Virus record (IMG/VR): IMGVR_UViG_3300047352_000113
Span: 1-35,203 of that record
Strand: one strand, 5' to 3'
Length of the DNA: 35,203 nucleotides
Origin: a virus
The notes under the pieces were generated by a model that was given only the letters and a program-made list of their open reading frames with translations, was not told the origin of the DNA and did not search any database. A program made the position numbers and the translations under genes. Below, piece by piece: positions 1-35,203 of the stretch (its first letter is position 1; each line of letters starts with the position of its first letter).

Positions 1-127
1 AGTGCTTGTCAACTGTTACTTGTACTTCAGACTCAGTAGCATTCTGAATAGTTACAGCAGTGTTTTCGGCTTTAGCGTTAGCTGTGCCACGAACAGGCTT
101 AGGAATGTGAATAGTGTCACCTTTCTT
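1..127. repeat. Left copy of 127-bp terminal direct repeat (contig closure)
   Basis: The first 127 bases are identical to bases 35077-35203. Both copies lie inside the major capsid gene, and removing one copy joins the two gene halves in frame. An exact 127-base overlap is what a de Bruijn assembler leaves on a circular or circularly permuted molecule when its largest k-mer is 127, so this is best read as an assembly signature and not as a physical phage terminus. The unit genome is then 35,076 bp. Confidence 0.95.
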
Positions 128-280
128 ACCAGTCATTGCCATTTTTTTAACTAGTGGTGCTAGTACAAGGTTAGACTGATAAGCGGCAACGACTTCGTCA
201 CTCCAGATTTCTGGGATAAAAGTAGCCGCGCTAGTGTTGTCTACTGTGCCGGCTTGTCCGGGATATGTTGATGTAGCCAT
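1..280 (-). CDS. Major capsid protein, N-terminal part (gene continues at 35076)
   Basis: This is the 5' part of the coat gene. It starts at ATG 280-278, preceded by AAGGAAG, and runs leftward off the window edge to resume at 35076 and stop at 34400; joined it encodes 318 aa. The N-terminus begins MATSTYPGQAGTVDN and continues with FIPEIWSDEVV, LVKKMAMTGKKGDTIHIPKP and KHFEYSRLIEDITEAQAL. These patterns are typical of coat proteins of T7-like and marine podoviruses, which adopt the HK97 fold. It lies directly downstream of the scaffold gene, the usual podovirus order. The family assignment is from recognised sequence pattern; the fold is inferred. Confidence 0.93.
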   Translation of the reverse strand, partial: MATSTYPGQAGTVDNTSAATFIPEIWSDEVVAAYQSNLVLAPLVKKMAMTGKKGDTIHIPKPVRGTANAKAENTAVTIQNATESEVQVTVDKH

Positions 281-305
281 GATAATACTTCCTTAAATAA
301 TAATA

Positions 306-1100
306 TTAGTGTTTAACCCTCCCTTCTTGATATGCTTGCATAATCTCATCTGACAATGCCATATATCTTTCTGGGTCGGTTCTCATAAGTTTAATAATGT
401 CTGCGCGTCTATAGACCTTCTTAGCTGACTGTTCACCACTACCACGGGCATTACCTGTAGATGCGGCTTTAACAGTCCTTTTACGCTCTTGCTTCTCAGA
501 GGCGGCAGTTTGACCGACTACCTGTTGACGTTCCTTCCATAAGGAAAAGAGTTCATCAGCGGCATCATAATCATACTGTTGGTCTGCCTGTGCAAAGAGT
601 TTTGTCCTAATCTTAGAACCCTTAATCCAATCAGCGAACTTCTCATCCTGCAAAATTCCCTGCATATCAGGGTGTTTGCTTTGCAACTGAGTCATTGCTG
701 TTGTTTGTCGATACTGATTAGTTACTGCTTCAGCTTCTTTAATCTTAGGGTGATTATTAATCGCTCTTTCGACTGCCTTGTCGGGGTCTGAGAAAAAGTC
801 TATTTCTTCGTCAGCGGTTGTTGCTTGTGTTTCTTGGTCGGTGAGTTGTGTCTGGATGTAGTCATCGACAACCTTTCTAAGTTCACCTACTTCAGAACTT
901 TGCTTACCTAAGAGTTTTTCAGCCTCTTGGTGCATCCTTACTATTTCGGCTGTAGTCTTTCCTTGATACTTCTCAGGTACTTCTGGTTCGGTCTGTTCAG
1001 GAGTTTCCTCTGCTTGAGGGTCTTGTACAGTCTCTTCTAGGGTGTTAATGTCTTTCTCTTCTACGTCCTCTGGACGCTCATCTATTAGTCTTGCCATCAT
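306..1100 (-). CDS. Capsid scaffolding protein
   Basis: This 264-aa protein sits immediately upstream of the capsid gene. It has an acidic, Pro/Glu-rich N-terminal third (roughly residues 8-45), a predicted helical middle with heptad-like spacing (EKLLGKQSSEVGELRKVV, about 60-85), and a basic C-terminal end (KKVYRRADIIKLMRTDPERY). An acidic, helical protein with a basic C-terminal capsid-binding tail just before the coat gene is the usual plan of podovirus scaffolding proteins, which template procapsid assembly and then leave. The gene opens with two Met codons, MMAR; GGAG lies about six bases before the first. Identification rests on position and composition more than on a signature motif. 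Confidence 0.85.
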   Translation of the reverse strand: MMARLIDERPEDVEEKDINTLEETVQDPQAEETPEQTEPEVPEKYQGKTTAEIVRMHQEAEKLLGKQSSEVGELRKVVDDYIQTQLTDQETQATTADEEIDFFSDPDKAVERAINNHPKIKEAEAVTNQYRQTTAMTQLQSKHPDMQGILQDEKFADWIKGSKIRTKLFAQADQQYDYDAADELFSLWKERQQVVGQTAASEKQERKRTVKAASTGNARGSGEQSAKKVYRRADIIKLMRTDPERYMALSDEIMQAYQEGRVKH

Positions 1101-1174
1101 TAAACTCCGTGATTAATATCATTATGGAGGTGTATTAAATGTAAGGGTTCTATGGTCAGGAGTTGTCCTTACGG

Positions 1175-1399
1175 TTACAAAGTTACGCCATGTTTACGTT
1201 CATACTTAATCTGCTTCTCTCTATTCTTAGCCCACTTCCGTGTTTCCTTCCAAGAGTCTCCGCCACTGATTGTAACAGGTGTAACGATTTTTCTAGCTAT
1301 TAAGTCGCAATCTGGACACTGTACTTCAGTTGTCCCTGAGTCTACAAACTTCTCATTGACGTGCCCGTTGTCACATTTGAAGTCAAACATAAACCTCAT
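1175..1399 (-). CDS. FmdB-like zinc-ribbon protein
   Basis: This 74-aa protein has a compact zinc ribbon. C9 and H13 (CDNGH) pair with C28 and C31 (CPDC), followed by a Gly/Ser-rich turn and a Lys/Arg-rich helix (KWAKNREKQIKYERKHG). It resembles the FmdB family of putative regulatory zinc ribbons, small versions of which recur beside capsid genes in marine podoviruses; the second ligand is His here where many homologues have Cys. The start overlaps the stop of the upstream gene by one base (TAATG), implying coupled translation. The role is unknown: late regulation or a virion-assembly function are both possible. Confidence 0.8.
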   Translation of the reverse strand: MRFMFDFKCDNGHVNEKFVDSGTTEVQCPDCDLIARKIVTPVTISGGDSWKETRKWAKNREKQIKYERKHGVTL

Positions 1400-1653
1400 T
1401 AGTCTACGTCTACTTCTACTTCGTCTTGTTGCTGTTCTTTAGCTGTTTCTATCTGTGCTTCTAGGTTCAGCATATTAGCCATGACTACAAGTTGTCCCTT
1501 ACGGAAGTAAAGGTCTTTGTCGTCTTTACAGGCTTCGACTGAATTGACATTATCAGCACTTCCTCTAAGGTCTTCTAATAAGTTCTTCCAACCATCTGAA
1601 CGGAACATATCTTCAAAGGAACGATAATACTTTTCTAATTCTGTATCTGTCAT
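1399..1653 (-). CDS. Small acidic protein, first gene after the 1725-1753 promoter
   Basis: This 84-aa protein is unrecognised. It begins MTDTELEKYYRSFEDMF, is rich in acidic residues, has helical propensity throughout and ends in an alternating Asp/Glu/Val tail (EVEVDVD). It is the first gene behind a strong leftward promoter and is followed by the zinc-ribbon, scaffold and capsid genes through a TAATG overlap. The recurring context next to scaffold genes suggests a packaging or assembly accessory, but nothing in the sequence proves this. The start is preceded by AAGGAGAAAC, a good ribosome binding site. Confidence 0.75.
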   Translation of the reverse strand: MTDTELEKYYRSFEDMFRSDGWKNLLEDLRGSADNVNSVEACKDDKDLYFRKGQLVVMANMLNLEAQIETAKEQQQDEVEVDVD

Positions 1654-1724
1654 AAACTGTTTCTCCTTAATGGACAGTCTTTATTGTTAATTTAAATAAT
1701 ATACTTAATGTATACTATAGGAAT

Positions 1725-1753
1725 ATTATACCACATTTGGTCACAAAAGTCAA
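1725..1753 (-). promoter_or_regulatory. Sigma70 promoter for the scaffold/capsid genes
   Basis: Read on the minus strand, TTGACT (1753-1748) is followed by a 17-base spacer and a perfect TATAAT (1730-1725). Transcription would begin near 1718 and give a leader of about 65 bases before the gene starting at 1653. The spacer holds one GTGACC half-site (1744-1739), the same hexamer that forms the paired repeats of the origin region. An internal promoter here would boost coat and scaffold expression over the upstream packaging genes. Confidence 0.8.
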
Positions 1754-1756
1754 GAA

Positions 1757-2011
1757 CTATTTTCTATGTCTTGCTGTTTTCTTTGCAATCTTCTTGGGCT
1801 GTTTACTAACTTGTTTACCTGCTTTGGTGTCAGCACGCTTCTTACGTGTCGTAGCGGCATATTCCTTCTTGGTCAAAGCCTGACGAGCCTTCTTGGGTAG
1901 ATAGCGTTCACCTGTAGCTTTCTTGCCCTGTGTGCTTGGTTTACCAGACTTAGTACCCCACTCTTCCTTAGTCCACTTTTTCAGGCTTTTCTGTGACTTC
2001 TTTAGTGGCAT
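1757..2011 (-). CDS. Very basic small protein, DUF5872-like
   Basis: This 84-aa protein is extremely Lys/Arg-rich. It contains the pattern KATGERYLPKKARQALTKKEYAATTRKKRADT, split over residues 30-62, and ends KKIAKKTARHRK. The GERYLPKKA...L...EYAAT..KK pattern recalls the DUF5872 group of small phage proteins; that assignment is from memory of the pattern. It is the last gene before the promoter at 1725-1753 and starts on the stop of the upstream gene (TAATG). A nucleic-acid-binding role, for example condensing packaged DNA, is plausible from charge alone. The function is unknown. Confidence 0.7.
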   Translation of the reverse strand: MPLKKSQKSLKKWTKEEWGTKSGKPSTQGKKATGERYLPKKARQALTKKEYAATTRKKRADTKAGKQVSKQPKKIAKKTARHRK

Positions 2012-2193
2012 TACCTGTACCCTCCACCTTTAGCTTTGTACTCCTTAGCGAGCATCTGTGCCTTCCTAGCAGACCACTGTCCTGCCTTACCACCCTTAGT
2101 ACCTGCCTTAATCTTATTAAACAAGTTCTTACGCATAGTAGGCTTGGTGTAGTTACCCGCCTTGTTTACTGTGGATTTCTTCTTAACTGGCAT
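2011..2193 (-). CDS. Very basic small protein (GGKAGQWSARKAQMLA type)
   Basis: This 60-aa basic protein carries the pattern KPTMRKNLFNKIKAG followed by GGKAGQWSARKAQMLAKEY and a Gly-rich end (KAKGGGYR). This motif recurs in small proteins of marine phages, related to or often encoded beside DUF5872-type proteins. It sits in a run of four such genes between the portal and the scaffold operon. The next gene overlaps its stop by one base. The function is unknown; the charge suggests binding to nucleic acid. Confidence 0.7.
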   Translation of the reverse strand: MPVKKKSTVNKAGNYTKPTMRKNLFNKIKAGTKGGKAGQWSARKAQMLAKEYKAKGGGYR

Positions 2194-2195
2194 AA

Positions 2196-2297
2196 TTACT
2201 TGCCTTTTTTCATTGGCTTCTTTTTAGCTTTAGTTGTAGTTTTCTTTTTAGGTGGTCTTCCAACTTTACTACCGTATGTACCTTTACCGTATGGCAT
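2196..2297 (-). CDS. 33-aa Lys-rich peptide
   Basis: A short ORF of 33 codons reads MPYGKGTYGSKVGRPP followed by a Lys/Thr tail ending KKPMKKGK. It fills the gap between the 97-aa and 60-aa basic genes, with GAGGAG correctly spaced before its ATG. The MPYGKGTYGSKVGRPPKK opening recurs in tiny proteins of many phages. GRPP resembles an AT-hook core. It is likely a real member of the basic-protein cluster although it is very short; the function is unknown. Confidence 0.65.
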   Translation of the reverse strand: MPYGKGTYGSKVGRPPKKKTTTKAKKKPMKKGK

Positions 2298-2310
2298 AGT
2301 TATCTCCTCG

Positions 2311-2604
2311 TTACCATTTAACTTTATCAGCCCAGTATGCGGCTGACATCTTACCTTTAGCTATGTTCTTACCGTGTCTAGCTTTAAAGGACTTTCGTTT
2401 AGCTTTCATTTTAGCGGATTCCCCTGACTTAGGCTTACCCGCTGTGCTTGCTCCTTGCTCACCAAAACGTATAGTCTTAACCTTGTCACCTTCTTTAGCC
2501 ACCACTACATGAGACTTCTTAGGGTGGCTAGGTGTACGCTTAGGCTTGTTAAAACCAGAGACTCCTGCTCTAGCTAGTCTTGGGTCTCGTTTTTTTACTG
2601 GCAT
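2311..2604 (-). CDS. Basic small protein, DUF6321-like
   Basis: This 97-aa protein is strongly basic. It has a conserved core in which HPKKSHVVVAKEGDKVKTIRFGEQG is followed by a stretch containing GESAKMKAKRKSFKARHGKN and the closing AAYWADKVKW (split here). The pattern matches a family of small phage proteins that I recall as DUF6321, of unknown function. The VVVAKEGDKVKTIRFG part looks like a beta-hairpin and the rest like a basic helix. The start lies inside the 3' end of the overlapping 54-aa gene. A DNA-binding virion or packaging role is possible but unproven. Confidence 0.75.
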   Translation of the reverse strand: MPVKKRDPRLARAGVSGFNKPKRTPSHPKKSHVVVAKEGDKVKTIRFGEQGASTAGKPKSGESAKMKAKRKSFKARHGKNIAKGKMSAAYWADKVKW

Positions 2605-2734
2605 TCGGCTTTACCTCTTTAGTTTTCTTAAGGTCTTGGACCGCGACTTCCAATTCCTCCAACCTCTTCAGAGTTTTCGAGAAGGCTTGGTTGACTTCCT
2701 CCAATGCCTTGTTGAACTGGTACTGTGTTATCAT
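2570..2734 (-). CDS. 54-aa coiled-coil protein bridging the portal 3' end and the next gene
   Basis: A 54-codon ORF starts inside the portal gene in another frame and ends inside the following 97-aa gene. It begins MITQYQFNKALEEVNQAF and continues with SKTLKRLEELEVAVQDLKK, a clear heptad coiled coil, then a basic tail. AAGGAAAACCTA precedes the ATG at a good distance. Short QFN.ALEEVN.AF coiled-coil proteins next to portal genes recur in marine podoviruses. Reading frame, ribosome site and pattern all support a genuine overlapping gene: 107 bases are shared with the portal gene and 35 with the next. The role is unknown, perhaps a portal or packaging accessory. Confidence 0.7.
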   Translation of the reverse strand: MITQYQFNKALEEVNQAFSKTLKRLEELEVAVQDLKKTKEVKPNASKKTRPKTS

Positions 2735-4679
2735 TAGGTTTTCCTTGTTCTTTGACAGCTACTTCACGTTCTTTTAGTAACTGCTCTGATATTTTAAGAC
2801 GCTTCTGGAACTCTTTGTCATCAGCATCTCCTGTTTTAAGATTAGCCGTAACTGCTTTGATACGGTCAATCTCAAGTTCCTGTGGTACAACACTAGCCTC
2901 TGCCGCAAGTTTCTGCGCTCTAGCTTGTGACTCAGTGGCTTGACCTTGTAGAGCCGCAGTCTGTGACGCTTGGAATGCCAACTGTGCTTGTTGAGCCGCT
3001 TGTTGTGCTTGCTGTGCTTCTGGATTAGGTTGACTAGCTTGTTGTAAAGCCATAACTAGTTCTTCACGGTTAGCTAGGTTCATGTTGTCTACGATGGACA
3101 TAATCAACTGTGAGTACATTGGACTGTCTGGTTGCATAGTCTGTAGTAACTGTACTAGCTGTGTAACTTCATACTCACGGGCAATGATGCCTAAGCTACT
3201 TGAAGTGTGGAACTTGTAGTCCGCAACAGGGTAGTTCTCAGGGTTAAACTGCATATAACGGTGTGCGGCTTTAGTTACGAATGGAATCAAGAATGACTCT
3301 TGGAAGTTAATCAATGTACGTTTATGACGCTTAATGATAGCACCGAGGCTCATAGAGATACCTGCGGCAGTAGCATCGCCATTGATAGAACCAGAGATAC
3401 CCGCTGAATCAATAGCACCTGTGGCTGTCTGTACCATCTTCTGTAACTCAGCGGCTTGTCCAAAGGTTACTTGACTAACATTACCAAAGTTAAAGGGCTG
3501 TATGACTTCAGCAGGATTACCGTTTGTCAAGATAACTTTACCTGCACGTACCTCTGGTCTAGCACCTCTAGGCATACGTGTAGCGTCCATTGCAAGCATA
3601 GGGTGTATAGTCAATGCAAGAGCATCAATTCTAGCGCGTAGTTCCGCGTCTAACGCCTTTTGTGAGTTATACCCTTTCTCACATACTCCTCTGCCCCAGA
3701 AACGGCTAGGAACGACATCCCATGGGAATGCAACGACAGGTCTGTCACCCATCATGTAGGGATTAGACTCAGCTTTAAGTAAAGTACCGTCATTAGCAAT
3801 AACAACGATAGCTTCTACGTAGTAGGAATCATCTTTATCTTCACTATCAACTAGTTCCTCTACTTCACCTTCATCATCTTCTTTCTGTGCTTTCTCTAGG
3901 AGGTGACGAGGTACAAGACCGTAGTACTTAGTTAGACGTACCTTATCATCATCATATACAGCTAAGTCTTTGTCTGGTTCAATGTCAAAGTCAGAAGCGG
4001 CTTCACCTACATATATGTTACGGTAGACACCCTGCTCCTGTAGTTGCTCTACGGAGTGCATAGAGACAAACTCATCTACTGCACAGCCTAAGGCATCGTC
4101 TACAGACGTAGCTAGTGGGTCAATAAGGAAGTTCTGTGGCATTACAGGGCGTAACTTAACACAGGTCTTCTCTATAATGTTGACACCAACTGCTGTTAGT
4201 TCACCGCCCATTACAGGCTGTGTAGCAGGTTGGAACTCTTTTTCTTCCTCTAGGACTACTTCAGCAATACCTGTGCCGAATACAGCCGCGTTTATAAGGC
4301 ACTCAGCTACGCTCTTACGGACTTTATTCTTTTTGAAGTCTTTGTATAAGGTTTCACGTAGAAGGGCTATATCACGCTTCTCTTGGTCCGTAACGTCATC
4401 CTCAATGTCGAACCACTTACCACGACCAAAGGTAGCTTCCTCTAGTTCCGCTACGGATGACTCAACTGCTTGTTGTAAGGCAGGGGATATAATCCTAGAG
4501 CGTTCAGACTCTCTGGTCTTGTCTTCCGCCGCCCATTGTCCACGCCATAGGCGATAGTACTCATCAAACTTCTGTGAGTAGTTAGACTCAAAGTGATTAC
4601 GCCAACCTTCACATTTATCTATGACCCAGTTCTCAAGGTCTTGTTCCAGTGTAAATTCTTCTTTATCTTCTAATAACAT
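2628..4679 (-). CDS. Portal protein (head-tail connector)
   Basis: This 683-aa protein is the portal. It begins MLLEDKEEFTLEQDLENWV, has the region typical of T7-like/marine podovirus portals (YYRLWRGQWAAEDKTRES, RSRIISPALQQAVESSVAEL), a central conserved stretch (DVVPSRFWGRGVCEKGYNSQ, then a long helix region) and a Gln/Ala-rich C-terminal coiled coil (about residues 560-660). Portals form the dodecameric ring at one capsid vertex through which DNA enters and leaves. It lies directly downstream of TerL with one intervening base, as expected for packaging genes. The last 35 codons overlap a separate small gene in another frame. Confidence 0.95.
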   Translation of the reverse strand: MLLEDKEEFTLEQDLENWVIDKCEGWRNHFESNYSQKFDEYYRLWRGQWAAEDKTRESERSRIISPALQQAVESSVAELEEATFGRGKWFDIEDDVTDQEKRDIALLRETLYKDFKKNKVRKSVAECLINAAVFGTGIAEVVLEEEKEFQPATQPVMGGELTAVGVNIIEKTCVKLRPVMPQNFLIDPLATSVDDALGCAVDEFVSMHSVEQLQEQGVYRNIYVGEAASDFDIEPDKDLAVYDDDKVRLTKYYGLVPRHLLEKAQKEDDEGEVEELVDSEDKDDSYYVEAIVVIANDGTLLKAESNPYMMGDRPVVAFPWDVVPSRFWGRGVCEKGYNSQKALDAELRARIDALALTIHPMLAMDATRMPRGARPEVRAGKVILTNGNPAEVIQPFNFGNVSQVTFGQAAELQKMVQTATGAIDSAGISGSINGDATAAGISMSLGAIIKRHKRTLINFQESFLIPFVTKAAHRYMQFNPENYPVADYKFHTSSSLGIIAREYEVTQLVQLLQTMQPDSPMYSQLIMSIVDNMNLANREELVMALQQASQPNPEAQQAQQAAQQAQLAFQASQTAALQGQATESQARAQKLAAEASVVPQELEIDRIKAVTANLKTGDADDKEFQKRLKISEQLLKEREVAVKEQGKPNDNTVPVQQGIGGSQPSLLENSEEVGGIGSRGPRP

Positions 4680-4680
4680 A

Positions 4681-5934
4681 TTAGTACCCTGCGTATGCGT
4701 CTAAGTATTCGTAATCTTCTTCTTCATAGTCCGATGTGTAGGCTATGTTAGCCAGTTGGTCTATGTAGGCGAGTGAGTCAATTAAATCATCGTGTACAAG
4801 TTGATTAGGGAATTGGAATAGTTCATCAAGAAACTCTGTATTCCATTCACCTTTGTTAAGTGTTATAGCACCGTGTTCAAACCTACCTTGTAAAGCCCAG
4901 ACAATCCTGTCCGTTTTCTTCTTATTACCATGCGTAAGTTCATCTATACGGAAGAACCTATTATTCTTTTTCATTATGTCTGAGAGATATGGTAGGACAG
5001 CATTCTTCAATGCTCCTTTTTCAATTCCCACAGCAGTCGGTCTATAGTCACGGACAGCTTCAAAAATCTTACGCGCAGTCTCTTCAACACCCCACCGACC
5101 ATAAATAATATCAGCGACCCACCAACCTTCTTCATTTGCTTTAACAACCGAGATGGCAGTTTGGTCAAGTCGTTTAGTTTTAGTTGTGGCTTTAGCAACA
5201 TCAGCAAATCCTGCCAAATCGACTGCAATATAGTATCCACCTGTTTCAGGTTCTTCCTCACTAAACTTGATGTAATCTTCTTTGAAGAGTTCACTACCCT
5301 GAGCCTCAAATGATGCCATAAACTCCTGTCGGAAACTAAATGCGGACATGGACTTCTTAGCCGCTTCAATCTCTTCAGGGTCTAGCAATGGATTATCGTA
5401 GCTTGTAAAGTGATAACCTACAAAGGTTTCATCCTCTGCAACACAAGCGTATGTATATAAGTCATAGAAGTGATTACGACCCATTGGCGTACCAATGAAT
5501 AGTGCTTCACCCTTTTGGTCAGCTAGTGCAGGACGTAGGATTTGTTCCCAGACCTCTGGCTTCATGTCAGCGTACTCATCCATAACTAGGAACTTAAGAC
5601 TGACACCACGCATGGTTTCTGGTCTATCTGCACCTTTGAGTGCTATGGTTGCACCGTTGACTAGCTTTATTTGTAAGTTATTGACATGACTAGAGGCTAT
5701 GACGGGGTTGCCTATCTCCATCAAGACTTGCCACATAATGTCCCTAGCCTGACCCTGCGTAGGGGCAACGTAGAAGACATGACCACGTTCAGTCTGTAAA
5801 GCCCTGATGATTAGCATCCAAGCGGCTAACCTTGACTTGCCTGTACGTCTACCCGCGGCTATGACCTTGAATCTAGTCTCATCTTCAAATACAGTTTGTT
5901 GCCACGGTAGTAACGAAACATTAAGTTCCGTCAT
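4681..5934 (-). CDS. terL: Terminase large subunit
   Basis: This 417-aa protein is the packaging motor. Walker A is GRRTGKS at residues 28-34, Walker B is LVMDE with D119-E120, and the C-terminal RNase H-like nuclease domain shows an Asp in AVDLAGFADVA (about 235), GIEKGALK and the closing HDDLIDSLAY. The ATPase translocates DNA into the procapsid and the nuclease cuts concatemers. It lies between the endolysin and portal genes with a one-base intergenic gap to the latter. Length and motif order are normal for podovirus TerL proteins. Confidence 0.96.
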   Translation of the reverse strand: MTELNVSLLPWQQTVFEDETRFKVIAAGRRTGKSRLAAWMLIIRALQTERGHVFYVAPTQGQARDIMWQVLMEIGNPVIASSHVNNLQIKLVNGATIALKGADRPETMRGVSLKFLVMDEYADMKPEVWEQILRPALADQKGEALFIGTPMGRNHFYDLYTYACVAEDETFVGYHFTSYDNPLLDPEEIEAAKKSMSAFSFRQEFMASFEAQGSELFKEDYIKFSEEEPETGGYYIAVDLAGFADVAKATTKTKRLDQTAISVVKANEEGWWVADIIYGRWGVEETARKIFEAVRDYRPTAVGIEKGALKNAVLPYLSDIMKKNNRFFRIDELTHGNKKKTDRIVWALQGRFEHGAITLNKGEWNTEFLDELFQFPNQLVHDDLIDSLAYIDQLANIAYTSDYEEEDYEYLDAYAGY

Positions 5935-6291
5935 TTAGTAAGTCCACATTACAAAAGGGGTTGTATCGTCAGGACTGCGGATGTCAACATGGACAAAACT
6001 ACGAGCAACTCCAATTCCCGTGAAACCCAGTTTGATAGCCTCCTCAACGATTTTAAAACGCTGTAAACCGTTGTTAACTTTAATGTCTGCGGCAATACCT
6101 TGTGCATGGGTTCCTGATTTAGTTTTCTTAGCTTCAATGGGGTGTGTTGCGTCTCTATATCCTGATGTGATTATGAATGGGAAACCACAAGCCTCTCTGA
6201 GTTCATCTAACTTATCAATCAACTCAGAACTTATTTCATTCTTACCTGTGTACTGACAGGCAAACTCTTTACGATTAAAATACTTAGCCAT
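5935..6291 (-). CDS. Endolysin, M15-type D-Ala-D-Ala/L-Ala-D-Glu peptidase
   Basis: This 118-aa protein is a single M15A-like zinc peptidase domain. The zinc ligands are visible: H62 in SGTHAQG, D69 in AADIKV (H-x6-D) and H101 in FVHVDI. The ITSGYRD motif at 41-47 is also characteristic. Such enzymes cut peptide cross-links of peptidoglycan at the end of infection. There is no signal peptide, so export should need a holin, and two holin candidates are encoded at 27812-28210 and 30035-30193. It is placed between TerS and TerL, far from the rest of the lysis genes. It overlaps the upstream gene by 8 bases and abuts TerL. Confidence 0.92.
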   Translation of the reverse strand: MAKYFNRKEFACQYTGKNEISSELIDKLDELREACGFPFIITSGYRDATHPIEAKKTKSGTHAQGIAADIKVNNGLQRFKIVEEAIKLGFTGIGVARSFVHVDIRSPDDTTPFVMWTY

Positions 6292-6685
6292 CTATGATTT
6301 CCCCATCGTCAATGACATCTTCATTGCTTGACACCACCGTGGTTTCTGCTCCACCAACTCCAGTAATGTTAATCTGTATTGCTGACTTACCTGCACCCTT
6401 AACGACATCATTCTCAAATACCGCTGTAGGTAATATCCTATCCATGACTAACTTCCATGCGGCGGCTTGATTCTTATGGTCATCGTTAAGTGCCGCATCG
6501 AATATTGATTCTAATACTTTACGAGACTTAGGGGATGACAACATCCTACCTTTGTACTCGTTGATGATAGCGGCATCACCCTTCGGGCGACCCCGTGACA
6601 AACCAGTCTGACCTTTCTTTCTTGACACCATCTCTGACTTCGGTGGTCTGCCCCTCCTTTTTGGAGGATTTTCTTTAGTAGCCAA
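6284..6685 (-). CDS. Putative terminase small subunit with AT-hook-like motifs
   Basis: This 133-aa protein is the first gene of the packaging operon. It has two AT-hook-like motifs near the N-terminus (KRRGRPPK at about 9-16 and SRGRPKG at about 30-36), a helical middle (NQAAAWKLVMDRILPTAVFE) and an acidic C-terminus ending NEDVIDDGEIIDG. Position two genes ahead of TerL and a DNA-binding N-terminus suggest TerS, which recognises the packaging site, but I see no canonical TerS HTH pattern. A gene-regulatory DNA-binding protein is the alternative. The leader between this gene and its promoter contains the phased CTTAAG repeats. Confidence 0.6.
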   Translation of the reverse strand: MATKENPPKRRGRPPKSEMVSRKKGQTGLSRGRPKGDAAIINEYKGRMLSSPKSRKVLESIFDAALNDDHKNQAAAWKLVMDRILPTAVFENDVVKGAGKSAIQINITGVGGAETTVVSSNEDVIDDGEIIDG

Positions 6686-6694
6686 TGGACTCTC

Positions 6695-6791
6695 CTTAAG
6701 TTATCTTAAGTATCCTTAGGACGCTTTAGTATTTAACATTAATGATTAATCTTTAAAGTAAATAACTAAACACTACTTAAGTATACTTAAG
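6695..6791. promoter_or_regulatory. Cluster of 10-bp-phased CTTAAG motifs in the late-operon leader
   Basis: CTTAAG occurs at 6695-6700 and 6705-6710, with CTTAGG at 6715-6720, exactly 10 bp apart. It recurs at 6776-6781 and 6786-6791, again 10 bp apart, as the perfect 16-bp palindrome CTTAAGTATACTTAAG. Further copies are at 6899-6904 and 6942-6947. A copy of the palindrome with one mismatch (CTAAAGTATACTTAAG) lies at 10681-10696 in the leader of the replication operon. Helical phasing and reuse at two operons suggest operator sites for a phage or host regulator, lying downstream of the leftward start site. Confidence 0.55.
6724..6761. repeat. Duplicated AT-rich leader element, copy 1
   Basis: This stretch of about 37 bases closely matches 10653-10688. 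Both begin CTTTAGT, share TTTAACATTAA, then GAT.AAT, and end TAAAGTA. Copy 1 lies in the leader of the leftward packaging operon and copy 2 in the leader of the rightward replication operon. The ends of the element form an inverted repeat (CTTTA...TAAAG). This looks like a shared control site, not chance AT-richness. Confidence 0.55.
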
Positions 6792-6820
6792 GCTCTAAAC
6801 AATGTCTTTATTATATCCAT

Positions 6821-6849
6821 ATTATAGCATACTTTAGATTAAATGTCAA
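6821..6849 (-). promoter_or_regulatory. Perfect-consensus sigma70 promoter for the leftward packaging operon
   Basis: On the minus strand TTGACA (6849-6844), a 17-base spacer and TATAAT (6826-6821) match the bacterial housekeeping consensus exactly. Transcription would start near 6814, leaving a leader of about 129 bases before the gene starting at 6685. The spacer contains CTAAAGTA on the minus strand (6837-6830), the octamer also found as an inverted pair at 10651-10688, so a repressor bound there would block RNA polymerase. Confidence 0.85.
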
Positions 6850-6903
6850 GGTATTTCTTTAGTTAATTTAGACCCGCGATTGGAGCATTAGTTCCCGACT
6901 TAA

Positions 6904-6929
6904 GTGACCTTTTTTATTATATTGGTCAT
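6904..6929. promoter_or_regulatory. Inverted repeat GTGACC-N14-GGTCAT, copy 1
   Basis: Half-sites GTGACC (6904-6909) and GGTCAT (6924-6929) are separated by exactly 14 AT-rich bases. The first base of the left half is also the last base of a CTTAAG motif. The same 26-bp architecture appears at 7136-7161 and 7294-7319. The three copies lie within 416 bases of the origin region, suggesting a dimeric DNA-binding protein with half-site centres about two helical turns apart. Confidence 0.6.
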
Positions 6930-7074
6930 ACATATCCCCGCCTTAAGAATACATAAGGAAAACAAACACTTAGGGTATGACTTTTGGTTATAACCTTTTA
7001 TTGAATATTGGCTTTTTTTGTATACAGGCGGGAACAGTCACACTATAAAAATCCTACAGACCCCCCGCCCCCTG

Positions 7075-7135
7075 TTATCCACAGGCTTTCCACAAGTTAT
7101 CCACAGGCACAGGAGTTATCCACAGGTAATCCACA
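7075..7135 (+). other. Candidate replication origin: array of DnaA-box iterons
   Basis: Three perfect DnaA boxes TTATCCACA lie at 7075-7083, 7097-7105 and 7116-7124, with two one- or two-mismatch boxes at 7086-7094 (CTTTCCACA) and 7127-7135 (TAATCCACA), all in the same orientation. The perfect boxes extend to the 11-mer TTATCCACAGG. Boxes 1-2-3 and 4-5 are spaced 11 bp apart, about one helical turn. AT-rich DNA (about 6905-7020) lies on the left as a possible unwinding element, and an inverted repeat follows directly on the right. The array sits in the largest non-coding region at the divergence of the two arms. Origin function is inferred. Confidence 0.75.
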
Positions 7136-7161
7136 GTGACCAGGATACTCAAGGCGGTCAC
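7136..7161. promoter_or_regulatory. Inverted repeat GTGACC-N14-GGTCAC, copy 2 (perfect)
   Basis: This is the perfect copy of the 26-bp element: GTGACC at 7136-7141 and GGTCAC at 7156-7161, 14 bases apart. It begins on the base directly after the last DnaA box, so origin binding and regulator binding would be side by side. It lies about 70 bases upstream of the first rightward promoter. Confidence 0.65.
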
Positions 7162-7228
7162 AAGGAAACTGGACGGGGAAGAGTGAGTATGCTAGCGGAT
7201 ACCTTTAGACCTACCCAAGAATAAACAC

Positions 7229-7257
7229 TTGACAAACTAAACCCGTTATGTTATACG
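7229..7257 (+). promoter_or_regulatory. Rightward early promoter P1
   Basis: A perfect TTGACA (7229-7234), a 17-base spacer and TATACG (7252-7257) form a plausible sigma70 promoter. The start would be near 7264, inside a strictly alternating pyrimidine-purine tract (7252-7268) ending in CGCGCGC. It would transcribe the early genes from 7406 onward. Confidence 0.6.
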
Positions 7258-7293
7258 CATGCGCGCGCCTGTATATAAAGGTTGTAGTATAAC

Positions 7294-7319
7294 GTGACTA
7301 GATTGTTTATATTGGTCAC
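7294..7319. promoter_or_regulatory. Inverted repeat GTGACT-N14-GGTCAC, copy 3
   Basis: The third copy of the 26-bp inverted repeat has GTGACT at 7294-7299 and GGTCAC at 7314-7319, again 14 bases apart. It lies between the two rightward promoters, ending ten bases before the -35 box of P2, a position suited to either activating P2 or blocking read-through from P1. Confidence 0.6.
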
Positions 7320-7329
7320 TCTTTAGGTG

Positions 7330-7357
7330 TTGACAATATAATACTATTGCCTATAAT
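7330..7357 (+). promoter_or_regulatory. Rightward early promoter P2, consensus hexamers
   Basis: TTGACA (7330-7335) and TATAAT (7352-7357) are both perfect, with a 16-base spacer. The start would be near 7364, at the beginning of a 12-bp-spaced direct repeat of AACAGCGCA (7364-7372 and 7376-7384). It gives a leader of about 40 bases before the ATG at 7406. It is expected to be a strong host-RNA-polymerase promoter for the early genes. Confidence 0.8.
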
Positions 7358-7405
7358 GAACCCAACAGCGCAGAAAACAGCGCATTAACTAAACAGGTGA
7401 TTATT

Positions 7406-7633
7406 ATGACAAATTTACAAGATGCAAGCCTATATATTAAAGGCGTTTCACTCAAAGGTGCAATGGAAAGAATCACGCCATTGTATAGGGCATTACTGGA
7501 TACAGATGCTAGTCAAGCTGAGCTAGAATTGTTTGAAAGTATTATTGACCATATATTTAATACACATGATAGCTATATGGTAAGGAATGCACTACTCGCC
7601 ATATATGCTGAGCATTTTAATATAGCAGTATAG
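7406..7633 (+). CDS. Small early protein
   Basis: This unrecognised 75-aa protein (MTNLQDASLYIKGVSLKGAM...) is the first gene of the rightward arm. It appears mostly helical, with an acidic central part (DTDASQAELELFESIIDHIF). The ATG at 7406 is chosen over an in-frame GTG at 7397 because AACAGGTGATT upstream serves as ribosome site; the same AACAGGTGATTTATT leader precedes the gene at 7714. First position after strong host promoters suggests an early host-takeover role, but no family is evident. Confidence 0.7.
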   Translation: MTNLQDASLYIKGVSLKGAMERITPLYRALLDTDASQAELELFESIIDHIFNTHDSYMVRNALLAIYAEHFNIAV

Positions 7634-7643
7634 TAAATATATA

Positions 7644-7670
7644 GAACCTATTGACTCAACCAGTAGGTTC
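7644..7670 (+). terminator. Hairpin after the first early gene (terminator or attenuator)
   Basis: GAACCTATTG (7644-7653) pairs with CAGTAGGTTC (7661-7670) across a 7-base loop, giving a 10-bp stem with one G-U pair. The following bases are AT-rich (CATTATATTTATTT) but not a pure T run, so termination may be partial. The hairpin overlaps the -35 box of the promoter at 7651-7679. Confidence 0.5.
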
Positions 7671-7679
7671 CATTATATT
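7651..7679 (+). promoter_or_regulatory. Probable promoter for the GP88-like gene
   Basis: TTGACT (7651-7656), a 17-base spacer and TATATT (7674-7679) each differ from consensus by one base. The start would be near 7686, 28 bases before the ATG at 7714. Together with the hairpin it would re-initiate transcription after partial termination. Confidence 0.5.
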
Positions 7680-7713
7680 TATTTAAACATTAACTTTTAA
7701 CAGGTGATTTATT

Positions 7714-8382
7714 ATGTTTAACGCTAAACCAAAACTTTCAAAAGCATCAAAGATGCCGTGCCGTAGTTGGTCATTGCAAGCCCTAGACACTTGCCCCGCG
7801 AGCATTGGTGCAGATGGTGAACTGGTTGACGCTTGCAAGGGTTGCTATGCTACAGACGGTAATTATAGGTTTGGCAACGTCAAAGCACCGAGGCTACATA
7901 ACCGCGAGGACTGGCAACAGGCTGATTGGGTCGATGCTATGGTTGCGGAACTAGACAACGATAGATACTTTCGTTGGTTTGACTCTGGCGATATGTATAG
8001 TCTCAAACTAGCGGAAAAGATTTACGATGTTATGGTTGCAACTCCGTGGACTAGGCATTGGCTACCCACTAGAATGCATAAATTCGCAAAGTTTGCCGAT
8101 ATACTGGCAAAAATGCAAGCATTGCCCAACGTGGTTGTTAGGTTGTCTAGTGATAGCATTAATGGCGATATTATTGATGGTGCGACCACTAGCACTATAA
8201 TTCCAACGATTAGCCACAAAAAGCCTAAAATGACTATATGCGAGGCTTACGAGCGCGAGGGTAAATGCGCTACTTGTAGAGCCTGTTGGGATAAAGACGT
8301 TGAAGTTGTCGCATACGTGGCACACGGGCGCAAAATGGCGAAACAAATAAAAGATTTGATAACTACTGTGGAGGTGGCATAA
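7714..8382 (+). CDS. GP88-like cysteine-rich protein, possible Fe-S/TIM-barrel enzyme
   Basis: This 222-aa protein resembles the phage/plasmid GP88 family. Cysteines fall in two groups: C16, C27, C41 and C44 (DACKGCYA) near the N-terminus, and C176, C185, C188, C191 (CEAYEREGKCATCRAC) near the C-terminus. The latter spacing C-x8-C-x2-C-x2-C recalls Fe-S or zinc clusters. Between them, strand-helix units such as FRWFDSGDMYSLKLAEKIYD, TRHWLPTR and LPNVVVRLSSDS recall a radical-SAM-type barrel, but the canonical CxxxCxxC motif is absent. It is an early gene with its own promoter. The family match is from memory of the pattern; enzymatic function is inference. Confidence 0.65.
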   Translation: MFNAKPKLSKASKMPCRSWSLQALDTCPASIGADGELVDACKGCYATDGNYRFGNVKAPRLHNREDWQQADWVDAMVAELDNDRYFRWFDSGDMYSLKLAEKIYDVMVATPWTRHWLPTRMHKFAKFADILAKMQALPNVVVRLSSDSINGDIIDGATTSTIIPTISHKKPKMTICEAYEREGKCATCRACWDKDVEVVAYVAHGRKMAKQIKDLITTVEVA

Positions 8383-8383
8383 T

Positions 8384-8587
8384 ATGCAAAACTTAATTGG
8401 CGTAGTTTATAAGACGCGCGGCAAACACCCTAAAATCTGCACAGTAGTTGATAGGCTAGAAACCTACAATACTAAAGGCGAGTTAGTCAAAACGCGCTAC
8501 GTGTCGGAGCATGAATTTTTAGGTCAAACAGTAACAGATAATGACGTAGTGCCAACAACTATATTAAGAGGTAGAATTGACCAGTAA
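8384..8587 (+). CDS. Small early protein
   Basis: This 67-aa protein starts one base after the GP88-like gene ends. The sequence (GVVYKTRGKHPKICTVVDRL...TRYVSEHEFLGQTVTDNDVV) suggests a small beta-rich fold and has no recognised motif. Tight spacing indicates co-transcription and probably coupled translation with the GP88-like gene. The function is unknown; a partner for GP88 is possible on context only. Confidence 0.65.
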   Translation: MQNLIGVVYKTRGKHPKICTVVDRLETYNTKGELVKTRYVSEHEFLGQTVTDNDVVPTTILRGRIDQ

Positions 8588-8596
8588 GCACCACAG

Positions 8597-8624
8597 AACG
8601 CCTTAGATTGTCCTGTAGGGCGTT
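8597..8624 (+). terminator. Hairpin after the GP88-like gene pair
   Basis: AACGCCTTA (8597-8605) pairs with TAGGGCGTT (8616-8624) with one G-U pair across a 10-base loop. It is followed by ATCTAGTGTTTATT, only weakly T-rich. It may be a partial terminator or RNA-stabilising structure between the GP88 pair and the cluster of tiny genes. The 110 bases from 8588 to 8697 hold nothing else I recognise. Confidence 0.35.
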
Positions 8625-8697
8625 ATCTAGTGTTTATTAGTAGGTAACTATAGGTTAGCCGTAAAAGGGCTTAAAATTGATTATATGAGGATTTATT

Positions 8698-8853
8698 ATG
8701 GAATTACAATATAATGCCGATTGGCAAACTAAAGCGCGCGGTTCTAATGATAGCGAATATCAGCTATACTTAGAGTTAGCAGACAATGGTGAGGGCTTAG
8801 ATATTACTACTGGTAAGCCTTTAAAAACTTATGACGAATGGATTAACAGTTAA
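8698..8853 (+). CDS. 51-aa early protein
   Basis: A 51-codon ORF (MELQYNADWQTKARGSNDSE...DEWINS) with GAGG upstream of its ATG. It is the first of a run of tiny genes packed with little spacing to 10512. There is no recognised family, and the composition is acidic. Coding is supported by the upstream ribosome site, tight packing with neighbours and lack of other features. Confidence 0.5.
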   Translation: MELQYNADWQTKARGSNDSEYQLYLELADNGEGLDITTGKPLKTYDEWINS

Positions 8854-8868
8854 TACAGGGGTTTTATT

Positions 8869-9003
8869 ATGAATAGATTAGAGATAGAGAAAAAAATCAA
8901 GTATTGGGAAAAGATGCGCGATTATTACACCGCTAACGATAGGCAAAAAAAACGCATTCAAAGAGATATTAACAAATATAAAAAACTTTTAATTGAGGTG
9001 TAA
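8869..9003 (+). CDS. 44-aa basic helical protein
   Basis: A 44-codon ORF (MNRLEIEKKIKYWEKMRDYY...) that is almost entirely charged helix, rich in Lys and Arg, with a coiled-coil look and no membrane segment. CAGGGG precedes the start. It belongs to the tiny-gene cluster between the GP88-like pair and the replication operon. The function is unknown. Confidence 0.5.
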   Translation: MNRLEIEKKIKYWEKMRDYYTANDRQKKRIQRDINKYKKLLIEV

Positions 9004-9004
9004 T

Positions 9005-9148
9005 ATGAATTATACAAGTGAAAGGTATTTAGCCCTTAAGAGATTCGAAAGGGAGCAAAAGCGCGATAAGATACGTGCGGTGTTATGGAATGTAACTATA
9101 GGCGGGTTGTATGCAATGGTAGTTATTCAAGTAATCAGGGGGTTGTAA
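9005..9148 (+). CDS. 47-aa single-pass membrane protein
   Basis: A 47-codon ORF with a charged N-terminal half (YLALKRFEREQKRDKIRAV) and a C-terminal hydrophobic segment (about residues 26-44, VLWNVTIGGLYAMVVIQVI). The positive residues before the segment predict the N-terminus inside the cell. Its stop overlaps the next start (TAATG). A short early inner-membrane protein could modify the host envelope or exclude other phages, but no family is recognised. Confidence 0.5.
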   Translation: MNYTSERYLALKRFEREQKRDKIRAVLWNVTIGGLYAMVVIQVIRGL

Positions 9149-9339
9149 TGAGTTATTCAGAATACAGAAATAAGCTAAGAAAGCTATCAGCTAAGTATAA
9201 CGAATCCTACAAGAAATATGGGTGGGGTGCTGAGACTACTAGAAAGCTGAGACAACAAAAAACAGATTTAAGAGCGAAATACGCGGTGCATGGCTTTGAC
9301 TATGCGGTAGAAAGTTTAACCGGTAAGGGGATATTATAA
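9148..9339 (+). CDS. 63-aa basic protein
   Basis: This protein (MSYSEYRNKLRKLSAKYNES...) is basic and helical and has no recognised family. The start at 9148 is chosen because it overlaps the previous stop as TAATG and follows AGGGGG; an in-frame ATG at 9085 would run through the preceding gene. Its own stop overlaps the next start in the same way, so three consecutive tiny genes are coupled. Confidence 0.6.
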   Translation: MSYSEYRNKLRKLSAKYNESYKKYGWGAETTRKLRQQKTDLRAKYAVHGFDYAVESLTGKGIL

Positions 9340-9479
9340 TGTTATATACAATATGGGTTGGAGGTGTAGAGGTAACAGCGCATCTAACGAATAGAGAAGA
9401 GGCGTACAGGATAGCTAGCAATTGGCGTAATGATGGCTACACTGATGTTATAGTAGAGAAGTACAAGCCCTATGCATAA
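9339..9479 (+). CDS. 46-aa small protein
   Basis: A 46-codon ORF (MLYTIWVGGVEVTAHLTNRE...) coupled by TAATG to the gene before it. The pattern of a short beta strand pair, a helix with EEAYRIASNWRNDGY and another strand (VIVEKY) looks like a compact alpha-beta mini-domain seen in many phage small proteins. The function is unknown. Its 3' end overlaps the next ORF by 8 bases. Confidence 0.5.
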   Translation: MLYTIWVGGVEVTAHLTNREEAYRIASNWRNDGYTDVIVEKYKPYA

Positions 9480-9639
9480 CGTTCTTAAGATGTGGCGTAT
9501 CTGGGTCAAAGCACTGGGCGAGAAGTCAGGTGCTACAGATAGAGAGGCTGATTACATTGCGATTGTGCGTAGTGTAATTGTGGGGTTGAATTTTGTCACC
9601 TGTTTGTTTATAATAGCGGGTGTCATACATAACTGGTAA
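9472..9639 (+). CDS. 55-aa conserved membrane protein (MWRIWVKALGEKSG type)
   Basis: A 55-codon ORF reads MHNVLKMWRIWVKALGEKSG, then ATDREADYIAIVRSVIV and a hydrophobic C-terminus (GLNFVTCLFIIAGVIHNW). Similar MWRIWVKALGEK...DREAD... proteins with a C-terminal membrane helix recur in marine phages, as I recall, always uncharacterised. The start could be the ATG at 9472 or the Met before WRIW at 9490. Conservation across unrelated phages makes it one of the more meaningful unknowns of the cluster. Confidence 0.55.
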   Translation: MHNVLKMWRIWVKALGEKSGATDREADYIAIVRSVIVGLNFVTCLFIIAGVIHNW

Positions 9640-9650
9640 TTAGGAGATTT

Positions 9651-9734
9651 ATGAATAGTTTTATACAGGGGGTTGTTTTGGGTGTAGTCTTTATGTTAGG
9701 CTACTGGTTTATCATCGACAGCGTAGGGTTTTAA
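9651..9734 (+). CDS. 27-aa membrane peptide
   Basis: A 27-codon ORF, MNSFIQGVVLGVVFMLGYWF followed by IIDSVGF, is essentially a single transmembrane helix. TTAGGAGATTT provides an excellent ribosome site and the next gene begins one base after its stop. Despite its length the spacing argues it is translated. It may be a small membrane toxin-like or holin-like peptide; the function is unknown. Confidence 0.45.
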   Translation: MNSFIQGVVLGVVFMLGYWFIIDSVGF

Positions 9735-9735
9735 T

Positions 9736-9954
9736 ATGAGTAGAGACTATCAAGAGCAATCACAGCTTGAAACACTGGCAGATAAGCAGTATAATTTGCA
9801 AGAGTACTGGCAGGAGTTGACAGACTACGAGCGAGGCGAGTATGATGGGTTGAGTGGGTTCAACTGTGACCCAAGCGAGAGCGAAGAATATCAACGAGGA
9901 TTTGCGGACGGGTACGAGTACGCACAGATTATAGGAGCAAGTATAAATGGGTAG
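9736..9954 (+). CDS. 72-aa acidic protein (G.YDGLSG...YQRGFADGYEYA pattern)
   Basis: This protein is acidic and Gln/Tyr-rich, with a C-terminal part EYQRGFADGYEYAQI in which Gly and aromatic residues alternate as in many small phage proteins carrying a YxxGFxDGY repeat. It overlaps the following gene by 8 bases. No function is known; it belongs to the early cluster. Confidence 0.6.
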   Translation: MSRDYQEQSQLETLADKQYNLQEYWQELTDYERGEYDGLSGFNCDPSESEEYQRGFADGYEYAQIIGASING

Positions 9955-10132
9955 AGAATATTGCAGGGTCGATGATGACCCTAGTTATGATTACAGTGAT
10001 TACGAAGAACAAAAAGGCTATTACGAACCATACAAGGAGGCAGAAGAACCAGACTATGACCCGATAGACAATGTAGAAATGTATGAAAGATTAAAAGAAG
10101 TTAAACAACGTAGAGGCATTACAGATGATTAA
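9947..10132 (+). CDS. 61-aa acidic, Tyr-rich protein
   Basis: The first 45 residues are dominated by Asp, Glu and Tyr (DDDPSYDYSDYEEQKGYYEP and on), followed by a charged helix (MYERLKEVKQRRG). Such a run of acidic and aromatic side chains recalls DNA mimic proteins, but this is only a compositional hint. It overlaps both neighbours by 8 bases, so translation is likely coupled. Confidence 0.6.
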   Translation: MGREYCRVDDDPSYDYSDYEEQKGYYEPYKEAEEPDYDPIDNVEMYERLKEVKQRRGITDD

Positions 10133-10349
10133 TACAACTATATTTAAAAGACTATTCACAGTCGAACTACGAAACGGAGTAGGTGTCGACCTAGAATTTG
10201 TTGACAGTAAACCAGTATGGGTAATTAATAGTGAGACGGAGGAACACAGCACAATGCCCTTTGAGGGCGTAGTGATTATGCTACCGTTCCTAGTGATAAC
10301 CTACGGAAGACCCTACAAGGAGATTGGAGAAGAAGATGAGCAGATGTAA
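10125..10349 (+). CDS. 74-aa small protein
   Basis: Beta-rich sequence (TVELRNGVGVDLEFVDSKPV, GVVIMLPFLVITYG) with an acidic C-terminus (KEIGEEDEQM). No family is recognised. It starts inside the end of the preceding gene and overlaps the next by 14 bases, consistent with a coupled early transcript. Confidence 0.6.
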   Translation: MINTTIFKRLFTVELRNGVGVDLEFVDSKPVWVINSETEEHSTMPFEGVVIMLPFLVITYGRPYKEIGEEDEQM

Positions 10350-10512
10350 AGCCTGTGATGTTATACTAACTGAGGCTGAGTTACGAAAGAAAGACAGAGT
10401 GACGGACGAATACTTAGATTTATGTTCGGTTTGTTATTCAGCATCAGACGAAGCAATAGAGGAGAACTGGTCAATAGCTGAAGACAATGGTATAATTAGG
10501 AGTAACAACTAA
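10336..10512 (+). CDS. 58-aa zinc-finger protein
   Basis: Two CxxC knuckles are visible: C4-C7 (CKAC) and C30-C33 (CSVC), spaced as in a zinc ribbon, followed by an acidic helix (ASDEAIEENWSIAEDNG). The ATG at 10336 is preferred over an in-frame TTG at 10324 because GGAG lies upstream at proper distance. It is the last gene of the early cluster; a DNA- or protein-binding adaptor role is plausible. Confidence 0.65.
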   Translation: MSRCKACDVILTEAELRKKDRVTDEYLDLCSVCYSASDEAIEENWSIAEDNGIIRSNN

Positions 10513-10582
10513 CAGAACCTGTTACGGGTTATAGGAAGTTTATGGGTAATGGGGGACGTTTCTCTAGTATTCCTACATTACC
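10510..10582 (+). other. Inverted repeats between early and replication genes
   Basis: TAACAG (10510-10515) pairs with CTGTTA (10519-10524) across a 3-base loop. GGTAATG (10545-10551) pairs with CATTACC (10576-10582) across 24 bases. Neither is followed by a T run, so I do not call a terminator. They may be regulatory or mark the transcript end ahead of the promoter at 10613. Confidence 0.3.
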
Positions 10583-10612
10583 AGTACCTAATTCAAATTG
10601 ACAATATAGGAG

Positions 10613-10641
10613 TTGCAATCGGTAAACAAACATGATATACT
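10613..10641 (+). promoter_or_regulatory. Promoter for the replication operon
   Basis: TTGCAA (10613-10618), a 17-base spacer and TATACT (10636-10641) give a moderate sigma70 promoter; a perfect TTGACA at 10598-10603 lies just upstream but at the wrong distance for this -10. The start would be near 10648, directly before the inverted TACTTTAG/CTAAAGTA element, with a leader of about 84 bases to the ssDNA-binding gene. Confidence 0.6.
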
Positions 10642-10650
10642 ATACCTATG

Positions 10651-10696
10651 TACTTTAGTTTTTAACATTAAAGATAAATTCTAAAGTATACTTAAG
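10651..10696. promoter_or_regulatory. Operator-like element: inverted octamers, duplicated element copy 2, palindrome
   Basis: TACTTTAG (10651-10658) and CTAAAGTA (10681-10688) form a perfect 8-bp inverted repeat with 22 bases between, running into CTAAAGTATACTTAAG (10681-10696). That sequence matches the palindrome at 6776-6791 with one mismatch. The whole block resembles 6724-6761. It lies just downstream of the predicted start site, where a bound protein would repress the replication operon. Confidence 0.6.
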
Positions 10697-10731
10697 TAAT
10701 CTTTTTTTAACTATACAGAAGGTAAATTACT

Positions 10732-11100
10732 ATGGCAGTATTAGAAGGAAATGTAGCGTTCGCTAACCTTGACGAACACGAAGAATATCAGGGTCAATCA
10801 ACTGGGAAATACTCATTGGTATTGTCGCTAGAACCTGCTGATGCAGATAAACTAGCCAATCAGGGTGTCAAACTACGCGAGTATGAAGGTACTCAGCAAC
10901 GCAAGTTTAGCACTAAATATGATGTACCCATGTTTGATGCAGATGGTAATGAGTTTAGTGGTCGATTAACCAGAGGTTCTAAGGTACGAGTTAAGTACGC
11001 AGAAGGTAAACCTCACCCAGTACACGGTACGTCCACCTACTTGTCAGCCATTAAGGTGCTAGAACTAGCGGAAGCTACCGAAGGTGGCGGTGACTTCTAA
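10732..11100 (+). CDS. Single-stranded DNA-binding protein, T7 gp2.5-like
   Basis: This 122-aa protein opens the replication operon. It has a predicted OB-fold (GKYSLVLSLEPADADKLANQ, SRLTRGSKVRVKY pattern) and ends EATEGGGDF. An acidic/Gly tail closing in Asp-Phe is the feature by which T7 gp2.5-type proteins contact polymerase and helicase. The family of short phage SSBs is recognised by this architecture; exact homology should be checked. It overlaps the primase-helicase start by one base (TAATG). Confidence 0.82.
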   Translation: MAVLEGNVAFANLDEHEEYQGQSTGKYSLVLSLEPADADKLANQGVKLREYEGTQQRKFSTKYDVPMFDADGNEFSGRLTRGSKVRVKYAEGKPHPVHGTSTYLSAIKVLELAEATEGGGDF

Positions 11101-12719
11101 TGACTGACTCGCATTTTGTCAGACATGAGCCATGCCCTTCGTGTGGCTCAAAGAACAACTTGGCGAGGTACTCCGATGGTCATGCCGTCTGCTTTACAGG
11201 CGGTTGTGACCACTACGAGAGAGGTGATGGTCAAGTTATTGAGAGTAAACCAAAAGCAAACAGGCGATTAGAAATGACAGGTGTTATAGCATCAATACCC
11301 GATAGACGTATCTCAGAGGCAACGTGCAAAAAGTTCGGTGTCACTGTTGAGTACGATACAGCAGGGAAGATAAGCAAGCACCACTACCCATACTTTGACA
11401 AGGACACAGGCGCACAGACAGGGAACAAGTCACGCATCGTAGAGAACAAAGCATTCTATGCGAGTGGTACGTTCGACAACGTAGGTCTGTTTGGTCAGCA
11501 AGCATTCAAAGGTGGTGGTAAATACATAACAGTAGTAGAAGGAGAAGCTGACGCACTAGCAGTATCGGAGATGTTTGATGGCAAATGGGCTGTCGTATCT
11601 ATTCGGTCAGGTGCATCAGGCGCAGTCAAAGACATCAAGGCAAACTTGGAATGGCTTGAGTCGTTTGAGAATGTGGTCATCTGTTTCGACAGTGACACAG
11701 CGGGTCAGGAGGCATCTCGCTCGGTGTTGGATTTGTTTACACCTAACAAAGCGAAGAACGTAAAGTTACCTGCAAAGGACGCAGGTGAAATGCTGAAGGA
11801 ACGTAACGTGCAAGGGTTCATCAAGGAATGGTGGAATGCAAAGACGTATCAACCTGATGGTATCATCTCAGGACTTGATACTTGGGAGTCGATTGTGGCA
11901 CAGGAAGAAGTCAAGTCGATACCATATCCGTGGACTTGTCTTAACGACCTGACCTACGGATTCAGGGAACGAGAACTTGTAACCATCACTAGTGGTTCAG
12001 GTATGGGTAAGTCACAGATTGTCAGAGAGTTGGAACACTACTTACTAGGTGCAACAGATGACAACATCGGCATACTCGCGTTGGAGGAGGACATACCCAA
12101 GACTGCTCTTGGCATTATGAGCATCGAGGCTAACCAAACTCTACACCTGAGTCGTGAGTTCGACAGGGATACCAAGAAGATATTTTGGGACAAGACTTTA
12201 GGTACAGGACGTATCTTTATGTTCGACCATTGGGGTTCAACCAATGAGGATAACTTACTAAGTCGCATTAGGTATATGGCGAAAGGTCTTGATTGTAAAT
12301 GGATTATCCTAGACCACTTGAGTATTGTTGTGTCAGACCAAGAGAACGGTGACGAACGTAAAGCCATTGACGGCATTATGACTAAGCTACGACAGTTAGT
12401 ACAGGAGACAGGCGTTGGGTTGTTCTTAGTGTCACACCTACGCAGACCTAACGGCAAAGCACATGAAGATGGTGGACAGATTAGCCTAGCAGAGTTACGT
12501 GGCTCGGCATCTATCGCACAGCTATCCGACATGGTGATTGGTTTGGAGCGTGACCAACAGAACGCTGACCCAACAGTGCGTAACACTACCACTGTCAGGG
12601 TACTCAAGAACCGCTTTGCGGGTCTAACTGGTCCTGCTTGTTACTTGTACTATGATAAGGACACAGGTCGTATGATTGAAACATCGTGTCCTGTAGCAGA
12701 TGATAAACAGGAGTTCTAA
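11100..12719 (+). CDS. DNA primase-helicase, T7 gp4-like
   Basis: This 539-aa bifunctional protein has an N-terminal zinc finger (C12, C15, C31, C36), a Toprim domain (VVEGEADA with E147, and FDSDTAG near 198), and a RecA-like DnaB-family helicase with Walker A GSGMGKS (299-305) and Walker B WIILDH (D405). It makes primers and unwinds the fork. It is translationally coupled to the ssDNA-binding gene and adjoins the polymerase with no gap. Length and domain order are as in T7 gp4. Confidence 0.95.
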   Translation: MTDSHFVRHEPCPSCGSKNNLARYSDGHAVCFTGGCDHYERGDGQVIESKPKANRRLEMTGVIASIPDRRISEATCKKFGVTVEYDTAGKISKHHYPYFDKDTGAQTGNKSRIVENKAFYASGTFDNVGLFGQQAFKGGGKYITVVEGEADALAVSEMFDGKWAVVSIRSGASGAVKDIKANLEWLESFENVVICFDSDTAGQEASRSVLDLFTPNKAKNVKLPAKDAGEMLKERNVQGFIKEWWNAKTYQPDGIISGLDTWESIVAQEEVKSIPYPWTCLNDLTYGFRERELVTITSGSGMGKSQIVRELEHYLLGATDDNIGILALEEDIPKTALGIMSIEANQTLHLSREFDRDTKKIFWDKTLGTGRIFMFDHWGSTNEDNLLSRIRYMAKGLDCKWIILDHLSIVVSDQENGDERKAIDGIMTKLRQLVQETGVGLFLVSHLRRPNGKAHEDGGQISLAELRGSASIAQLSDMVIGLERDQQNADPTVRNTTTVRVLKNRFAGLTGPACYLYYDKDTGRMIETSCPVADDKQEF

Positions 12720-14441
12720 GTGAAGCAAGTTGTATTTGATATAGAAGCCAACGGACTGAAGCCTACTAAGGTTTGGGTAATCGTGGCTTGCGACCTATCT
12801 AACCAAGAGACAGTTGTGTTCTCTGGTGATACGTTACAGGACTTCAATGCTTATATCAAAGATGCTGAGGTCATTGGTCATAACATCATTGGCTATGACG
12901 TACCAGTTCTTGAACGCTTACTAGGCACAGACTTTAGTAGTTGTAAGATTACAGATACATTAGTATTGTCAAGACTCACTGAACCATCGCGTGAAGGTGG
13001 TCATTCATTAGATAACTGGGGACAGCGTTTAGGTTTCCCTAAAGGAGAACACAGTGATTGGAATACATTTTCTCAGGATATGGTGGACTATTGCAAGCAA
13101 GACGTACTGGTTAATGTCAAAGTGTACAACGCGCTACGAAGTGTACTGGCAGGTTTTGGAAGCGAAAGCATTAGCCTTGAGCATCAAGTACAAAGCATTA
13201 TCACAAAACAAACGGACAACGGTTGGTTACTAGACCAAGAACACGCTTTTGTTTTACTTGCTAAACTTAAGGAAAAGAAGTACGACCTCGAAGATAAGGT
13301 ACATGAAACATTTAAACCGTTACCTACATTCATTAAGGAGATAACACCCAAGTACAAGAAGGACGGTACGATGTCCGTTGTTGGTCTTAAGTTTCTAGGG
13401 GACAGTTGGTCAGACTATATAGCACCATTTAGTCGTGTTGATTACCCAGAGTTTAACTTAGGTTCGCGTCAGCAGATAGGTAGATACTTACAATACTTTG
13501 GTTGGAAGCCCAAGAAGTTTACAGAGAAGGGTCAAGCCATTGTTGATGAAGCTATCTTATCTAAGGTAACTAATATACCAGAAGCTAATATGATTGCTGA
13601 GTACCTAATGGTTCAGAAGCGTATAGCACAGGTACAGTCATGGTTAGATGCTGTTGAGGACGATGGTCGTGTACATGGATATGTAAATGCTAACGGTGCA
13701 GTAACGGGACGTATGACACACTCTAGTCCTAACGTAGCACAAGTACCTAGTTCAGGCGCACCATATGGAGCAGATTGTAGAGCCTGTTGGACTTCACCTA
13801 AAGGCTACAAGATTGTTGGTATGGACGCATCAGGACTTGAGTTACGTATGCTTGCACATTATATGAACGATGAGGGATATACAAATGAAATACTCACTGG
13901 AGACATTCATACAGCAAACCAACTTGCTAGCGGTGTTGACACACGAAGTCAGGCAAAGACTTTCATATATGCGTTCTTGTATGGAGCAGGGGACGCAAAA
14001 ATCGGAAGTATCGTTGGAGGAACTGCTGTTGATGGTAGAAGACTTAAGAAGAAGTTCCTCTCAAACACGCCATCTCTTAGAGACTTACGAGAAAGAGTTA
14101 GCGTGGCATCTGGAAGAGGTTATGTTCACGGATTGGACAGGCGAAGGGTCGCAGTACGTTCAGAACACTCGGCATTAAACACATTGTTACAATCGGCAGG
14201 TGCTATCGTTATGAAGAAGGCATTATGTTTGCTAGACGAATACGCTAGTACTTGGAACTTAGATTATAAATTTATAGGAAATATACATGATGAAATTCAA
14301 ACAGAAGTTAAAGAAAGTGAAGCAGATGTTTTCGGACGCTTGGCAGTGTCTTGTATCGAAGCCTCTGGCATTTATTATAAACTTAATTGCCCCCTCGCAG
14401 GTGAGTACCAAGTCGGAGACAACTGGTCAGAAACGCACTAG
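12720..14441 (+). CDS. Family A DNA polymerase with 3'-5' exonuclease
   Basis: This 573-aa protein starts with GTG directly after the helicase stop. Exonuclease motifs are DIEANGL (D7, E9), IGHNIIGYDVP and YCKQD; polymerase motifs are A, DASGLELR (D369), B, R409-x3-K413-x7-YG (Y421), and C, HDE (523-525). It is a T7 gp5-type replicase, shorter than T7's roughly 700 residues, with most of the loss apparently in the thumb region where T7 has its thioredoxin-binding loop. All catalytic residues are present. Confidence 0.95.
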   Translation: MKQVVFDIEANGLKPTKVWVIVACDLSNQETVVFSGDTLQDFNAYIKDAEVIGHNIIGYDVPVLERLLGTDFSSCKITDTLVLSRLTEPSREGGHSLDNWGQRLGFPKGEHSDWNTFSQDMVDYCKQDVLVNVKVYNALRSVLAGFGSESISLEHQVQSIITKQTDNGWLLDQEHAFVLLAKLKEKKYDLEDKVHETFKPLPTFIKEITPKYKKDGTMSVVGLKFLGDSWSDYIAPFSRVDYPEFNLGSRQQIGRYLQYFGWKPKKFTEKGQAIVDEAILSKVTNIPEANMIAEYLMVQKRIAQVQSWLDAVEDDGRVHGYVNANGAVTGRMTHSSPNVAQVPSSGAPYGADCRACWTSPKGYKIVGMDASGLELRMLAHYMNDEGYTNEILTGDIHTANQLASGVDTRSQAKTFIYAFLYGAGDAKIGSIVGGTAVDGRRLKKKFLSNTPSLRDLRERVSVASGRGYVHGLDRRRVAVRSEHSALNTLLQSAGAIVMKKALCLLDEYASTWNLDYKFIGNIHDEIQTEVKESEADVFGRLAVSCIEASGIYYKLNCPLAGEYQVGDNWSETH

Positions 14442-14658
14442 GACGGCAAAACAGAGAGATAGATTGTTGGCTTACTTAGAGAAAGGCAATACAGTGACTT
14501 GTCTTAACTCATACTCTGAGCTAGGTATAACACAGCTTTCTTACTGTATATCTCAACTAAAGCATAGAGGATACGCTATCAATACTGAGCGTAGACATTT
14601 TTTAAACTGTCACGATGAGTTGGTTAAAGTGGTTGAGTACTCTCTGGAGTCTAAATAA
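14401..14658 (+). CDS. Helix-turn-helix protein (HTH_39-like)
   Basis: This protein of about 85 aa has the pattern TAKQRDRLLAYLEKGNTVTC, then SELGITQLSYCISQLKHRGY and AINTE, which fits the HTH_39 winged-helix type seen in phage proteins. It is the only clear DNA-binding regulator candidate in the genome. The start is uncertain. GTG 14401 (VSTKSETTGQKR) limits the overlap with the polymerase to 41 bases but has no good ribosome site. ATG 14287 has AGGA upstream but would overlap polymerase motif C coding by 155 bases. Confidence 0.7.
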   Translation: MSTKSETTGQKRTRTAKQRDRLLAYLEKGNTVTCLNSYSELGITQLSYCISQLKHRGYAINTERRHFLNCHDELVKVVEYSLESK

Positions 14659-15071
14659 TGAAGCCGTGTAAAGCAGATAGGAAGAAGTTTGACTTAGACC
14701 TACAGTACGGAGAAGTCAGGGAGGACAAGGTAGCTGAGATGCTACAGGACAAGAAGATTGAGGTTAAATCAGAGAAGGACTTATGGCAGAAGACTGGTAA
14801 CATCTGCATTGAGTATGAGTCATGGGGTAAGCCGTCAGGCATTGAGGCTACTGAGTCAGACTACTGGTTTCATAACCTCTGCATAGGTGACGATGAGTAC
14901 TGTACCTTAGTATTCAAGACTCCAGTACTGAAGAAGATTGTTAATAAGTTAGATACGTTCAGGAGTGTATCAGGAGGAGACCATAACGCAAGCCGTATGC
15001 ACTTGGTCAACCTACGTAAGTTATTCTCAAGCGATGTCATTAAGGCATTCAAGGATATAGACGATGAGTAA
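14658..15071 (+). CDS. PD-(D/E)XK-type nuclease-like protein
   Basis: This 137-aa protein carries an E-x-K core (IEVKSE, E35 and K37) after an upstream acidic helix (E19, E27), and a later TGNICIEYE and PSGIEATESDYW. This combination recalls small phage and restriction-like endonucleases of the PD-(D/E)XK superfamily. It is coupled by TAATG to the HTH gene and overlaps the next nuclease gene by 8 bases. It could degrade host DNA or process replication intermediates; substrate unknown. Confidence 0.7.
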   Translation: MKPCKADRKKFDLDLQYGEVREDKVAEMLQDKKIEVKSEKDLWQKTGNICIEYESWGKPSGIEATESDYWFHNLCIGDDEYCTLVFKTPVLKKIVNKLDTFRSVSGGDHNASRMHLVNLRKLFSSDVIKAFKDIDDE

Positions 15072-15939
15072 AACAATACATACATTAGTAGATGATATAT
15101 ACCGATTGATGGAGACAAAAGAGGCAGAGGAATCCGTAGACGTAGAGGCTGAGATAGAACTGTTCGGTGAGAACATGAAGACTCTAATGCGTACAGAGTT
15201 TGGACGTAAGCGTACAGCGGACAAACGAACATTGCGCCTGTCAAACATTGGTCGTGACGATAGGGTCTTATGGAATGTTGTTAATGGTACTGAGAAGGAA
15301 GAGATTAAACCTGCTACCTACATCAAGTTTATGTATGGTCACTTGATTGAAGAGATGCTGTTGTTTATGACACGCATGGCAGGACATGAGGTATCAGATG
15401 AACAACGTGTATGTGAAGTAGAGGGTATCAAGGGACACATGGACTGTAAGATTGACGGGCTTGTAGTGGACGTTAAGTCAGCCAGTTCCTTCGGGTTCAA
15501 GAAGTTTAAGGATGGCACACTAGCTATGGACGATGCCTTTGGTTACGTTGACCAGATTAAAGCATACGCCCACGCCTGTGGTGAGACTGAGTTCGGTTGG
15601 TTAGCTATGGACAAAGCCAATGGTCATCTAGCGGTACTTAAGTACGACCTAGAGGATACCCAAGCCCCTATACACGAACACATCAAGGGAGACATTAGGG
15701 AGCGTATAAAGCACGTTAAGGAGATGGTTAAGGGTGATGAGCCTACTGAGTTATGTACCAAGACAGTACCAGATGGTAAGTCGGGTAACATGAAGCTAGG
15801 CATCAAGTGTTCTTACTGTCAGTACAAGAAGCATTGCTATCCAGAACTGAGAGCCTTTGCCTATTCGTATGGTCCGAAGTTCCTAAGTGAAGTAGTCAAC
15901 GAGCCTAGAGTACAGGAGATTAACCTTGAGCAAATATAA
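15064..15939 (+). CDS. Cas4/RecB-like exonuclease with cysteine cluster
   Basis: This 291-aa protein shows the RecB-family nuclease motifs: GHLIEEM (H93, E96), HMD (D127), VVDVKS (D136-x-K138) and QIKAY (Q164, Y168). A C-terminal cysteine set C231, C249, C252, C258 (CSYCQYKKHC) is as expected for an Fe-S-stabilised Cas4/AddB-like nuclease. It probably acts as the phage 5'-3' exonuclease for host DNA degradation, RNA-primer removal or recombination, in the slot where T7 carries gp6. It overlaps both neighbours by short stretches. Confidence 0.85.
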   Translation: MSKTIHTLVDDIYRLMETKEAEESVDVEAEIELFGENMKTLMRTEFGRKRTADKRTLRLSNIGRDDRVLWNVVNGTEKEEIKPATYIKFMYGHLIEEMLLFMTRMAGHEVSDEQRVCEVEGIKGHMDCKIDGLVVDVKSASSFGFKKFKDGTLAMDDAFGYVDQIKAYAHACGETEFGWLAMDKANGHLAVLKYDLEDTQAPIHEHIKGDIRERIKHVKEMVKGDEPTELCTKTVPDGKSGNMKLGIKCSYCQYKKHCYPELRAFAYSYGPKFLSEVVNEPRVQEINLEQI

Positions 15940-16330
15940 ACCACGGAAGACTAGCGGTAAGTTTAGGTCAGCGTTAGAGAAGGAGTTCTCAAAGGAGGTT
16001 AAACGTAAAGGCTTTGACTATGAACCATACGGTATGCCCTACACAGTGTTCAGAACCTATATGCCAGACTTTGTACATGAACCAAGCAAGACAGTAGTGG
16101 AAGTAAAAGGTTTCTTTCGTGTAGGTGACACCTTGAAATATAAGTCAATTCGTGATACAATAATAGTAGATGGTTACGAATTAGTATTCTTACTGTCTAA
16201 CGAACATAAGAAGGTACGGAAGGGCGGTAAGATTACAATGGGTCAATGGTGTGTTAAGGAAGGTATGAAGCACTACACACTCAGCACCGCTCAGGAACTT
16301 GTCAAATACGTAGAAGGGAAGATGAAGTAA
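15926..16330 (+). CDS. Endonuclease I, Holliday-junction resolvase (T7 gp3-like)
   Basis: This 134-aa protein has the T7 endonuclease I active-site layout: E20, D48 in YMPDF, and E59-x-K61 in VVEVKG. The enzyme resolves branched DNA before packaging and helps break down host DNA. The start is TTG at 15926, supported by CAGGAG eight bases upstream and a 14-base overlap with the exonuclease gene; the next in-frame Met lies well inside the conserved domain. It is coupled by TAATG to the next gene. Confidence 0.93.
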   Translation: MSKYKPRKTSGKFRSALEKEFSKEVKRKGFDYEPYGMPYTVFRTYMPDFVHEPSKTVVEVKGFFRVGDTLKYKSIRDTIIVDGYELVFLLSNEHKKVRKGGKITMGQWCVKEGMKHYTLSTAQELVKYVEGKMK

Positions 16331-16494
16331 TGTCACATACATTAGAGGAACTCAAGGAAGCAGTAGCAAGGGACTACGATGCGGTGTTAGTAGTTGAGGC
16401 TTTAGACATCTCAGTTGAGGACTTGCTAGAGGCTTTTGAAGATAGATTAATTAGAAACAGAGACTTATTTACGGAGGATGATGATGAGCATTGA
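16330..16494 (+). CDS. 54-aa conserved acidic protein
   Basis: A 54-codon ORF reads MSHTLEELKEAVARDYDAVL, then VVEALDISVEDLLEAFEDRL. The LDISVEDLLEAFEDRL part looks like a short HTH-type or helical hairpin domain, and closely similar small proteins recur next to endonuclease I in marine podoviruses, as I recall. It starts on the previous stop (TAATG) and overlaps the next gene's start. The function is unknown. Confidence 0.6.
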   Translation: MSHTLEELKEAVARDYDAVLVVEALDISVEDLLEAFEDRLIRNRDLFTEDDDEH

Positions 16495-16816
16495 TGATGC
16501 AAGTCCCGCAGACTGGGACAGATTAAGAGAGAAACACCCTGCTTTAGTTAAGAAGTACGAAGACTTTGTGAAGGACAATGAAGACCCAGTAAATAGTCCA
16601 CAGCACTATAACTATGGTAAGGTTGAATGTATTGAAGCCATAGAGGAGAGTATGACCCCTGAGTCATTCAAGGGTTATCTCAAGGGCAATACTATGAAGT
16701 ACCTGTGGAGATACGAGCGTAAGGGTAAAGGACTAGAGGATTTGCGTAAAGCACAATGGTACTTGAACAAACTTATAAAGGAGATAGACAATGAAAGGGC
16801 AGACGGATTACGGTAA
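16484..16816 (+). CDS. DUF3310-family protein
   Basis: A protein of about 110 aa with the hallmark DUF3310 pattern: DPVNSPQHYNYGKVECIEAI, then YLKGNTMKYLWRYERKGKG and DLRKAQWYLNKLI. The family is common in phages, sometimes labelled nucleotide kinase without proof. Three in-frame ATGs occur at 16478, 16481 and 16484; the third is chosen because GGAGG (16473-16477) then lies six bases upstream. Its position before ribonucleotide reductase fits a nucleotide-metabolism neighbourhood, but its activity is unproven. Confidence 0.88.
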   Translation: MSIDDASPADWDRLREKHPALVKKYEDFVKDNEDPVNSPQHYNYGKVECIEAIEESMTPESFKGYLKGNTMKYLWRYERKGKGLEDLRKAQWYLNKLIKEIDNERADGLR

Positions 16817-16934
16817 AGGGTCAGGACGTAGACCCACCAAAGATGCCGAACAGTTTGCAAATAATTGGGACGCTATCTTTAAGAAACAAAAACCTAAAGA
16901 ACAGAAACCAAAGGATAAGGAAGAGAAGAAATGA
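16791..16934 (+). CDS. 47-aa Lys-rich protein (DYGKGSGRRPT type)
   Basis: A 47-codon ORF begins MKGQTDYGKGSGRRPTKDAE, then FANNWDAIF and a Lys/Glu-rich tail. The DYGKGSGRRP...F..NWD.IF pattern recurs in small proteins of marine T7-like phages. AAAGGAGAT precedes the start. It overlaps the end of the DUF3310 gene by 26 bases and the ribonucleotide reductase start by four (ATGA), so it is positioned to couple their translation. Confidence 0.6.
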   Translation: MKGQTDYGKGSGRRPTKDAEQFANNWDAIFKKQKPKEQKPKDKEEKK

Positions 16935-18808
16935 ATCAGTACCAAGAGTTTATACACAAGTCTCGCTATGCACGTTGGCTACCTGAAGAAGGCAGACGAG
17001 AGCGATGGGATGAGACAGTCAATAGATACGTAGACTTCTGGAAGGAACGTGGTCAGATAAACGAGAAGACAGCCCTACAGTTGTTCAATGCTATCCATGA
17101 CCTAGACGTAATGCCCAGTATGCGCTGTATGATGACAGCAGGTGAAGCGTTAGACAAGGACAACGTAGCAGGGTTTAACTGTAGTTATCTACACATTGAC
17201 TCACCACGTAGCTTTGATGAACTTATGTACGTCCTTATGTGTGGTACTGGAGTAGGCTTTAGTGTTGAACGTAACTTCATTACCAAGCTACCTGTCATTG
17301 CTGAGTCATTCCATGAGACTGACAGCACCATTGTAGTAGCCGACAGCAAGATTGGATGGGCTAGTGCATTCCGTGAGTTGATTGCTATGCTGTACGCAGG
17401 TAAGATACCTAAGTGGGATATGCACAAGGTACGCCCATCAGGTGCTAGACTTAAGACATTCGGTGGTCGTGCTAGTGGCGCAGAGCCTCTTGAGGATTTG
17501 TTTAACTTCTGTGTGGGTATATTCCAGAAGGCATCAGGACGTAAGCTAACGAGCATTGAGTGTCACGATGTTGTATGTAAGATTGCAGACATTGTAGTTG
17601 TCGGTGGTGTACGTAGGTCAGCATTGATTAGTTTGTCAAACCTATCAGACCCACGTATGGCTAAGGCTAAGTCTGGTCAGTGGTGGATGGATGAAGGACA
17701 ACGAAGACTAGCTAACAACAGCGTAGCGTACACAGAGAAGCCAGACTTTGAGTCATTCCTTACTGAGATGCACACCATGTACGACAGTAAGGCAGGAGAG
17801 CGTGGTATCTTTAGTCGTGTGGCGGCACAGAAGATAGCCGCTAAGAACGGACGGAGAGACCCTGAGCAGGACTTTGGAACTAACCCTTGCTCTGAGATTA
17901 TCCTACGCAGTAATCAGTTCTGTAACCTATCTGAGGTCGTTATACGAGCAGATGATGACCTTGTTAGTCTTAAAAAGAAAGTTGAAGTAGCTTCCATTAT
18001 CGGAACCCTACAGGCTACCTTGACTGACTTCCGCTACCTACGCAACGTATGGAAAAAGAATACAGAAGAAGAAGCACTATTAGGTGTCAGTTTAACAGGT
18101 ATATGTGACCACTATTTACTGGGTAAAGATTCACCAGACCTAGATAAGTGGTTAGAGGAGATGAAGGATGTTGCAGTTAAAACTAATAAAGAATGGGCTG
18201 AGAAACTTGGCATCAATCAGTCTACAGCTATTACTTGTGTTAAGCCAAGCGGTACTGTGTCTCAGCTTGTTGATTCTGCTAGTGGCATACATCCCCGTTT
18301 TTCTAAGCATTATATCCGTAGAGTGCGTTCAGACAAGAAAGACCCGCTTGCTCAGTACATGACAGCCGCAGGTTTCCCTGTGGAAGATGACGTAATGAGT
18401 AAGTCTTCATTGGTCTTTGGCTTTCCAATCAAGTCACCTGAGAGCAGTACCACAGTAAAGCAGGTGGGTGCTATGGAACAGCTAAGAGTTTGGAAGAAGT
18501 ATCAAGACCACTGGTGCGAACATAAGCCAAGTATCACTGTTTATTATACAGATAGTGAGTTCCTGCAAATAGCACAGTGGATATGGGATAACTTTGATTC
18601 GGTTAGTGGTATTAGTTTGTTGCCAGTTAGTGACCATGTGTATCAGCAAGCCCCGTATGAGGACATAACCGCTGAGAAGTATGAGGAGTTACTTGCGGCT
18701 ATGCCAGTTGATATTGATTGGGATGACCTAGAGAACTTTGAGAAGGAGGACAACACTACAGGTTCTCAGGAACTAGCGTGTGTCGGAGGAGCGTGTGAAA
18801 TAGCATAG
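16931..18808 (+). CDS. nrdJ: Class II ribonucleotide reductase, adenosylcobalamin-dependent, monomeric
   Basis: This 625-aa enzyme reduces ribonucleotides to deoxyribonucleotides using adenosylcobalamin to make its thiyl radical. All five expected cysteines are present relative to Lactobacillus leichmannii RTPR: C84 (NCSYLH), the thiyl Cys C320 in NPCSE (318-322), its partner C331 exactly 11 residues later, and the C-terminal shuttle pair C617/C622 (CVGGAC). It is shorter than the 739-aa Lactobacillus enzyme. It is the last gene of the replication operon and supplies dNTPs; it works only if the host makes or imports cobalamin. Oxygen-independent catalysis suits variable marine conditions. Confidence 0.95.
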   Translation: MNQYQEFIHKSRYARWLPEEGRRERWDETVNRYVDFWKERGQINEKTALQLFNAIHDLDVMPSMRCMMTAGEALDKDNVAGFNCSYLHIDSPRSFDELMYVLMCGTGVGFSVERNFITKLPVIAESFHETDSTIVVADSKIGWASAFRELIAMLYAGKIPKWDMHKVRPSGARLKTFGGRASGAEPLEDLFNFCVGIFQKASGRKLTSIECHDVVCKIADIVVVGGVRRSALISLSNLSDPRMAKAKSGQWWMDEGQRRLANNSVAYTEKPDFESFLTEMHTMYDSKAGERGIFSRVAAQKIAAKNGRRDPEQDFGTNPCSEIILRSNQFCNLSEVVIRADDDLVSLKKKVEVASIIGTLQATLTDFRYLRNVWKKNTEEEALLGVSLTGICDHYLLGKDSPDLDKWLEEMKDVAVKTNKEWAEKLGINQSTAITCVKPSGTVSQLVDSASGIHPRFSKHYIRRVRSDKKDPLAQYMTAAGFPVEDDVMSKSSLVFGFPIKSPESSTTVKQVGAMEQLRVWKKYQDHWCEHKPSITVYYTDSEFLQIAQWIWDNFDSVSGISLLPVSDHVYQQAPYEDITAEKYEELLAAMPVDIDWDDLENFEKEDNTTGSQELACVGGACEIA

Positions 18809-18816
18809 GTAAAACT

Positions 18817-18839
18817 AAGGGGGCGCAATGCCCCCTTTT
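18817..18839. terminator. Bidirectional terminator between the converging arms
   Basis: AAGGGGGC (18817-18824) pairs with GCCCCCTT (18830-18837) around a 5-base loop. It is followed by TTTT on the plus strand and flanked by AAAAC on the other side, giving T-rich flanks in both directions. It sits in the 32-base gap between the two convergent operons and should end both. Confidence 0.9.
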
Positions 18840-18840
18840 G

Positions 18841-21030
18841 TTATTCCTGCGGTACTGTAGCACCAGTAGCCAAACCCGCTCCTGCTCCAATCTGACCTGC
18901 ATTTTCCATGAACCTTGTCATCAAACCTTTCGGTATCGGTTCTCCCTTAAGTAACTTTTTGTTTATTATCTTAAGTTGATTTATCTTAGATTGAATCTTT
19001 TCAGGACTCATAGATTTCTTTACAAAAGTACCTAAGGCTAGAAAACCTAAACCACCACTAAAAGTAGGCGCTCTTATCCCGCTAAGTTCCCCTGAACGTA
19101 CAGATAGAGAAAGAGCAGACTCAGAACCTTTAATACCGTCAGACAGTTGTTTAATTTCCTTGCCTAACTCTACTAGCTTATCTCCTTTTTCTTTACCCAC
19201 AATAGCGTTGAATGTGTCACGGAACTTAGCTGTATTCATTCTACGAACAAAGTCAACACCTTCTTTAGTGTTTTTCTGAGGGAACAAGTTGTTTAAGAAC
19301 TCTTTCTCAATGCTTTCTAATATATTGTTACCCGCATTGTCTACTTTAAGTTCTTTAGCTTTAGCAATTAATGCTTTTACTTCTTTAACGCCAATGTTTT
19401 CACCACTTTTAACTAAGTATTGACCGATGTCAGCTACGTTATCTTTTCTAAGTGACTTTGTTATCCAGTTTCCATGTATAGTGTCAATCCCTTCTTTGTA
19501 CATCTTTTTAAGGTTGTCATACTTTACCTTTAGTTCAGGATTAAAGTTTTTAGCGGCACTTTCCATTGAGTTTTCCAACTCTCCGATAGCTTTGTTAATT
19601 AGCTTTTCTGCCTGAGTACTTTTCTCACCTACAGATTTTTGCATATTTCTCTGTAAAGCCTTTAACTCTGAAAGTTCTTTATGTGCTTCAGAGAATGACA
19701 TATCTTTTCTTAGGTTGTTTAGCTTGTTAGCAATAGTTTTATGAGTACCTGAAATACCTGTCTCACCAAACTTGTTTGTTAATAAATTAAGAGCTTCTTT
19801 ACCTAAAGCGATAGTAGAAGCAGGACGCACAAGGTTCTTATTCCTAGCCAAAGTTCCGTCTAAGTTCTTAAGCGCACTATTAATCATCTTACGCGCTATA
19901 GGGTCTCCTGCAACATTAGGCAACAACTGAGTTAGTTTTCTTTTCTGCTTGACTACTTCAGCAGGGGTTAATCTAGCAGGAATAGCGTTTACAGCTTTCA
20001 TTACAGATTGTTGAGAAGATGTTTTAGCAATAAGTTTATCATAACCACGCTTCACTGCATTCTTAACATTACCAGTCCCCACAAATACAGCACCTTCTTT
20101 GTCAATAGCCTTATACAAAGGGTCTACAACGGCTTGTAATGCTTTGTCTGAATCTTGTACTAGCTTGGCTAAAGCAATGCCTGTTTCTTCTCTAGTTTTA
20201 TCCGTAGTGGCTCTACCGACTAATTCAGTAAACTGTGCGGTAATGTAATCGTCCTGACCTTTTAATGTTTCATCATAGTTCTTACCTAGTAGATAAGAAG
20301 ATGACGAATAGTCTTGCGCTAGACCCATGCCCTTATACTCAGGAACAGCCTGTGAAGGGAACAGACCTGTACCACTGTCAGCAAGTTTACTCTGTAGACG
20401 CGCGGCTCTCTCAAGGTCTTCAGTTCTTTTAACTAAACTTTCCTCAACCGATTTAACAAACTCAGCATTGATGTCACCTCTTGCGGCTACTTCCTCTAAG
20501 GTGGTCTCTCCTCTCCTGATAGCTAATACTGTTTCCGCTACCTCTGACTCATTACCACCTTTAAGATATACAGGTTGAAACATTGCTCTCATAGGTTTGT
20601 ATACCGCAGACAGTCCTTTACCTAAGACACCGAAAGCACCACCGAATGCCGCGTCTATTGCACCTGCTTTCAAAGCATTCTGTGTTTCCTTTTCTACATC
20701 AAAGTCTCTATCTTCTGAATAAGACTCAATTACTTCTCCTGCAAAGTAACCCGTAGCCGCCCCTGCAAACCCTCCTATAAGAGTACCGAAGAAAGGGGAC
20801 ACAGCAGTACCTACAGATGCTCCATACTTAGCACCTGCAATAGCACCGCCAACACTACCACCTATCTCACCCACTAAGGAAAAATAATCAGCGTTAGTCT
20901 TCATGTCTCGGTTATAGTCTTCTTGAGTAGCTAAACCATTAGCAATGGCATATTCTTTTAGCTGTGCGTTCGTAAAGCTGTCAGGAACTCCACGAATCAC
21001 CTGACCTGAAGGTAAAGTTCTGTCTGTCAT
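18841..21030 (-). CDS. Large internal virion / ejection protein with glycine-zipper segment
   Basis: This 729-aa protein is the last gene of the leftward arm. Residues about 50-105 form Gly/Ala-rich hydrophobic stretches (GEIGGSVGGAIAGAKYGASV, FFGTLIGGFAGAATGYFAG) typical of glycine-zipper membrane inserters. Another lies at about 125-145 (GAIDAAFGGAFGVLGKG). The remainder is long charged helices with coiled-coil character. Podovirus internal core proteins of this build are ejected to form a trans-envelope channel for DNA. The specific role is inferred from position and composition. Its start overlaps the upstream stop (TAATG). Confidence 0.75.
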   Translation of the reverse strand: MTDRTLPSGQVIRGVPDSFTNAQLKEYAIANGLATQEDYNRDMKTNADYFSLVGEIGGSVGGAIAGAKYGASVGTAVSPFFGTLIGGFAGAATGYFAGEVIESYSEDRDFDVEKETQNALKAGAIDAAFGGAFGVLGKGLSAVYKPMRAMFQPVYLKGGNESEVAETVLAIRRGETTLEEVAARGDINAEFVKSVEESLVKRTEDLERAARLQSKLADSGTGLFPSQAVPEYKGMGLAQDYSSSSYLLGKNYDETLKGQDDYITAQFTELVGRATTDKTREETGIALAKLVQDSDKALQAVVDPLYKAIDKEGAVFVGTGNVKNAVKRGYDKLIAKTSSQQSVMKAVNAIPARLTPAEVVKQKRKLTQLLPNVAGDPIARKMINSALKNLDGTLARNKNLVRPASTIALGKEALNLLTNKFGETGISGTHKTIANKLNNLRKDMSFSEAHKELSELKALQRNMQKSVGEKSTQAEKLINKAIGELENSMESAAKNFNPELKVKYDNLKKMYKEGIDTIHGNWITKSLRKDNVADIGQYLVKSGENIGVKEVKALIAKAKELKVDNAGNNILESIEKEFLNNLFPQKNTKEGVDFVRRMNTAKFRDTFNAIVGKEKGDKLVELGKEIKQLSDGIKGSESALSLSVRSGELSGIRAPTFSGGLGFLALGTFVKKSMSPEKIQSKINQLKIINKKLLKGEPIPKGLMTRFMENAGQIGAGAGLATGATVPQE

Positions 21031-22013
21031 TATCTACGTCTCCCTAATGGGTTTGCTTGACCACCAGTGTTTTTTGTAGGTACTAAATCTGGATTAAACA
21101 CAACATCAGGAGCAGGTATTCTGTAAGCACTCAAGCCATATTTCTGAGCCACCATTTCTTTATAACCTTCCTGCGAAATAACCTCTCTCCAGTGTTCATT
21201 GAATCCTGAAGAATCTCCTCCTCTATCAGACACCCATTGAGCTTTAGCGTTTTTCTTTTCCGCTGCAAAAGCTGACAACTTGGCTTGTCCTCTAAGGAAC
21301 TCTTCAATTTGCTCCGCACTCCATGAGTTATTCATGTAGCCAGATTTAGCCATTTCAATGTCCTTATCCGATGCGACTCCGGGCGGTAAGCTATTGATAA
21401 TGTTAGTATTTACTACAGATTGGAACTGTGTTTTGATTCTTGAAACTTCATCTTGAGTTCCGAAAGTAGCTTTCCACTTGTCCATTGCTTTACCACCAAC
21501 ACCGCCCATAGGTCTAGTTCTGGAGTAATCATTAGCTAAACCTAGAAGAGTACTTACTTGGCTTCCCGCCACATCAGCCTCATCACTAACGGTTCTAATA
21601 TATTTCTTATCAGCCGCACCTAGTTGTTTCTTTTGTTGTTCCGCTGTTAAACGCTGAATATCTAAACGCTCTTGCGCTTGCGCTTGGGTTATTGCACTAG
21701 ACATTTCACCTGCAAGCTGACCCGCAAGCGCAGTTTCGCCTTGAGACCTAAGAACATTGATTATGTTTTTCTGCTCCTCTATGGGCTTAGAACTAAAGTT
21801 TTGAATTGCCTTCGCTATCCCCTGAGTCTTACGTTCTTGACCAGTTCTTCTGTCTCCACCCATCATACCACGAACACCACGACCCATACGCTCCATACCG
21901 CTGTAAAAAGCATCTGCTTGCATCTGTTGCGGTGTTAAACTCACTCTAGGGTCAATACCATCGCTAGGGATACCTGTGAGTAAACCCATTAAATCTCTAC
22001 TGTTATTATCCAT
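21030..22013 (-). CDS. Internal virion protein
   Basis: This 327-aa protein is Gln/Ala-rich and helical, with a Met/Gly/Arg-rich part (SGMERMGRGVRGMMGGDRRT, about 34-53) and a Gln-rich coiled coil (about 105-145). It lacks enzymatic motifs. Placement between two other Ala/Gly-rich large proteins behind the tail nozzle gene fits the internal-core set of podoviruses. It ends PLGRRR. Family membership is inferred from context. Confidence 0.7.
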   Translation of the reverse strand: MDNNSRDLMGLLTGIPSDGIDPRVSLTPQQMQADAFYSGMERMGRGVRGMMGGDRRTGQERKTQGIAKAIQNFSSKPIEEQKNIINVLRSQGETALAGQLAGEMSSAITQAQAQERLDIQRLTAEQQKKQLGAADKKYIRTVSDEADVAGSQVSTLLGLANDYSRTRPMGGVGGKAMDKWKATFGTQDEVSRIKTQFQSVVNTNIINSLPPGVASDKDIEMAKSGYMNNSWSAEQIEEFLRGQAKLSAFAAEKKNAKAQWVSDRGGDSSGFNEHWREVISQEGYKEMVAQKYGLSAYRIPAPDVVFNPDLVPTKNTGGQANPLGRRR

Positions 22014-22028
22014 TTGTATTATCCCCTA

Positions 22029-22997
22029 TTATGCGTAATTGCTGTAATCGTCATATATAACTTGACTAGTAGTCCCTACGTCTTCGTCAGGGTCTCCGCC
22101 TAACCACTCTGGTAAGTACTTATTCCCTAAGTCCTTAATCCACTGAGGAGTAGGGGCATCACCACCGCCTAATGAAGCCCACAAACCGTCAGCAGTAGAC
22201 GCTCCTGTGCCGAAGATATTATTTATTAAGTCTCTCGTCATCTGTGCTTCATAACCGCTTGCCATGTCTTCGCCTTGCATTAACGCTTCAACACCTGATT
22301 GACCTAACTTAGAGTACAGACCCATGAATGTATTCTGAAGACCTTGAGGAAGTGTAGCAATGTTACGCCCTACATCTAACGCATCTAGCATTTCTCCTTG
22401 AGGCTTATAAGCATCACTAAACATACCAGTACCAATATCAAAGGCTTGTTTCTGCTCGCCCATTATTTGTTCCCTAGCACCTAAGTTAGCCATGAGCATA
22501 GCCTCTTGTTCTGCTTGTGCTTGTGCTAATAACTCTGGAGAAGAACCACCGTATGCCGCTGACTGTAAGCCCATACGTCCTTGAGACAACATACGCTCTT
22601 CTAAAGCTAAACGCTTACGTTCTTCCTCAGGACGCTGTATGGCTCTTATGTCCTCATATAAAGCGGCTTGTGCTTGTCTAGGGTCAGCTATTGCTTGCCC
22701 GAACATACTCCCCGCGCCACCAAACAACTGTGACTGTAGTGCTTGTTCTTCGGGACTAAGTGTCATTGTAAAGCCACCTGTGGGGTCAGTTACCGCCCGA
22801 CCGCCTGTGGTAGATGCTACAGTAAAAGGTTTAAACTCTGCTTTACCTTCAACATCCATAGCTACGTTACTAAGTAAGTCATAACCTCTTTGACCTGCCG
22901 CTCGTGCCGCTTCTTCAGCTTCTTTACCTAAGTAATAACCACTTGCAGTGTCTATTAGGTTCTGACCAAAGCCTGTTGGATTAGTACCGTCGCTCAT
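22029..22997 (-). CDS. Internal virion protein
   Basis: This 322-aa protein has a Gly/Ala/Gln-rich central part (SQGRMGLQSAAYGGSSPELL, then AQAEQEAMLMANLGAREQIM) and an acidic C-terminus. LSPEEQALQSQLFGGAGSMF near 80-100 and LGGGDAPTPQWIKDLGNKYL near the C-terminus recur in tail-proximal proteins of marine podoviruses. It is probably a core or ejection protein acting with the two genes that follow. It has no catalytic motif. It shares a TAATG junction with the 84-aa gene upstream. Confidence 0.7.
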   Translation of the reverse strand: MSDGTNPTGFGQNLIDTASGYYLGKEAEEAARAAGQRGYDLLSNVAMDVEGKAEFKPFTVASTTGGRAVTDPTGGFTMTLSPEEQALQSQLFGGAGSMFGQAIADPRQAQAALYEDIRAIQRPEEERKRLALEERMLSQGRMGLQSAAYGGSSPELLAQAQAEQEAMLMANLGAREQIMGEQKQAFDIGTGMFSDAYKPQGEMLDALDVGRNIATLPQGLQNTFMGLYSKLGQSGVEALMQGEDMASGYEAQMTRDLINNIFGTGASTADGLWASLGGGDAPTPQWIKDLGNKYLPEWLGGDPDEDVGTTSQVIYDDYSNYA

Positions 22998-23251
22998 TAG
23001 AACGTACCTCCGTCAATAGTGAAAGTACCTGATAAAGTACCTGCTACTGTTGTTGTGCCTGAAACTGTTAATGACTGTGCTGTTGCTGTACCTGTAAAGG
23101 CAGGACTAGCTGAGTCTGATTTAGTAGCTATTGCTGTTTGAATAGCGTCGAACTCTACTTCAAACTCAGAACCATCTAGTTTTTTATCAGCAGTACCAGC
23201 AACTAGCGAGTTTTTAGCACCAAAGTTAGTTGTTTTTGAATAATTGGACAT
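22997..23251 (-). CDS. Small tail-associated protein
   Basis: This 84-aa protein starts MSNYSKTTNFGAKNSLVAGT and continues with LDGSEFEVEFDAIQTAIATK, then a Thr/Gly-rich beta repeat (TATAQSLTVSGTTTVAGTLS). The N-terminal pattern is that of fibre-anchor modules found at the start of many marine phage tail fibres, here as a stand-alone gene with a very short beta shaft. It could be a tail tip or fibre adaptor; whether it is a remnant of a longer fibre cannot be told here. Confidence 0.7.
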   Translation of the reverse strand: MSNYSKTTNFGAKNSLVAGTADKKLDGSEFEVEFDAIQTAIATKSDSASPAFTGTATAQSLTVSGTTTVAGTLSGTFTIDGGTF

Positions 23252-25063
23252 TTATTGTGTTCTCCCTAGTAAAACTGATATGTCAATATTTTGTATTGCG
23301 TAAGGCTTGCCTTGTATAAGAGCATTTATACCTACTTGTAAAACTTTACCACTACCCGAAGCGTTTATTGCGGGCGTTTGTACGTATATCCCTGTTGTGT
23401 ATTCTGCTGAAACAAAAGAAGTATTTGATGCTGTTGCTTCAATCCAAGCAGAACCGTTTGAATAAAAAAGTTTATTACTTGTTAAGTTATAGTACATGGA
23501 GTTTAACGTACTTGCACTAGGTGCTGACGTAAACTCTCCTAAGTAAGGAGTTGTAGAACTACCGTCATTTTTTGCTTGATTGTTTATAGTAAAGGGTACT
23601 GTTTTTGTTGTAGAACTATTACCATATTCGTTATTACCTTCAAACGAAGCTAAAGTACTATATTCTCCCGCGTTTACTTCTGTTGCTTCTGGGAAATAAG
23701 CACTATTTTTAAGAGAGTTTTTATCGTAGTCCCAGTACCAAGTAAGTCCTGACTGTTCTCCTGCGTTTCCAACAATAGTGGCTTCAAACTTTTTAAGAAA
23801 CTTTAAGTTATAAGAAATACCAAAATCCATTCCTGTGCTTTCATATTTAAAAGTAAGAAACCTATCTCCAGTTCCAAAGTCAACAATATCTCTATATCCT
23901 GAATACTTAAATATTCCTGAACCGCTTATTGTAGTTGTGCTTAGTCCGAAGTAAAGAACATCGTCAGAAAACACAGCCATGCTGTAAGGTGTTACAGTAA
24001 TCCACGTAGTTGTTTTAGCTGACCCGTCTTCTAATAAGTTTCTTAAATCAAAACAATATAAAATATTATCTTCAGGAAAAGACAACAAGTAAAAAGCATC
24101 TTGTGGGCTGTATATGCTTTTAAGACTGCCTCTATGATTCCTAACGGCTTCCATTAAGTCTGTACGTACATTTTTACTAATGTTGCCAACAGGACTTGAC
24201 TTTTCTTGTATTGTCCTACCTAAGCTACGTACACCTTCATTGGACAAGAACAATACATCAGTACCTATATTCTGTACAGAGTCTCTTTCAATACAACCAA
24301 TACCTTCAATAATGTCATGTAGTTTAAAAGCAACGTCATTAGGAGTTTCTGGTCCTTCATATATAATAATAGAGTCACGACAGAATATAACTAAAAAGCC
24401 GTTGTGTGCTGACAAAGCCACAATCTCATCGTAACCGTTAGGAAATACAGTTGTAAGGTCTAAAGAACCTGAAGAGCCTCCCGACCAATGACCACCTAAC
24501 AGTGTGTCAGACCAGTATATTGTACGCTTGTTACCTGCTACATCAGCCGCCCATAGTTTACCGTATGCCGCTATGACTTCATTAGCCTGTGGAGGTGTTC
24601 CGTTAGAATGTGAACTACCGTCTAGTTTTTCTACAGTAATAGCGCTTCCCGCGCCAACAGTCATAAGCACTGGTTCGTGTTCACGTTGGAACATATAACA
24701 CTTGTTTGCTAAACTAACTATTTTCCAGTTGTCATCCGTAATAGTAACACCTGCGGGTGTTTTATCAACTAAAGTATCTTTACCTGTTACTATTTTATTA
24801 TTACCCGCTGATACTACAGTTTTTACACCATCATAATTTACAAACTCAAATAAAGCCTTAACTGGTTTATTGTCAAATAAACTATAGTTATTTATCGACA
24901 CAGGGACAGTGCCTTTCCTAGAGGCAATTCTACCATGTTTATCAATAACAGCGTTTTCTGCTTTTTCTGCAAAGGAAGGGTCAATAGTTACAGGAGAGTC
25001 TTCTGTATTTAAACCTTTAAAACCTGTTGCCTTGATTGATATTGTCTGTAGTTTTTGAGCCAT
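23252..25063 (-). CDS. Tail nozzle / tubular protein B-like
   Basis: This 603-aa protein resembles the beta-propeller tail nozzle proteins of podoviruses (T7 gp12 / P22 gp10 type). It has FKGLNTEDSPVTIDPSFAEK near the N-terminus (learning the rule of gene-start: feature, not function), repeated blade-like segments such as KLWAADVAGNKRTIYWSDTL and FLSNEGVRSLGRT, and a beta-rich C-terminus. The start MAQKLQ at 25063 is preferred because it overlaps the upstream stop as TAATG; an in-frame ATG 15 bases earlier (MDGLL) lies inside the previous gene. It forms the distal tube for DNA ejection. Confidence 0.85.
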   Translation of the reverse strand: MAQKLQTISIKATGFKGLNTEDSPVTIDPSFAEKAENAVIDKHGRIASRKGTVPVSINNYSLFDNKPVKALFEFVNYDGVKTVVSAGNNKIVTGKDTLVDKTPAGVTITDDNWKIVSLANKCYMFQREHEPVLMTVGAGSAITVEKLDGSSHSNGTPPQANEVIAAYGKLWAADVAGNKRTIYWSDTLLGGHWSGGSSGSLDLTTVFPNGYDEIVALSAHNGFLVIFCRDSIIIYEGPETPNDVAFKLHDIIEGIGCIERDSVQNIGTDVLFLSNEGVRSLGRTIQEKSSPVGNISKNVRTDLMEAVRNHRGSLKSIYSPQDAFYLLSFPEDNILYCFDLRNLLEDGSAKTTTWITVTPYSMAVFSDDVLYFGLSTTTISGSGIFKYSGYRDIVDFGTGDRFLTFKYESTGMDFGISYNLKFLKKFEATIVGNAGEQSGLTWYWDYDKNSLKNSAYFPEATEVNAGEYSTLASFEGNNEYGNSSTTKTVPFTINNQAKNDGSSTTPYLGEFTSAPSASTLNSMYYNLTSNKLFYSNGSAWIEATASNTSFVSAEYTTGIYVQTPAINASGSGKVLQVGINALIQGKPYAIQNIDISVLLGRTQ

Positions 25064-25716
25064 TAGCAAGCCGTCCATACAGTTTCAGAAGGGAATCGTG
25101 CCGCATCCATAGCTATAGCGTCAGCTAATGTAGCGTCAGCAATAGCGAACAGTTCCTGTGCTGATGTACCGCCTGTCTCACCACGTTCACGGGAAGCTAA
25201 AGCAACAGCGTACTGAATTACTGGTGCTGAAGGTACGTCAAGAACTGTAGCGTCCGCAGTAAATGGTGCTGTTCTATCAACCATGTTAAAACGTAATGTA
25301 TACACACCGTCAGGAATAGGGAATACATCTACAGTTAAATAACCATCGCTATTAAAACCATTCCAAGCGTAGTAGTTAGGTGCGCCTTTAGGTGGTTCAG
25401 AGTTTAAGAAAACACTGTTCATATAAGAAGAAGTAGCTTGTCGCATAAAGAAGTTAGACGTATCGTTAATTACATCTAGCGTCTTACTGGCTGTACCTGT
25501 ACCATTTATATTATAACTAAATGTATTAGCTACTGTGTTGACAGTAAACGTGTTACGTAGCGAAGACCAGTCCCACGAATCCTCTACGATACGTTTAGCA
25601 TCATTAACAAAGTCACCGATAAGTTTAGTATAGCCGTCAGCACTGCCTACAGCAGTAGTTACTTCGTTTTCTCTTAGTCTTCTTAGTACACTATTTACTA
25701 GTTGTAAGTAAGTCAT
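25063..25716 (-). CDS. Tail adaptor / tubular protein A-like
   Basis: This 217-aa protein is of the T7 gp11/adaptor type: MTYLQLVNSVLRRLRENEVT, an N-terminal helical part with FVNDAKRIVEDSWDWSSLRN, a beta-rich middle (TFSYNINGTG...YLTVDVFPIPDGVYTLRFNM) and a C-terminal helix (ALASRERGETGG). Such proteins join the portal ring to the nozzle. Gene order adaptor then nozzle is conserved in T7-like phages. Both ends share TAATG junctions with neighbours. Confidence 0.88.
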   Translation of the reverse strand: MTYLQLVNSVLRRLRENEVTTAVGSADGYTKLIGDFVNDAKRIVEDSWDWSSLRNTFTVNTVANTFSYNINGTGTASKTLDVINDTSNFFMRQATSSYMNSVFLNSEPPKGAPNYYAWNGFNSDGYLTVDVFPIPDGVYTLRFNMVDRTAPFTADATVLDVPSAPVIQYAVALASRERGETGGTSAQELFAIADATLADAIAMDAARFPSETVWTAC

Positions 25717-27812
25717 TATCCATACCTTCTTGTGTTTGTTGGACTAAGCATTCTTTGTGTAGACTTAATCTCTGTGTCAAATTTAAATAACTCTTTGTCA
25801 AATATTCCTTCGACCTGTGAAGGTTTCCTAGCCCCTGACATCATGCCTCCTGTACCGCTTAATGCGCCCTTTAGTAAATCTCCTAAAGGACTGTCTACAG
25901 CATCTATAATCTCGTCCGCTACGTCTACTATAGGCTCTCCTACAGTTTCTACAGCTTCTTTAACAGGCTCTAGTACGTCTTCTGCTGTTGACAATACTTG
26001 CTCACCTGCTTCTACTACTGGCTCAAAAGTTTCACCTACAAACTCTAATGGCGGTCCTAGTACATCTACGGCTACATCACCTACTGCTTTACCTGCATCT
26101 TCTATTGCTTCAACAGGAGCAGAATCACCTATATAGTCAAAACCTTCATCAAGTAAATCTACTACTGTTTCAGCACCCTCTTCTATTTCAGCCAGTATAG
26201 GTTTTACAGGTGCAATAACAGGTTGTATTATATTGTCATCTATTTCACGACCTGTTTCTTTAGCAGTATCAACAAGACTATCTACCCAATCAGGAGTTGC
26301 TCCATCAGGAATTATTTCTTTTAAAGCATCTTCACCCATGCTTAAATAATCTTCACCTATTTCGCGTTCAAATATATCTGTCATGCTGTCCCCTGAAAAA
26401 CCTGCTTCCTGTGTTTTGTCAAGGATGTTATGCCAGTCTTGTACATCTAATCCAAAAGTTTCGTTAGTAATTCCTAATCCTTCAAATGTAGATTCTAATA
26501 TATTAAAGTCATTTCCTGCATAGGTAAGGGCGGCATTTACTATATTACCATCACCCATAAATCTTAGTACATCAACAGTTGTGTCGTAATCTAAAGTTCC
26601 TAAACCAAAACCTGCATTAACTGTTTCAACTCCTGTAACAGGGTCTATTGTAGTACTTGGTGGCGCAATCATGCCCGTGGTTTCTAATCCTGTTACGATT
26701 AAATTAAAGTAATCTGAACCATGTAAAGTTTCTCCGTTAGCTACTTTATATAAACTGTACCATGTTTCTGACTGCCCTCCAGTTAGTACCCCCAGTGCTA
26801 CACGACCAAGCATATTTACCGCAGGTCGTATATCTCGAACCCAAGTAGAATCATCATCTATGGGGTCTACAGCCGCAAGCGTACCTCCTATAGTCCAAGT
26901 AAATTTATCGTCTGTTGATAGACCAGTATCTTGAGCAACTAGAGGAGTAGGAGAAATACTTGAATTAAAAAACTTTCCATTTTCGTCAGCTATTAATCCT
27001 TCTGAAGGAATATCTGTGGGAAATAAAACTACTTGACCGTGAGAATTATCTCCTATTTCATTAGGATTTTTTTGCATCGTAAACAAATCACCATCATCGA
27101 AATAATACATCATGTCTGGATTATCTAGTTGAAGTTGTGATGCTACAATATTTTTATAGTCTTCTTTTTCAAGAGTACCGTCTTCATAAAGTTTATGATA
27201 AAAAGATATTTTATCTTGGCTAGTAGAAGCGTTAAACCCTGCTGAAAAAACTGGCTTGTTTCCTGCTTGATATGCCGCATATAGCCCGTCAACATTTTGC
27301 TGTCTAAGAGGTATAATATCATTAGGGTTATGATAGCTTTCCTGTATTCTTTCGTAATCAGTTAATTCTGCATATCTAACATTTTCAGCTACTGCGTCTT
27401 CTTCAAATTCTTTTATACGTTGTTCTTGCATTTGTTGTTCAGCATAAGCACCTCCTGCTCCTTGAGGTGTTGCATAGTCAGATAGCAAAGTACCTTCTTT
27501 TTCAATAGAAAAATCTGAATACGTGGGATTCAAAGGATAAGCCGAGTTTTCTCTATATTCAACAGGAGCAGTACCGTCAGACCCATAAGTATTACTATTG
27601 CTTAAAGCAGGTATATCATTAGCTAATCCGCTAACCTCCATAAAGTTTCCATCTTCAGCTAACTGTTGCTCTACTTGAGTATCTAAAGAAACATATTCTT
27701 CATTTCTTTCTTGAGCGTTCCATTTTGCTAGTGCTTCGTGATACTCAGGGTCTTTTTTACCTAAAGGATAATCTTGGTAACGTGGGCGTTCAAGTAGTTC
27801 TTGTTCTGCCAT
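25716..27812 (-). CDS. Large structural protein with amphipathic C-terminal repeats
   Basis: This unrecognised 698-aa protein starts MAEQELLERPRYQDYPLGKK. The N-terminal half is mixed acidic sequence with Gln/Glu-rich patches. From about residue 530 to 650 a Val/Glu/Pro-rich series of amphipathic helices repeats loosely (ETVVDLLDEGFDYIG, EPVVEAGEQVL, EPVKEAVETVGEPIVDVADE), followed by a Gly-rich turn and a basic end (STQRMLSPTNTRRYG). It lies between the 3TM holin and the tail adaptor. The helices could bind membrane during ejection; this is inference. No enzymatic motif was found. Confidence 0.7.
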   Translation of the reverse strand: MAEQELLERPRYQDYPLGKKDPEYHEALAKWNAQERNEEYVSLDTQVEQQLAEDGNFMEVSGLANDIPALSNSNTYGSDGTAPVEYRENSAYPLNPTYSDFSIEKEGTLLSDYATPQGAGGAYAEQQMQEQRIKEFEEDAVAENVRYAELTDYERIQESYHNPNDIIPLRQQNVDGLYAAYQAGNKPVFSAGFNASTSQDKISFYHKLYEDGTLEKEDYKNIVASQLQLDNPDMMYYFDDGDLFTMQKNPNEIGDNSHGQVVLFPTDIPSEGLIADENGKFFNSSISPTPLVAQDTGLSTDDKFTWTIGGTLAAVDPIDDDSTWVRDIRPAVNMLGRVALGVLTGGQSETWYSLYKVANGETLHGSDYFNLIVTGLETTGMIAPPSTTIDPVTGVETVNAGFGLGTLDYDTTVDVLRFMGDGNIVNAALTYAGNDFNILESTFEGLGITNETFGLDVQDWHNILDKTQEAGFSGDSMTDIFEREIGEDYLSMGEDALKEIIPDGATPDWVDSLVDTAKETGREIDDNIIQPVIAPVKPILAEIEEGAETVVDLLDEGFDYIGDSAPVEAIEDAGKAVGDVAVDVLGPPLEFVGETFEPVVEAGEQVLSTAEDVLEPVKEAVETVGEPIVDVADEIIDAVDSPLGDLLKGALSGTGGMMSGARKPSQVEGIFDKELFKFDTEIKSTQRMLSPTNTRRYG

Positions 27813-28210
27813 TATCTATCCCTCTGTACTTTCTTAGTCTTCTCTACAGTTCTCATAGCACCTAAACCAAGCATACCCATTAGTACTGGCATCATAGTAG
27901 CCATGTCTAAAACAGGGATTTCAATGGTAGAATTGGCAAGAGCAAGCGTAAAGTTTGCCATCGGGATAAGAATGTACTGACTCGCAAGTCCAATACAACA
28001 AGTCCAACCAACAGCAGGTCGCCAACCTGACACAAATAGGCTCTTATGTGCCGCTTCTGTCTTATTAACTTCAAGTTGCGCTTTCGCAAGTTCCTGCGCG
28101 TGTTTCTCAGCCATTGTTGAAAGTTCAAAGGCGATAGCATTCTTCTTGTCTTTATCCTCTATGAATTTGTCAAGTAATCCTGTAACAGGTCCAATTAATT
28201 GCTCTAACAT
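27812..28210 (-). CDS. 3TM-type holin
   Basis: This 132-aa protein has an N-terminal cytoplasmic helix (IEDKDKKNAIAFELSTMAEK, charged to about 55), the diagnostic HKSLFVSGWRPAVGW, and then hydrophobic segments around 67-85, 85-100 and 104-120. This matches the 3TM holin family first named from gene transfer agents. Holins permeabilise the inner membrane to release the endolysin. It is the second holin candidate of the genome; the other is the class II type at 30035-30193. Confidence 0.85.
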   Translation of the reverse strand: MLEQLIGPVTGLLDKFIEDKDKKNAIAFELSTMAEKHAQELAKAQLEVNKTEAAHKSLFVSGWRPAVGWTCCIGLASQYILIPMANFTLALANSTIEIPVLDMATMMPVLMGMLGLGAMRTVEKTKKVQRDR

Positions 28211-28217
28211 AAATGCC

Positions 28218-28637
28218 TCACTTAAGGGGATTTGAGAGGTAGTCCATACCCTGCCACAAATCCTCTACCTCTTTAGTCAATGTCTTTATCTTACCGTCAA
28301 CATCACCAATGTCTTCTATTATAATCTCAGCCTTAGCTACTGTACCTTTCATAGCCTCTATCTCGTTAGCTAGCTTAGAAACGTCTGTATTGAGTTCTAA
28401 CAGCTTTTCTTGCTGACTTAGTAGTGTCTCTAGCCTTGTGCCTAAAGTGGCTAGATTCTGTTGTATGGGGCTTACATCGGGTATCTGTGTAGCTTCTACT
28501 GCTTCTAGTCTTGAGTACAAGGTAGAGGCTGTCCATACGCCACCACCGATAGTAGAACCAATACCAAGAACTATGGCAATCCATACGCCTTTAAAGGACG
28601 TACCACCAATCTTTAGTTCGGTGTCCTCTAAACTCAT
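28218..28637 (-). CDS. Membrane-anchored coiled-coil protein of the lysis region
   Basis: This 139-aa protein has one N-terminal transmembrane helix (about 18-38, VWIAIVLGIGSTIGGGVW) and a long coiled coil to the C-terminus (YSRLEAVEA, then NLATLGTRLETLLSQQEKLL and EIEAMKGTVAKAE). Topology resembles an inner-membrane spanin (Rz-like), but no outer-membrane lipoprotein partner is evident. It overlaps the upstream gene by four bases (ATGA) and precedes the 3TM holin by 7 bases. A spanin-like or holin-control role is the best guess. Confidence 0.65.
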   Translation of the reverse strand: MSLEDTELKIGGTSFKGVWIAIVLGIGSTIGGGVWTASTLYSRLEAVEATQIPDVSPIQQNLATLGTRLETLLSQQEKLLELNTDVSKLANEIEAMKGTVAKAEIIIEDIGDVDGKIKTLTKEVEDLWQGMDYLSNPLK

Positions 28638-29470
28638 AGTTCCATACAGCCTGTTTCATACATAAAGCAATCATAACTCTGAGCAGTAGGACCAGTTAAA
28701 TAGTACTCTGACTCACTGCCTACAGCTAGTACTTCAGCTTCAGTCACATATAAATCTAAACCAAAGTTCTGACCGTTGAGATAGACTGCTGTAAGGTTTC
28801 TAGTAGTGTTATAACCCATAGTAACCCATTGAGCATTAGCATCATAAAAGATGTTAGTCTGCTCGGCTGTAGTATTAGCGTTCTCTACGCCTTGCTCTAG
28901 GAACTCTACAGCTTCTTTGTTCCCTGCTACCGCTAGGAATGCACTAGCGTTGTTAGCGTGTGTCTCAATGTCATCCATACTGGTGTTGTACGTTTCTACT
29001 TCTTCCTGAGTAATTGTCAACACTTCTATGTTGTTTTCTACAAAGGTCTGTACATCGGCTTCTTCTTGAGGACTAGAGGCTTGCTCACTCATGTCTGCTA
29101 CTTCTTGTACTGCAATCATGTCAACTACTACTTCAGTGAATACACCAATGGCTTCATCCATCATGTCTAACTCAGTGTATGCTTTTTCTTCCAGTACAGT
29201 CTGTACGTCACCAAAGGCTTGATAGTTAGACATACCCGACAATGCGTTATTGTACGCTTGTAGTTGTTCTGCACTAATGTGTGCTGTGCTTGACACAGTA
29301 CCATCAGACAAGCCTGAGCCTGTATAAGCGTATCCTTGTGCCGCCCCTACAAGTTTAATACCTCTGTCTATTTGGTCAACAATAGCATTGGAGGTGTCGA
29401 TTAGGTTGTCTAACTCACTGCTGTGTGCTACGGAACTTAGCACTAACAGAGATAATATCATCTTCTTCAT
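28634..29470 (-). CDS. Secreted acidic protein with signal peptide
   Basis: This protein of about 278 aa begins MKKMILSLLVLSSVAHSSEL, a Sec signal peptide with likely cleavage near residue 18. The start is ATG 29470, not the upstream in-frame ATG at 29488, because only this choice places the signal at the N-terminus and AGAGGACACAG lies before it. The mature part is acidic, helical and Thr/Glu-rich, ending with two Cys (YDCFMYETGCMEL) that could form a disulphide. It overlaps the preceding secreted gene by 56 bases. The function is unknown; a periplasmic phage protein within the lysis block is unusual. Confidence 0.75.
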   Translation of the reverse strand: MKKMILSLLVLSSVAHSSELDNLIDTSNAIVDQIDRGIKLVGAAQGYAYTGSGLSDGTVSSTAHISAEQLQAYNNALSGMSNYQAFGDVQTVLEEKAYTELDMMDEAIGVFTEVVVDMIAVQEVADMSEQASSPQEEADVQTFVENNIEVLTITQEEVETYNTSMDDIETHANNASAFLAVAGNKEAVEFLEQGVENANTTAEQTNIFYDANAQWVTMGYNTTRNLTAVYLNGQNFGLDLYVTEAEVLAVGSESEYYLTGPTAQSYDCFMYETGCMEL

Positions 29471-30035
29471 CTGTGTCCTCTCCTCCAATGTTTAGTATAG
29501 TGTTGTACCATTCGGTATTGTTTTCATAGTCAGGTATGTATATTTCTGGCTGTCTCTTCATTATTAATACTGCACGTTTACCAACAACTAACTTACCGTT
29601 GCTCAGTATGGGGCAAGGTGTCCCTGACAAGAACATACTTTTCCATACTTCTACTGCTTCACACATACGGGCTACTGCGGCTACCTTCATTCCTAAGTCT
29701 GACAATAACTTAGCATCTCGTCTACGGTCACAGTTAGGGTCTACTTCATAACTACCGCTTGACAATCCTATTCCTACTGTCTGTAAAGAACCGCCCGAAC
29801 CTTTGAGGCAAGTGTCCATACCGTTGGACATATAGCTAGGACTAATGGCAGAGCCTACTGGTATCTCGCTACTGCTTCCTGCTCCGTTGTATGTGTTACT
29901 TGTTGATGTATCCGTTGTGTTGTTATTACTGTTTGTTGTGCTGTTGTCCCCATGAAACGTATTCAGAGAACCTTCCTGTGCATTATCAGCCAGTGTAAAC
30001 CAACTGAACAACATTAACAAACAAAATAGTCTCAT
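29415..30035 (-). CDS. Secreted protein with signal peptide, Asn/Thr/Ser-rich N-terminus
   Basis: This 206-aa protein starts MRLFCLLMLFSWFTLADNAQ, a signal peptide cut near residue 16. A low-complexity Asn/Thr/Ser stretch follows (about 30-58), then SYMSNGMDTCLKGSGGSLQT, RRRDAKLLSDLGMKVAAVAR and GKLVVGKRAVLIMKR. Proteins with this NTYNGAGSSS...RRRDAK..SDLGMKVAAVARMC layout recur, as I recall, in marine phages without assigned function. At least four Cys suggest periplasmic disulphides. It is coupled to the holin gene upstream by TAATG. Confidence 0.75.
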   Translation of the reverse strand: MRLFCLLMLFSWFTLADNAQEGSLNTFHGDNSTTNSNNNTTDTSTSNTYNGAGSSSEIPVGSAISPSYMSNGMDTCLKGSGGSLQTVGIGLSSGSYEVDPNCDRRRDAKLLSDLGMKVAAVARMCEAVEVWKSMFLSGTPCPILSNGKLVVGKRAVLIMKRQPEIYIPDYENNTEWYNTILNIGGEDTDEEDDIISVSAKFRSTQQ

Positions 30036-30193
30036 TACTTACGTAAGTTCTGTACTGTAGGTGATTCCCAGATACGTAAACCTAGCCAGATAATAGTAAA
30101 CAGACTGGCAATAGGAGGCAACCAAGCCGCTAAAGACATAATTCCTGTTGATGCCGCGAGTACGTCTACAGCTTCTTTTGCTTCGTTAGTCAT
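30035..30193 (-). CDS. Class II holin
   Basis: This 52-aa protein reads MTNEAKEAVDVLAASTGIMS, then LAAWLPPIASLFTIIWLGLR and IWESPTVQNLRK. Two hydrophobic segments joined by LPP, an acidic start and a basic tail match the T7 gp17.5-type holins of marine phages. The second Met (30193) is preferred over the Met two codons earlier because AAGG then lies eight bases upstream. It is the classic small holin expected to release the M15 endolysin. Its stop overlaps the next start (TAATG). Confidence 0.8.
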   Translation of the reverse strand: MTNEAKEAVDVLAASTGIMSLAAWLPPIASLFTIIWLGLRIWESPTVQNLRK

Positions 30194-30203
30194 GGTCATG
30201 TCC

Positions 30204-30950
30204 TTATGCGTTTTCTAGGGTTGTAATACGGGCTTCAAGTTCTTGTATAGTTTTAACCAATAGCGGCACTAGTTTAGATTGGTCAATACCTTGATACTCA
30301 GGATTGCCGTCAGCATCTACAGCATCTTTTGCACCCGCTACTGCTTCAGGTACTTGTTCAGCTAACTCGTGTGCTATAAAACCATCCGTTCTTTCGCTTG
30401 AACCTATCCATTGGAAATTACAAGGTTTAAGAGCAAGTGTCCTAGCAGTTGCGTTAGGTACAGCCTGTATGTCTTCTTTAAGCCTGTAGTCAGAACTTGT
30501 GTTATATTGCGTAGCATAAAGGCTAGACTTTATTGTTCCTACAGTGCTATTAGCATTATTAGTAAAAAATATAACATTTGCAAAAGAAGAATTAGTGCTG
30601 ACATTTTTAAAAGTTGCCATTGGAGTGTACGTATTAGCTTGTACAAATGTACTACTGTCTTGTAAAAGTACTCTATCAGCAGTTAAAGAACTTGTTAATG
30701 TTCCGCTCCCTGTAATATTAATATTGCCTGTACCAGTAATATTATTAGAATTTAAATCTAAATCACCACCTAATTGTGGAGTAGTGTCTTCTACAATGTC
30801 CGTTAAACCTATCTTAACAGGGTCATTGCCTCCGTCCCCTACATATAACTTTTTGTCAGCAATGTTTACAGCAAGTTCACCTTGAGAAAGACTATCGTTA
30901 GCAGGTACGCTACTAGCCGTTACGCTGTTTTTAATTTTAATTGTAGCCAT
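30204..30950 (-). CDS. Tail fibre protein with S74 intramolecular chaperone
   Basis: This 248-aa protein has an N-terminal fibre module (SLSQGELAVNIADKKLYVGD, about 20-39; TPQLGGDLDLNSNNITG), a beta-rich shaft, and a C-terminal peptidase S74 domain (about 150-248) with the Ser-Lys dyad in SDYRLK (S153, K158), FIAHELAEQVPEAV and the final coiled coil LVKTIQELEARITTLEN. S74 domains trimerise the fibre and then cleave themselves off. It is probably the distal, receptor-binding or tip fibre that works with the large fibre encoded upstream. Confidence 0.9.
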   Translation of the reverse strand: MATIKIKNSVTASSVPANDSLSQGELAVNIADKKLYVGDGGNDPVKIGLTDIVEDTTPQLGGDLDLNSNNITGTGNINITGSGTLTSSLTADRVLLQDSSTFVQANTYTPMATFKNVSTNSSFANVIFFTNNANSTVGTIKSSLYATQYNTSSDYRLKEDIQAVPNATARTLALKPCNFQWIGSSERTDGFIAHELAEQVPEAVAGAKDAVDADGNPEYQGIDQSKLVPLLVKTIQELEARITTLENA

Positions 30951-30966
30951 AGTGTTTACCTATTGT

Positions 30967-31254
30967 TTACCAAGGTGTGCCAACAACCACAGACGGAGTA
31001 GCTTGTTCCGCTAGGTCAGCGTCTAGTGATGCTTCGAGTGCTGTTGTATCTAAAGACGCTTGTACCCATGCAATCACAGCGTCTTCAGTTAGGCTGTCGT
31101 AAGCTACATAACCATCTGCATCTGCATCAGGAGTAAAGCCTACAGTACCGTATGAAGTAGCTACGTTCTCACCAGAGGCTTTGTTTACTTGCCAATGTGC
31201 TACGATAACGCCACCGTCTGTATTGCTTTCTAAAGTTGATATTGAAAAGTTCAT
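30967..31254 (-). CDS. DUF7936-like small tail protein
   Basis: This 95-aa protein has the pattern VIVAHWQVNKASGENVATSY followed by GTVGFTPDADADGYVAYDSL and VIAWVQASLD, matching a family of small phage proteins that I recall as DUF7936, generally encoded next to tail fibre genes. It appears beta-rich in the first half and helical in the second (TEDAVIAWVQASLDTTALEA). It may be a fibre assembly chaperone or minor tail part; no direct evidence. Confidence 0.75.
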   Translation of the reverse strand: MNFSISTLESNTDGGVIVAHWQVNKASGENVATSYGTVGFTPDADADGYVAYDSLTEDAVIAWVQASLDTTALEASLDADLAEQATPSVVVGTPW

Positions 31255-31273
31255 TTAGTTATTCTCCAGTTAT

Positions 31274-34200
31274 TTACCATGTTGCTAATGCAACTCGTTT
31301 CCAAGTGTTAGTGGCTGTACACACGTACATATAGTTAGCATCCCAAGCTATTTGACCTTGAGTGCCTGTTGCTGTTGCAGATGAAGGTGTTTGTGATTGA
31401 CGTATTCTTATTGAGTCACCGTTAATGTCAAGTTTTTCAGTAGGTTCAGCAGTACCTATACCTACGTTGCCATCAGAATCAATACGCATAGCCTCTACAT
31501 CTAATGTTGATGCGTCTGTAGTAGAAAACGTAAGTTCTGTTCTTGAGCCAAACGAGTTTGTAGATAAACTGCGTATAGCTGACCGTACCCCTGCACCTGC
31601 ACCAGAACTGTCTGCGCTATGAAACTCAAGACTAGACATAACTTCGTTAGCAGTAAAAATTCCGTTTTTAGATGATGAAAGCCTTACAGTTGGGTTAGTG
31701 CTTGATTCTAAATCCAATAGTTTATCAGGACTACTAGTACCTATGCCTACGTTGCCTGATGAGTCAATACGCATACGTTCTGTGCTATTAGTGCTAAAAC
31801 CTAAAGGCTTAACTCCTGTTGAAAATACTCCGTTTGTAGTATTGCCAGAAGTTAAAGACAAAGTTCCTGCTGTAGACGCATCACTACGGTCTACTCGAAC
31901 GGAGGCGGTGCTACCAGAGTTTTGTACATGAAGTACTTTACCGCCCACAGCCCCTGCCGAAGGACTAGTAGTACCTATACCTACGTTTCCATCTTTATCT
32001 ATGCGTACTTTTTCATTATTATTAGTGTAGAAGGTAATATTAGAAGTATCATTATCGTTGTTTTTATCTACACCTAGTCTTAACTCAGAAGAGTTAGTGT
32101 AGACTTCCGCAGGGGCTGAATCACCTAAACGAATGTTACCTGCTGTGTGTAAGGATTCTTGAGGGTCGCTGTTACCTATGCCTACTTTACCTGCCGACTC
32201 ACAAAGAGTAACATTACCATTATGCTTTAGTTTAAGTTCAGCACTGCTACTACCTACATAGGTTAGTAGAAAATCAGCATCAGCATTGTCGTTTGCAAAA
32301 TACCCTTTTACTATTTCATTTGTACTTCTTACTGCAAAACCAGAATTAGCACCACCTGAACCTTTAATATCTAAAGTATTTAAAGGAGTAGTAGTACCTA
32401 TACCTAACCTTTCTTCACTGGCATCCCAGAATAACTTTGGCGTTGTACCAGTATCCTCAAAGAAACTAATGTCACCATTATTAGCAATCTTTATTCTGTC
32501 TCTAGGTGCATCAATAGCTGAATGCCCTGTCTGTAGGTACATATTTACGCTGTTGGAGAAACTAGAGTTAGACTCAACTACAATACGACCTGCTTTATTT
32601 GCATTAGCTGTGCTATGTTGTAAAGATAAGATTGAACGGAAACCCTGATTGTTTGCTTCAGTATTAGCAACAAACTGTCCAACAACAACTTCATTTGAAC
32701 TGCCTACATTAGAACTATCGTGATGGAACATTAGTTCAGAGTCAGCATTTGTTTGTATTAGGTTTCGACTATTAGTAGTAACATGACTAATCTGTAGGTC
32801 ATCACTAGCACCAAACTTAGCCTTAGAGTTATCACCAAAACTAATGTCATGGCTGTTAGTCACTAAGTCCTGAGCAAGGCTATAAGGAGCAGTTACGTTG
32901 TTGTAGTTAGTAGAGTATACCCATGAAGAACCATTGTATACATACAGACCTACAGTGTTACTACCTGCACCTGTGTCATAGTATAATGCACCTGTCTGTA
33001 AAGCATTACCCTGTACGTCAACAGTAGGGGGAGCATCTGCCGCACCTAAGTAAGTTGTGTAAAAATCATTCCAAGTGCTTGCGGCATTAGAAGAGTTGGT
33101 AGCTGAAGTAGCGGCTGAAGCGGCGCTAACTGATGCCTCAGATGCTTTAGTTACTGCTGTAGTAGCAGAACCACTGGCGGCTGAAGCACTAGAGGCGGCT
33201 TCTCCTGCCTTTGTAGTGGCTGTTGTAGCTGATGCACTAGCTTCGCTAGCTTTTGTAGTAGCTGTGCTTGCAGATGTACCTGCGGTTGTAGCTGAACCTG
33301 CGGCTTGACTAGCTTTAGTTGTAGCCGTGGTTGCACTGTTACTTGCCGCTGTAGCACTATTAGATGCTTCAGTAGCTTTAGTAGTTGCTGTAGTAGCTGA
33401 GTTACTAGCTGAAGTAGCACTAGCGGATGCGTTAGATGCACTACTAGCCGCGTTAGTGGCGTTAGTGTCAGCATTCTGTACGTCTGTAATGTTGTCTGCA
33501 ACGGTAGTTACTTTAGCCGCAATACCTGCAACAGTATCTACGTCTGAATTAATACCTGCTACAGTTGTAACGTCACCAATGTTACCTGCTACAGCACCAA
33601 TGTCACTAGCGTCTGCGATAACAGTGTCCATCTTAGACTCAAGACCTGCTACGGTAGTTACGTTACTGGAAATACCCGCTACTGTGTTTACATTAGCTAT
33701 GTTTGAAGATACTGTGCCAATGTCAGTACCGTCTGCCGCAACTGTGTTGATGTTAGATGCGTTACTATGTACTGCGTTGACGTTTGCAATGTTGTTGCCC
33801 ACGTTGTTTACGTTAGCAATGTTTGTAGAGACTGTACCAATGTCCGAAGCATCTGCGGCTACGGTGGTTACGTCTGAAGATATACCCGCTACAGTGGTTA
33901 CGTCTGTGTTGACTCCTGCAACGGTATTTACGTTAGCGATGTTATTATAAACACCGACAACTTGTGTATTTGAACCTGCAACGGTTTGTACCGCTGAACT
34001 GTTCGCTGTGTTAGAATGACCTAAAGCGGCATCTCTTGCGGCTTCTGCGGCAGTCTGTGCTGTTTCTGCTCCAGTCTTTGCTGTGGTAGCCTCTGTAGCT
34101 TTTGTACTGGCTGTAGTTGCTGAAGTATTGGCTTCTGATGCTTTAGTAGTCGCGGTAGTAGCTGATGTACTTGCTTCTGATGCTTTAGTAGTTGCTGTGG

Positions 34201-34321
34201 TAGCTGATGTGCTTGCTTCTCCCGCTTTAGTAGTAGCAATAGTTGCTTGGGCGGTTACGGCATCAACAATAGTGCTGTCCGATGAACTTCCTGCGCCACC
34301 TGTTCCTCTGAATATAGCCAT
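31274..34321 (-). CDS. Long tail fibre protein
   Basis: This 1015-aa protein is built of repeats. Residues about 20-100 and 290-405 are 14-aa Thr/Ala/Ser/Lys coiled-coil repeats (SATTATTKASEAST). Residues about 105-285 are beta repeats with NIANVNTVAG and TTVAADASDIGTV. The C-terminal half has five or more GNVGIGTTSP-type repeats (GNVGIGTSSP, GNVGIGTAEP) separated by LxLxSS strands. It ends TNTWKRVALATW. Such repeats form trimeric fibre shafts in marine phages. AGGAAAC precedes the ATG, just after the capsid terminator. It likely binds the host receptor via the C-terminal beta region. Confidence 0.93.
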   Translation of the reverse strand: MAIFRGTGGAGSSSDSTIVDAVTAQATIATTKAGEASTSATTATTKASEASTSATTATTKASEANTSATTASTKATEATTAKTGAETAQTAAEAARDAALGHSNTANSSAVQTVAGSNTQVVGVYNNIANVNTVAGVNTDVTTVAGISSDVTTVAADASDIGTVSTNIANVNNVGNNIANVNAVHSNASNINTVAADGTDIGTVSSNIANVNTVAGISSNVTTVAGLESKMDTVIADASDIGAVAGNIGDVTTVAGINSDVDTVAGIAAKVTTVADNITDVQNADTNATNAASSASNASASATSASNSATTATTKATEASNSATAASNSATTATTKASQAAGSATTAGTSASTATTKASEASASATTATTKAGEAASSASAASGSATTAVTKASEASVSAASAATSATNSSNAASTWNDFYTTYLGAADAPPTVDVQGNALQTGALYYDTGAGSNTVGLYVYNGSSWVYSTNYNNVTAPYSLAQDLVTNSHDISFGDNSKAKFGASDDLQISHVTTNSRNLIQTNADSELMFHHDSSNVGSSNEVVVGQFVANTEANNQGFRSILSLQHSTANANKAGRIVVESNSSFSNSVNMYLQTGHSAIDAPRDRIKIANNGDISFFEDTGTTPKLFWDASEERLGIGTTTPLNTLDIKGSGGANSGFAVRSTNEIVKGYFANDNADADFLLTYVGSSSAELKLKHNGNVTLCESAGKVGIGNSDPQESLHTAGNIRLGDSAPAEVYTNSSELRLGVDKNNDNDTSNITFYTNNNEKVRIDKDGNVGIGTTSPSAGAVGGKVLHVQNSGSTASVRVDRSDASTAGTLSLTSGNTTNGVFSTGVKPLGFSTNSTERMRIDSSGNVGIGTSSPDKLLDLESSTNPTVRLSSSKNGIFTANEVMSSLEFHSADSSGAGAGVRSAIRSLSTNSFGSRTELTFSTTDASTLDVEAMRIDSDGNVGIGTAEPTEKLDINGDSIRIRQSQTPSSATATGTQGQIAWDANYMYVCTATNTWKRVALATW
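33070..34250 (-). repeat. Degenerate 42-bp and 33-bp coding repeats in the tail fibre gene
   Basis: The two 14-aa repeat arrays of the fibre (about 34085-34250 and 33075-33420) appear at DNA level as imperfect 42-bp units containing GATGCTTTAGTAGTTGC-like cores. Between them (about 33480-33990) the NIANVNTVAG array gives imperfect units of roughly 33 bp. Units differ mainly at third codon positions, so selection is on the protein, but the identity left is enough for recombination to change fibre length. Confidence 0.8.
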
Positions 34322-34341
34322 GATGTTTCCTATTGTTGTTT

Positions 34342-34386
34342 AAAAAAAAAAAAGAAAAGGGAAAGGGACTCCCGAATGGAAGCCCC
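34342..34386 (-). terminator. Rho-independent terminator after the capsid gene
   Basis: Read on the minus strand, GGGGCTTCC (34386-34378) pairs with GGGAGTCCC (34373-34365) with two G-U pairs around a 4-base loop, followed by T-rich sequence including twelve consecutive T (34353-34342). It lies 14 bases after the capsid stop and 21 bases before the fibre start, so it limits late transcript read-through into tail genes. Confidence 0.85.
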
Positions 34387-34399
34387 TTAGGTACTACTA

Positions 34400-35203
34400 T
34401 TATGCACCAACCATTAGGTTGAAAGCGGCATCTGGACGAAGAACCGCAGTGCCGTATAGAGTATCAGCAGTGTAAAGAGAACCTAAGAACTCTTGCTTGT
34501 ACTGAGTCTGTGAACGAACACCTTGTTGCTCGGCAAGAACCATAGCATCTTTGTGGAACAACATAGCTTGCTTAAGGTCTACAGCACTTGCAGAGTTGTC
34601 ACCCGCGGCTTCAATAACAGGACAGTTAGAAGAAACAAAGATGTCAATACCGTACAAGTTACCGATTTGACCATTGTTTACAACACGACCATCTACGAAG
34701 TCACTTGAAGAATAACGGTCAATGCCCATGATTGCATTACGAACTGATGGTGGTACTACAAGACAACGATTGTCCATAGGTACGTCAGCATCATCCATTT
34801 TTTGAATCAAGTCACGGAAACCTGCATCAGTAAATACGTCAGCAACACCGTTAGCAGTATCATCAGTATACTGAGTCAAGCCGTTAGTTCCGTCAATGAA
34901 GTAAGAACCTGTACCTTCATAAGCGGCATTGTTGTTACCAAAAGACTTACCTAGAGCAAACAAGTCAGTGTCCACTTGTTTAGCTAGAGCGTAACCTGCG
35001 TCACCAGTGTAGAACTGACGAAGAGATGCAAGTGCTTGTGCTTCAGTAATGTCTTCGATTAAACGTGAGTACTCGAAGTGCTTGTCAACTGTTACTTGTA
35101 CTTCAGACTCAGTAGCATTCTGAATAGTTACAGCAGTGTTTTCGGCTTTAGCGTTAGCTGTGCCACGAACAGGCTTAGGAATGTGAATAGTGTCACCTTT
35201 CTT
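34400..35203 (-). CDS. Major capsid protein, C-terminal part (gene begins at 280)
   Basis: This is the remainder of the coat gene; its 5' end lies at position 280 across the contig join (the last 127 bases repeat 1-127). It includes LFALGKSFGNNNAAYEGTGS, then FTDAGFRDLIQKMDDADVPM, NRCLVVPPSVRNAIMGIDRY and the C-terminus TLYGTAVLRPDAAFNLMVGA, stopping at 34400. These are the features of T7-like/marine podovirus coat proteins. A strong terminator follows. The joined gene has exactly 319 codons including stop, confirming that the two window ends belong together. Confidence 0.93.
   Translation of the reverse strand, partial: KKGDTIHIPKPVRGTANAKAENTAVTIQNATESEVQVTVDKHFEYSRLIEDITEAQALASLRQFYTGDAGYALAKQVDTDLFALGKSFGNNNAAYEGTGSYFIDGTNGLTQYTDDTANGVADVFTDAGFRDLIQKMDDADVPMDNRCLVVPPSVRNAIMGIDRYSSSDFVDGRVVNNGQIGNLYGIDIFVSSNCPVIEAAGDNSASAVDLKQAMLFHKDAMVLAEQQGVRSQTQYKQEFLGSLYTADTLYGTAVLRPDAAFNLMVGA
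35077..35203. repeat. Right copy of 127-bp terminal direct repeat
   Basis: Identical to bases 1-127; see the left copy. Only one copy should be counted when the genome is closed. Confidence 0.95.

Follow-up and report, generated by a model that had tools for sequence, protein, structure and literature searches.

A phased array of DnaA boxes at the early/late junction of an uncultured marine podovirus, a candidate exchangeable platform for the host initiator

In the control region between the late and early genes of an uncultured marine podovirus, three perfect DnaA boxes (TTATCCACA) and two near matches lie on one strand (+) within 61 bases, at positions 7075-7135 of the window, as we call the whole stretch of 35,203 nucleotides analysed here. 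We tentatively propose that this array is an optional, swappable platform on which an oligomer of host DnaA would form at the early/late junction and act early in infection. This local, early platform was ranked first among the explanations considered, followed by a DnaA-dependent replication origin and by titration of host DnaA, which share second place.

The window begins and ends with an exact 127-bp repeat (1-127 and 35077-35203) that sits within the capsid gene, and the two halves of this gene overlap across the window ends. Because the ends share this repeat inside the capsid gene, the window is an essentially complete circular map of about 35.08 kb; the record is classed as linear, yet the assembly is circular, with about 35,076 bp. 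The virus is a podovirus of bacteria that lacks an RNA polymerase. This absence had been part of the original prediction and was confirmed: neither the window nor 11 relatives contained the RNA polymerase family PF00940, which was found in 4 Autographiviridae controls; these were used because a search with bacterial control genomes was uninformative. An origin of the T7 promoter type, which calls for a phage RNA polymerase in the genome, therefore has no such enzyme to rely on here. The array lies in a non-coding, divergent control region of 711 bp (~0.7 kb), from which a late block (putative small terminase, large terminase, portal and others) runs leftward and an early block rightward. The features to which we refer are the following.

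4681..5934, - strand: large terminase subunit
6284..6685, - strand: putative small terminase gene, the first leftward gene, assigned from its position adjoining the large terminase
6695..6791 (6695-6710, 6705-6720, 6776-6791), unstranded: CTTAAG-type palindromes around the late promoter, with another at 6942-6957
6700..6849, unstranded: AT-rich stretch, GC 16-26% in 50-bp windows, 225-375 bp left of the array
6821..6849, - strand: consensus sigma-70 promoter, TTGACA-17-TATAAT with TG before the -10 box, facing the putative small terminase gene and the late genes
6904..6929, unstranded: third inverted repeat, GTGACC-N14-GGTCAT, upstream of the leftward promoter
7020..7037, + strand: left conserved flank, GTATACAGGCGGGAACAG, which resembles the right flank in direct orientation
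7061..7072, + strand: C-rich tract, CCCCCCGCCCCC, kept in most element variants whatever array type follows
7075..7083, + strand: DnaA box 1, TTATCCACA, perfect, from the sequence scan
7086..7094, + strand: DnaA-like box 2, CTTTCCACA, two mismatches, in the 11-bp register, read from the sequence
7097..7105, + strand: DnaA box 3, TTATCCACA, perfect, from the sequence scan
7116..7124, + strand: DnaA box 4, TTATCCACA, perfect, from the sequence scan
7127..7135, + strand: DnaA-like box 5, TAATCCACA, one mismatch, from the sequence scan
7136..7161, unstranded: inverted repeat GTGACC-N14-GGTCAC, immediately 3' of the array
7183..7203, + strand: right conserved flank, GTGAGTATGCTAGCGGATACC
7294..7319, unstranded: second inverted repeat, GTGACY-N14-GGTCAC, 10 bp upstream of the early -35 box
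7330..7357, + strand: consensus sigma-70 promoter of the early genes, TTGACA-16-TATAAT
10732..14441, + strand: T7-type replication block, made up of a ssDNA-binding protein (10732-11100, +), a primase-helicase (11100-12719, +) and a family A DNA polymerase (12720-14441, +)

The small terminase gave no family match and is assigned by position alone. Both sigma-70 promoters lie ~200 bp from the array, one on each side, and AT-rich DNA is found near it at 6700-6849, where it also carries the late promoter, and at 6975-7024. Three copies of a 26-bp inverted repeat, GTGACY-N14-RGTCAY, surround the array, and across relatives the spacer measures 14 in 88/90 copies; this repeat is probably the operator of some dimeric regulator. 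An apparent mutual exclusion between arrays and the GTGACC inverted repeats was lost when independent tree pairs were compared. The CTTAAGTATACTTAAG-type palindromes (6695-6791 and 6942-6957) cluster at the late-gene promoter with its consensus extended -10 box and are likely to form a late-gene switch. No RNA or tRNA element was found, no DnaA-trio-like repeats were seen beside the boxes, and a search for a phage-encoded DnaA, which detected its positive controls, returned none. The last gene of the rightward block (16931-18808) encodes a ribonucleotide reductase that resembles the B12-dependent class, with an insertion-domain match falling just below the Pfam cut-off.

The composition of the array was as originally claimed, and a scan of all 35.2 kb of the window located exact copies of TTATCCACA at 7075, 7097 and 7116 and nowhere outside the array. 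Each of these three is directly followed on its 3' side by GG. When the 711-bp intergenic region was dinucleotide-shuffled 5000 times and the whole window 300 times, there was never more than one exact same-strand box per 61 bp, against the three observed; the region thus holds several boxes matching TTWTNCACA or TTATCCACA beyond chance. The predicted 11-bp phasing holds for most of the array, the box-to-box steps being 11, 11, 19 and 11 bp, with the 19-bp step as the one break.

No named phage matches the virus by DNA or by its small terminase, while hundreds of relatives are present in IMG/VR. The virus's DNA polymerase is closest to those of the Pelagibacter phages HTVC103P/104P (52%); in the record of HTVC104P there are two isolated boxes but no array. 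With the conserved flanks and the small terminase gene as guides, we collected 105 distinct versions of the element, sorted into classes D, G and N by thresholds, from IMG/VR contigs, which are partly redundant and fragmentary. DnaA-box arrays with two to seven exact or near boxes each occupy the space between the flanks in 58/105 versions, a GC-rich array of another kind in 7/105, and most of the remaining versions have neither type. The GC-rich arrays, with units of ~11 bp (CACACCTGCG / CGCACACACG type), replace the DnaA boxes in L003, L026, L058, L221, L224, L226 and L229. In the 58 DnaA-box arrays, all exact boxes (176 forward, 0 reverse) share one strand, and the same contigs outside the element hold 7 exact boxes in 459 kb. 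Spacings of 11, 22, 21 and 31 bp dominate in the relatives' arrays, and the longer spacings in the window's own group are in helical phase (R=0.62, p about 1e-7, clade-collapsed), with a best period of 11.2; tandem duplication or slippage of the 11-bp unit alone could yield part of this phasing. Even in distant relatives, with large terminases 53-79% identical, arrays occur at the same junction, with the boxes inverted in three cases.

Single substitutions in the boxes fall mainly at position 3, where A becomes T, and at position 5, where C becomes A; the published DnaA consensus TTWTNCACA (PMC12371093) allows both. After collapsing clades, 12/30 changes fit this consensus versus 4.4 expected (p=7e-4), so that the sites kept in the 58/105 variants change in ways that DnaA tolerates. 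The prediction that host DnaA binds these boxes is strengthened by the comparison: since they match the consensus, lie on one helix face, mutate at tolerated positions and recur at the same site in relatives, host DnaA very probably recognises the array, as far as sequence can tell.

The array is not a constant possession of this phage group. On a quick maximum-likelihood tree of the neighbouring DNA on the small-terminase side, at least 15 switches between array and non-array states were placed on well supported branches, with breakpoints that fall at the conserved flanks. The versions L209 and L210 are near-identical up to the left flank and from there on unrelated, except for the C-rich tract and the right flank; therefore, the junction is a recombination seam, and the array moves together with the early side or close to it. 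The pairs L350/L354 and L099/L205, like L209/L210, display sharp early/late recombination at the flanks of the element, their left sides near-identical and their right sides unrelated. A tie between the array and a neighbouring early gene (25/33 vs 4/19, uncorrected p=2e-4) was likewise lost in independent tree pairs. In the near-full-length, array-less genomes G001-G004, G006 and G008-G010 (33-38 kb), neither an exact TTATCCACA nor a cluster of relaxed boxes was detected, and the primase-helicase of array-less L003/G001 is 99% identical to that of the window. Because such relatives exist, one of them with so similar a primase-helicase, a DnaA-box origin is not a fixed part of this replisome. 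Related phages thus carry arrays at the same site in 58/105 versions of the element, and the near-full-length sisters named here lack them.

Similar arrays occur in phages of other kinds. A synthetic-array query retrieved similar stretches in 328 named phage records, chiefly of T5-like, Klebsiella or Salmonella phages. In the T5-like phage BF23, boxes are located at the divergent pre-early junction, within the left terminal repeat; the T7-like phage phiEap-1 has five perfect boxes within its 195-bp terminal repeat, and cp32 has two within a terminal repeat of 114 bp. These terminal-repeat boxes of phiEap-1 (L380/L385) and cp32 (L386/L387) are perfect and unannotated in the records, and no mention of DnaA boxes in T7-like terminal repeats was found in the literature searched, the coverage of which is incomplete. 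P483 carries five boxes in the gap that separates its first early gene from the packaging genes, and the SP6-like phages ZK1 and PmP19 carry five to six near the ends of their records. In the cultured phages, the spacings are in helical phase (R=0.65, with spacings partly from related phages). Like the window, phiEap-1, cp32, P483, ZK1 and PmP19 thus have phased same-strand boxes where packaging and early genes meet. Those tested, P483, phiEap-1 and ZK1, differ from it in encoding an RNA polymerase, and the element has no sequence homology to ours. Because these three have both array and polymerase, arrays do not substitute for a missing RNA polymerase; what they have in common is their setting at a genome end or early-gene junction. 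The boxes of phiEap-1 and P483 point against the early genes, whereas those of the window point along them.

The injection-stop region of T5, BF23 and other Demerecviridae shares with the window the presence of TTATCCACA boxes in a divergent intergenic region, which in the T5-like phages is pre-early and near the genome end, and the published description of the T5 injection-stop signal includes DnaA boxes (PMC13250531). However, T5-like phages are large, inject in two steps, and have long terminal repeats, fewer and less regular boxes and unrelated genes. A documented parallel for a host cell-cycle regulator at phage genome ends, by analogy, is CtrA, whose sites are concentrated at the genome end or gap of alphaproteobacterial phages; there the regulator is CtrA and not DnaA, and that study saw no asymmetry of DnaA sites (PMC9437464). 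E. coli oriC resembles the window in its consensus boxes, its direct repeats with 2-bp gaps and the AT-rich DNA nearby. It differs in combining a few strong sites and numerous weak ones in a pair of opposed arrays, whereas the window's array is dispensable between sister phages and has no visible DnaA-trio.

According to the original prediction, the array is an origin: host DnaA would bind it and melt the nearby AT-rich DNA, where the T7-like primase-helicase and polymerase would then enter. The same-strand, phased consensus boxes and the conserved AT-rich DNA adjoining the element would suit this role, T7-type origin priming lacks a phage RNA polymerase here, and the conserved flanks could act as a core replicator whose initiator sites are exchangeable. 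Against this stand the sister with the 99% identical primase-helicase and seven other near-full-length relatives that have neither exact box nor relaxed cluster, so that the array is neither required by the replisome nor conserved with it; the want of DnaA-trio-like repeats beside the boxes also weighs against an origin. The argument drawn from the missing RNA polymerase fails, as T7-like and SP6-like phages that bear one carry the same arrays. The cumulative GC skew does have its minimum at ~7 kb, at the array, but this coincides with the divergence of gene directions, which explains it, and the skew at fourfold sites is noisy, changes in the opposite sense and has no origin-type minimum at the array; GC skew was accordingly discarded as a pointer to the origin. 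We therefore consider an origin feeding the T7-like replisome unsupported and unlikely. Equally improbable, in our estimation, is that the boxes serve to soak up host DnaA as phage copies accumulate, until host initiation stops. For such a sink, position and orientation would be nearly irrelevant and the intergenic region merely available room, which agrees with boxes of strong consensus, with arrays that are optional and whose number of boxes (2-7) and orientation vary from group to group, and with their recurrence in unrelated lytic phages; in E. coli, chromosomal boxes are documented to titrate DnaA (PMC12371093). Yet a sink needs neither helical phasing nor a uniform strand within arrays, and because an incoming genome brings 3-5 boxes versus hundreds on the host chromosome (PMC12371093), titration could operate only late.

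Two further explanations would dispense with DnaA. The element might belong to a pac or cos site or to a terminal repeat, read by terminase or another phage protein and merely resembling DnaA boxes. It does adjoin the putative small terminase gene, its C-rich tract and direct flanks are retained in most variants, and the boxes of phiEap-1 and cp32 lie within terminal repeats. The pattern of substitutions, however, fits DnaA, and small terminases more than 90% identical occur with entirely different arrays, which makes a packaging signal very unlikely and led us to reject the small terminase as reader of the array. Least credible of all is a neutral minisatellite, a functionless 11-bp unit spreading by slippage: the use of only one strand within each array, the biased spectrum of substitutions, a phase retained across degenerate units and the same box in unrelated phages with other spacers all speak against it, even though the unit of 11 bp with a GG spacer retained in 136/176 boxes, the variable copy number and the GC-rich alternative arrays at the same place are what slippage could leave behind.

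We thus return to the platform for host DnaA. Since a 2-bp spacing promotes cooperative binding of DnaA in oriC (PMC6727663), we infer that four to five boxes of the same direction on one helix face would bind a DnaA oligomer that is short and cooperative, in much the way that 2-bp-spaced arrays do in bacterial oriC. This platform would be situated between the leftward late and rightward early promoters, which both belong to the host sigma-70 type, and probably near a genome end, by analogy with T7-like phages. Contig ends are enriched near the element but scattered rather than stacked, and as assembly breaks in a variable region explain this scatter, the pile-up of contig ends was rejected as a means of placing the genome end. 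The array is swapped as a cassette between the conserved flanks and is missing from sister phages, which makes it an auxiliary module rather than an obligatory origin. Its action would most likely be local and early, on incoming or first-round phage DNA, setting host DnaA beside the early promoter and the neighbouring AT-rich DNA. Two observations sit less easily with this proposal: the orientation of the boxes relative to the early genes varies between phage groups, which is hard to square with a local action that is strictly directional, and ~200 bp from either promoter is far for a classical regulator.

Beyond this virus, it is possible, at a level of confidence below that of the platform itself, that unrelated lytic phages (this podovirus family, T7-like, SP6-like and T5-like phages) have independently adopted a common device: helically phased DnaA-box arrays, placed at the early/late junction or genome end and exchangeable between close relatives, by which incoming DNA senses or captures the host initiator. 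If DnaA binds, a large group of uncultured marine phages uses the host replication initiator via a cassette-like cis element. Together with the arrays in T7-like terminal repeats and the T5 injection-stop region, an old unexplained feature would become directly testable in ordinary phages of E. coli and Enterobacter, and the question is raised of what host DnaA does on phage DNA during the opening minutes of infection.
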